This document shows positions 1 to 42,236 of a DNA stretch of 42,236 bases, one piece after another. Made by a program: the position numbers and the translations under genes. The stretch's first letter is position 1; each line of letters begins with the position of its first letter. This stretch comes from Opitutaceae bacterium (GTDB lineage: Bacteria > Verrucomicrobiota > Verrucomicrobiia > Opitutales > Opitutaceae), in contig JABIRI010000030.1 of assembly GCA_018667915.1 (NCBI GenBank), positions 1 through 42,236 on the forward strand, read 5' to 3'. The notes beneath the pieces were generated by a model. The model ran no database searches. It had not been told where the DNA came from and was given only the letters and a program-made list of their open reading frames with translations.

Positions 1-61
1 AGCCCGACCCACTTTCAAACACACTTTAACCAAATAAGGTGGGTCGGGCTTTACGCCCGAC
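1..61. repeat. Dispersed GTCGGGC palindromic repeat, truncated by window start
   Basis: The arm AGCCCGACCCAC (1-12) is the exact reverse complement of GTGGGTCGGGCT (39-50). The right arm continues as TTACGCCCGAC (51-61), and the matching outer part of the left arm would lie before base 1. The same unit recurs at 1994-2065, 24519-24586 and 35371-35389. This is a REP/BIME-like intergenic element by structure. Its presence at the very edge suggests the assembly broke in a repeat. Confidence 0.75.
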
Positions 62-86
62 ACCGGAACCGGTTCTCTAGAATCGC

Positions 87-404
87 ATGGACGAAAAACC
101 CAAATCCAAGGACCCGCTTCACGGCATCACGCTCAAAACGATCGTGACCGATTTGGTCGAGGAGTTGGGTTGGGAGGACTTGGGCGAGCGCATCAACATC
201 CGCTGCTTCACCTATGACCCGAGCATAAAATCGAGTCTCACATTTTTGCGCAAAACCCCCTGGGCCCGCACGAAGGTGGAAAAGCTTTGGATTTGGCGGC
301 AGCGACTCAAGCAGCGTGGCTCCGGCGATTCACCACCGGATTCAGAGGCGCGGCTGGTTGAACGGACTCGTCGGAATGGTCCCGCTGGCCTTGGCGGCGA
401 GTAA
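87..404 (+). CDS. VF530-family (DUF2132) DNA-binding protein
   Basis: Small 105-residue cytoplasmic protein. Residues 8-70 carry the family's near-invariant stretch: [11 protein letters not shown], then [15 protein letters not shown], then [18 protein letters not shown] and a KVEKLW helix. The VF530 family is known from a structure of a Vibrio protein and is described as double-stranded-DNA binding; its cellular role is not established. Usual family length is about 75 residues, so the last 30 residues (Gly/Arg-rich) are an extension. That extension is read through the antisense 3' end of the convergent sulfatase gene (overlap 342-404), so it may be non-conserved. No close upstream partner is visible because the gene sits just inside the window. 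Family call is firm; function is not. Confidence 0.85.
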
Positions 405-1796
405 GGGACGTAGTCGCGCGATGACATCTTGGGCCTCGGTATCCGGGTCGATGGCAAGATTGTTGAACTCCATCGGGTCGGCGTAGTGGTCGTAGAGTTC
501 TTCGCCGCGCGCCCCCTCTTCCCAATCGGTGTAGCGCCACCGCTCGGTCCGAATGCTGCGACCCATTACCGGCGTCGAAAGTCGGTCATCAGCGGGACGT
601 AGGATTTGCGTGATCGCATAGCTGTCCCAATCCGCTATCGGATCGGCGAGCAGGGGCACCAAACTTTGCCCCGACAGCTCATGCGTCGGCTCAAATCCGA
701 CGAGGTCCATCACGGTGGGATAGATGTCTACAAACTCCACCACCCGCGGTGACGCGGTGCCGTTGCCCGCCACTCCGGGTGCCCGGATGATGAGCGGCGA
801 ACGCGAGCTCTGCTCGAAGAGCGTGCGCTTCTGCCAGATGCCGTTGTGCTCGCCGAGGTGGTAGCCGTGGTCGCTCCAAAAGACGACGATCGTATCGTCG
901 GTCAAACCGAGCTCATCGAGCGAAGCGAGGAGGCGACCCACCTGCGCATCGATGAAGGAAACACACGCATAATAGGCCTGGAGCGATTTCCGCAGCGTCA
1001 GCTCATCGAGGCTGTAATTCGGGATCGGGTTATTGTGGGCAAAGGCAGCCGTCGGAATGTCGTCGCGATCATCAGAGGGCGCGTAGGGCAGTCGGATATC
1101 TTCGAGCGGGTAGAGGTCAAAATACTTCTTTGGGGCCACGAACGGCGTATGCGGGCGAAAGAATCCCACCCCGAGGAAAAATGGCCCATCCTGCTTCTCC
1201 GTCAGGAGGCGGATCGCTTCGGTGGCAATCATGCCATCGGTCTGTTCCTCGTCCGTGCCATCTGCGGCCAGCCAACTCAGCGCACCGCTAATTTTACGAT
1301 GCGGCTCCGCGTTGTAGATGAGGTGTTCCTCGTTCTTGTCGCGGCCCGCGGGGTTCACGGTCATTTGCCACGAGGGCGCATCATCGAAACCATCGGTTCC
1401 GATACTTGCCGGAACGTTGTAGTGGTAAATCTTCCCCACCCGCGCAGAAAACCAACCCGCGTTCTTAAACTGCTGCGACAACGTGATGACATCCGGAACC
1501 GTATCCCGAAAATGCGCATCCAGATCGTAGACTTTGATCTCGTCGGGCCGCAGTCCGGTCATGACCGACGCGCGCGTCGGGTTGCACAATGGCAGTTGGT
1601 TGTAGGCGCGATCGAACCGCACGCCCGTGGCTGCCAACCGGTCGATGTGCGGTGTCTTCGCGACCAGATCACCGTAGCAACGCAGACTCGGCGCGAGATC
1701 ATCGACGGCGATGAACAGAACATTCGGGCGATCCGCGGCCTCGGCCTGCCCGAGGCCGAGAGTCAGCACAAAAAAACAACACAGAAACAATTTCAT
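342..1796 (-). CDS. Secreted sulfatase, iduronate-2-sulfatase-like (family S1)
   Basis: Hydrolyses a sulfate ester, probably on a sulfated polysaccharide, in the periplasm or outside the cell. I start it at the ATG at 1796, which gives a 484-residue protein with a clean signal peptide ([19 protein letters not shown]). The longer frame back to 1889 adds 31 residues that look non-coding. The formylglycine motif is C71-N-P-T-R75 followed by ASVMTG, so maturation by a formylglycine-generating enzyme is needed (none in the window). The metal site starts with [37 protein letters not shown]-like and [10 protein letters not shown] segments are typical of the iduronate-2-sulfatase-like S1 subgroup. 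The substrate cannot be read from sequence. It overlaps the 3' end of the VF530 gene convergently. No obvious Shine-Dalgarno site is seen. Confidence 0.92.
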
Positions 1797-1993
1797 AGAA
1801 ATATACAGAAAGGGGTAAGCTCGAGGTCCGAGGAGCAAAGCAGTAGGGCTGGATGGGCGATGCGGCAAGGTCGGACGAAGCAACCGCAATTGAGCCGATA
1901 GCGGGTGAACACTGACTCTCAGCGGTTTTCCCGTTCAATGCTCCACGTTTTCGCTAGGCTCAAACGCGGCTACGTTCACAAAGTCCTTCAGGG

Positions 1994-2065
1994 TGAAACT
2001 GTCGGGCATAAAGCCCGACCCACCTGAGAGGTAACGTGGGTCGGGCTTTACGCCCGACAGTTTCA
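1994..2065. repeat. GTCGGGC composite palindrome between sulfatase and secreted protein genes
   Basis: Two 30-bp arms (1994-2023 and 2036-2065) are reverse complements with a single mismatch and a 12-nt spacer. Each arm contains the smaller hairpin unit GTCGGGC-(5 nt)-GCCCGAC followed by CCAC. The element lies between two divergent genes. It would form a long cruciform or RNA hairpin, and has the shape of a REP/BIME element. Confidence 0.85.
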
Positions 2066-2171
2066 GTTGGTCGGTAATCTACGCTTCTCGCGAACCAACG
2101 AGCGGTTCCGCGACATCCTCACCATTTGCGCACTCGCGCCGACTCCACCGAGCCGATCTAGTGTGCAACCC

Positions 2172-4237
2172 ATGCCCTTTGCTGTTTCGTTATCTCGCTG
2201 CCTCCGCCGTCAGAGCAAACTGGGGCTGCTGATCGCGTTGATCTCGGGTTCAGTTTACGCCCTTCCCCAGCCCGGCGAAGTCTATCGAGAATACACGACC
2301 TCCAACGGCGGCAACGACTGGCGCGTCACTAACCCCGCCGCGACCGATCCCGGCGCCCTCGCCTTTTTGCCCAATCCGATTCTCGCCACACCATCGCTCG
2401 ACCTCACCCACGCGGTGCGCGCCGAGGCTGTGTTGGATGTTTGGGGCGGCCACCTGCGCACCCGCGACCGCCAGCTCCGTTTTAACGGCCACGACTGGCT
2501 CGACGTGCCCCGCCCGCTACTCCCTGGCACCGAGGTCTTCGAGTCACTCTATTACACCCAACACAACCCCACCATCGAGGTTCCTCTCGCCCACTTGCAA
2601 TCCGGCCCCAACACCTTCGAAGGCACCTGCACGCACAGTTTCACCACCGGCTGGGGTCAGTGGGGGCTCTATGCCCTCACCCTGAGGATCTACTACGATC
2701 CCGCGAAGGTCACCGCCCCAACCGGCCAAATCACCAGCCCCGTCTCCGGTGCGACGCTTACCGAAACCCCAACCGTCACCGTCGACGCTCAAGCCGCCTC
2801 AGGCATCAAACAGATCGACGTCATCGCATGGTATGACGGTTACGATGAGAACGGCGATGGCGTCGGACTCGATTGGCATGAATCCCGTTTCGTTCCCAGT
2901 CGCGGAGCGTCTCCGATGCTGCGTGACCACGTCGGCAGCGTAACTGCGCCACCGTATTCAATTTATTGGGACGCCACTCAAGTTCCCGATCAACCCGCCG
3001 CCGACCTTAAACTTGTCGCGCGCATCCAGGACCAAAACGGCCTGTGGTTTGTCACCCCAATTGTCGAAGACCTCACCCTCGAACGCACCGATTTCTCGGT
3101 CCGGCTGATCGGCGCCGACGAGCTCCCTCCTGCCTTCGGCATGCGCACCGGGGCACTCGATGAACGTTCCCTCACCCTGACGTTGCCGACTTCCATCGCG
3201 CTCAACCAAATCGCCGAGGTCGGCTTACACTACCGCACCTGGAACGGCTGGGACGGGTTTCACGAGCCGTGGCAGCTCAATGACTTCACTCACCCCAATG
3301 ACGGCAAGAACCACCACTACGATTACGATGTCATCGCCGTGCCGCCCTCCGCTCTGCTCTCCGACGGCAACACGTTCACGATTCGTTCCGACACCGAAGA
3401 GCACGCCCTCGAGGTGCTCGCTCCCGGCCCCGCGCTCACCCTGCGCACGCGCATCACGTCACGCCCTACACGCCTCACCAATCTCTCCGCCCGCACCTTC
3501 GCCGGCAGCGGCGACGAACGCCTCATCCTCGGGTTCGTGATCGCTGGGACAGAACCCCATTCAATTCTCAGCCGCGCCATCGGGCCTGGCCTGCAGCCCT
3601 TTGGCGTCACCGGGGTTCTAGCCGACCCCACCCTGAACCTCTTTCGCGGCAACGAATCACTGGCTACCAACGACAACTGGAGCGAAGCGGCCAACTCCAC
3701 GACCCTCGCGACCGCCGCGGCGCAACTCGGCGCGTTCGCACTCACGCCCGACTCCCGTGATGCCGCCGCACTCGAGACGATCCCAGCCGGGAGTTACACC
3801 CTACACGTAGCCGACGCCAGTGACGCTACCGGAGTCGCTTTGGCCGAAGTCTATGATCACAACGGACCTGGCTCCGCCGACACCCTGCGCATGATTAATC
3901 TCTCCGTGCGCGCTCGTGTGCGAGGTGGCGACGACACGCTCATTGCGGGGTTTGTCGTGACCGGCGAAAATCCCTTGCGCGTGCTCCTGCGCGGTGTGGG
4001 GCCAAGCCTTACCGGGTTCGGTATTTCTGATCCCGTTTCCGACCCTCGCATCACCCTCTTTAGTTCGACCACAGAGATCGCCTCCAACGACGATTGGAAC
4101 AGCGATCCGATCGCACAATCCGCTGCCGCCGGCGTCGGGGAGTGACGCGTTTAGCACCGGGCGCTTACACCCTCCACATCAGCGGCGCACCCGACGACAA
4201 CGGTATCGCCCTCGTAGAAATCTACGCGCTGCCATAG
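2172..4237 (+). CDS. Secreted carbohydrate-type protein with C-terminal tandem repeats; frameshifted near 4140
   Basis: The first frame runs from an ATG at 2172 (an in-frame start at 2067 also exists) to TGA at 4143-4145. Residues 1-30 are a signal peptide ending VYA. Residues about 31-185 and 330-430 are beta-rich stretches with many Trp/Tyr (WNGWDGFHEPWQLNDF), reminiscent of carbohydrate-binding modules, with an Ig-like section between. From about residue 435 there are two copies of a repeat: LILGFVIAGT, then SRAIGPGLQPFGV and PAGSYTLHVAD in copy 1; LIAGFVVTGE and LLRGVGPSLTGFG in copy 2. The end of copy 2 (APGAYTLHISG, VEIYALP, stop 4235-4237) lies in the next frame after a GGGG run, so one base is missing; copy 2 is also about 12 residues short there. 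With one base restored the product is 688 residues. No catalytic motif recognised. Confidence 0.7.
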
Positions 4238-4291
4238 CCGCATTGCCTCCTTCCCAAAATTCCGGTTCTACTGATCGCAACTCCCCCGATC

Positions 4292-4804
4292 ATGTCGACG
4301 CATACCGTCTCAACCCAACTCCCCGTAGCCGCTCGCTACCTGCCGCCGATCCTCATCTTGGCAGGAATCCTCGTAACCGCCTACGGAGCTAACAAAGTTT
4401 GGCTGGGTTACGAAAGTCGCAACTGGCCCCAGACCCCGGGCATCATTCGTAGCGCGGACGTGGAGGAGTCCTACAAAACCGAGAAGTCGGGCAGCGGATC
4501 CAATCGTTACAAGGTTTACGAAGCCCAACTCACCTACGACTACCAAGTCCTTGGTCGGGCTTACACGGGCGACCGCATCAGTTTCGGTCACGGCCCAACG
4601 CGCCAACAACATCAGGTGCAATCCTTCGTCGACCGCATGCCCGTTGGTTCCGGCGTGACCGTTTTTTATCAGCCCGACAACGCCGCTCAAAGTGTTCTGC
4701 TCCCCGGCGGTCTGGAATTGCGACCGTGGGGTTTCATTGCGGTCGGCATCGTGTTTTTCTTCGGCGGTTTTTGGGTCGCTCGAAAAAACCGCCAGGCCAC
4801 GTAA
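4292..4804 (+). CDS. DUF3592 family membrane protein
   Basis: 170-residue protein with a membrane segment near residues 18-36 (PPILILAGILVTAYGA) and a second at about 146-163 (WGFIAVGIVFFFGGFWVA). Between them is the DUF3592 beta-domain: WPQTPGIIRSADVEES, then YEAQLTYDYQVLGRAYTGDRI, and GSGVTVFYQPDNAAQSVL. This is the usual layout of the family, whose function is unknown. It follows the frameshifted secreted protein by about 55 bp on the same strand and precedes the CE15 esterase by 30 bp, so the three may be cotranscribed. No regulatory site seen. Confidence 0.85.
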   Translation: MSTHTVSTQLPVAARYLPPILILAGILVTAYGANKVWLGYESRNWPQTPGIIRSADVEESYKTEKSGSGSNRYKVYEAQLTYDYQVLGRAYTGDRISFGHGPTRQQHQVQSFVDRMPVGSGVTVFYQPDNAAQSVLLPGGLELRPWGFIAVGIVFFFGGFWVARKNRQAT

Positions 4805-4834
4805 CCCAAACGCAGACGTATTCTTTTTCACCCC

Positions 4835-6139
4835 ATGTCCTACCCCAACGTTCCCCCCGTGGCTCCGCTGTTAGCCGCCTCCCTCGCCGCCATGACCTTC
4901 ATCCCCGATGCCGATGCCCAACCGGATGGCTTCAACTACGACGAAGCCCTGGTGCCTGCCTACGCCCTACCCGACCCTCTGGTGAGTCTTGCCGGCAAGC
5001 CCATCACCAACGCGAAGGCGTGGCAAAGTCATCGGCGCGCCGAGGTGCTCGGCCTCTTCGAGGATCATGTCTTTGGTCGCACGCCATCGGCCGACATCGA
5101 CGTGCAGTTCGAACTACTCGAAGGTGACGATCAGGCCTACGACGGACGGGCTACGCGCAAACAAGTGCGCATGCACTTCCGGGCAAATGATCACCACGTC
5201 GCCGCGGACCTTTTGATCTATCTCCCCAACGATGCCAAGGGTCCAGCGCCGCTTTTCGTCGGGCTCAACTTTAACGGCAATCACACGACGACCCCCGATC
5301 CCGCCGTGCCCGTAAATCAAAACTGGATGCGCGCCACCAATCGGGATGGCGTCATCGATCATCGCTCGAGCGAAGTGGCCCGCGGAACCTCCGCCAAGCG
5401 CTGGGCTATCGAAGCGGCGATCGCCCGTGGCTACGGCGTCGCGACGATGTATTGCGGTGACCTCGATCCGGACTTTGACGACGGATTTCAGAACGGTATT
5501 CACCCCCTGTTTTATCGTGACGGGCAAACCCAACCTGATGCCCACGAATGGGGCACGATCGGCGCATGGGTCTGGGGCCTAAGTCGCGCGATGGACTATT
5601 TCGAAACCGATGCGACCATCGATCACGAGCACGTCGCGGTCCTGGGTCATTCACGTTTAGGAAAATCTTCGCTCTGGGCCGGCGCGAGCGATGAACGCAT
5701 CGCCATCATCATCTCCAACAACTCCGGTTGCGGCGGAGCCGCCCTCGCCCGCCGTCGCTTCGGTGAGACGGTGCAGCGCATCAATACCAGCTTCCCGCAT
5801 TGGTTCAATGATGCCCACCAAGCGTATAACGAAAACGAGGACGCTCTACCCGTGGACCAACACATGCTCATTGCTCTGATGGCCCCACGACCCGTCTACA
5901 TCGCCAGCGCCACCGAAGATGTATGGGCGGACCCCCGCGGTGAATTCCTCGCCGGTAAACACGCCGAAGCCGTCTACGCGCTTTTTGGGAAAACCGGCCT
6001 GACCGTCGAAGACCAACCCGCCCCCGACACCCCCATCGGTGATTATATCGGATACCATCTACGCACCGGAAAACACGACGTGACCGCTTACGACTGGGAG
6101 CAATACCTCAAATTCGCCGATCGGCACTTCGGGCGGTAG
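4835..6139 (+). CDS. CE15-type glucuronoyl esterase (carbohydrate esterase)
   Basis: 434-residue secreted alpha/beta hydrolase. Family CE15 cleaves ester bonds between glucuronic acid on xylan and lignin alcohols. A signal peptide spans about residues 1-28 (ending DADAQ). Landmarks: GRTP at 81-84, LFVGLNFNGNH at 140-150, nucleophile S273 in GHSRLGKSSLW, SGCGGAALARRRFGE at 297-311, and H414 in TGKHDVT. Length is normal for bacterial CE15. Some bacterial members place the catalytic acid directly before SGCGG; here that position is N296, so the acid is more likely in the SATEDVWADPRGE loop (E361/D362), as in members using the canonical position. Lies with the sulfatase and other secreted enzymes. 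Family call is strong; the exact substrate is an inference. Confidence 0.88.
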   Translation: MSYPNVPPVAPLLAASLAAMTFIPDADAQPDGFNYDEALVPAYALPDPLVSLAGKPITNAKAWQSHRRAEVLGLFEDHVFGRTPSADIDVQFELLEGDDQAYDGRATRKQVRMHFRANDHHVAADLLIYLPNDAKGPAPLFVGLNFNGNHTTTPDPAVPVNQNWMRATNRDGVIDHRSSEVARGTSAKRWAIEAAIARGYGVATMYCGDLDPDFDDGFQNGIHPLFYRDGQTQPDAHEWGTIGAWVWGLSRAMDYFETDATIDHEHVAVLGHSRLGKSSLWAGASDERIAIIISNNSGCGGAALARRRFGETVQRINTSFPHWFNDAHQAYNENEDALPVDQHMLIALMAPRPVYIASATEDVWADPRGEFLAGKHAEAVYALFGKTGLTVEDQPAPDTPIGDYIGYHLRTGKHDVTAYDWEQYLKFADRHFGR

Positions 6140-6184
6140 TCAATATCACCTTCCGCTGTAACTAGCGGAGTTAGCTAAAGTAAC

Positions 6185-6227
6185 GCCGTGGTTCAGCCGG
6201 CGTCAGAAATGCCGGCTGAAGCACGGC
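6185..6227. repeat. Long intergenic hairpin between convergent genes
   Basis: Arms at 6185-6201 and 6211-6227 pair over 17 positions with one mismatch, around a 9-nt loop. The core is TTCAGCCGGC paired with GCCGGCTGAA. It sits 45 bp after the CE15 stop and has no T-run on either side, so it resembles a REP-type element more than a terminator. It shares no obvious sequence with the GTCGGGC family. Confidence 0.65.
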
Positions 6228-6298
6228 ACTACGCTCAACCGATCGCGGTTAGCCTTACACCGCCAAGGCCTGTTGATCGGTTGAAGCTTTAACAAAAA

Positions 6299-6322
6299 GA
6301 GCCCGCCGGTTAGGGCGGGCTC
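6299..6322 (-). terminator. Rho-independent terminator of the 1044-aa secreted protein gene
   Basis: GAGCCCGCC (6299-6307) pairs with GGCGGGCTC (6314-6322). On the minus strand the hairpin is followed by CTTTTTGTT, a proper U-tract. It lies 40 bp after the stop of the minus-strand gene starting at 9496. Confidence 0.88.
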
Positions 6323-6361
6323 GGAATAATTGAGAGCAGTTAAGAAACTGCGGGGGCCGGC

Positions 6362-9300
6362 TTACTTACCTTTGCCCTTTTTCGCACTCTTGTCCGATTT
6401 CTCCGACTTGGCTGATTTATCGGATTTCTTGGCCGACTTCTCGGATTTGGCCGACTTTTCAGACTTCGCGGATTTCTCCGACTTTTTGCCTTGGTCGTGT
6501 GGCACGCCCACGGTTGTCGTGCTGCTGGTCACGTTGCCTGCCGCATCCGTGGTTTCGATCGTGACCGTATAAATCCGGCCGGTGCCCTTGCCCGAGCGTT
6601 CGGCGCGAAGGTTGGCGGTCAGATCACCGGTAATCACGGTATCGTTGACGGTGTTGCCATCGGCGGCGCCATTATCGGGCTCGTTGCTGGTGATGGAAAC
6701 GATCTTGCTGGTGACTTCGCCACCGGCGTCGTTGGCATCAACCGTGAACGATACGGCGACCATCTTGTGATTGGCTGGCCAGAGCGTGCCGATCGAAGGT
6801 GCCACACTGCTAACTTCCGGAGCGGTGGTATCCTCGACGGTGACAGTGAAGCTGCCTTCCGAAACGTTACCGGCGGCATCCGTAGTAGTGAGGCTGATCG
6901 TCGTTTCGCCGAGTGGCAGCGTGCTGCCGGAAGCGATGCTGGACTCGACGGTCACGACGCCATCGACGAGATCGCTGGCAGAGGCATCAAACGAAGCAAC
7001 CGCACCATCAGCGCTGGTGGCCTCCAGGACGAGGTCAGCTGGAACGCTGAGTTCTGGAGCGGTGGTGTCTTGGACGACCACGTCGAACTCAACGGAAGCT
7101 TCATTCCCCGCCGCATCGGTAGCAGTTGCAGTCACGACAGTGGTGCCAACCGGGAAGACGGAACCGGATGCAATCGATGTCTCAACGGTGACGGAACCGT
7201 CGGTTTCGTCAGAAGCGGAAATCGAGAAGTCGACCACGGCTCCGTCCGGGCTGGTAGCTTCGGCCGCTGCCTGCGTTTCGATGGATATAACCGGAGGAGT
7301 TGAATCGGAACCTCCAGTGGCCGTGGTTTCAAATGACTCGGTCACTTCGTTGCCGGCGGCATCAACGACCGTGAGACTCACATCGAAATCGCCACCCTGC
7401 TCGTAAGTGTGGGTGCCGGTGACAATACCGGTAGCCGGATCGATCACGCCCTCGGAGGTCGTGCCATCACCCCAATCAAAGATCGCGGTGTGTTGGTCGC
7501 CGGAGTTGGCGTCGGTGATTTGAGCCGTGACGGTGAATTCTTCGCCCGCGACGATTTCGGCGGGCATTTGAATGTCGCCCACCGTAGGAGGGCTGGAGAT
7601 GCCGATGGCGAACAACGCGAGCTCCGGCGCGGTGCCGGTGATGGTATTGTTCACTTCGTCCACTTCGATGGTGACGTCGATCCAGGTTTCGCTGGCCTCG
7701 TCGAAGTAGAACAACTTGAGGTCGGCTTCGTCTTCGGCCGCAACCGCGTCTTCAGAGTAGTCGATCGTGACGTCGACATAACCGTCGAACGTGGCAGTCG
7801 TGCTGATGCTGTAATAAGCGTTCACATCGTTGTTCACAATGGGGCTGAAGCCGGCCGGCAGAGCCGGACCCACGGGGAGTTGGGACGCAGTGGAAACACC
7901 GGCCTCGACCACGTTATCGAAGACGAGTTCGACACCCGTTCCAGCCTCAACCGTAACATCGGTGCCGACTGGAGTAGGCAGAGGCTCTTTCAACTCGAGC
8001 GAGAAGTTACCAAAGCTCACGCGGGAGCCTTCGACATAACCGTAGGTCTGCAGGTTGTAGGTGCCAGGGACGCCGACGATGCGCACGCGTTGGCGCGCCT
8101 TGGTCGTGCCCCAAACGGAGGCGCTGATACTGAGCTGTTGGCTAGCCGAGCCATTCTCGTAAGTCGTAACGTGACCGTTGATGTTCGCCCTGGAAATAAG
8201 GATTTCCTCGGTAGCACCCGCGGGTTCGATCACGTCAAAGGTCAGCTCTGTTTGCGTGGTATCGAAATCGTAACTTCCGACGGTTTGCGTGTCGCCACCG
8301 ACAAAGGTGTGGGTAGGTGCCCGATAGTCGTAGATGCCTAATGCATAGCTGAGGTATTCACCGGGAGTGGAATAGTCGTAACCGTTGATGTTGATGCGGT
8401 CGAATTTCCATTCACCGGAAGTGACGGCGCCCGACAACTGCTTGGTGGTCTGGTCAAATTGACCGTAAATGTTGCGCGACTCGCCAGCCGGGTTCGGGCT
8501 CGGGGCGGTCCAACGACCTTGCACGTAACCGCCGTTGATATCGTCGAGGCTGAGGAAGCCAGTCGGGTTCAAGTCAAACAGCGCCATCCCGAGATTCTCG
8601 GTGTAGTCCACTTGGGTGATGACCCCTGCTTCCGCGACGGTGTTGTTCCGGTAGAAGTAGAGCTGGGAGCCGGTGAAGTAGGCGTAGTTGTAGAGGCGGT
8701 AGTTACCCGGCAGGAGGTTGGTGTATTCGTAAGAACCGTTGCCCTGATAGCTCTTATTCCCAAGCGATGTTCCGGAGGAATTATAGAGCTGTATATTGCC
8801 GCTGGTTGGAGTCGCGGCACCCGAGAAAGTGATGTCGCCCACAATCGCGCCGGCCGCGAAGGATGCGTCCAATTCCCACGTGGCGGTAGCGCCGGAGGCA
8901 GGGACGGTGATCGACTGGCTGGCCAAGGTCTGGGCGGAGGAATCTCCGTCCGTGCTGGTAACGGTGGCACTGCCGTTAATCGATATATTAGCCATCGGGA
9001 GAACCACCGCATAATCGAGGTTCTGCGAATAGTAGCTGAAGTAAGTTGGACTGGAGCCTCCAGAGTTTCCGTGCGCACGGAGATTCGAAACCACATCCAA
9101 AGTGCCATTGGCAACTTGCACGTCGGCGAGAACGCGGGCGGAGCTAAGGGAGATGTTGTTCGAAATCTCCTCTTCGGCGCCGACCGAAATTTGGGTGGGC
9201 AGATTCACGGAAACGTAACCGTAAGAACCGCTCGGCACTTCAGGATAGAGCGTGAAATTGAGCTTCCAGGTCTTTCCTGCAGGCACGAGAATCGAACAGG

Positions 9301-9496
9301 TCGAACCCGTGAAGGAGGCGTTGGCTGAGCCGGAACCGTCAGTCGCGTAGGCGTTGACGTTACCGTTTTTGAGGACCTCTGAGGAGAGGGAAATGCTTCC
9401 AGTGATCTTGCCGGGCAGGAGCTCGACGGAATCAGAAGCCGTAGACAACAAAGGTGTCACAGCGCTCAACAAGAGCGCCAAGATTAGGTTTTTCAT
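6362..9496 (-). CDS. Large secreted PKD/HYR-domain protein with Lys/Ser-repeat tail
   Basis: 1044 residues with an N-terminal signal peptide (KNLILALLLSAVTPLLSTA). Residues about 25-560 form a beta-rich region with several carboxypeptidase-regulatory-like folds (LLPGNYRLYNYAYF; VRIVGVPGTYNLQTYGYV) and no recognised catalytic motif. A PKD domain follows (FDWGDGTTSEG, then GTHTYEQGGDFDVSLTVVD, near 660-735). Next come two or three HYR-like modules of the form DTTAPELSVPADLVLEA ... TTTDAAGNVSEG. A last module contains TLWPANHKMVAV. The final ~43 residues are a low-complexity run of SEKSAK-type units ending GKGK. Likely exported to the cell surface or outside; the strongly basic tail could bind polyanions (inference). 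A good terminator follows at 6299-6322. Single gene, 224 bp below the ABC exporter gene. Confidence 0.8.
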   Translation of the reverse strand: MKNLILALLLSAVTPLLSTASDSVELLPGKITGSISLSSEVLKNGNVNAYATDGSGSANASFTGSTCSILVPAGKTWKLNFTLYPEVPSGSYGYVSVNLPTQISVGAEEEISNNISLSSARVLADVQVANGTLDVVSNLRAHGNSGGSSPTYFSYYSQNLDYAVVLPMANISINGSATVTSTDGDSSAQTLASQSITVPASGATATWELDASFAAGAIVGDITFSGAATPTSGNIQLYNSSGTSLGNKSYQGNGSYEYTNLLPGNYRLYNYAYFTGSQLYFYRNNTVAEAGVITQVDYTENLGMALFDLNPTGFLSLDDINGGYVQGRWTAPSPNPAGESRNIYGQFDQTTKQLSGAVTSGEWKFDRININGYDYSTPGEYLSYALGIYDYRAPTHTFVGGDTQTVGSYDFDTTQTELTFDVIEPAGATEEILISRANINGHVTTYENGSASQQLSISASVWGTTKARQRVRIVGVPGTYNLQTYGYVEGSRVSFGNFSLELKEPLPTPVGTDVTVEAGTGVELVFDNVVEAGVSTASQLPVGPALPAGFSPIVNNDVNAYYSISTTATFDGYVDVTIDYSEDAVAAEDEADLKLFYFDEASETWIDVTIEVDEVNNTITGTAPELALFAIGISSPPTVGDIQMPAEIVAGEEFTVTAQITDANSGDQHTAIFDWGDGTTSEGVIDPATGIVTGTHTYEQGGDFDVSLTVVDAAGNEVTESFETTATGGSDSTPPVISIETQAAAEATSPDGAVVDFSISASDETDGSVTVETSIASGSVFPVGTTVVTATATDAAGNEASVEFDVVVQDTTAPELSVPADLVLEATSADGAVASFDASASDLVDGVVTVESSIASGSTLPLGETTISLTTTDAAGNVSEGSFTVTVEDTTAPEVSSVAPSIGTLWPANHKMVAVSFTVDANDAGGEVTSKIVSITSNEPDNGAADGNTVNDTVITGDLTANLRAERSGKGTGRIYTVTIETTDAAGNVTSSTTTVGVPHDQGKKSEKSAKSEKSAKSEKSAKKSDKSAKSEKSDKSAKKGKGK

Positions 9497-9720
9497 AAGT
9501 TGAACAGGGAGTTGTGTGAACGCCGATTCACGCGCTGGAGGCAGGAGAATCTACACAATTGAGGGATAGCCCCTATTTGCGCCGGCCCCGAAAACTCAGA
9601 ATCACACCTATGTAAAGCAATCGTAAAACTACATAATCCCCTTAATGAAAATATTTTGTGGACATTCGGGCCTATTCAATCCGTTCATACAGACTGAGTT
9701 AAACACCCCATTTTTACGGT

Positions 9721-11565
9721 TTACAGCTCGCCCAGTGCTTCAAACGCCTGTTGGTCGGCTTGGGCTTGGGCGCGCCAGAGTTTCGAGTAGGCGCCTTCGA
9801 GCTTGAGCAGCTCGTCGTGGGTGCCTTTTTCGAGGATACGCCCGTGGGCCAGCACCACGATTTGATCGGCTCGGCGCACGGTGGAAAGTCGATGCGCGAT
9901 CACCAGCGTGGTGCGCTGCTGCACAAGTGATCCGAGCGCCTGTTGGATGGCTGCCTCGGTAATCGTATCCACGCTCGCGGTCGCTTCATCGAGAATGACG
10001 AGTGGCGGATTCCGCAGGATCACCCGGGCAATGGTGAGGCGTTGTTTTTCGCCCTGCGAAAGGCGCACGCCGCGTTCGCCGATCTGGGTCTCGATGCCTT
10101 CGGGAAGGTTGTTCACAAACTCCCATGCGGCCGCCGCTTTGAGCGAGGATTCAATATCGGTATCGGATGCTTCGGGGCGAGCCAGACGAAGATTGTCGGC
10201 GACGGTGCCATTGAAAAGAAACGGCTCCTGGGCCACGAGCCCGACTTGTTGCCGCAGTTCGGTCAGACCGAGGTCACGCACATCCACCCCACCGATGCTT
10301 ACCCCGCCCGAGGTGACGTCGTAGTAACGCAGCATGAGGTTCGCCAACGTCGTCTTACCGGCACCGGTATGGCCCACGAGCGCGGTCACTTTTCCCGCCG
10401 GAAGTTCGAGATCAAAACCCTCCATGATCGCCGGACGATCCGGGTAGCCGTAGCTGACCTTTTCGAATCGAATGCCTGGCACGCCGGCGGGAAATGGTTG
10501 CGGGTTTTCGGGAGGTTCGATCTCCAGCGGATGATCGAGAATTTCAAACACCCGATCACTGGAGGCCTTGGCCGCCGCGAGCATTTGGTTGAGTTGGTTG
10601 AGTCGGCTGACCGGTTCGTAGACCAATGCCGCGTAGGCAAAGAAACTCACAAAATCACCAAATGAAAATGCGCCACCGGTCGCCTGGCTCTCCATCAGCA
10701 GCGCGCCTCCCACACCGACCACGGCCACCGCGCCCAAGCTACTCAAAAAGTTCGTGCCCGGACCATGGAGCGACCATCGATACATGGCGCGCAGGGTGGT
10801 ATCCTGCACCTTGCGGGCGGCATCACCAAATCGACCGCGTTCCCGATCACCTAGGGCGAAAGAACTGATCAAACGGTGGCCCGAAATGTTCTCCATCAAC
10901 AGACCATTCAGCGCCCCTCCTGCATTCCGCGCATCCCGCCACAAGCGGCGACTCGCCTTGAAGTGAAGTCGGCCCAAGAAAATCACGAGCGGCAGCGGGG
11001 CCAACACTATAGCGGCCAACAACGGCTGCTGCACAAACAGGATCGTGCTGATCCCGATCAACGTCATCAGACTGACGGTCCCTTGCTCGGTGCCGTCGAG
11101 AAGGGCGCGTTCGACGTTTTGCACATCCTCAATGACGCGCGAGGCGATCTCACCGGTCTGGCGTTTGTCGTAGTAACCTACCGGCAAATCCAAGAGCCGC
11201 GAATGCAAATCACCGCGTAGGTCGATGAGCACCTTTTGCTCGAGGTTGTTGTTCACACGAATGCGCAACGAATTGAATACGTCGCGCAAGAGATAACACC
11301 CGGTCAGCGCGGCGACACCCCACAAGAGTAGGTCTTTGCGCCCCTGACCGATGACATCGTCGACGATCCACTTGATGACCTGCGGAATCGAAACGAGGAA
11401 GAGTGTGCTCCCTACGGCGAGAGCCAGCGTGAGGGCAAACAGCCCCTTGTAACGAAACAGGTATGCCGCCACCCGCTTGAACGGGTTCTCCACGGGTTGG
11501 GCGTCTGCCCCGCCCTCTGCTTTCGCGGCCTGTGCCCGCAATCCTTGTCCACCATGTCGAATCAT
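9721..11565 (-). CDS. ABC exporter half-transporter, MsbA-like (permease-ATPase fusion)
   Basis: 614-residue inner-membrane protein. About six transmembrane helices lie in residues 40-330 (ABC transporter type 1 domain), followed by the ATPase. Walker A is GHTGAGKTT (398-406), Q-loop AQEPFLFNG near 445-453, signature LSQGEKQ (502-508), Walker B VILDEA (523-528), and H-loop IAHRLSTV. All key residues are present, so it should be active as a homodimer. The layout matches MsbA/multidrug-type lipid or drug flippases; the cargo cannot be told. It lies between two genes for secreted proteins on the same strand but is separated from them by 82 and 224 bp. The start is an ATG at 11565. Confidence 0.9.
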   Translation of the reverse strand: MIRHGGQGLRAQAAKAEGGADAQPVENPFKRVAAYLFRYKGLFALTLALAVGSTLFLVSIPQVIKWIVDDVIGQGRKDLLLWGVAALTGCYLLRDVFNSLRIRVNNNLEQKVLIDLRGDLHSRLLDLPVGYYDKRQTGEIASRVIEDVQNVERALLDGTEQGTVSLMTLIGISTILFVQQPLLAAIVLAPLPLVIFLGRLHFKASRRLWRDARNAGGALNGLLMENISGHRLISSFALGDRERGRFGDAARKVQDTTLRAMYRWSLHGPGTNFLSSLGAVAVVGVGGALLMESQATGGAFSFGDFVSFFAYAALVYEPVSRLNQLNQMLAAAKASSDRVFEILDHPLEIEPPENPQPFPAGVPGIRFEKVSYGYPDRPAIMEGFDLELPAGKVTALVGHTGAGKTTLANLMLRYYDVTSGGVSIGGVDVRDLGLTELRQQVGLVAQEPFLFNGTVADNLRLARPEASDTDIESSLKAAAAWEFVNNLPEGIETQIGERGVRLSQGEKQRLTIARVILRNPPLVILDEATASVDTITEAAIQQALGSLVQQRTTLVIAHRLSTVRRADQIVVLAHGRILEKGTHDELLKLEGAYSKLWRAQAQADQQAFEALGEL

Positions 11566-11632
11566 TGCCTACACGGGGAACCCAACCTCACGGGAACGTC
11601 GAGTCACGTTTTCGAATTGGGTCCTATTTTCC

Positions 11633-11650
11633 TGAGCCCTTCCTGGCTCA
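11633..11650 (-). terminator. Weak hairpin at the end of the PIG-L gene
   Basis: TGAGCC (11633-11638) pairs with GGCTCA (11645-11650). It overlaps the stop codon of the PIG-L deacetylase gene, and on the minus strand is followed by AGGAAAAT, which is only a poor U-tract equivalent. Possible terminator, weakly supported. Confidence 0.3.
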
Positions 11651-14140
11651 AAGCGAAATCAGATTCGCCAGCAAGCGGTAGGCGCCCGTGACACCGGCGG
11701 GGAGTTCACGGAAGAAGGAGAGTCCGGTATAAACGAAGTAACCGTCGCCGTGTTGGGCCACTAGCAGGCTACCTTTAGTCTGCGCCTCACCCGGATCGGC
11801 CATGCTCAGCAGAGGTGTGTAAGCGGCATCCCATTCACTCGGGAAATACAATCCACGTTCCTGCACCCAACCGTCGAAGTCCGCCTGGGAAATTCGGTTG
11901 GGTCGCAACATGGCCGGATGCTCCCGATCGAGCACCGTTACCGCGGCGGTTTCGTCCGTCACGCGATCGCGACTGAGCCGAAACGGATAAGGCCCAAGGT
12001 CACCCTGCGGCAATCCGCTCGTGGTGTTGTATTGAACCAACACGTTGCCGCCGGAATGGACAAAGTCCCATAGCACCTCGCGATACCCCATCAAAGTGGG
12101 GCGCGTATTAAAGGCCCGAATTCCTAGCACCACCGCGTCGAGCCCCGCCAACCCTTCGGCGGTGAGATCGGCGTCGGTCAACAGCTTCACGTTGTAACCC
12201 ATCAGCGTGAGAGCTTCCACGGTGGTGTCCCCTGCCCCCGCCAAAAACCCAACGTTCTTTCCGCGAATCTCGAGGTCAAAACTCATCGCCGTCAGTGACG
12301 CGGTCGGCTGCATCATCTGCACCGGAATATGATCGTAGGCGACGACCTGCGGCGTGCGGTTAAACTGTCGCCCTCCCACCGTCGCGCTCACCTGCAATTT
12401 GACGGATTCCGAACGCTCCGGCGCGGTCACGGCAAAGGTGGCTTCGGCTTTGTCCCCCACGGAGGGTAACGCAAACGCCTGCGTCGCCGGAGTCGTGGTC
12501 CAACCCTCGGGAGCGATGAGACTTAATGCTCCATTCAAATCAGAGCGGGCCGCCGTGGCCTGCACGGTCACCGACCGGGTTTCTCCGGGAGCAAAACGCT
12601 CCAACTGGCGGACGAACGTCACGGCAACCGGCGGGATGACCTGCAACGTATCGCGCAACTCTCCGCGCACGCGGTCCCGGATGACCTGCATCGGAGCCAC
12701 GGGCAAGGCGAGCACTTGGCCGTCGATGACGAAGTCGTAGACCATTGCATAGGCCGCTTGGTTTTCGGGCGTGCCGATCAGCGGAGCGTCGGCCACTTGC
12801 GCCATGCCCGGGGTGCTCGGTAGCTCCAACCAATAGGGGTGGGTCAGGGCTGTATCCATGGGTAGGTTACGTGACGCCTCCACCGATTCATTTTCGTTCA
12901 CACGCAGCGGTCGGCCTACCTCGAGCGTTTCATCTTCCGCCAAATAGCGGATGCCTCGCCAGGTCACTTCGAGGTCCGAGGACTCCCGTTGCACGACCCG
13001 ATGGGTGAGCTGGAGTGCCTCTCCTGGGGCCACCCGCGCAGTAGCGACAGTGGCTTCAATATAAAGGCCGAGACTCGCCGCCAAAATTTGGTCCAACTGC
13101 GCCTGCTTCTCGGCCACCACCACGTCGTCCGCAGGTAGAGAGGCCATGGCTCGCTTCACGGCAAGTAGCGCTGGCACGGATTTGCCGGGATGGCGCGAAT
13201 CAAATTCTGCGATGATCCCATCCAACTGAGCCCCAACTTCAGCACCACCGTCATAGCTCGCCCAGCGATCGACCACCCCATCCATCAAATCATCCGTGCT
13301 GGGTTCACCCTCGAGGTGCAAAAAATGCTCCCGGGCGTTACCGCGCGTGCCCACCGCGCCAAATCCTTGGCTCCGGTGTTGCGAGCGCGAGAGCGCCGCG
13401 ATCTCGCCAAATGATTCGCCGCGCACGGCGTTATAACCACCGACTTCGATCGAAACCGCACCGGGAGGCACTTGCCTGCCTCTACCCCCAGCGTTCCAAA
13501 CCACCCGCTTGGGCTGCCACGGCGCGAGGTGACCCAACTCATCGGCAAACGCCATCGGATCACCGGCCAGTGCGAACGCCTCCACCGCCATTACCGCCGA
13601 GCCGGTGTGGTGACCATGGGTGCCGCCACGGGTGGGCGAAAATCGGGTCACAATCACATCGGGACGAAACTGACGGATCACCCGCACTGTGTCCGCCAAC
13701 ACCTCTTTGCGATCCCAAACCGTCAGGGCCTCCTCCGCACTTTTGGAGTATCCAAAGTCATTGGCGCGGGAGAAAAACTGCCGGCCACCATCGATCCGCC
13801 GCGCCGCTAAAAGCTCCTGCGTGCGAATCACGCCCAACGCATCCCGCAATTCGGGACCAATGAGATTCTGCCCGCCATCGCCGCGCGTGAGCGACAAATA
13901 GCCCGTGGCGTAGTGCCTACCGTTCGCCAGATAAGCAATGAGGCGCGTATTCTCATCATCCGGATGCGCCGCGAGGTAGAGCACCCGCCCGGTTTCCCGA
14001 AGCCGTTGCAACTCCTCCAGAATCGCCCCTCCACTGGGCGGTTTGATTTGAGCGTGAGCCATCGTGCCCAGCACGACCAAGGGGATTAACAAACGGGAAA
14101 ACGAAGAGCGAGTAGGCAAGAAAGTCACAGCGTGGAACAA
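11648..14140 (-). CDS. Secreted PIG-L (LmbE-like) deacetylase with C-terminal accessory domains
   Basis: 830 residues from a TTG at 14140; a GTG at 14128 (giving MTFLPTRSSF) is an equally good start. The signal peptide ends TMAHA. The PIG-L zinc motif is AHPDDEN (58-64), with THGHHTG (174-180) giving the third ligand, matching N-acetylglucosaminyl deacetylases of the PIG-L/LmbE family. The catalytic domain ends near residue 270. The remaining ~560 residues include Ig-like sections (around 370-590, FAPGETRSVTVQATA) and a C-terminal glutamine-amidotransferase-like section (VEALTLMGYNVKLL, GLDAVVLGIRAFNTR) as often seen in Bacteroidota/Verrucomicrobiota PIG-L proteins. Probably acts on an acetylated sugar outside the cytoplasm; the substrate is unknown. 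Transcribed towards the ABC exporter. Confidence 0.88.
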   Translation of the reverse strand: MFHAVTFLPTRSSFSRLLIPLVVLGTMAHAQIKPPSGGAILEELQRLRETGRVLYLAAHPDDENTRLIAYLANGRHYATGYLSLTRGDGGQNLIGPELRDALGVIRTQELLAARRIDGGRQFFSRANDFGYSKSAEEALTVWDRKEVLADTVRVIRQFRPDVIVTRFSPTRGGTHGHHTGSAVMAVEAFALAGDPMAFADELGHLAPWQPKRVVWNAGGRGRQVPPGAVSIEVGGYNAVRGESFGEIAALSRSQHRSQGFGAVGTRGNAREHFLHLEGEPSTDDLMDGVVDRWASYDGGAEVGAQLDGIIAEFDSRHPGKSVPALLAVKRAMASLPADDVVVAEKQAQLDQILAASLGLYIEATVATARVAPGEALQLTHRVVQRESSDLEVTWRGIRYLAEDETLEVGRPLRVNENESVEASRNLPMDTALTHPYWLELPSTPGMAQVADAPLIGTPENQAAYAMVYDFVIDGQVLALPVAPMQVIRDRVRGELRDTLQVIPPVAVTFVRQLERFAPGETRSVTVQATAARSDLNGALSLIAPEGWTTTPATQAFALPSVGDKAEATFAVTAPERSESVKLQVSATVGGRQFNRTPQVVAYDHIPVQMMQPTASLTAMSFDLEIRGKNVGFLAGAGDTTVEALTLMGYNVKLLTDADLTAEGLAGLDAVVLGIRAFNTRPTLMGYREVLWDFVHSGGNVLVQYNTTSGLPQGDLGPYPFRLSRDRVTDETAAVTVLDREHPAMLRPNRISQADFDGWVQERGLYFPSEWDAAYTPLLSMADPGEAQTKGSLLVAQHGDGYFVYTGLSFFRELPAGVTGAYRLLANLISL

Positions 14141-14277
14141 TAGGGTGAGTAGAAATTATGGCAACGAAACCGCAGGGCCACGTAACACGATCCCCTCAGG
14201 GCGGAAGAGATCGAGCCCATGCGGTGATAGGCGTTAAACACCCAGTCTATTCCCCGGGAAGTAACACTCAACCTATT

Positions 14278-14292
14278 GTCCGGATTCCGGAC
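14278..14292. other. Short palindrome after the XRE gene
   Basis: GTCCGGA-T-TCCGGAC is a 7-bp perfect inverted repeat directly adjoining the stop codon of the XRE regulator. It could end transcription or protect the 3' end of the message. No T-run follows, so its role is uncertain. Confidence 0.35.
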
Positions 14293-14487
14293 CTAGTCTT
14301 CTGGAGTGAAAAGCTCTTCAATCGGCTTCCCGAATACCTCGGCGAGTTTGAATGCCAGCGGCAGACTCGGGTCATATTTACCGGTCTCGATCGCGTTGAC
14401 GGTCTGGCGCGATACTCCCAGCTGGGTCGCAAGGACAGCTTGGGACAAGGAGCGCTCGCCCCGGAGGTCTCGAAGTCTGTTTTTCAT
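14293..14487 (-). CDS. Short XRE-family (Cro/CI-type) transcriptional regulator
   Basis: 64-residue helix-turn-helix protein starting at the ATG at 14487 (a 12-residue longer frame exists but runs inside the upstream gene). The HTH is classical: LSQAVLATQLGVSRQTVNAIETGKYDPSLPLAFKLAEVFGKPIEELF. Such minimal regulators (YozG type) are usually paired with a small membrane protein. Here the start codon overlaps the TGA of the upstream 4-TM protein gene as ATGA, so translation is coupled. It probably represses its own operon; no operator was identified with confidence upstream of 14927. Confidence 0.88.
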   Translation of the reverse strand: MKNRLRDLRGERSLSQAVLATQLGVSRQTVNAIETGKYDPSLPLAFKLAEVFGKPIEELFTPED

Positions 14488-14927
14488 TGGTAGCGCGCGG
14501 TGGCTTGAGCGACTCCGACACACCAGAAGAAGAACACCGAGAGGTAAGCTCCTCCCATTTCCAACCCGTGGGGGTAATTTTCAAATCCAATACCATTGGC
14601 GTTAAGGATGTTCATCGTGGTGCCGACCAACACCGTCCCGCCCAGCGCAAAGGCCCAGGCCTCCAGCTGAATGCGACGCTGCAGTTCATCCATCTCCTTA
14701 AACGTGCCCCACAATCTGCGCAAATAAACCAACCCCGGCAGCACCGGCAACAAAGTCAGTCCGACGCGGAACTTAGGATCCCATGCGGGGTGTTCCCGCA
14801 AAGCATACAGGGTCACCAAATAGGTCGCTGTGGTGATGAATAGCCAAACGTTCACTTTCATGGATCGCTTGAATTTCGGAATGCTCGATTCACGAGCTTC
14901 GGGTTCGATTGAATTTTTCGTATTCAT
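14484..14927 (-). CDS. Four-TM membrane protein coupled to XRE regulator
   Basis: 147 residues with four predicted membrane segments (about 24-43, 54-70, 88-108, 122-143). A conserved-looking cytoplasmic loop FKEMDELQRRIQLEAWAF (76-93) is the most characteristic stretch and is common in small membrane partners of YozG-like regulators. Its stop codon overlaps the start of the XRE gene (ATGA). Function unknown; the pairing suggests that the membrane protein and the regulator work together, for example the membrane protein as a sensor or as the regulated target. The start is the ATG at 14927; the intergenic space to the divergent lipoprotein gene (94 bp) holds the promoter region. Confidence 0.8.
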   Translation of the reverse strand: MNTKNSIEPEARESSIPKFKRSMKVNVWLFITTATYLVTLYALREHPAWDPKFRVGLTLLPVLPGLVYLRRLWGTFKEMDELQRRIQLEAWAFALGGTVLVGTTMNILNANGIGFENYPHGLEMGGAYLSVFFFWCVGVAQATARYQ

Positions 14928-15021
14928 GAGACCATGTGTAAAGCGACCTTGTCATATGTCAATCAAGCTTTACATAAAAAGATCTCCTCCTTTGGGCCGA
15001 CGCGGCTTAAATAGAGCCCTG

Positions 15022-15585
15022 ATGTTTAGGAACGTGCGAACCGTGGCTCTGCCCTTAGGGCTGTTGATCAACGCTTTGCTTTGGGGCGGTTGCGGTCACC
15101 TCGCTTTCTCGCCACTCGAGGACCTTTGCGCGGAACACACGATCGTAAACCCCGGATCGGTAGTCGTAGACTTTCCTGGTTTTGAAGGATATTGGCGTCC
15201 GACCGAACGAGAAATTTGGGCGCTGGAGCGGAGGCTCCAACACTACTTCGTAAAACCAAGTCTCGAACTGGGGAACCACTCTTATTCCGAAAAACCGCCG
15301 CCAATGCCCTCAGGTTTCACCATCGCGGACTATTTCGTGAGCTACGAAGCCTACCAAGAAAACGGCGAGAAATTCATCAGGGCCAAGGGTCTAATTCGAA
15401 TCGAAAAATACGCGCAAGAATGGCTCGCGGCCGAAGCGAGAAAGGGTCGACCCGAAGACAACGATACCGATGTCGAAAGAGTCATACCCCTCCGCCCCTT
15501 TGGTGGCGGAAGCTCGATCTTCGACGCCCTCTACAACGTCGACAGGCGCAAGCTCGTCAAATTCTACTACGGTGCGCCGCTTTGA
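15022..15585 (+). CDS. Hypothetical protein, putative lipoprotein
   Basis: 187 residues from the ATG at 15022. The open frame extends back to 14830, but that part runs antisense through the 4-TM gene and has no coding look. The N-terminus has basic residues, a hydrophobic stretch (TVALPLGLLINALLWG) and then GGC, a plausible but imperfect lipobox, so outer- or inner-membrane anchoring is possible. The mature part is polar, with alternating YWRPTEREIWALERRL and YVSYEAY-like sections, and no family is recognised. It ends 10 bp from the stop of the convergent GT39 gene. No function is proposed. Confidence 0.6.
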   Translation: MFRNVRTVALPLGLLINALLWGGCGHLAFSPLEDLCAEHTIVNPGSVVVDFPGFEGYWRPTEREIWALERRLQHYFVKPSLELGNHSYSEKPPPMPSGFTIADYFVSYEAYQENGEKFIRAKGLIRIEKYAQEWLAAEARKGRPEDNDTDVERVIPLRPFGGGSSIFDALYNVDRRKLVKFYYGAPL

Positions 15586-15595
15586 GACTCGATTT

Positions 15596-17248
15596 TCACT
15601 CTCCCGCTTTTAGCACCACCCATGAGGTCGAGCTGATGCGCCACTCGGCCGCGGTTACCACTGAGTTGAGGCCCGTCGCCAGTGCTGGGGTCGTGAGCAA
15701 CAACCGGTTCGGTCTCTGATTTAGCCAGGCCGTCGCAGCCGCATCGTCCGCAAAAAACTCTAAGCGGCGACCATCAAGATGGCAGAGCCACGCGGGGCGT
15801 TTACTCGCTTCGCGGCCCGGCCAAAAATACCCGATCGTTTCTCCTGCCGGGGTCCGCTCACCCAACCATTTGGCCGCCGGCTGATAGCTTCGCTGTTCAT
15901 CGATGACCGGCAAAACGGTGTGCATCGCGGTGCCGGCGATCAGCGCGCCCCCGAGAGCCAAGGTTGTCCAGCCTTTAAGCTCGTCACGCGGCATCGACCG
16001 ACCCGACCACCAGCCCACGTTCATCATAACCAATCCCAGCACGATCAGCCCGGGCCGCAAACTCACCATCAATCCGGGATACTTCCGCAACGGATCCCAG
16101 CCCGACGTTCCCATGCCCCACCCTGCGACGACCAAGACAAGGATCAACAGTCCGATCACAAACCAGAACCCGCTCCAACCTCGGCCGACGCCTCTGCGCC
16201 AACGCGTCGCCCAAGGCCCGGCGCTGGCCCGCAACCAATTCGCGACCATCAATGCTAAGGCGGGATAGATCGGCAGCAGGTAAACGTTCCGCTTGGTCGA
16301 CGCCACGGTGAAAAAGACCAACGGCGCCAGAATCCAGATAGCCAACAATCGCCAGTTACGGTCCGCCCGCTGCGTCTTCCAACCGTGATACATGGCCGGA
16401 ACCAGCAAGAAAACCCACGGGAGAAAATCCACCGCCAACGACTTTCCATAATACCACCACCCTTTCCCGCCGTGTCCGCGCGTGGTGGACTGAAATCGAT
16501 CAAAATTCTGCAGGTAAAACTCCTCCCCCAGCACACCCCAGCCAATCCGTTGTCCCAGCATCACATACCACGGTAAAGCAACCGCGAGGGAAACGAGCGC
16601 TAACGGCGCGAGCTGCCACAATGGGCGCCATTCCCGATTCCAACCATGCCACAGCGTTAATATCAGACCGGGTAACAACACACCCAACGGCCCCTTGCCG
16701 AGAATCGCAACACCGAACGCGGCGAACCCCAACGCCCGCCAGCCCCAATTCGTCTTGCTCCCTTGCTCGGCCGCATCTCCCCGCAAATAACACAGCAGTC
16801 CCACCGCTTGGGCGGCCGCATACCCGAGATCCACCTGAACATTGGTCGCCTGTTGCCAAATTAGCGGCGTCCCGGCGAGCAATGTGGCCGCCATGCGCCC
16901 GCCATCATCACCCCAGCCAAATCGTCTTCCTAGTCGCGCGGTCGCCAGTAACAACACCACCGCAAAAATCAGCATCGGCACCCGCGCAGTGAATGGACCG
17001 ATTCCCCCGGTAACGAGTCCCGTGACTCGTGCGCCCCAATAAGCCAGAGGCGGATAATCAAGCCAGATAGCACCGTTCTGCGTCGGCACCACCCAGTCGC
17101 CCCGCGCTGCCATTTCGATTGCGGGCAATGCCACATCAGGCTCATCCGGATACCACCAATCGCGACGCGCCAATCCACCGAGAAACAGTCCCCCGATCAA
17201 CAGCCACACGAGGCCCCGAATATGTTTCGCTTCAGGCTGGTAGAGCAT
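15596..17248 (-). CDS. ArnT/PMT-like membrane glycosyltransferase (GT39/GT83-type)
   Basis: 550-residue polytopic membrane protein with about 11-12 hydrophobic segments. The acidic first-loop motif after TM1 is WWYPDEPDVA (D35/E36), the hallmark of GT-C enzymes that move a sugar from an undecaprenyl- or dolichyl-phosphate carrier to a lipid or protein outside the membrane. WVVPTQNGAIWLDYPPLAYW (51-70 region) and STKRNVYLLPIYPALALM further on are typical of the ArnT/PMT_2 group. Its start overlaps the end of the GT2-GtrA gene by 17 bp, so the two are cotranscribed. Taken together they would make a lipid-linked sugar, flip it and transfer it. Acceptor (lipid A, protein or glycan) is not readable. 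Confidence 0.87.
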   Translation of the reverse strand: MLYQPEAKHIRGLVWLLIGGLFLGGLARRDWWYPDEPDVALPAIEMAARGDWVVPTQNGAIWLDYPPLAYWGARVTGLVTGGIGPFTARVPMLIFAVVLLLATARLGRRFGWGDDGGRMAATLLAGTPLIWQQATNVQVDLGYAAAQAVGLLCYLRGDAAEQGSKTNWGWRALGFAAFGVAILGKGPLGVLLPGLILTLWHGWNREWRPLWQLAPLALVSLAVALPWYVMLGQRIGWGVLGEEFYLQNFDRFQSTTRGHGGKGWWYYGKSLAVDFLPWVFLLVPAMYHGWKTQRADRNWRLLAIWILAPLVFFTVASTKRNVYLLPIYPALALMVANWLRASAGPWATRWRRGVGRGWSGFWFVIGLLILVLVVAGWGMGTSGWDPLRKYPGLMVSLRPGLIVLGLVMMNVGWWSGRSMPRDELKGWTTLALGGALIAGTAMHTVLPVIDEQRSYQPAAKWLGERTPAGETIGYFWPGREASKRPAWLCHLDGRRLEFFADDAAATAWLNQRPNRLLLTTPALATGLNSVVTAAEWRISSTSWVVLKAGE

Positions 17249-18512
17249 GGCCGCGCCAAGTCAGGTCGTGGTTAAGAAAGTAGTTCCACAGCGTAGCGAT
17301 CGCAAACCCCGCAGTCGGCGCGAGGATCGCAAACCCTATTGCGTCTGCCGGTCCGAGAAAATATGCCGCGACCGCCCGACTGATGATCGCCCCTGTTCCC
17401 GCGACGAGGCCAAAGAGCAACACTCCGCGCACAATCGCCGGTAGCGAAACATGCCTGCGATCACGAAAGGTCCACGCGTTATTCCAGACGTAATTCGACA
17501 AGGCCGAAACCCCTACCGCTCCGGCGGTCAGCGTGCTCGTCTCGATCCCGCCGAACCCTTTTAGCAGCATCCACTGCGCCAGCGCATACACGCCCACTCC
17601 GCTCAACCCGACCAAAGCAAATTTAAGAAAACGCGGACTCACCACGCTGCGGGTGAGAAGCTCGATCAGCGCAAAGCCAAACTCCCATGCCACCCGCGCG
17701 GAGAGTTTGCTTTCCCCGCATTGCCGCGGAGCAAACACATACGGAACCTCCTCCACTCTTGCTGGTCGCATCACCGCCATCAGCTCCATGAGAATCTTGT
17801 AACCCCGAGGATTGAGCCGCGAACTGATCCGATTAAATTCCGCCCGGCGCACGGCAAAAAAACCACTCATCGAATCGCTCACGGAAAGCCCCAAAACTAA
17901 GTTACAGGCCACCGTCGCTGCCCGCGACAAAACCACGCGACCTCGGCCCCAGTGACCCACACCACCACCAGCCGCATAGCGCGTCCCTACCGCAAGCGGC
18001 GCGTCATCCAAAGCCGCCACCAATTCGGGGACCTGCGTAATGTCGTGCTGCAGGTCGGCATCCATCACCACGACCCGCTCTCCACCCGCCACACTCAGTC
18101 CAGCCACGACCGCCGAAGACAAACCCCGACAATCCAAGCGCCTAAAAATCCGGATACGTCGATCTTCCGCCGCCAACTCTTCCGCAACTTTCCACGTTTC
18201 GTCGGGAGAGTCATCATCGACTACGATCAACTCCCAGTCCGCCTCACTGCCCAATACGTTACGCAATGCGGTCACAAACAGTGGCAGGCTTTCACGTTCG
18301 TTGTAAGTGGGGATGACTACGGAAACGCGCACCTGCCGACCAGGCACACCACGAGAAGAAGATGTAGTGGCCACACCTGGTGAGTCAGGGGGCAATTCAT
18401 CGGGTTGAGTCGATGGTTTCTGACGAAAAACGGTAGGCTTCCTGATTGTGTCTCGATCGCCGGTAGCTGAGTTACCAACGAAACCTGATGAGAGTGGTGG
18501 ATTTCTGATCAC
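17232..18512 (-). CDS. Polyprenyl-phosphate glycosyltransferase (GT2) fused to GtrA flippase domain
   Basis: 426 residues starting at a GTG (18512). The first ~60 residues are polar and probably a linker or an over-long start. The GT2/DPM1-like domain spans about 62-300: VVIPTYNERESLPLF, ELIVVDDDSPDETW (nucleotide-sugar binding DDD) and VVMDADLQHD (metal-binding DxD-type). A GtrA domain follows at about 300-420 with four hydrophobic segments (FLKFALVGLSGVGVYALAQW; SNYVWNNAWTFRDRR, the GtrA signature). GtrB-type enzymes load a sugar on undecaprenyl phosphate and GtrA flips it; here both are on one chain. Overlaps the ArnT-like gene by 17 bp. ATTAC boxes lie at 18561-18576, 49-64 bp before the start. 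Confidence 0.88.
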   Translation of the reverse strand: MIRNPPLSSGFVGNSATGDRDTIRKPTVFRQKPSTQPDELPPDSPGVATTSSSRGVPGRQVRVSVVIPTYNERESLPLFVTALRNVLGSEADWELIVVDDDSPDETWKVAEELAAEDRRIRIFRRLDCRGLSSAVVAGLSVAGGERVVVMDADLQHDITQVPELVAALDDAPLAVGTRYAAGGGVGHWGRGRVVLSRAATVACNLVLGLSVSDSMSGFFAVRRAEFNRISSRLNPRGYKILMELMAVMRPARVEEVPYVFAPRQCGESKLSARVAWEFGFALIELLTRSVVSPRFLKFALVGLSGVGVYALAQWMLLKGFGGIETSTLTAGAVGVSALSNYVWNNAWTFRDRRHVSLPAIVRGVLLFGLVAGTGAIISRAVAAYFLGPADAIGFAILAPTAGFAIATLWNYFLNHDLTWRGHALPA

Positions 18513-18544
18513 ACCGGATAGACGAACCGGGTCCCAGTGAGTTC

Positions 18545-18576
18545 AGTGTATGACAACCTTGTAATGCGGGCGTAAT
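18545..18576 (-). promoter_or_regulatory. Putative response-regulator box and promoter before GT2-GtrA
   Basis: On the minus strand two direct repeats ATTAC (18572-18576 and 18561-18565) start exactly 11 bp apart, the spacing expected for tandem OmpR-type binding. A -10-like TACACT (complement of 18545-18550) follows about 10 bp later, placing the boxes over the -35 region. The geometry matches PmrA-type class II activation. The same pentamer occurs before the response regulator gene (20814-20851). Inference from pattern only. Confidence 0.5.
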
Positions 18577-18581
18577 ATTCT

Positions 18582-18608
18582 AGGCCCAACGGCAATTCCT
18601 TTGGGCCT
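18582..18608. other. Hairpin in the histidine kinase-GT2 gap
   Basis: AGGCCCAA (18582-18589) pairs with TTGGGCCT (18601-18608) around an 11-nt loop, in the 236-bp gap (18513-18748) between the histidine kinase stop and the GT2 start. No U-tract follows. It could slow read-through from the kinase gene into the glycosyltransferase operon. Confidence 0.4.
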
Positions 18609-18748
18609 GAAGGACTCCCGGAAGGAAACGCCGGTCAATCCCGAGGGCGCTATTCTATGTGGTGACTGCAGCCACCGGAAAGTCACGAGCTTGTTAAGCT
18701 CGATATTGATACCGGAACGGGTCGAATTCTTGCACAAGAAAACGACGA

Positions 18749-20092
18749 CTAACCTGGAGAGACCTGCGGCAATTCGACCAAAAACTCCGTCACCTCGACC
18801 GTGGAAGAAACCAATCGAATCGTTCCGCCATGAGCGTGAGCAATCTCCCGACAGAGACTAAGGCCGAGACCATTGCCGCGCGTCGCGTGAGATTCGTCGG
18901 TTTGGAAGAATCGCTCAAAAATTCGTTCCCGATTGGTCTCCGTAATCTGCGGACCGCTGTTGCTGATTGTGAATTGAAGCAACCCATTCCGCGATCGAAG
19001 TTGGTAGTCGATCAAACCACCGGGACCGTTGTATTTGGTCGCATTGCTAAACAGGTTGAGAAAGAGGCGATGCAGTTGACAGAAATCACCCTTAACCCAC
19101 AGGCCAGGGTCGATTTTATGCTTCACGACTAGGGCCTGATTTTCCGAGAGCATATCGACATCCTCGGCCATTTCATCGAGGAGTTTACTCAGGTTGATCG
19201 GGGCGTAGTCTGCGCTCGCTTTACCAGCGTCAAATCTAGCCAAGATCAAGAGTTGATCGATGATTTGATGCATGCGATCGACTTCCTGTTGAGCACTGAC
19301 GATTCCCTGTTCGGCCGGATCCGACAGCTGGTGGTTGGCTACGAGCTTCTCCAGTTCGCCTTTGATGATAGTAAGTGGCGTGCTGAGCTCATGGGACGCA
19401 TCCCCCGCAAATCGTTTGGCTTGAAGATAGCTTTTTTCGATGCGGTCCAGCATGCCGTTGAGCACTTCTGTGAACTGCCCGATTTCATCATCCGATCGAA
19501 TAATCGGTAAGCGTGCGGATAAGTCGTTGGTGCCTATCTTGGCAGCCGTCGCTGTCGCATCCCGAATCGGAGCCAAAGAGCGACCTGCCACGAGCCAACT
19601 CATCCACGCAGTGAATAGGCTCACAAGAGGAACCAGCAAGAATTGGATCGAAGCTAAGTCGTCTAGTATGTCGTCGAATTCTTCCAGTTCGAATCCGGTG
19701 ACAACGACCACGCCCTGCCGTTCCGAGCTATAGATGCGCCAACGCGAACCTTGATAGGATTGAATACTAAAACCCAGATCCTCTCGGCCAATTTCAACTA
19801 TCTCGAGAGGGAAACTTGGCGTGCGCCCCAACAAAGCACCGTCGGCCTCAATTACGGCCAGCCCTTCCCCATGCTCAAACTCGTCCTCTTCAAACTCGTC
19901 AGCCTCGACTTCGCCATTCGCAATATCCGCTCTTATCGCCAGAATCTCTATCGCGAGGTGGCCATCTATTGCTTCGAGATCTTCCAGATAAACATAGAAC
20001 CACGTTCCTGCGGCGAGAACGATGAGGGCAAATGCAGTAATCGCCGCCGTGCAACATGCGATTCGGCCTCGAAGCGTCAGGGGATATTTCAT
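18749..20092 (-). CDS. Sensor histidine kinase (PmrB/QseC-like) with acidic periplasmic segment
   Basis: 447 residues: TM1 about 11-36, periplasmic part 37-148, TM2 about 149-170, HAMP to ~225, dimerisation/phosphoacceptor helix with H234 in FAGDASHELSTPL, then the ATPase domain with N-box LFSNATKYN, G1 NSGPQI, F-box ERIFERFFQTD and G2 GNGLGLSL. All catalytic parts are present. The periplasmic segment holds a dense acidic cluster at 61-76 (E61, E63, D65, E66, E68, E69, D70, E71, E73, E76) with several ExxE patterns; in PmrB, ExxE motifs sense Fe(III), so a cationic ligand is likely here (inference). Its ATG overlaps the stop of the response regulator gene (coupled translation). Confidence 0.9.
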   Translation of the reverse strand: MKYPLTLRGRIACCTAAITAFALIVLAAGTWFYVYLEDLEAIDGHLAIEILAIRADIANGEVEADEFEEDEFEHGEGLAVIEADGALLGRTPSFPLEIVEIGREDLGFSIQSYQGSRWRIYSSERQGVVVVTGFELEEFDDILDDLASIQFLLVPLVSLFTAWMSWLVAGRSLAPIRDATATAAKIGTNDLSARLPIIRSDDEIGQFTEVLNGMLDRIEKSYLQAKRFAGDASHELSTPLTIIKGELEKLVANHQLSDPAEQGIVSAQQEVDRMHQIIDQLLILARFDAGKASADYAPINLSKLLDEMAEDVDMLSENQALVVKHKIDPGLWVKGDFCQLHRLFLNLFSNATKYNGPGGLIDYQLRSRNGLLQFTISNSGPQITETNRERIFERFFQTDESHATRGNGLGLSLCREIAHAHGGTIRLVSSTVEVTEFLVELPQVSPG

Positions 20093-20760
20093 TCGGCGGC
20101 AATGGAGTAACCGACTCCACGAACGGTTTGAATGAGTTTCGGAGAGAAGCCCTCATCGATTTTTCCCCGAAGCCGACGCACCGCGACATCAATCACATTG
20201 GTTTCTGGGTCGAACTGATAGCCCCAAATTTTTTGGCTGAGAAACGTGCGCGATAGCACCCGGCCGGGACTGCTTAGAAAGGTCTCCAGTAGCGCAAATT
20301 CTCGGGACGTGAGTTCGATCTGCTTGTCCCCCCGTGTTACTGTGCGTTGGTGAAGATTGAGCGAGAGGTCAGCGAGCGTGAGGACCGTCAACGAATCCCC
20401 TGTTCGGCGGCGAATAATCGCCCGCAACCGAGCGACCAGTTCGATGACGGAAAAGGGTTTGGGTAGGTAATCGTCTGCTCCGATCTCGAGCCCTTCTACG
20501 CGTTCATTCACATCGCCACGAGCGCTCAGGAGAATTACCGGAACCGGACTGTGTTGGGCACGTAATTTACGTAACAGGCTAAGTCCGTCGCGCCCGGGAA
20601 GCATGATGTCGAGGACCAGCGCATCGAAGTTTTCGTTGGTGGCGATCCGCAACCCATCATCACCGTTTCCACAAACTTCCACCGCCCAGCCCTGCTCGGT
20701 CAAACCAGACGCAATGAGGGAGGCGACCTTTCTTTCATCTTCAATAACGAGGATTCGCAC
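20089..20760 (-). CDS. OmpR/PhoB-family response regulator
   Basis: 223 residues from the GTG at 20760 (MRILVIEDERKV); an ATG 15 codons upstream adds a non-conserved-looking leader. Receiver domain: acidic pocket E8/D9, phosphoacceptor D51 in LVLDIMLPG, T/S position S79 in LLSARG, K101 in LPKPFS. The winged-helix DNA-binding domain covers about 130-223 (ELTSREFALLETFLSSPGRVLSRTFL ... VIDVAVRRLRGKID ... TVRGVGYSI). The stop overlaps the kinase ATG. The likely DNA targets are the ATTAC boxes upstream of itself and of the GT2-GtrA gene. The pair would act as a PmrAB/PhoPQ-like regulator of the neighbouring glycosyltransferases (inference from context). Confidence 0.92.
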   Translation of the reverse strand: MRILVIEDERKVASLIASGLTEQGWAVEVCGNGDDGLRIATNENFDALVLDIMLPGRDGLSLLRKLRAQHSPVPVILLSARGDVNERVEGLEIGADDYLPKPFSVIELVARLRAIIRRRTGDSLTVLTLADLSLNLHQRTVTRGDKQIELTSREFALLETFLSSPGRVLSRTFLSQKIWGYQFDPETNVIDVAVRRLRGKIDEGFSPKLIQTVRGVGYSIAAE

Positions 20761-20813
20761 GTGCTGATCCCTAGGCCGAAAAGGAAGATAAACGAGTCTA
20801 TTCAACCACCGAG

Positions 20814-20851
20814 ATTACACCATCATGAGTATTAAATTACGGTGATGTAAT
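20814..20851. promoter_or_regulatory. ATTAC-box region upstream of the two-component system
   Basis: ATTAC occurs at 20814-20818 and 20836-20840 on the plus strand (22 bp apart, two helical steps of 11) and again on the minus strand at 20847-20851, 11 bp further. The last two form an inverted repeat ATTAC-N6-GTAAT. The region is 54-91 bp before the GTG at 20760 and fits autoregulation. The rest of the gap to 21063 holds nothing else I can identify. Confidence 0.5.
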
Positions 20852-21063
20852 CTTCCGGACCGACGCCACCAATTTGACCTAGGCCGGCGCATTAATCGGT
20901 CGCCCCACCAGCGACTGGAAAGATATTCGGAGTTATTTTCACTACAGGAAATCGCACAGTTTTAGGTCTCCTCGGATGCGCATGTTTCCCCCTTTGGGCA
21001 ATAAACCCCGCACTTCGGCAGCAGTCTGGCGGGAGCAATCGCAAAGACAATGCAAGCGTTTGG

Positions 21064-21803
21064 TTAGCGATCGGTGACGTGTAAGAAGGAAGTCTTCTTT
21101 TTAAGGGTTCGGAGTGTCGCCCAAATTAGGAAGGCGGCGCCGAGAAAGGCGAAGCGAACCGTCCCGAGATCCCAGCTGCCGTGGAGGCGCAGCTCACCCA
21201 AAACTTCGAAGAGCGTGAACGTCAGAACCACGGCGAAGAAACCGTTGTATTCCCTTTTCAGCACGTTCCTGAACGAGAAGGGCAGATTCGGTCGGCGGAA
21301 CCCCTGAAGCTTGGGAATGATCGCCGGCGTATGCTTGGTCCACTCCAGATATTGCACCCCAATTTTCGCCGTAGGTAACACTCCTCGGCGAAAATTATCC
21401 GCTCGTAGTAGATGAAAAATGCGAGCGTGAAGATGAGGGTGAAGGGAAGCGAATGGAAGAAGAGCACCACGCCGAGGAACATGGAATAGTTCCCCAAATA
21501 CAGGGGGTTTCGCACCAGCGAATATATCCCCGTGGTGTTGGGCGTGTCGGCGATCTGGGCCTTGGCGTTGCGGCCCGAGGTGTTCTTGGGCGTGTAGCCG
21601 ATAGTATAACACCGGATCAATAGCCCCAGGAGAGATACCCCGAGGCAAGTGAGGTCCCAATACCGATCCCATGTGGCTGAATGCCCGATATAGCGGTAAT
21701 CGAGCATCATGTAAAAGCCAGCGGTCACAAAGGTAATGGGTAGGTAGCTGCGCCAGCGGAATAACCAACTCCCGGATTCTTCAAGTTCTTCAATGAGTGC
21801 CAT
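21064..21803 (-). pseudogene. Isoprenylcysteine carboxyl methyltransferase (ICMT)-like membrane methyltransferase, frameshifted at ~21370
   Basis: The frame starting at the ATG 21803 encodes a membrane protein with IRCYTIGYTPKNTSGRN, LVRNPLYLGNYSMFLG and YYERIIFAEECYLRRK, a pattern of ICMT/phospholipid-methyltransferase-like enzymes (RNP.Y.gn and E motifs). After CGGCGAAAATTGGG the frame turns to non-family sequence. The natural continuation (GVQYLEWTKHTPAIIP, then LPFSFRNVLKREYNGFFAVV and a final TM with a basic end) lies in another frame ending at 21064. Adding one A to the AAAA run rejoins them as RRKIGVQYLEW, giving 246 residues. Likely a SAM-dependent methyltransferase of a lipid or prenyl group. 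It may be intact in the cell if the gap is a sequencing error. Confidence 0.75.
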
Positions 21804-22135
21804 GATCGTATATACGCATTGTTGATGGGTTCAGGATCAGCAGGCGGGTTCACCACATCTACCCGATTGGATGCGGCTGGATAGCATCGCCGCGTCCCGT
21901 GGTTTTAATCGACTCGAGTGGTCGTAGAAAGCGGTGGTTGAGAGGCGAGTTGCACCCCCGGATAGATTTTGGGAGTTAGGTGGAATTATTTTTTTCATCA
22001 TCGGTATGACCACCCATCCGCACTGCCGTTAGATTTATGACTTTGATGTCATCATATCGTTAAGAAGGGGGCGCGGCGCTCCGCTTTGAAAATTATCCGT
22101 GTCTATCGGGGTGAATCCGTGGTTAATTTTCGGCC
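21804..22135. other. Non-coding stretch with a 10-bp-period repeat at 22095-22124
   Basis: No gene is supported in these 332 bp. Near the right end three decamers follow each other: ATCCGTGTCT, ATCGGGGTGA, ATCCGTGGTT (22095-22124), an imperfect tandem repeat with a 10-bp period. The rest is unremarkable, moderately AT-rich sequence that must hold the promoters of the two flanking divergent genes. Confidence 0.5.
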
Positions 22136-22618
22136 TTGGAAAACGAATGTCATTTTTCGCCGGATCGGGTGCACCGTTACTCGCTGATCCATCGGTTCAA
22201 CCCGCTCATGGGCGGTAATCGCCTGATGTTGTGGATCGGGCTCAATCCGAGCACGGCCGACGAACAAAAACTCGACCCTACCCTCACCCGCATCGCCCGG
22301 TTTTCGGAACGTGAGGGCATGGACGGATTTTGGATGGGCAACCTGTTCGGGATGCGCGCCACCGACCCGAAGGTCATGAAAGCCGCTCCCGATCCAGCCG
22401 GCCCCGAGAATGATGCCGCGCTACTCGAAGCTGCCGCCCAATGCGAAAAAGTGGTCGCGGCCTGGGGCGTGCACGGCGAGTTCCTCGACCGCGCAAATCA
22501 CACCATCAAACTGCTCGCCGATTTCGATCTCTGGTGCGTCGGTCAAACCAAAGACGGTCACCCGCGCCACCCGCTCTACGTGCGCGCCGATCAGCCGCTG
22601 GTGCGGTGGGAGCCGTAA
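22136..22618 (+). CDS. DUF1643 domain protein
   Basis: 160 residues starting at a TTG (22136), the only start that keeps the conserved N-terminus (RYSLIHRFNPLMGGNRLMLWIGLNPSTADEQKLDPTLTRIARFSEREG). MGNLFGMRATDP, ENDAAL and VAAWGVHG are further family hallmarks; DUF1643 length is normally 150-170, so the gene is complete. Function is unknown; these genes often sit in accessory regions. Its last 28 codons recur at 23668-23754 with identical residues but different third bases. It lies at the left edge of a small toxin-antitoxin island. Confidence 0.88.
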   Translation: MENECHFSPDRVHRYSLIHRFNPLMGGNRLMLWIGLNPSTADEQKLDPTLTRIARFSEREGMDGFWMGNLFGMRATDPKVMKAAPDPAGPENDAALLEAAAQCEKVVAAWGVHGEFLDRANHTIKLLADFDLWCVGQTKDGHPRHPLYVRADQPLVRWEP

Positions 22619-22713
22619 GCGAACGTTTTCGATCAAGCATTAACGTTACCTTGGTGTTATTCAATCGGTAGGATTTCCCTTGAATAGCAGGGAATCAAAT
22701 TTGGACTGAAATC

Positions 22714-23232
22714 GTGCCGGCTGAAGAATCCTTCAAGATAACACCCCTCGATACCTCCATTCACCAACGAGAGGAATTCGACTGTGGTGTAGGCAGCCTG
22801 AATAACTATTTGGCAAAGCAGGCCCGGTTGGACGTAAAACGCTCCGCGGCCGGCTGCTGGGTCTTAATCGAATCCGATGACCCTACGAAAATCATAGGCT
22901 ACTATACGATTTCGACCGCCGCCGTTCTCGCGGAGGAACTCGACACCGTCCCCCAAACCACCCGAAAACACTTTCCCAACTATCCCCAGATCGGAGCACT
23001 TTTGCTGGGTCGGCTCGCCGTAGCTCTTAAACGTCACGGCCAAGGCTTGGGCGGGATTCTTCTCATCGATGCACTACGTCGCTGTCGCTACTTGGAGATC
23101 CCCGCCGTATTGGTTTTGGTTGATCCCAAAGATGAATCGGCAATCCGATTTTATCAAAAATTTGGCTTCCGCCATCTCAATGAAACACGGATGTTCCTGC
23201 CCATGCGCGAGGTGGACGCTTGGCTCAAATAA
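22714..23232 (+). CDS. GNAT-family acetyltransferase toxin (TacT/AtaT-like)
   Basis: 172 residues from a GTG at 22714. Typical TacT-type features: FDCGVGSLNNYLAKQARLDVKR (22-43 region), a strand with IIGYYTIS (60-67), the acetyl-CoA-binding segment LGRLAVALKRHGQGLGGILL (98-117), and FYQKFGF (146-152) with the Tyr147 general-acid position. Toxins of this class acetylate the amino group of charged tRNA and stop translation. The DUF1778 antitoxin gene is next to it but on the opposite strand, tail to tail with a 6-bp gap, rather than upstream in the same operon as is usual. The P-loop reads HGQGLG rather than (R/Q)xxGxG. Confident as GNAT of this group; toxicity is inferred. Confidence 0.86.
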   Translation: MPAEESFKITPLDTSIHQREEFDCGVGSLNNYLAKQARLDVKRSAAGCWVLIESDDPTKIIGYYTISTAAVLAEELDTVPQTTRKHFPNYPQIGALLLGRLAVALKRHGQGLGGILLIDALRRCRYLEIPAVLVLVDPKDESAIRFYQKFGFRHLNETRMFLPMREVDAWLK

Positions 23233-23238
23233 TAGCGA

Positions 23239-23562
23239 CTACCTGTTGTCCAAATCACTCTCCACTGACTTCTGATAACGCTTTTTTGCGCGAACCACAC
23301 TGGCGGGTGATTTCCTAACTGGAGCCAATAACGCACCCATCAATCGTTGAGATTCTTCCGCACTTAATCGCAATAACCGAGCGTCCTCCATCACCCGCGA
23401 CGCGGCGGCCTTGGCCTCTGTAATCACGAACTCGGCCAATGATGCACCCTTTAATTCTGCGGCTCGTGCTATCACGAGTTTGTCCTCCGGCGATACACGC
23501 GCAACTAGCCTCGCGCTCTTTGTAGCACGACGAGGAGTTTGAGTTGCGGCGATGGTGGTCAT
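23239..23562 (-). CDS. DUF1778 family antitoxin (ribbon-helix-helix)
   Basis: 107 residues from the ATG at 23562; the frame open to 23730 is read antisense through the DUF1643 remnant and should not be used. N-terminal ribbon-helix-helix: KSARLVARVSPEDKLVIARAAELKGASLAEFVITEA. The C-terminal toxin-binding tail is LSAEESQRLMGALLAPVRKSP, the counterpart of the family's antitoxin motif. TacA/AtaR-type antitoxins bind and neutralise GNAT toxins and repress their operon. Here it converges on the GNAT gene, so it cannot repress the toxin simply by sharing its promoter. GTGTG-N9-CACAC (23573-23591) immediately upstream is a candidate operator. Confidence 0.85.
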   Translation of the reverse strand: MTTIAATQTPRRATKSARLVARVSPEDKLVIARAAELKGASLAEFVITEAKAAASRVMEDARLLRLSAEESQRLMGALLAPVRKSPASVVRAKKRYQKSVESDLDNR

Positions 23563-23572
23563 CGCATGAAAC

Positions 23573-23591
23573 GTGTGCACAATCGTCACAC
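23573..23591 (-). promoter_or_regulatory. Candidate operator before DUF1778 antitoxin
   Basis: GTGTG (23573-23577) and CACAC (23587-23591) form an inverted repeat with a 9-nt spacer, 11-29 bp upstream of the antitoxin ATG. Position and symmetry suit a ribbon-helix-helix autorepressor site. Short half-sites mean chance is possible. Confidence 0.4.
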
Positions 23592-23667
23592 ATCGCAAGC
23601 TCAACCTGAACTCGCCTTGACGCCTCGCGCTGCTCACGTGGTGGGTCCCCCCGCAGACCACAATCCT

Positions 23668-23754
23668 TGGTGCGTCGGTCAGACCAAAGATGGTCATCCC
23701 CGACATCCCCTCTACGTCCGTGCCGACCAACCGCTCGTGCGGTGGGAGCCGTAG
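23668..23754 (+). pseudogene. 3' remnant of a second DUF1643 gene
   Basis: These 28 codons plus stop encode WCVGQTKDGHPRHPLYVRAD and the QPLVRWEP end, identical in every residue to the end of the DUF1643 gene at 22532-22618. At DNA level 12 codons differ, all silently, and the stop is TAG rather than TAA. No DUF1643 sequence precedes it. The frame remains open back to 23539 but with unrelated sequence. It is therefore a fragment of a diverged homologue, not a fresh duplicate. Confidence 0.85.
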
Positions 23755-23764
23755 GATCTCGCGG

Positions 23765-24166
23765 TCACGCGTAGTTGACCACTTGTAATCCCGGCACGCG
23801 GGTAAAGTGAGTCACATTACGAGTGAGCAACGGTGCTTCATGGGCCAATGCGGTAGCTGCGATCCAAGTATCGTTGGGGCCTATCGGTCGTCCTTTTTGC
23901 CTCAGGTCTTTGCTTAATCGGCCATAACTTTCAGCAACTTTCCGGCTGATCGAGATCAACTCAAATTCACTCCGAAACTTGGTCACAATAGGTTGATTCA
24001 AATCTCCAACGCCCTCAAGAAACTCCCCCCAAACGACGACCGAAACTTTCACCTCAACATTGGGGTTGGATTCGAGCCATTCGAGCGCGCTTGCGTAATG
24101 TGGATTGCGTTCCGACCGCTGTAAATCGATCAAAAATGTGCTATCGGCGAAAATCACGATTCCCAT
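23765..24166 (-). CDS. PIN-domain toxin, VapC family
   Basis: 133-residue PIN ribonuclease. Acidic metal-binding residues are D8 (IFADSTFLIDL), E48 (VVWGEFLEG) and D99 (IGPNDTWIAATALAH), followed by PLLTRNVTHFTRVPGL, the usual VapC ending. Length is normal. VapC toxins cut tRNA or rRNA. The start ATG at 24166 overlaps the end of the VapB-type gene by 13 bp, the classic coupled arrangement. The stop is only 10 bp from the DUF1643 remnant, so this pair and the GNAT/DUF1778 pair are neighbours in one toxin-antitoxin island. Confidence 0.9.
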   Translation of the reverse strand: MGIVIFADSTFLIDLQRSERNPHYASALEWLESNPNVEVKVSVVVWGEFLEGVGDLNQPIVTKFRSEFELISISRKVAESYGRLSKDLRQKGRPIGPNDTWIAATALAHEAPLLTRNVTHFTRVPGLQVVNYA

Positions 24167-24399
24167 TTGCTAGGAGCAGGCACGTCTTCTTTCTGCGCCC
24201 GATCTAAGTAGGCAATCTGTTCTTCGGTAAGACGATCAGGGTTAGTTCGGAGCCACTCCGCCAGTGCTCCCGCGGTGCCCTTTTTTCGCGGCCATTCGGC
24301 ACGCTTGATGACCTTGGAGAACGACTCTTTCTCCTGCTGGCGGGCCGAACGCAGTCGTTCATACGCCTCCATATCAACTGAGATGGTTTTCGTAGCCAT
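24154..24399 (-). CDS. VapB-type antitoxin (VapB/DUF217-like)
   Basis: 81 residues from the ATG at 24399 (ATKTISVDMEAYERLRSARQ); a second ATG four codons upstream (24411) is possible. The N-terminus with KTISVDMEAYERL and ESFSKVIKRA matches the short VapB antitoxins that precede PIN toxins. The C-terminal part (LAEWLRTNPDRLTEEQIAYLDRAQ) would wrap around the toxin. It overlaps vapC by 13 bp. Two large palindromes sit directly upstream (24399-24418 and 24437-24466) and are likely the autorepression sites; one overlaps both possible start codons. Confidence 0.85.
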   Translation of the reverse strand: MATKTISVDMEAYERLRSARQQEKESFSKVIKRAEWPRKKGTAGALAEWLRTNPDRLTEEQIAYLDRAQKEDVPAPSKWES

Positions 24400-24418
24400 G
24401 CATGCATACATGCATGCA
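24399..24418 (-). promoter_or_regulatory. Inverted repeat over the vapB start
   Basis: TGCATGCAT-AC-ATGCATGCA is a perfect 9-bp inverted repeat with a 2-nt spacer covering both candidate ATG codons of the antitoxin gene. It may be an operator, and as RNA it could hide the start in a hairpin. Confidence 0.65.
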
Positions 24419-24436
24419 CATTAGGAAAAGACAAGA

Positions 24437-24466
24437 TTGTTGGTTTTAATATATTAAAACCAACAA
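24437..24466. promoter_or_regulatory. Perfect 30-bp palindrome upstream of vapB
   Basis: The left half is TTGTTGGTTTTAATA and the right half is its exact reverse complement. The AT-rich centre (TAATATATTA) could hold the -10 region. It lies 26-67 bp before the antitoxin start and is the best candidate for the VapBC autoregulatory operator. Confidence 0.7.
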
Positions 24467-24518
24467 GTTAGAGTGGTTCGGGGTTGATCAAAAGGCACTG
24501 CTGCCATTCAGTTGAAGC

Positions 24519-24586
24519 TGTCGGGCATAAAGCCCGACCCACGGCTAAGCACGGTGGAGTGGGTGGGTCGGGCTTTATGCCCGACA
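24519..24586. repeat. GTCGGGC composite palindrome
   Basis: Two perfect 24-bp arms (24519-24542 and 24563-24586) flank a 20-nt spacer. Each arm is the unit TGTCGGGCATAAAGCCCGAC followed by CCAC, itself a hairpin. Same family as 1994-2065. Located between the vapB promoter and the end of the small membrane protein gene. Confidence 0.88.
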
Positions 24587-24595
24587 ACATTCTGC

Positions 24596-24949
24596 TCACG
24601 CCTTCGGCTTCGCTCCGAACATACCAACGGTGTAGCCATGGTCGCGGAGGTAGCGGGTCGCGCGGGCGTTGATGACGAGTAGGATCACCAGGTTTAGAAA
24701 CGGGATCACCATGCCCATGGCCATGAGGACAATCAGGACTAGGCTGATGTTCAGTTCTTGCGACATCCGCACGATGCCCAGCACGGCCAATACGATCGCC
24801 ACCAATATCAACGGCGCCCGAATCAATGCGCCTTCGGGCACCAGTAACAGCGGCACCGTCAGCAGATTCAGCATGATTGCCCAAACCGCAAAACGCTGGC
24901 CCGAACACACGCGCGCGGCTTGCGCGCGCTCTGCTGACTCTTGATTCAC
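24596..24949 (-). CDS. Small membrane protein downstream of pyruvate carboxylase
   Basis: 117 residues from a GTG at 24949. Three hydrophobic segments (about 22-37, 43-59, 69-92) are followed by a conserved-looking basic end, NARATRYLRDHGYTVGMFG. The C-terminal pattern recurs in small inner-membrane proteins of unknown function. It starts 30 bp after the pyc stop on the same strand, so it is probably on the pyc message. No function proposed. Confidence 0.7.
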   Translation of the reverse strand: MNQESAERAQAARVCSGQRFAVWAIMLNLLTVPLLLVPEGALIRAPLILVAIVLAVLGIVRMSQELNISLVLIVLMAMGMVIPFLNLVILLVINARATRYLRDHGYTVGMFGAKPKA

Positions 24950-24979
24950 TGAATCGACTTTCGTTTTTCCGACCGGTGA

Positions 24980-27900
24980 CTAGGTGGCCGGTTTGATGCG
25001 GACGAGCAGATCCTTGCTTTCGACGGTGTCGCCGACTTCTACGGTAACTTCGCTGACCACACCGTCACACGGAGCGTAGACGGTGGTCTGCATCTTCATC
25101 GCTTCCATCAAGAGGATCTTTTCACCCTTCTTCACCTTGCCACCCACCGTCGCGGCGAGCGATGCGATAAGGCCCGGAATCGGCGCGCCTACCTGGCTGG
25201 AATCGGCGGTGTCGGCCTTGGCCCGTGACTTGGTCGTAGCGGTGACACTCTTGTCCGTGATCACCACATCGCGGGCGATGCCATTGAGCTCGTAGCTGAC
25301 GACGCACTTACCGTCCTTGTCGGCCTCGCCGATACTGATGAGGCGGATGATCAAGGTCTTGCCTTGCTCGATCTCAACCGAGATTTCTTCGCCCGGCTGC
25401 AGGCCGTAGAAGAAGGTCGAACTCGGCAATACACTTACGTCGCCATACTGGATGCGGTGTTTCCGAAAAGTGTCATGCACCTGTGGATACATGAGGTGGG
25501 AGAAGAGTTCGTCGTCCGTGGGCTCAGTCTTGAGCTTGGCCGCCAAGTCGCGGCGAAGTTCGGCCATGCCGCGGGCGATCGCTTTTTCGCGGGTCGCCTT
25601 GGAGCGTTTGTCGACTTTCTTGGCATTGCGTTGGGCGGCGGCGTAACGGGTGCGAGCTTGTTTGTGTTTCTCGGGTCCGAGCACGGCTTTGGAGAGTGCC
25701 ACGGGCCAGCCACCATCGGGCCAACCGAGGCCACCGGAAAGCATGTCGATGACACTTTCGGGATAAGGCACGCTGCCAGCTTCGAGGTTGACGACGTCCG
25801 CAGCCTTAACGCCGCGAGAGAACAAAAAGAGCGCCATATCACCGACCACCTTGGAGGACGGAGTGACCTTCACGATGTCGCCGAAAAGTTCGTTTACTTC
25901 CGCATAGGTGCGGGCGATTTCCGGCCAGCGATGACCGACGCCCATGGAGTTGGCTTGTTCCTTCAGGTTGGTGAATTGGCCACCCGGCATCTCGTGCAAG
26001 TAGACATCGGCCGAGCCACTTTTCGGGGCGGTATCAAACGGCGTGTAAATGGGGCGCACCTGTTCCCAGTAATCGGAGAACCGATCCAGTTGATCGCGAT
26101 CGAGTTTGGTGTCGCGCGGGGTGCCTTGGAGAGCAGCGACGATCGAGTTGAGGTTCGGTTGCGAAGTACTGCCACTCATCGAAGCCAACGCAAGATCGAC
26201 TACGTCGACGCCGGCATCGGAAGCCCGCAGGATCGAACCGGCGTTGATGCCGCTGGTATCGTGGGTGTGGAAGTGGATCGGCAGGCTGGTTTCGTTGCGC
26301 AATGTCTTCACCAACTTCTGCGCGGCATACGGCCGGCAGAGTCCCGCCATATCCTTAATGGCGATCATGTGAGCGCCCATTTTTTCGAGCTCCTTGGCCA
26401 GGCGCACGTAGTATTTTAGATCATACTTGTCGCGCTTCGGATCGAGGATATCGCCGGTGTAACAGAGCGTGCCTTCGCAAATCGCATGGGTGTCACGCGC
26501 GGCTTCCATGGCGACGCGCAGATTAGGCAGATAGTTAAGCGAATCGAAGATGCGGAAGATGTCCATGCCGCTGGCCGCGGCGTGTTTGACGAATCCCGCC
26601 ACCACGTGATCCGGGTAGTTGGTATAGCCCACGGCGTTCGCGCCGCGCAGGAGCATCTGGAAACAGATGTTCGGCACCTTGGCGCGGAGTTGGCGGAGGC
26701 GATCCCAGGGATCCTCGTTGAGGAAACGCATCGCCGTGTCGAAGGTCGCCCCACCCCACATCTCAAGTGAATACAGGCCAGGCACATCATGCGCCAATGC
26801 TGAGGCGCTGGCCAACATGTCGAAGGTGCGCACGCGGGTCGCCATCAACGATTGGTGGGCATCGCGGAAGGTCGTGTCGGTAACGAGTAGGCGCTTCTGT
26901 TTACGCGTCCATTCGGCAAATTTTTCGGCACCCAACTCCAAGAGTATCTGTCGTGTTCCCGCGGGTGGTTCTTCCCGGTGATTGTAAGGTGGTGCGACCG
27001 GAGTGGGAAATGAGGCAGCGGGTTTGTAACCCTTGGCGTGGGGGTTGCCGTTGACGACCACTTCGCCGATGAAGTTGAGCATGCGAGTCGCACGATCACG
27101 GCGGCGCTTGAAACGGAAGAGCTCAGGCGTCGTATCGATCAGCGTCGTGGTCGCTTGACCGGTGCGGAAAGTCGGGTGAGCGATCACGTTTTCCAAAAAC
27201 GGAATATTCGTTTTTACCCCGCGGATGCGGTATTCCGCGAGAGCCCGGTGCATCCGGGCCATGGCGATTTCGTAGGTAGGGCCGTAGGCGACCAACTTGG
27301 CCAACATCGAATCATAGAACGGGGTTATGACTGCGCCGGAAAATCCCATGCCGCCATCGATTCGCACTCCGAGGCCACCCGGGGAGCGGTAAGCCATGAG
27401 GCGTCCGTAGTCGGGCATAAATTTATTTTCCGGGTCCTCGGTCGTGACCCGCGATTGTAGCGCGTAACCGTTGCGCGGCACGTCGGCTTGCACCGGCATA
27501 CCCACTTCGGGCGAGTGTAGGGAGTGGCCTTGCGCAATGAGTAATTGAGCACGCACCAAATCGAGTCCCGTAACCACTTCGGTGACCGTATGCTCAACTT
27601 GGATACGTGGATTCATCTCAATGAAGAACCACTCGTGGCGGTCGAGATCGTAAAGAAACTCCACCGTGCCCGCGTTGTCGTATTTGATCGATCGCGCAAG
27701 GTCAGCGGCCGCCTCACAGAGTTCTGCGACTACGCCCTCAGGCAGTCCGTAACTCGGCGCGACTTCGATGACCTTTTGGTGGCGGCGCTGCACCGAACAA
27801 TCCCGCTCGTGCAGGTGAATGACGTTACCGTGTTTGTCGCCGAGGATCTGCACCTCGATGTGCTTGGCGTTCTGGATGTATTTCTCGAGGAAGACGGCGG

Positions 27901-28516
27901 AGTTTCCAAACGCACGTTCGGCTTCACCCTGGGCTTCGTCCAACAGGGGCTCGAGTTCCGCAGCGGTTTTGACGATACGCATGCCACGACCGCCGCCACC
28001 GAAGGCCGCTTTGATGATCAATGGGAATCCGACCTTCTTCGCGATCTTCTTGGCTTCAGCCCGATCGCTAACGGGATCTTCGGTGCCGGGCAGAACCGGG
28101 ACGCCTACTTTTTGCGCCATGGCGCGGGCGGCCGTTTTGTCACCCATGTTATCGAGTAGGTCAGGACGCGGCCCGACCCACACAATTCCGGCCTCCTCAC
28201 ATGCTCGGGCGAAATCGGGGTTCTCGGAAAGAAACCCATAACCCGGATGGATCGCGTCGACCCCGTTTTCCTTGGCTATGCCGATGACACTCTCGATATC
28301 GAGGTAGGCGGCGACCGGACCTTTGCCGACTCCCACTTGGTAGGCTTCATCGGCTTTAAAACGGTGAATGCAGAATCGATCCTCCTGCGCGAATATTCCC
28401 ACGGTGCGCAGCCCCAGCTCGGTTCCGGCGCGGAAAATGCGCACGGCAATTTCGGAACGATTGGCGGCCATCAATTTGGCGACCGGGCGGATGGCGGGAG
28501 TAGATAAATTTTTCAT
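24980..28516 (-). CDS. pyc: Pyruvate carboxylase
   Basis: 1178-residue single-chain pyruvate carboxylase: ATP + bicarbonate + pyruvate to oxaloacetate, refilling the TCA cycle. Domains in order: biotin carboxylase about 14-475 (VGPRPDLLDNMGDKTAAR; ATP-grasp GGGGRGMRIV; MNPRIQVEHTVTE), carboxyltransferase about 550-830 (VTDTTFRDAHQSLMATRVRT; HTHDTSG zinc site), the conserved allosteric/tetramerisation part, and biotin carboxyl carrier at 1105-1178 with biotinyl-lysine K1141 in LLMEAMKMQ. Length matches the tetrameric alpha-4 type (about 1150). The start at ATG 28516 is close to the family N-terminus. It is divergent from a MarR gene with a shared 167-bp promoter region and is followed by a small membrane protein gene. 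Confidence 0.97.
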   Translation of the reverse strand: MKNLSTPAIRPVAKLMAANRSEIAVRIFRAGTELGLRTVGIFAQEDRFCIHRFKADEAYQVGVGKGPVAAYLDIESVIGIAKENGVDAIHPGYGFLSENPDFARACEEAGIVWVGPRPDLLDNMGDKTAARAMAQKVGVPVLPGTEDPVSDRAEAKKIAKKVGFPLIIKAAFGGGGRGMRIVKTAAELEPLLDEAQGEAERAFGNSAVFLEKYIQNAKHIEVQILGDKHGNVIHLHERDCSVQRRHQKVIEVAPSYGLPEGVVAELCEAAADLARSIKYDNAGTVEFLYDLDRHEWFFIEMNPRIQVEHTVTEVVTGLDLVRAQLLIAQGHSLHSPEVGMPVQADVPRNGYALQSRVTTEDPENKFMPDYGRLMAYRSPGGLGVRIDGGMGFSGAVITPFYDSMLAKLVAYGPTYEIAMARMHRALAEYRIRGVKTNIPFLENVIAHPTFRTGQATTTLIDTTPELFRFKRRRDRATRMLNFIGEVVVNGNPHAKGYKPAASFPTPVAPPYNHREEPPAGTRQILLELGAEKFAEWTRKQKRLLVTDTTFRDAHQSLMATRVRTFDMLASASALAHDVPGLYSLEMWGGATFDTAMRFLNEDPWDRLRQLRAKVPNICFQMLLRGANAVGYTNYPDHVVAGFVKHAAASGMDIFRIFDSLNYLPNLRVAMEAARDTHAICEGTLCYTGDILDPKRDKYDLKYYVRLAKELEKMGAHMIAIKDMAGLCRPYAAQKLVKTLRNETSLPIHFHTHDTSGINAGSILRASDAGVDVVDLALASMSGSTSQPNLNSIVAALQGTPRDTKLDRDQLDRFSDYWEQVRPIYTPFDTAPKSGSADVYLHEMPGGQFTNLKEQANSMGVGHRWPEIARTYAEVNELFGDIVKVTPSSKVVGDMALFLFSRGVKAADVVNLEAGSVPYPESVIDMLSGGLGWPDGGWPVALSKAVLGPEKHKQARTRYAAAQRNAKKVDKRSKATREKAIARGMAELRRDLAAKLKTEPTDDELFSHLMYPQVHDTFRKHRIQYGDVSVLPSSTFFYGLQPGEEISVEIEQGKTLIIRLISIGEADKDGKCVVSYELNGIARDVVITDKSVTATTKSRAKADTADSSQVGAPIPGLIASLAATVGGKVKKGEKILLMEAMKMQTTVYAPCDGVVSEVTVEVGDTVESKDLLVRIKPAT

Positions 28517-28683
28517 GACCGGAAATTGGTTTTTCTTAACAAGGGGACCTAGCAGCGAAGCGCTCCCCCTCGTCGCAGCAAGGACTTCCCGCTTTTATCG
28601 TCAAATATGCCTCATTTTCGTCCGTTTTGAGTGTAGTTAACTAAACTGTTGACATATCATCTATTGGTTAGTCATCAAAATTC
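28517..28683. promoter_or_regulatory. Divergent pyc / marR promoter region
   Basis: It contains the perfect palindrome TAGTTAACTA (28634-28643), extended as TAGTTAACTAAACTG (28634-28648), which differs by one base from 32637-32651 in the TetR/SDR promoter. TTGACA follows at 28649-28655, a good -35 for the marR direction, with no clear -10. The palindrome 41-50 bp before the marR ATG is a candidate MarR operator. Confidence 0.45.
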
Positions 28684-29142
28684 ATGGTTACCGATCCCGC
28701 AATCGAACTCGTGGTCAACACGGTGAGCGCGAGCAATGCCTTGCTCCGCGCCAGCCGGAGGGTGTTTCGCCCGTTCGGGCTTTCAGAGGCCCAGTTCAAT
28801 GTCCTGCAGGTGTTGCAGGATGCCGATGATCAGCTTTCCCAGCGCGAGCTCAGTGACATTCTGATTGTCGATCGCTCCAACATCACCGGGCTGATTGATC
28901 GCATGGAAAAGGCCGCCTGGGTAAAACGCCAACCCGCGCCGGGAGACCGGCGTGCCTACCGCGTCGCGCTCACTCCGGACGGCCGCCGACTTTGGCGGCA
29001 AGCCAATGCCGCTTACGTGCAAGCTATCGCGCGGGTCACCGTGAATTTGACCCCGGCTCAGATCAAAGCCGTGTCGCGTGTCTTGCCGGTCATGGAAAGA
29101 AGCGCCCACGCCCTTGAGCTGGAATTGGCCGCCGCCGAATAA
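28684..29142 (+). CDS. MarR-family transcriptional regulator
   Basis: 152-residue winged helix regulator. The helix-turn-helix and wing are easily seen: LSEAQFNVLQVLQDA, LSQRELSDILIVDRSNITGLIDRMEKAAWVKRQPAPGDRRAYRVALTPDGRRL with the conserved DRR wing. Dimerisation helices are at both ends. MarR proteins usually respond to small phenolic or oxidising molecules and repress their neighbours; here the divergent pyc gene and the downstream DUF2339 gene (18-bp gap) are possible targets. The effector is unknown. Confidence 0.9.
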   Translation: MVTDPAIELVVNTVSASNALLRASRRVFRPFGLSEAQFNVLQVLQDADDQLSQRELSDILIVDRSNITGLIDRMEKAAWVKRQPAPGDRRAYRVALTPDGRRLWRQANAAYVQAIARVTVNLTPAQIKAVSRVLPVMERSAHALELELAAAE

Positions 29143-29160
29143 ATCTACCCCCCCCCCGCC

Positions 29161-31976
29161 ATGTCTTCCCCTTCTGATCTCCCCGAACGCGTCAGTGGCC
29201 TCGAAACTGAACTCGTCTCGCTCCGAAAGCGCGTCGCCTGGTTGGAGGCGCACGTCGGCGAGGCGCCGGCAGCAGATCCCGTCGCCGAATCCGTCGCTCC
29301 CGCGATTTCGGAAGAACCGATTTCAACCGCACCACCCCCGATTCCCGTAGCGGTCACACCGCCACCGCCCATCGCCGCCGTTACCGCCCCGCCACCGGTC
29401 GTCATCACCCCACCACCTCTACCGAACAAGTCCTACTGGGGTGAGTTGTTGGAGGCCGCCAACCTGAAGCCACCGCACGTGGGCGAGAGCGGTGAAGCCC
29501 AAATCGGAGGCTGGTGGGCAACGCGAATCGGCGCGCTGCTGGCGGTCATCGGGGTGGTGTTTTTCGGGGTTTACGTTTCGGCTCATACCACGCCCTGGGT
29601 GCGGTGGATGGAACTCGTCGTCATCGCGTTTGGTGTGACGGCTGCCGGTGGTTGGCTCGAGCGCAAGGCGCTGCGCGTCGGTCCGGTGATAACGGGCGCG
29701 GGCCACGCATTACTCGTCTTCACCGCGTTCGCCGGCTACGCGGTCGATCCGGTAAAAGTCGTCAACTCGCCTTGGCTCGCGGCCCTGCTGCAAGCGGGCG
29801 CGGTGGCCTACATCGGATGGTCGGGCTGGCGTCGCAACTCGCCAACGACGGTGACCATGAGCGTGTTGCTCGGATACGTGTCGGCGTTCTTCGCGGTGGT
29901 GGATAATTTCTACAACATGGCCGCCGTCGCTGGGCTGTTATTGGCCGGAGTCGCCGTGGTCCTGTGCCGTCGGCGCGATTGGTGGACCCCGGTTTATTTG
30001 AGCGTGGTGCTGACTCCGGTTTTAACGATGGCCCGAATCTTCGCGGATGGGGATAATCTCGATCCGTTCCATCTCTACGGCTTGGTGTTGGCGGGATTCG
30101 TGCTGCATTTCTCGCTGGCATACTTCTCAATCACGCGAGTGGGCGAATTGCCGAAACGCCTGCGGAGGTTTCAGACGGTTAACATTTCGCTTTCGCTGTT
30201 GGCCGGGCTGGTTGCGACCGGGTTCGTGCTGGACTACGTTTCGGTCGCGGGATACTTCGCTGGTGCTGGGGTTATCTTGCTCGGCCTCACGGTTTGGGTC
30301 GCCCGGAAAATTCCCGGAGATCGATTTGAGGATGGCTTGGCCGTTAAATCTGCTTCGCTTTTCGCGCTCGCGGCGATGACGCATTGGGACGCGAGGACGT
30401 TGTGGATCGCGCTTCTGGTGGAGACGGTGGTATTGGTCGCGGCCGCCCATCGATCCGGTCGCAATGCCCTGCGTTTTACGACGCTCGGGGTGTGGTTGGT
30501 TTCACTGGGATTTTTTGCCGAAGACGCGATCGGGCTTCATCGCGAAATCGTTTCTCCTGACGGGCTCGCGGCGTTGGTTTACGTATTAGTAAGCTTGGTG
30601 ACCTTCGATTTTCTGGCCCGCCAATGGCGGGAATCTCAGGCGTCTCCCCACACCGTAGACTGGCTGTTGGGCGCGCTGGGCGCGGTGCCGCTGTGGATGC
30701 TTTGCTCCGATAGTTTCAATCAACCTTGGGCGCCGGTCAGCGCCACCGTGTTCGCTTTGGGACTGGGTGGACTCGCGGTGCTGCGAAAGTCACGCACCGT
30801 GATTCCCAGCGTATTGGTCGCGTTTGTGACGGCGCATCTTGCGGTCCAGTTTTTCCATGAGCACATCCTCGAAAGCCCTTGGTTGTGGGCAGGCGCGGTT
30901 CCTCTTGGCGTAGGCACCTTGGCAGTCGGAGCTTGGGTGGCGATGCGTCGGCAATTGAGTGCCTCCATCAGTCCAGCCCGAAGCCACCTGCTGGGGCTAG
31001 GGCTCGTTTTGCTGGGGTCGGCGGCTTTGACGGGGACCTTCTTTCAGGTCCTGCCCGTGGAACAGGCTTTGGTTGCCACCGCGGTTTTGGCGGTGGGGTT
31101 GACCTCCGGAGGCGTGCGGTTGTCGGGTTCGGCTTTCGCCGTCGGCGGCATGATCAGTCTGGCGACAGGCAGTGTTCTGCTCCTGGTGCATGTGCCCTCC
31201 GCGGTCGGTGATATCGCCGGGACGATGAGCATGAAGATGATGGCCCTCGCCGTGCCGGTGCTTTGGATCCTTGGCAGCCGACATGAGGACCAAGCGGCAC
31301 TGCGGCGCGGCCACGCCTTGGTTGCTTTGGTCGGCGTGCCACTCGTATTAAGCGCCATCGGAAATGCGCCGGCTCTCGCGGTTGCCTTATCCATCACCGC
31401 AGTCGGCACGCTGTTCAGTGTGATCGCCCACCGATTCCGCGTGCCAATCGCATATGCGGCGTCGAGCGCGCTGGGGCTTTTAGGACTACTAGCACTCGAC
31501 GAGTCGGGATGGATCCGAGGCGACGACGCGATTACGACGCTGCTGGGTGCGACGGTGCTCATTCTCGCGGTTGCGGTGCAACCGTTGTGGGCCCTGCGAA
31601 CGGGACTCGCTCGTCCAAAGGTCTGCAACGCACCTGGACCATCGGACACGCGGTTGCCGCAGCCCTGGCCCTTACCGCGCTCGCCGTGGATCATCGGGCC
31701 CCGTGGCAAGACTACGGCAGCGTGTTGTGGGCAGTAGGCGGCATGCTGTTTTTTGGGCTGGGGGTTTGGGGTCGGGAACAAGTTCATCGCATCGCCGGAC
31801 TAGCCATGTTGGTGCTCTGTATCCCGCGGGTGTTCATCTACGATATCGAAGAGGCCAAACACCGCATCGCCGCGTTTATCGTGCTTGGGCTGCTGTTAAT
31901 TTGGGTCGGATTTTCCTACCAAAAATTCCGCCACTTCATCGACGGTCCTACTAAACCAGCATCGGACCAGGAGTAG
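29161..31976 (+). CDS. DUF2339 polytopic membrane protein, frameshifted near 31615
   Basis: The main frame gives 858 residues ending at 31737. It has an N-terminal coiled coil (residues 6-36, LPERVSGLETELVSLRKRV), a Pro-rich linker (50-90), the DUF2339 entry motif LIGGWWATRIGALL-like stretch (QIGGWWATRIGAL) and about 20 or more membrane segments. The last 40 residues in this frame are Pro/Arg-rich and non-membrane. The true ending is in another frame up to 31976: ALALTALAVDHRAPWQDYGS, then VLWAVGGMLFFGLG, VFIYDIEEAKHRIAAFIVLG, typical of the family. One base is missing near CCAAAGGTCTG; restoring it gives 938 residues. Function of DUF2339 is unknown. Runs 18 bp after marR, so likely cotranscribed. 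Confidence 0.85.
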
Positions 31977-31989
31977 CCCAACGGGCGAA

Positions 31990-32592
31990 CTAAACCGCCA
32001 CCTGCTGCCAGGGGGTCACCAAACTATCAAAAGTCGTCGAGGCGACGTCGCGAATTTTGTCTGGGTCTTCTTGCGCTCGGGACATCACCCGAAAACCAAA
32101 CATCGCTCCAGTGAGACAGCCCGCGAGGCGGGTGGTGTCGGTGTCTTCGCTTAACTCGCCAACTTGGCGGGCGGCGTCGATTTGATCGCGTATCCAGACT
32201 TCGTTTTGTCCCATACAATCACGGACCTTGGATTTGATGGCGGAATCTGACTCAGCACATTCCAGCGAAGCATTGACCAGAAAACATCCCCGACTGCCAT
32301 CGCCGTCAGCCGCCATTTCCACAATGGCGAAGAAGAAATTGCGCAAAACCGTCAAGGGCGACGAGTCGCTTTCAAACTGCGACCGCAACGCGTCCCCCTG
32401 CGCTCCATAATAATCAAGACAGGCAATGAACATGCCCTCCTTGTTGCCAAAACTTGCGTAGATGCTTCCGGGTAAAAGACCGGTGGCCTTGACCAAGTCG
32501 CTCACCGAAGCACCGCGATATCCGCGCTCCCAAAAGAGCTGAGTGGCTTTTTCGAGGACTTCAGTGCGATCAAATTGGGGAGGACGAGCCAT
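31990..32592 (-). CDS. TetR/AcrR-family transcriptional regulator
   Basis: 200 residues from the ATG at 32592 (ARPPQFDRTEVLEKATQLFWERGYRGASVSDLVKATGLLPGSIYASFGNKEGMF), a textbook TetR HTH; a start at 32631 would add 13 unlikely residues. The C-terminal ligand domain (MAADGDGSRGCFLVNASLE) is of the kind seen in NemR/AcuR-like repressors of detoxifying enzymes. It is divergent from the SDR gene, with two TGA...TCA 14-mers between them (32617-32630, 32670-32683) as probable operators. It is convergent with the DUF2339 gene (13-bp gap). Confidence 0.92.
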   Translation of the reverse strand: MARPPQFDRTEVLEKATQLFWERGYRGASVSDLVKATGLLPGSIYASFGNKEGMFIACLDYYGAQGDALRSQFESDSSPLTVLRNFFFAIVEMAADGDGSRGCFLVNASLECAESDSAIKSKVRDCMGQNEVWIRDQIDAARQVGELSEDTDTTRLAGCLTGAMFGFRVMSRAQEDPDKIRDVASTTFDSLVTPWQQVAV

Positions 32593-32616
32593 AACAGAGG
32601 TTAGAAGATATTTATT

Positions 32617-32683
32617 TGAATGATTGTTCAATAAAATAGTTGACTAAACTGGTAATATGATTTCTTTTTTGATCGTTCATTCA
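32617..32683. promoter_or_regulatory. Two candidate TetR operators in the divergent promoter
   Basis: TGAATGATTGTTCA (32617-32630) and TGATCGTTCATTCA (32670-32683) share the pattern TGAxxGxTxxTTCA and are each close to palindromic. They lie on either side of TAGTTGACTAAACTG (32637-32651), which may carry a -35. The arrangement suits a repressor controlling both its own gene and the SDR. Confidence 0.55.
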
Positions 32684-32714
32684 ATAATTATCGGGCAGTC
32701 AAATCTCCCAAATC

Positions 32715-33458
32715 ATGAGTCAATCCATTCAAAACTCCGTCGCCTTTGTATCCGGCGCTAATCGTGGCATCGGTCGCGCGATCGTCGAATCACTCCTCAC
32801 CCGCGGAGCCGCCAAGGTCTACGCTGCCGCCCGCAATCCCGACGCATTAGCCGATCTGGCCACCGCCCATGGCGACAAGGTCGTGCCGATCACCCTCGAC
32901 GTGACCGATAAATCGCAGGTTACAGCGGCTGCCAGCACTTCCGCGGACGCTACCCTGATCATCAATAACGCTGGGGTCGCCGCCAATACGGACATTTTCA
33001 GCGACGATCTGTCCGACGCCGAACGCGAGTTTGAGGTCAACTACTGGGGCACGCTGCACATGACTCGCGCCTTCGTTCCGAACCTGAAGACGGCCGGAAT
33101 AGGTTCATTGGTTAACGTTGTGAGCATCGCAGGGCTGACCAACTTCCCCATGTTCCCGACCTACAGCGATTCAAAGGCCGCACTACACTCGCTCACCGTC
33201 GGCGCCCGTCATGTCCTCTCCGGCACCGGTATCGACGTCATCGGCGTGTATCCAGGGCCCGTCGAAACCGACATGGCCAAGAACATCGATATGCCCAAAG
33301 CCAGCACCGCCGATGTGGCGAACACGATCTTGGATGGCATCGAATCGGGCGCCGAAGAGGTCTTCACGGACGAAGTGGCGAAAGGCTTCGAGGCCCCCTA
33401 CGTAGCAGGTCACAAGGCGCTCGAATTCGGCACCCGCGAAATGATGGCCCAGGGCTGA
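32715..33458 (+). CDS. Short-chain dehydrogenase/reductase (SDR)
   Basis: 247-residue classical SDR. Cofactor motif GANRGIG (14-20), LDVTD (61-65), NNAG (84-87), catalytic S137, Y150 and K154 (YSDSK), then YPGPVETDM. The substrate cannot be read. R40 after the second strand (AAARNP) favours NADPH. The gene is divergent from a TetR regulator, the usual set-up for an inducible reductase that deals with a reactive or toxic carbonyl or quinone (inference). Followed by a strong terminator at 33484-33513. Confidence 0.92.
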   Translation: MSQSIQNSVAFVSGANRGIGRAIVESLLTRGAAKVYAAARNPDALADLATAHGDKVVPITLDVTDKSQVTAAASTSADATLIINNAGVAANTDIFSDDLSDAEREFEVNYWGTLHMTRAFVPNLKTAGIGSLVNVVSIAGLTNFPMFPTYSDSKAALHSLTVGARHVLSGTGIDVIGVYPGPVETDMAKNIDMPKASTADVANTILDGIESGAEEVFTDEVAKGFEAPYVAGHKALEFGTREMMAQG

Positions 33459-33483
33459 CGCGACATCGTCGTATTAATGCATA

Positions 33484-33513
33484 AACACCCACGCCTCACC
33501 CGGCGTGGGTGTT
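33484..33513. terminator. Terminator after SDR, probably bidirectional
   Basis: AACACCCACGCC (33484-33495) pairs perfectly with GGCGTGGGTGTT (33502-33513), loop of 6, followed by TTAATTT on the plus strand. It sits between the convergent SDR and polysaccharide deacetylase genes. Confidence 0.88.
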
Positions 33514-33549
33514 TTAATTTGAACCAACGCGAGGCCAAACGCGTTGAAA

Positions 33550-34647
33550 TCAATCGCTCAACGCCACCGGATCGCGCAGCCATTTAAGCACGTCGATCGG
33601 GGTTACGATCCGCACTTCAGGATGGCTGAGGGCAAAATCGATAAAGGTTTCGATCACTCGGCGGCGATCTGGTTTAGACTCCGGATACATGGCGGTGTGC
33701 GCTCCCACCATTAAGGGCGCCCGATTGCCCGCAAGTCGTAGCTCCAGGGTGTGTTTCAGGATCGCGTAAAACTCGTCCGCGCTGCGGCCCGCCCCCTCGA
33801 GGACGTTCCAATCAAGGCCAGCAATTTTGCGATCCTCCTGCACCCACTCCCATCCTTGGGTTTCGGCGATGGTATCATGAATCCGCTGCGCCAGACCGGG
33901 TGCGATATCGTAATCCGCTGCCCGGCTGTCGGGAGGAACCATGAACATATGCAGCGGAATTTCCCAAAGACCCGGATGTGACTTCACGTATTTGGGTGAA
34001 TCGGAAGCGTGGTAGTAGGCATTGCCTGGGCTGCCTTGATCGAGCGTGAACGGCCACAAATAGTTGGTGCCATCTTCATGTGGTTTTACCCCTTCTTGGA
34101 GTGAAGTATCGTAGATCAACCCCTGCTCGCGAGCGGCCAGAAACATCGCATCGTTATGGTCCAGATACGGCGCCCGAAAGCCCTGGATCGCTTCGGCCGG
34201 AATGTCGCAGGCCAACAACGATTGGTGGCATAGCTGCAATTCTCCCGCCCACGTCGCTTGGGCAAATTCACCACCAGAAAAATGATTGTGGGTATGGTTG
34301 CCAATTTCGTGTCCCTCGCGAAAGGCGCGCAGATGAATCGCCCGCAGGTCTGACGAGTTTTCCAGATATTTCCCGTTGGAATAAAACGCTACCCGAACCG
34401 GCGCGCCGTCAAAAGTCGCAGCCTGGCCTAACCCAGCAGGGTTGGTCTTCTCAGCCAGGAAATCTAGGATCCACCGCATCGGCGCGATGTCCGGATTGTC
34501 GTCAAATCCGATCATCACGAACATCGGCACCTCGTTGATGGCCAGGTTACCGGGAGGTTCGGGAGAAGGAAGGCGCATGGTGGTTTCGGCTCGAGTCACC
34601 AGAGCCATCAGTAGTCCGAGGCCGAGGGTAATTTTACGGAGAAGCAC
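33550..34647 (-). CDS. Secreted polysaccharide deacetylase (NodB/CE4-like)
   Basis: 365 residues from the GTG at 34647, which gives a good signal peptide (LLRKITLGLGLLMALVTRAET); the open frame extends to a TTG at 34683. The NodB-type deacetylase shows the catalytic Asp pair in MIGFDDNPD, the zinc His pair in HEIGNHTHNH, the RAPY-type motif FRAPYLDHN, and a C-terminal VGAHTAMYP His motif. It is expected to remove acetyl groups from an exported glycan (chitin, peptidoglycan or xylan type not distinguishable). Fits the many secreted carbohydrate enzymes in the window. Downstream of the SYLF gene by about 50 bp, so maybe cotranscribed. Confidence 0.87.
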   Translation of the reverse strand: MLLRKITLGLGLLMALVTRAETTMRLPSPEPPGNLAINEVPMFVMIGFDDNPDIAPMRWILDFLAEKTNPAGLGQAATFDGAPVRVAFYSNGKYLENSSDLRAIHLRAFREGHEIGNHTHNHFSGGEFAQATWAGELQLCHQSLLACDIPAEAIQGFRAPYLDHNDAMFLAAREQGLIYDTSLQEGVKPHEDGTNYLWPFTLDQGSPGNAYYHASDSPKYVKSHPGLWEIPLHMFMVPPDSRAADYDIAPGLAQRIHDTIAETQGWEWVQEDRKIAGLDWNVLEGAGRSADEFYAILKHTLELRLAGNRAPLMVGAHTAMYPESKPDRRRVIETFIDFALSHPEVRIVTPIDVLKWLRDPVALSD

Positions 34648-34697
34648 GCTTTGATCTAAAAAGAGCAATCCTGCGAAACGCAACTTCAGTGGGCGCG

Positions 34698-35273
34698 TTA
34701 CCCATCGAAGTTTAAATCCTTATCCCGCCAGTATTTGGTGCCTTGCAGGGTGGCCTGGAGCGCTAAGCCATTCTCGGTGATCTGAATAATCTCCACGCCA
34801 TCCGTGATGTTAGCGGCGGCTGCGTATTGGCCGCCCTTTTCGTCCGACTTGGCGGCGGCATCGGCCTGCGCCGAAAAATCCCACCCCTTCTCGATGAAGG
34901 ACTTCATTTTATCCTCATCATGGAAAATGAAGATGCCACGAAAATCCTTTATCCCCAGTCCAAGACCCAAACCCGCGGAGGCCATTTTCATATACGTGCG
35001 CTTCCCGTGTTCGTCTTCGACGACTCCCATACCACCAGCAAACGACGCGAAGATGATATTAACCCCAATGTTCGAAAATACGGCGTAACCTTCGGCATTA
35101 CTGATGGTGCGCTTATAGCGCGGGCTTTGCTCGTAGAGCATCTCCAAAACCTCTTCCCGCATTTCGAGAATCTTATCCCGCCGTTTCTCCGCTTTCGTTT
35201 TGGCAAATGTGGTCGTCGCGGGCAGGATCATCGCTGTCGCCAACAGCAATAAGAAAGGAAGTCGTCTTGTCAT
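34698..35273 (-). CDS. SYLF/YSC84-domain lipid-binding family protein
   Basis: 191 residues with a signal peptide (RRLPFLLLLATAMILPATTTFA). The YSC84-like domain fills the rest: AEGYAVFSNIGVNIIFASFAGG, GLGLGLGIKDFRGIFIFHDE, GWDFSAQADAAAKSDEKGG and GLALQATLQGTKYWRDKDLN. In eukaryotes SYLF domains bind phosphoinositides; bacterial secreted versions are of unknown function and probably associate with the envelope. Ends 50 bp before the deacetylase start. A GTCGGGC-type hairpin lies just upstream at 35371-35389. Confidence 0.88.
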   Translation of the reverse strand: MTRRLPFLLLLATAMILPATTTFAKTKAEKRRDKILEMREEVLEMLYEQSPRYKRTISNAEGYAVFSNIGVNIIFASFAGGMGVVEDEHGKRTYMKMASAGLGLGLGIKDFRGIFIFHDEDKMKSFIEKGWDFSAQADAAAKSDEKGGQYAAAANITDGVEIIQITENGLALQATLQGTKYWRDKDLNFDG

Positions 35274-35370
35274 GATGCCCTTAAGATCACCTCGTGACCT
35301 TTTTGTTCAATCGGAATGGGAAAATTGAGATTTTCTTTACACGGAGGATTGGCGACTGAGTAGCGGGGTG

Positions 35371-35389
35371 GTCGGGCGTGAAGCCCGAC
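35371..35389. repeat. Single-unit GTCGGGC hairpin
   Basis: GTCGGGC-GTGAA-GCCCGAC is one unit of the repeat family seen at 1-61, 1994-2065 and 24519-24586, without the second inverted copy. It lies between the end of the PAS-RsbU gene and the start of the SYLF gene. Confidence 0.75.
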
Positions 35390-35399
35390 ACTACTTTTC

Positions 35400-37778
35400 C
35401 TACAGCACCCGCATGAGCAGCAACGTGCGGTCATCGTGGTTCGGGGCCAGCACACAGAAATTGCGCACGTAACGGTCTACTTTTTTCACCACATCATCGA
35501 GGGAACTATCGAGGTGACGCTGCAGACAGGTGGCTAAACGCACGCGCTCGAATTCTTCGCCATGGGGGTTGGTGGCTTCGGTAATGCCATCCGTGTAAAG
35601 CGCCAGCAGGTCCCCTGAAATAAGCTGCACTTCATGCTCCTCGAGAATCTCATCGAAGAGCTCGCCCTCATCGAGACCAACGGCGAGCCCACCGCCCGGA
35701 AGCTGATCCACTTCGCCTTCCGGGTGGAGCAAGATCGGGGGCTCGTGACCGGCGCGACAGAAGCGCATTTTTTTCGTATTCAGGTCGAGAATACCATAAA
35801 ATAGTGCGACGAACATACCGGGGCGCATGTCGGGTTGCAGCACCCGATTGACCCGTTTCAAGACAGCCGCAGGGCTGGTCTCATTTTCCGCGCACAATCG
35901 CATCGTGGCCCGACACTCCGTCATCACGAGCGCTGCTCCCGCACCCTTGCCCGAAACGTCGGCGATCACAAACCCGAGGTGATCGTCGTCAACCTTGAGC
36001 ACGTCGTAATAGTCCCCGCCGATCAGCATGGAGGCATCGGAAAGCGCCTCGATTTCCACCACGTCGTTGGCGGGAAAGTCTTGCGGCAGCAAATGGGATT
36101 GAATCTCGGCGGCGGTGCGCATGTCGCGCTCCCGCATTTCGCGTTCCCGATCCTCCGCTTCTTTACGCTCGGTGATGTCGGTAATCAGGCCCTCGTGGTG
36201 CGTGACCACGCCCGCTTCATTGCGGCGCACCACGGTATGGTCGGCCACCCAGCGGATGGTGCCGTCACCACACTGGATGCGATATTCCTGATTATACTCA
36301 TCGTGCCCGGCGCTGGCATGCGCTTCGAGTTCAGCCGTAACCCGCGCCGTGTCGTCCGGATGGGTGATGGCAATAAACCCGCGGTTGGAGGCGGTGAAAT
36401 ATTCCGGCTCGAAACCGTATTGACGCACACTCGCGGAGACAAATTCGACCGGCCAGTTTTCAGCCGCGCGCCACAATACCACCACGGACGGCGAACGGTT
36501 GACGATGCGCTCCATTTCCTCGCGTCGAGCGAGGGCGGCCTTGAGCTGGCTTTGGGCTTCGATCCGGGCGGCGATGTCGCGTCCTACGCCCAAAAAGGCC
36601 GTGCGCCCCGTCCGGTCCGAGTAGGTCTGGGCGCTCATAGCGTGCCAGATCCAGGAGCCGTCGGCATGACGCACGCGATATTCTATCGATACCCGACTCG
36701 AGCCGGTGGAAAGGGTGTTTTGAAAAAACTGATTCCAGGCATCCACATTCTCGGGGTGCACGTAATCGATGTAGTGTTCGCCCATCACCGCTTCGGGTTG
36801 GTAGCCGAGTTTGGTCGTGAGCGCTTCCGAGACCCATTTGATGCGACCTTCCGGGGTAATCGCGTGCAGAATCTCACTGGAGGTATTGAGGTAAGTGCGC
36901 CAACGGGACTCTTTACTTGCGAGTTCGTTGGTCGCTTTTTTCCGCTCCGTGATGTCTTCGAGCATGCCGAAGTGGTGCGTCATCTGCCCCTTCTTGTTGC
37001 GCAACACCACAATGGTCAGATTCGCCCAAACCAGAGCGCCGTCCGTGCGCAGGTAACGTTTCTCCATCGAGAACAGATTACGCTTACCCTCATAAAGCTC
37101 GGCCGTAAGTTCGCGCTGTTTGGTGCGATCGTCCGGATGAGTCACCCGCATCATGTTTTCGACATCCGCCGACTCTTCTTGGGTGAGTCCCACGATGTCG
37201 CAGAAGCGTTGATTGACGTGATTGATCGACGGGTTGCCATCGGCATCGAACTCCCGCCAGGTGATGCCGATGGGCGCATGGTTAAAGAACGCGGATAGCT
37301 CCTCCTGAGTTTTCCCCAGTAACTCGACCTGTTTCTCTAGTTCCGCATGTTCGTCCCGCAGCTGGTTCTCGATTTCCTTGAGGCGAGTGACGTCCGTGCG
37401 CAGGGCGAGATGATAATGTGGTTTCCCATCCTCTCCCAACAGCGGCATGATCGTGCTCGCTACCCAATATTGCCGGCCATCTTCAGCCCGGTTGCAGAAG
37501 GTGCCTCGCCAAACCTTCCCCGCATTGATCGTCTCCCACATGTTGGCAAAGAACTCCGGGGTGTGGTGCTCACTGCGGATAACCCGATGGGTTTTGCCGA
37601 TCAGCTCGGTGCGGTCATAGCCCGAAACTTGGCAAAACAGGTCGTTAACATGCAGGATCGTGCCGTCGGCATCCGTCACTGCCATGATGGCATGCTCGTC
37701 GGCTGCGCCATTGAGCCAGGCGAGCAATTCGGGGTCAGACAGGGGAAGGTCAGCGAATGAGACAGCCGGAGAAGACAT
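35400..37778 (-). CDS. Four-PAS sensor with RsbU/SpoIIE-type serine phosphatase
   Basis: 792 residues from the ATG at 37778 (MSSPAVSFADLP); the frame is open to 37832. Four PAS/PAC units in tandem: VTDADGTILHVNDLFCQVSGY (first), FFNHAPIGITWREFDADG (second), TPEGRIKWVSEALTTKLGY (third) and VNRSPSVVVLWRAAENW (fourth), each closed by an ITERKKA-type PAC motif. A coiled coil leads to the PP2C-like phosphatase: QSHLLPQDFP, metal residues in GGDYYDV and ADVSGKGAGAA, then LYTDGITEATN and DDRTLLLM. No membrane segment, so cytosolic. RsbU-type phosphatases release a sigma factor or similar by dephosphorylating an anti-anti-sigma factor; no such partner is in the window. Confidence 0.92.
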   Translation of the reverse strand: MSSPAVSFADLPLSDPELLAWLNGAADEHAIMAVTDADGTILHVNDLFCQVSGYDRTELIGKTHRVIRSEHHTPEFFANMWETINAGKVWRGTFCNRAEDGRQYWVASTIMPLLGEDGKPHYHLALRTDVTRLKEIENQLRDEHAELEKQVELLGKTQEELSAFFNHAPIGITWREFDADGNPSINHVNQRFCDIVGLTQEESADVENMMRVTHPDDRTKQRELTAELYEGKRNLFSMEKRYLRTDGALVWANLTIVVLRNKKGQMTHHFGMLEDITERKKATNELASKESRWRTYLNTSSEILHAITPEGRIKWVSEALTTKLGYQPEAVMGEHYIDYVHPENVDAWNQFFQNTLSTGSSRVSIEYRVRHADGSWIWHAMSAQTYSDRTGRTAFLGVGRDIAARIEAQSQLKAALARREEMERIVNRSPSVVVLWRAAENWPVEFVSASVRQYGFEPEYFTASNRGFIAITHPDDTARVTAELEAHASAGHDEYNQEYRIQCGDGTIRWVADHTVVRRNEAGVVTHHEGLITDITERKEAEDREREMRERDMRTAAEIQSHLLPQDFPANDVVEIEALSDASMLIGGDYYDVLKVDDDHLGFVIADVSGKGAGAALVMTECRATMRLCAENETSPAAVLKRVNRVLQPDMRPGMFVALFYGILDLNTKKMRFCRAGHEPPILLHPEGEVDQLPGGGLAVGLDEGELFDEILEEHEVQLISGDLLALYTDGITEATNPHGEEFERVRLATCLQRHLDSSLDDVVKKVDRYVRNFCVLAPNHDDRTLLLMRVL

Positions 37779-37910
37779 GAAAAGAAGATTGGTGGCACTG
37801 CATCCCAACCGGGGCGAGCCGTAACCCGACAAATTTCAGCGTGATTCGTTCAATGTATTAAGTGGCCCTCCTGCTCGCTATTCCAACCGAGAAGCGCATC
37901 GTTTGACTCT

Positions 37911-38165
37911 ATGAAAACTGTCGCAACCGCCGCCGAGATCTCCGAAGCTCAACTTATTCGTTCGGTGCTGGAGGGGCATGGGATCGAAGCGACCATCCCT
38001 CATTCGCAAATCGCAGAAGTGGCCCCCCACCTTTCCTGGGCCGATGGCGGCATCACCGTGCAGGTAGCCGAAAAAGACGTGGCGCAAGCCAAGGCGATCC
38101 TGGCCAGCACGGCCCAAGGCGCCGCTGAGGCGATCGAACGCGAACAAGACGAAGCGGACGGCTGA
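37911..38165 (+). CDS. DUF2007 domain protein
   Basis: 84-residue protein of the DUF2007 family: KTVATAAEISEAQLIRSVLEGHGIEATIPHS and GGITVQVAEKDVAQAKAIL. The fold is a ferredoxin-like alpha-beta domain often annotated as putative signal-transducing; function is not established. It is divergent from the PAS-RsbU gene (132 bp between starts) and followed after 77 bp by the MFS transporter gene. Confidence 0.85.
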   Translation: MKTVATAAEISEAQLIRSVLEGHGIEATIPHSQIAEVAPHLSWADGGITVQVAEKDVAQAKAILASTAQGAAEAIEREQDEADG

Positions 38166-38242
38166 GCCGCAAGGTCGGCGAATGATGAGATGACGGGTTG
38201 CGTGGGTTACCCCAACCCGCCATGACCAAGGGTGCCCAATCC

Positions 38243-39529
38243 ATGGACACCCCTACCTCCACAAATCGGAACCCCTGGAGCTGGATTCCGAGCCTCTACT
38301 TCGCCCAAGGCATTCCCAACATCGCCGTCGCCACCCTGTCGGTCGTGATGTATAAAAACCTCGGTATCTCAAATACCGACGCAGCGTTCTACACCAGCCT
38401 ACTCTATCTACCGTGGGTCATCAAACCCCTCTGGGCGCCGTTCTTGGAATTGCGCGGGACGAAACGATTTTGGATCGTGGCGCTACAGTATCTGATCGGA
38501 GCCGCGTTGGGTTTGATCGCACTTACGGTGCCAGCACCCTTCTTTTTCCAAGCGACCCTCGCGGTCTTTTGGCTGGTCGCCTTCAGCTCCGCGACCCACG
38601 ACATCGCGGCCGACGGGTTCTACTTGTTGGCTCTCTCCAAACCCCAACAGGCTGCATTTGTCGGCGTGCGGAGCACCTTCTTTCGGCTATCGATGATTGT
38701 GGGAAGCGGGTTCCTCGTTTTCCTCGCAGGCCGGCTCGCGGATATGACTGGGGATATGGCGAAAGCTTGGGCTATTGTCTTCGCGATCCTGAGCGGTGGT
38801 TTTCTCCTCGTTGCTTGGTTTCATTCGCGAGTATTGCCCCGGCTAGACACCGATGTGCCGTCGTCGGTTTCGAGCAATCCTTGGAGTGGTTGGTGGACGG
38901 TATTCAGCGCATTCTTTCGCCAGACCGGTATCCTTTCCGTGCTCGGCTTCTTGTTGCTCTTCCGCATCGCCGAAGCGCAGCTATTAAAGCTGGTGATTCC
39001 CTTCATGTTAGATGAACGGGAAGTAGGAGGACTCGCCCTGACCAACGAACAAATTGGCGTATTCTACGGCACGTTTGGCATCGTCGCGTTGACGGTCGGG
39101 GGACTGGTCGGCGGGTGGCTTGTTTCACGCTACGGACTGCGCAAACTGCTCTGGTGGATGGTCGCCGCAATGCATGTGCCCAACGTGGTTTTCGTTCTAT
39201 TGGCTATGATTCAGCCGGAAAATCTGGGCATCATTGGCGGCGCACTGGTGCTTGAACAGCTCGGCTACGGCTTCGGCTTCACCGCCTACATGGTTTACAT
39301 GATGATGGTCGCTGCAGATGGGCCCCATAAAACCGCGCACTACGCAATCTGCACAGGATTCATGGCACTCGGAATCATGGTTCCGGGCATGTTCTCGGGT
39401 TGGATCCAAGAACAACTCGGCTACCAGAACTTTTTCCTGTGGGTGGTCATCTGCGCCATCCCTTCCATCGCCGCCTGTGCCTTCATCAAAATTCGGCAGG
39501 ACTTCGGTCGAAAGACAGAGCAAGCCTAA
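38243..39529 (+). CDS. MFS transporter, AmpG-like
   Basis: 428 residues from the ATG at 38243; ATG at 38222 is an alternative. Twelve hydrophobic segments. The N-terminal part (WIPSLYFAQGIPNIAVATLSVVMYKNLGISN, then LPWVIKPLWAPFLEL) and SSATHDIAADGFYLLAL resemble AmpG/PAT-type permeases, which carry muropeptides or acetyl-CoA, but the substrate here is not certain. The stop overlaps the stop region of the convergent threonine ammonia-lyase gene by 4 bp. Confidence 0.87.
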   Translation: MDTPTSTNRNPWSWIPSLYFAQGIPNIAVATLSVVMYKNLGISNTDAAFYTSLLYLPWVIKPLWAPFLELRGTKRFWIVALQYLIGAALGLIALTVPAPFFFQATLAVFWLVAFSSATHDIAADGFYLLALSKPQQAAFVGVRSTFFRLSMIVGSGFLVFLAGRLADMTGDMAKAWAIVFAILSGGFLLVAWFHSRVLPRLDTDVPSSVSSNPWSGWWTVFSAFFRQTGILSVLGFLLLFRIAEAQLLKLVIPFMLDEREVGGLALTNEQIGVFYGTFGIVALTVGGLVGGWLVSRYGLRKLLWWMVAAMHVPNVVFVLLAMIQPENLGIIGGALVLEQLGYGFGFTAYMVYMMMVAADGPHKTAHYAICTGFMALGIMVPGMFSGWIQEQLGYQNFFLWVVICAIPSIAACAFIKIRQDFGRKTEQA

Positions 39530-40737
39530 CGGCGGACCAAGGTGAAGCCGGACTTGGTCAGAACGCGTTTCAAGGCGCGAACGTGGGCGTGGTCTCGGGT
39601 CTCCACTGTGCAGGAGGCGTGCACAGCGCTGACGTCCGGGCCGCTGAAAGCGCGGTCGTGGGCGATGTCTTTGATACTGGCGCCAGCTTTGGCGATGACT
39701 TGGCTAAGCGCCGCCAAACCACCCGGGCGATCACTGATCGTTACCGTAAAACGACAGAGGCGGCCGTCGGCCACGAGGCCTTTTTCGATCACACGGCTGA
39801 GCACCGAGGGATCGATATTTCCGCCACAGACTGCGAGCACGACGCGCTTGTTTTTCAGATGGGTCAGTTTGCCCGCCAACATGGCCGCCAGCGGAGCGGC
39901 AGCGGCGCCTTCGACGACGGTTTTTTCCAGTTCGGCGTAACGAAGAATAGCAAGAGCTATCCATTTTTCGGATACAGTTACGACTTCGTCGACAAGGTCC
40001 CGCGCATGGGCAAATGCGTTGGGTCCAACACAAGATACCGCGAGTCCATCGGCTAGGGTGGACCGAGGGGGGATCATTACGGGTTTTCCGCGTTTCAGGG
40101 CGGCCACGTAACTGCTGGTCGCACTCGATTCGACGCCGATGATTTTGATATTGGGACGAATTTTTTTGGCCGCGATCGCGAGGCCGGCAATGAGTCCGGC
40201 GCCGCCGATCGGCGCAACAATGGCATCAACTTTCGGGACCTGTTTCAGGATCTCGAGTGCCATGGTGCCTTGGCCGGCGATGATGGCGTCATCGTCGAAG
40301 CCGTGAATGTAGGCGAGTTGATCACGTTCGGCGCGGGCATCGGCTTCTTTTTTGGCCGCGGCAAAGTTCTCCCCGTGCAGCACGATCTTGGCTCCGAGCC
40401 GCCGGCAGGTCGTGACTTTGATCAGCGGTGCCGTGTGGGGCATGACGACGGTGACCGGAATTTTCAGCAGTTGGCCGTGGTAGGCCAATCCGAGCGCGTG
40501 GTTTCCAGCCGAAGCGGCAATGACGCCGCGGCGACGTTGGGCGTTGGGAAGTTGTAGCAGTGCGTTGCGGGCTCCGCGCTCTTTGAACGAGCCGGTGCGC
40601 TGCTCGTTATCGAGTTTGCAGAATACGCGGGCTCCGGTGAGTTCGGAAAGGGGGATGGATTCGAGGCAGGGTGTGACCACCACGCCATCGGCAATTCGGC
40701 GCGCGGCCGCACGGATCGTCGCTAGGGTAACCGGCAT
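39526..40737 (-). CDS. Threonine ammonia-lyase (threonine dehydratase) with ACT domain
   Basis: 403 residues from the ATG at 40737; ATG at 40758 is an alternative. PLP enzyme making 2-oxobutanoate from threonine, first step to isoleucine or of threonine breakdown. PLP lysine K52 in GSFKERGARNAL, ASAGNHALGLAYHG, the glycine-rich phosphate loop IGGAGLIAGLAIA, and VVLAVCGGNIDP. A single ACT domain at about 325-403 (CRFTVTISDRPGGLAALSQVIAK) gives the short, TdcB/IlvA-short form of about 400 residues rather than the 500-residue IlvA. Feedback by isoleucine is possible via ACT but not certain. The symbol could be ilvA or tdcB, so left blank. Confidence 0.93.
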   Translation of the reverse strand: MPVTLATIRAAARRIADGVVVTPCLESIPLSELTGARVFCKLDNEQRTGSFKERGARNALLQLPNAQRRRGVIAASAGNHALGLAYHGQLLKIPVTVVMPHTAPLIKVTTCRRLGAKIVLHGENFAAAKKEADARAERDQLAYIHGFDDDAIIAGQGTMALEILKQVPKVDAIVAPIGGAGLIAGLAIAAKKIRPNIKIIGVESSATSSYVAALKRGKPVMIPPRSTLADGLAVSCVGPNAFAHARDLVDEVVTVSEKWIALAILRYAELEKTVVEGAAAAPLAAMLAGKLTHLKNKRVVLAVCGGNIDPSVLSRVIEKGLVADGRLCRFTVTISDRPGGLAALSQVIAKAGASIKDIAHDRAFSGPDVSAVHASCTVETRDHAHVRALKRVLTKSGFTLVRR

Positions 40738-40782
40738 GCCCGAAAAACTAGCCAGCACTCCTTCCTAAGTCGGCAAAAAAAA

Positions 40783-40812
40783 GAGGCGGTTCCCCCTAAC
40801 AGGAACCGCCTC
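40783..40812 (-). terminator. Terminator of the EF-hand protein gene
   Basis: GAGGCGGTTCC (40783-40793) pairs perfectly with GGAACCGCCTC (40802-40812). On the minus strand an eight-T run follows. It lies about 40 bp after the EF-hand gene stop and 50 bp before the threonine ammonia-lyase start. Confidence 0.93.
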
Positions 40813-40852
40813 AGCTACCTAAGAATCACTGGTGATCAACCCGTGATCAAAT

Positions 40853-41407
40853 TTAGTTACCGGCACGCCGCTGGCGTTGGCCTTGGCCTTCGCCACCACG
40901 TCCTCGGCCTTCGCCACCACGACCACCGCGGGCTTGACCCATACGTTCTACTACCGCCTTACGCGCAGTAGCCCACTCTTTGTCGCTGAGCTTGCCGTCG
41001 CCGTCTTTGTCGAACTGTTGCATGGCCCGTTCATTATTTTGTGTGAACTCACGCATGGCGGGTTCGGCGGCTTTGCGCTCAGCGTCACTCAGTTTGCCAT
41101 CTCCATCGGTATCAAATTGCGCCGTGGGGTTTCCGCCTCGACCGCCCTGTCCACCGGGAGCACGTCCGCCTTCGCCGCGACCCGCGCCGCGTCCAGCAGA
41201 CTCAGCGCCCATGGATTGCATGTGTTGGCGAACGGCTTCGCGTTCGGTTTGGTCGAGCTTACCGTCGCCGTTGGCGTCGAATTTTTTCATCATTTCCGCC
41301 CGATCGGGGCCAGCGGGTTTCTTTTCGTCGGCAGCCGATACAAAAGAGACGGAAGAAATTGCGAGGGTGGCGAGAGCCACTGAGGTTTTGAGTAAGGAGT
41401 TTTTCAT
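40853..41407 (-). CDS. Secreted EF-hand calcium-binding protein with Gly/Arg-rich segments
   Basis: 184 residues with signal peptide (KNSLLKTSVALATLAISSVSFVSA). Three 12-residue EF-hand loops: D44-E55 (DANGDGKLDQTE), D99-E110 (DTDGDGKLSDAE) and D133-E144 (DKDGDGKLSDKE), all with canonical positions 1, 3, 5 and 12, so calcium binding is likely. Gly/Arg-rich low complexity fills 70-93 and the end (about 159-184). The odd number suggests a dimer or that one loop pairs with another molecule. Exported, function unknown; similar proteins are common in Verrucomicrobiota and Planctomycetota. A terminator follows at 40783-40812. Confidence 0.9.
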   Translation of the reverse strand: MKNSLLKTSVALATLAISSVSFVSAADEKKPAGPDRAEMMKKFDANGDGKLDQTEREAVRQHMQSMGAESAGRGAGRGEGGRAPGGQGGRGGNPTAQFDTDGDGKLSDAERKAAEPAMREFTQNNERAMQQFDKDGDGKLSDKEWATARKAVVERMGQARGGRGGEGRGRGGEGQGQRQRRAGN

Positions 41408-41495
41408 TTTTTTAGAGAGTTGAGGTTCGTTACTTACTCAGACAAAGACGGTGGGCTGCCGGTTGGGTTACACCGGCACTTCATTTTTATTTTCT

Positions 41496-41852
41496 ATGTT
41501 TCAAGTCACCTTCGACACGCAGGCCATGGCCGAGCTCAACAAACTCGACAAAATGACTCAGCTCACCGCATTGGATCCAGTCAGCTCGTTGCGTCAGACC
41601 GATTTGGAGCATCCGCGGGAGCCGTTGGGCAAATTTATGCGCAGCGGTCAGGAACTCTTTCGGCTGCGCAGCGGTGAATTGCGGTTTTACTTCGAAACCC
41701 GTGGGGAAGACACGTTGCACGTGCTCTACATCTTGCACGAACACTCGCTCGAAGACTTCCTTTTGCGCAATAAACTGCCCGTGTCGGAGCAGCAATTGGT
41801 CGAACAGCATTCGAAATTTTGGAAATACTTGGAGGAGCTGACCAAGCGCTAA
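41496..41852 (+). CDS. RelE-fold-like conserved protein
   Basis: 118-residue protein from the ATG at 41496 (FQVTFDTQAMAELNKLD); the longer frame to 41451 is unlikely. LGKFMRSGQELFRLRSGELRFYFET followed by DTLHVLYILHE has the strand order and spacing of RelE/ParE-type toxins (LFRLRxGDYRVxYxI-like). However no antitoxin gene is next to it and the C-terminal helix is longer than usual. It lies 24 bp before pssA and could be a domesticated RelE-fold protein. The family is recognised only by pattern. Confidence 0.6.
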   Translation: MFQVTFDTQAMAELNKLDKMTQLTALDPVSSLRQTDLEHPREPLGKFMRSGQELFRLRSGELRFYFETRGEDTLHVLYILHEHSLEDFLLRNKLPVSEQQLVEQHSKFWKYLEELTKR

Positions 41853-41876
41853 GCGGCCTGTTCTCGTCGTAATATC

Positions 41877-42212
41877 ATGTCAGACCAACCTTCACGCGAC
41901 ACCGACGACCCGTTCTCCATTGAGAACGCGAGCCGGATCTATTTCCTGCCGAACTTGATGACGGCCGGAAACCTGTTTTGTGGATTCGTGGCGATCATCA
42001 AGTGTATCCAAGCCCACTACATCATGCAGGGAACGATCACGGGGGGAGAGGTCATGATCACTCCTGCGGCCAGTGAATTGTTTACCGAGGCAGTCTGGTT
42101 GATTTTTGGCGCGATGGCATTCGATGCCCTGGATGGACGGCTGGCGCGCATGGGGGGAAGAGAGTCTCTATTCGGTGGGGAATTCGATTCGTTGACCGAC
42201 ATGGTGTCGTTC
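41877..42212 (+). CDS. pssA: CDP-diacylglycerol-serine O-phosphatidyltransferase, 5' part only
   Basis: N-terminal part of a phosphatidylserine synthase, a membrane enzyme for phosphatidylserine and hence phosphatidylethanolamine. IYFLPNLMTAGNLFCGFVAI is the usual first membrane segment. The CDP-alcohol phosphotransferase signature D-x2-DG-x2-AR-x8-G-x3-D-x3-D is complete in DALDGRLARMGGRESLFGGEFDSLTD. Family members continue DMVSFG; here sequence after DMVSF (to 42212) is the reverse complement of 42170-42195, so the true gene stops being represented at about 42212. RelE-fold gene is 24 bp upstream. Confidence 0.9.
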
Positions 42213-42236
42213 AACGAATCGAATTCCCCACCGAAT
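42170..42236. repeat. Fold-back palindrome at the contig end
   Basis: 42211-42236 is the exact 26-nt reverse complement of 42170-42195, separated by a 15-nt loop. The second arm interrupts pssA where the family continues with DMVSFG. Most likely a chimeric read or amplification fold-back at an assembly end. Confidence 0.8.

What the first reader, a model, noticed from the sequence alone, without database searches (positions are those of the whole stretch)
15596..20805. Two-component system next to a GT2-GtrA fusion and an ArnT-like transferase: a PmrAB-Arn-like module
On the minus strand, in order of transcription, lie an OmpR-type regulator, a kinase with an ExxE-rich acidic periplasmic cluster (residues 61-76), a GT2 enzyme fused to a GtrA flippase domain, and a GT39/ArnT-like transferase overlapping it by 17 bp. 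In Gamma-proteobacteria PmrAB controls ArnC/ArnT plus a flippase. Here the load, flip and transfer steps are packed in two ORFs beside their apparent regulator. Known: PmrB senses Fe(III) through ExxE motifs. Inferred: shared regulation and envelope target.
Basis: partly seen in the sequence, partly recalled or inferred. Interest (0 to 1): 0.65.

Follow-up and report, generated by a model that had tools for sequence, protein, structure and literature searches.

The report
Sensor-controlled cell-surface sugar operon
A bacterium of the phylum Verrucomicrobiota carries a stress sensor that appears to be wired, by a recognisable DNA switch, to two enzymes that probably attach a sugar (most likely mannose) to its outer surface; relatives have the same sensor beside other surface-modifying enzymes, in two of them the classic polymyxin-resistance (arn) set.

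Summary
The four genes are real. The regulator is of the CusR/HprR class, not PmrA. Its expected palindrome (ATTAC-N6-GTAAT, core of the published E. coli CusR/HprR box) lies upstream of the regulator (20836-20851); a near-copy (ATTAC-N6-GTCAT) lies upstream of the GT2-GtrA gene (18550-18565). Only 3 places in the 4.28 Mb genome match ATTAC-N6-GTMAT; two are these. In related Opitutaceae the same regulator/kinase pair, often with the box, sits beside other envelope-lipid enzymes: a complete arnTBCAD-type operon (2 genomes), GT39 + PAP2-GT2 fusion + LAB_N (1), or an LtaS-like protein with or without PAP2 (7 loci). Its specifics are not: the "GT2-GtrA fusion" has the full dolichyl-phosphate-mannose-synthase architecture with 15 of 16 GDP-mannose contacts conserved, no ArnA was found in the genome, and ExxE motifs are not conserved. 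Best reading: stress-controlled mannosylation of lipid A or another surface glycan. Regulation is well supported by sequence; signal, sugar and target are inferred. New variant of a known kind.

The parts
20836..20851 (.). operator-like palindrome ATTAC-N6-GTAAT upstream of the regulator (76 b from its likely start)
   Evidence: matches the core of the E. coli CusR/HprR box read; a perfect copy upstream of the regulator also in G005, G002, G014, G021, G024, G243, G244, G275
20089..20760 (-). OmpR-family response regulator nearest to the CusR/HprR/CzcR class (likely start GTG 20760; the longest ORF starts at 20805)
18749..20092 (-). sensor histidine kinase nearest to the CusS/CzcS class; ~110-residue periplasmic sensor predicted PAS/CACHE-like
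18678..18752 (+). remnant of the C-terminus of a PepSY-domain gene, convergent with the kinase; an intact PepSY gene lies at the same place in G001
18550..18565 (-). operator-like site ATTAC-N6-GTCAT between kinase and GT2-GtrA; identical 16-mer in G005
17232..18332 (-). GT2-GtrA protein with the full two-domain architecture of polyprenyl/dolichyl-phosphate mannose synthase (likely start GTG 18332; the longest ORF starts at 18512)
15596..17248 (-). GT39/ArnT-like GT-C glycosyltransferase, overlaps the GT2 gene by 17 b

Best explanation
This is a two-component-controlled envelope glycosylation module. A CusS-like kinase with a folded periplasmic sensor phosphorylates a CusR/HprR-class regulator in response to an envelope stress (metal, oxidant or cationic agent; not determined). 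The regulator binds ATTAC-N6-GT(A/C)AT sites upstream of its own gene and upstream of the GT2-GtrA/GT39 gene pair. The GT2-GtrA protein makes polyprenyl-phosphate-mannose from GDP-mannose on the inner face of the inner membrane. After flipping (by its own membrane part or another protein), the ArnT-like GT39 enzyme moves the mannose onto lipid A or another periplasmic glycan. Shown by sequence: gene order, families, operator-like sites and their recurrence, no ArnA found, LpxC present, conservation of GDP-mannose contacts. Inferred: signal, binding, direction of regulation, sugar, flipping, acceptor.
For: Operators: 3 places in 4.28 Mb match ATTACN6GTMAT, two at this locus; 0.08 strand-matches expected in the window, 3 found. 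In the 16 genomes with the kinase at E<=1e-76 (of 252), 11 of 23 perfect palindromes lie within 300 b of the regulator start or kinase stop, 0.003 expected if spread evenly. In a named collection 13 of 74 regulator upstream regions hold a perfect box, none in 200 shuffles of each. The box equals the core of the published E. coli CusR/HprR box, and the regulator's C-terminal region resembles that of CusR. Same pair beside a complete arn operon in G243 and G244 with a box between regulator and ArnT, beside GT39 + PAP2-GT2 + LAB_N in G002 with a box, beside LtaS-like proteins in 7 loci, 4 with PAP2. GT2: DPMS 5mlz over residues 1-359 of 366, E 5e-63; ArnC 6e-18; 15 of 16 published PfDPMS contacts identical, while E. 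coli ArnC differs at L69, H94, F177 and K178. GT39: ArnT structure 5ezm E 4e-22. LpxC present.
Against: No experiment. The second site deviates from the perfect palindrome (GTCAT), and the relaxed pattern is less specific in relatives (G005: 2 of 9 places at the locus; G001: 1 of 6; G243: 2 of 10). The scan found no sigma-70-like promoter towards GT2; its two hits point the other way. 4 of the 14 loci outside the six-member side clade show no box next to the pair (G035, G013, G123, G251; in G251 a GTMAT-type site lies ~0.9 kb upstream). The pair has other neighbours elsewhere: TonB receptor and/or PepSY in 4 loci, RND-like efflux genes (by eye) in G123. The cassette is rare (5 of 76), and only the window's genome is seen with all four genes, because the G005 contig ends inside GT2. 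In G020 the GT2-GtrA gene overlaps a 525-aa ORF that no Pfam or NCBIfam model recognises, with no such kinase at E<=1e-60 in that genome. The mannose inference rests on residues. Nothing shows that lipid A rather than protein, O-antigen or exopolysaccharide is the acceptor.
Confidence: 0.6

Rival explanations
1. True PmrAB-Arn-like Ara4N system: the GT2 loads 4-amino-arabinose and the GT39 caps lipid A with it.
For: GT39 is homologous to ArnT; relatives G243 and G244 carry an arn operon at the same regulator.
Against: No ArnA orthologue found in a 99% complete genome: the best hits are methionyl-tRNA formyltransferase and a sugar-nucleotide dehydratase-like protein. The GT2 has DPMS, not ArnC, residues at the four positions where the two differ, apart from Tyr for Phe177. 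ArnB was not searched separately.
Confidence: 0.05
2. The gene pair glycosylates something other than lipid A (O-antigen side chain, surface protein or exopolysaccharide), as GtrABC or protein O-mannosylation systems do, while still being controlled by the regulator.
For: GT2 + GtrA + GT-C is the three-component pattern for O-antigen modification (PMC11127046 passages); PMT Pfam hit; one other GT2-GtrA relative sits in what looks, by eye, like a polysaccharide locus (G064 = L019).
Against: GT39 is nearest to ArnT in NCBIfam and PDB; several recurring partners of the same regulator in relatives are lipid-A-type enzymes.
Confidence: 0.3
3. Chance neighbours: the regulator pair controls metal efflux or a PepSY protein and the GT2/GT39 pair merely lies next door.
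For: 236-b gap and a PepSY remnant between the two halves; TonB, PepSY or efflux-like neighbours elsewhere; no promoter-like hit towards GT2.
Against: The same 16-base site lies between kinase and GT2 in both genomes where the two are seen together; the same pair recurs beside unrelated but functionally similar cassettes.
Confidence: 0.1

Closest known systems
PmrAB (BasRS) regulon with arnBCADTEF and eptA, E. coli
   Same: two-component system wired to lipid-modification enzymes; eptA lies next to basRS in E. coli
   Different: regulator class (CusR-like, not PmrA), sensor (~110 residues; the E. coli BasS loop is about 30 as read by eye), operator, and enzymes (DPMS + GT39, no ArnA found)
CusRS / HprRS of E. 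coli
   Same: nearest regulator family and similar C-terminal region, operator core; the CusS sensor is among the fold matches
   Different: in E. coli the neighbouring genes are copper/silver efflux and hiuH-msrPQ; here envelope glycosyltransferases
Dolichyl-phosphate mannose synthase of Pyrococcus furiosus (PDB 5mlz)
   Same: GT2 + GtrA-type membrane domain over the full length, DADLQH motif, GDP-mannose contacts
   Different: bacterial, so presumably undecaprenyl phosphate; F177 is Tyr; activity unknown
ArnT of Cupriavidus metallidurans (PDB 5ezm; species name recalled)
   Same: GT-C fold relative
   Different: 116.8 bits against an equivalog cut-off of 567; acceptor and donor unknown
GtrABC / three-component extracytoplasmic glycosylation
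   Same: polyprenyl-phosphate sugar synthase, GtrA-type part, GT-C transferase
   Different: synthase and GtrA part in one protein; two-component regulation next door; no O-antigen genes recognised beside it in the ORFs scanned

Membership tests
PmrAB | regulator is a PmrA orthologue | tested here: not met
   NCBIfam PmrA 182.3 bits (cut-off 330) versus CztR/SilR/CopR 258.7 (cut-off 279.2; also below it) and CusR 230.4; 35% identity to BasR versus 48% to CusR
PmrAB | conserved ExxE iron motif in a short periplasmic loop | tested here: not met
   sensor of ~110 residues (alignments); ExxE counts 7, 4, 2, 2 in window, G005, G001, G002 and 0-4 in the other 9 compared
PmrAB | PmrA box (direct CTTAA-type repeats; consensus recalled) | tested here: not met
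   no match in the window with fewer than 2 mismatches; 7 with 2 mismatches against 10.0 expected, one of them (18560-18576) overlapping the CusR-type site
Arn (L-Ara4N) pathway | ArnA makes the UDP-Ara4N precursor | tested here: not met
   own-genome search with E. coli ArnA, 5 hits; the two best score as Fmt (218.2 bits, cut-off 201.5) and a dehydratase (98 bits to the ArnA-domain model, cut-off 294)
Arn (L-Ara4N) pathway | ArnB aminotransferase in the genome | not tested
   not searched in the own genome
Arn (L-Ara4N) pathway | ArnC-type loading enzyme | tested here: not met
   72.2 bits against cut-off 529; DPMS-type contacts
Arn (L-Ara4N) pathway | ArnT equivalog | tested here: not met
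   116.8 bits against cut-off 567; homologous, not equivalent
CusR/HprR class | nearest regulator models and recognition region | tested here: met
   nearest models, though none reaches its curated cut-off; identity and C-terminal region
CusR/HprR class | ATTAC-N6-GTAAT operator upstream of its own gene | tested here: met
   site present; binding not tested
CusR/HprR class | copper or oxidant (HOCl/H2O2) as signal | not testable with these tools
   no expression data
DPMS | GT2 + GtrA-type domain aligned end to end, GDP-mannose contacts | tested here: met
   residues 1-359 of 366 aligned to 5mlz; 15 of 16 contacts
DPMS | GDP-mannose:polyprenyl-phosphate transferase activity | not testable with these tools
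   needs an enzyme assay
Three-component (GtrABC-type) glycosylation | flippase for the donor | tested here: inconclusive
   GtrA-type domain present, but the same domain is the membrane part of DPMS; PMC11127046 calls GtrA a 'proposed' flippase

The most novel reading that the evidence does not exclude
In Opitutaceae (Verrucomicrobiota) a CusR/HprR-class two-component system, not PmrAB or PhoPQ, is a general switch for lipid A/envelope capping. It works through one conserved operator to which lineages have attached interchangeable cassettes: full arn operon, LtaS-like transferase + lipid-A-phosphatase-like PAP2, GT39 + phosphatase-GT2 fusion + LAB_N, and in this genome a polyprenyl-phosphate-mannose synthase with an ArnT-like transferase that mannosylates lipid A.
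Probability: 0.4. Interest if true: 0.7.

Novelty: new variant of a known kind. Interest (0 to 1): 0.55.

Why it matters
It suggests that 'sense envelope stress, cap the lipid' wiring exists in Verrucomicrobiota with a different regulator class from the Gammaproteobacterial one, and that the enzyme cassette is swappable while regulator and operator stay. That would make the regulon partly predictable across the family from a 16-base site, and offers a test of whether a copper/oxidant-type sensor controls lipid A chemistry in this phylum.

Tried and rejected
Fe(III)/ExxE sensing: rejected, because the cluster is richest in the window protein and thins out in relatives. Ara4N: disfavoured for this genome. 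The third genome-wide place (C93:39440) was read: it lies inside an ORF (L075 position 5441 in 4047-8150), so I do not count it as a promoter site. Two further perfect boxes of G005 were fetched (L105, L106): no hit to the BLAST panel there. PmrA-box scan: chance level. Megablast of the GT39-GT2 stretch against plasmids: no match. Promoter/terminator scan 18300-18800: no terminator-like site; the two promoter-like hits are on the + strand over the box, pointing away from GT2. The RR tree has 22 rows (G021 left out because its regulator is split over two contigs); 10 of 19 inner branches are open, so repeated gain of cassettes is suggested, not proven; six rows (G029, G031, G036, G024, G016, G143) form a clade (100/99). 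The fold comparison of the sensor is dominated by generic PAS/CACHE matches and does not single out CusS. In the named collection only 6 of 80 loci show the envelope cassettes next to the pair, 3 of them genomes already seen (L114, L115, L125). Literature: the papers listed by searches (open-licence PMC; the lists of 38 and 74 were cut to 10) include none whose title or shown abstract describes this arrangement in Verrucomicrobiota; subscription journals are not held.
Full report
OBSERVATION. The four ORFs, their order, strand, domains and the 17-b overlap are as stated. Codon scoring favours later starts for the regulator (GTG 20760) and the GT2 gene (GTG 18332); the nearest relative has a stop 25 codons before the homologous GT2 start. 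The kinase and GT2 genes are 236 b apart.

WHAT THE PROTEINS ARE. The regulator's best NCBIfam model is the CztR/SilR/CopR subfamily (258.7 bits, under its cut-off of 279.2), then CusR (230.4) and HprR (223); PmrA is 182.3. It is 48% identical to E. coli CusR, 44% to HprR and 35% to PmrA/BasR. The kinase is nearest to the CztS/SilS/CopS subfamily (212.2 bits, cut-off 292.55). Its N-terminal 220 residues were modelled from a 20-row alignment (pLDDT 83.9): a long helix, a small sheet (76-81, 87-90, 107-113, 116-125, 128-135) and the second long helix. The matches are PAS/CACHE-type sensors, CusS 5ku5 among them (Z 9.0, rmsd 2.9, 113 aligned), but chemoreceptor, WalK and PhoQ domains score alike. 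The ExxE count is 7 in the window protein, 4 in G005, 2 in G001 and G002, and 0 to 4 in the other nine compared.

The GT2-GtrA protein aligns end to end with P. furiosus dolichyl-phosphate mannose synthase (E 5e-63; ArnC structures 6e-18 to 8e-18). PMC5526996 (passages; section 7) names residues that hold GDP-mannose; of 16 positions checked 15 are identical, and F177 is Tyr. E. coli ArnC differs at L69, H94, F177 and K178. So the fusion is a known architecture, and its likely donor is GDP-mannose. The GT39 protein is ArnT-like but far below the ArnT equivalog cut-off (116.8 against 567).

THE OPERATOR. PMC9302797 (one figure-legend passage seen) gives CATTACAAAATTGTAATG as the E. coli CusR and HprR box. 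The window holds ATTACATCACCGTAAT 76 b upstream of the regulator and ATTACAAGGTTGTCAT between kinase and GT2, the second letter for letter in G005. I wrote the pattern ATTACN6GTMAT after seeing both sites; in the own genome it has 3 places, two here and one inside an ORF. Relatives are the fairer test. In the 16 genomes that carry the kinase at E<=1e-76 (of 252 family genomes) there are 23 places with the perfect palindrome, and 11 lie within 300 b of the regulator start or kinase stop; about 0.003 are expected if places were spread evenly. At the locus: G000 1 of 2, G002 2 of 2, G005 1 of 3, G014, G021 and G275 1 of 1 each, G243 and G244 2 of 3 each. G001, G029, G031, G126 and G251 have perfect sites only elsewhere; G035, G123 and G143 have none. 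The relaxed GTMAT pattern is less specific: at the locus 1 of 6 places in G001, 2 of 9 in G005, 1 of 8 in G126, 2 of 10 in G243, 2 of 6 in G244. In a separate named collection, 13 of 74 regulator upstream regions hold the perfect box and none of 200 shuffles of each does (6 of the 80 loci gave no usable regulator; at least two of the 13, L115 and L125, are genomes already counted). So a minority of this class keeps the exact box, in organisms titled Verrucomicrobia, cyanobacteria, Burkholderiales and others.

NEIGHBOURS OF THE SAME PAIR. I read 20 loci (window plus 19; G013, G016, G024 and G036 come from the looser cut). Glycosyltransferase or arn type, 6 of 20: window; G005 (GT2, contig end); G002 (GT39, PAP2-GT2 fusion, LAB_N); G243 and G244 (ArnT, ArnB, ArnC, ArnA formyltransferase, ArnA dehydrogenase, ArnD, in that order, 24-54% identical to E. 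coli; no ArnE or ArnF hit); G126 (ArnT-like, plus an ArnA dehydrogenase next to an LtaS-like gene). LtaS-like type, 7 of 20 including G126: G001, G035, G014, G275 (these four with PAP2), G013, G021 (regulator split over two contigs, joined by inference) and G126. So 12 of 20 have an envelope-lipid type neighbour. The ArnA dehydrogenase of G243 passes the curated cut-off (579.9 against 294). 'LtaS-like' is loose: the best NCBIfam model is lipoteichoic acid synthase in the first four scanned, far below its cut-off (46.7 to 64.1 bits against 970). The two single-domain PAP2 proteins scanned with NCBIfam (G001, G035) match the lipid A phosphatase model NF028538 best but below its cut-off (147.4 and 119.1 against 275). 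The other 8: TonB receptor and/or PepSY in G029, G024, G143 and G016; other genes in G031, G036, G123 (RND-like, by eye) and G251 (a TonB-receptor hit 3.8 kb away). Six of these eight (G029, G031, G036, G024, G016, G143) form a supported clade (100/99). Outside it are 14 loci (13 in the tree plus G021): 12 have an envelope-lipid neighbour, and a box of either type is next to the pair in 10 (not G035, G013, G123, G251).

In the 80 named loci only 6 show such neighbours (L114, L115, L116, L117, L120, L125), three being genomes already counted; L117 and L120 have no perfect box. The contig of L125 has the length of the G002 contig and is titled Opitutaceae, which names the family. The GT2-GtrA relative of G020 overlaps a 525-aa ORF that no Pfam or NCBIfam model recognises.

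PepSY. G001 has an intact PepSY gene convergent with the kinase, overlapping by 4 b, and a GTCAT-type box before it. In the window a 24-codon C-terminal remnant ending at the same place relative to the kinase survives at 18678-18752. The GT2/GT39 pair may have replaced or joined an older PepSY unit at a box-bearing site (inference).

MECHANISM. Shown by sequence: families, operator-like sites and their recurrence, LpxC in the own genome and all 6 relatives searched, no ArnA found. Inferred: kinase signal, activation, GDP-mannose use, flipping, transfer to lipid A. Passages of PMC11127046 describe the general three-component logic and call GtrA a proposed flippase; passages of PMC12064563 show clade-specific two-component systems beside eptA in Vibrio, a parallel for swapping regulators. 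That Francisella FlmK also transfers mannose is recalled; the passages I saw (PMC4688374) speak of galactosamine.

VERDICT. New variant of a known kind.

Noticed in passing
window 21064-21803 (-): LmtA-like (lipid A 1-phosphate methyltransferase family, TIGR04571) gene directly upstream of the regulator, broken by a change of frame: model positions 1-151 and 151-250 lie in two frames. It gave no hit at this place in G005. A weak LmtA-like hit also lies beside the pair in L152.
   Followed up: partly
window 22136-23751: Compared with G005, a GNAT-like ORF (22714-23232) and an ORF that looks like a DUF1778 antitoxin (23239-23730, minus strand) lie between DUF1643 and the PIN gene; a 45-residue partial second copy of DUF1643 (23617-23751) overlaps the latter. 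It may be a toxin-antitoxin insertion; the GNAT, PIN and DUF1778 names are by eye, not searched.
   Followed up: no
L016 (G005:C115) ends: Both contig ends translate to the same short peptide (LLYTSPSPRDRG), which I recall as a sequencing-adapter remnant; it cuts the GT2 gene, so GT39 could not be checked there.
   Followed up: no
L016 1574-1576: The G005 kinase orthologue has an in-frame TAG past its middle: a decaying kinase or an assembly error.
   Followed up: no
L102 4442-4813 and 6847-7266 (G251): By eye, a GtrA-like small membrane protein lies just before the regulator and an EamA/SMR-like one just after the kinase: possibly another flippase-type partner of the same pair.
   Followed up: no
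L098 7371-7386 and L099 6706-6721: In G243 and G244 a second perfect box lies at the kinase stop, before a gene that looks by eye like a glycosyltransferase.
   Followed up: no
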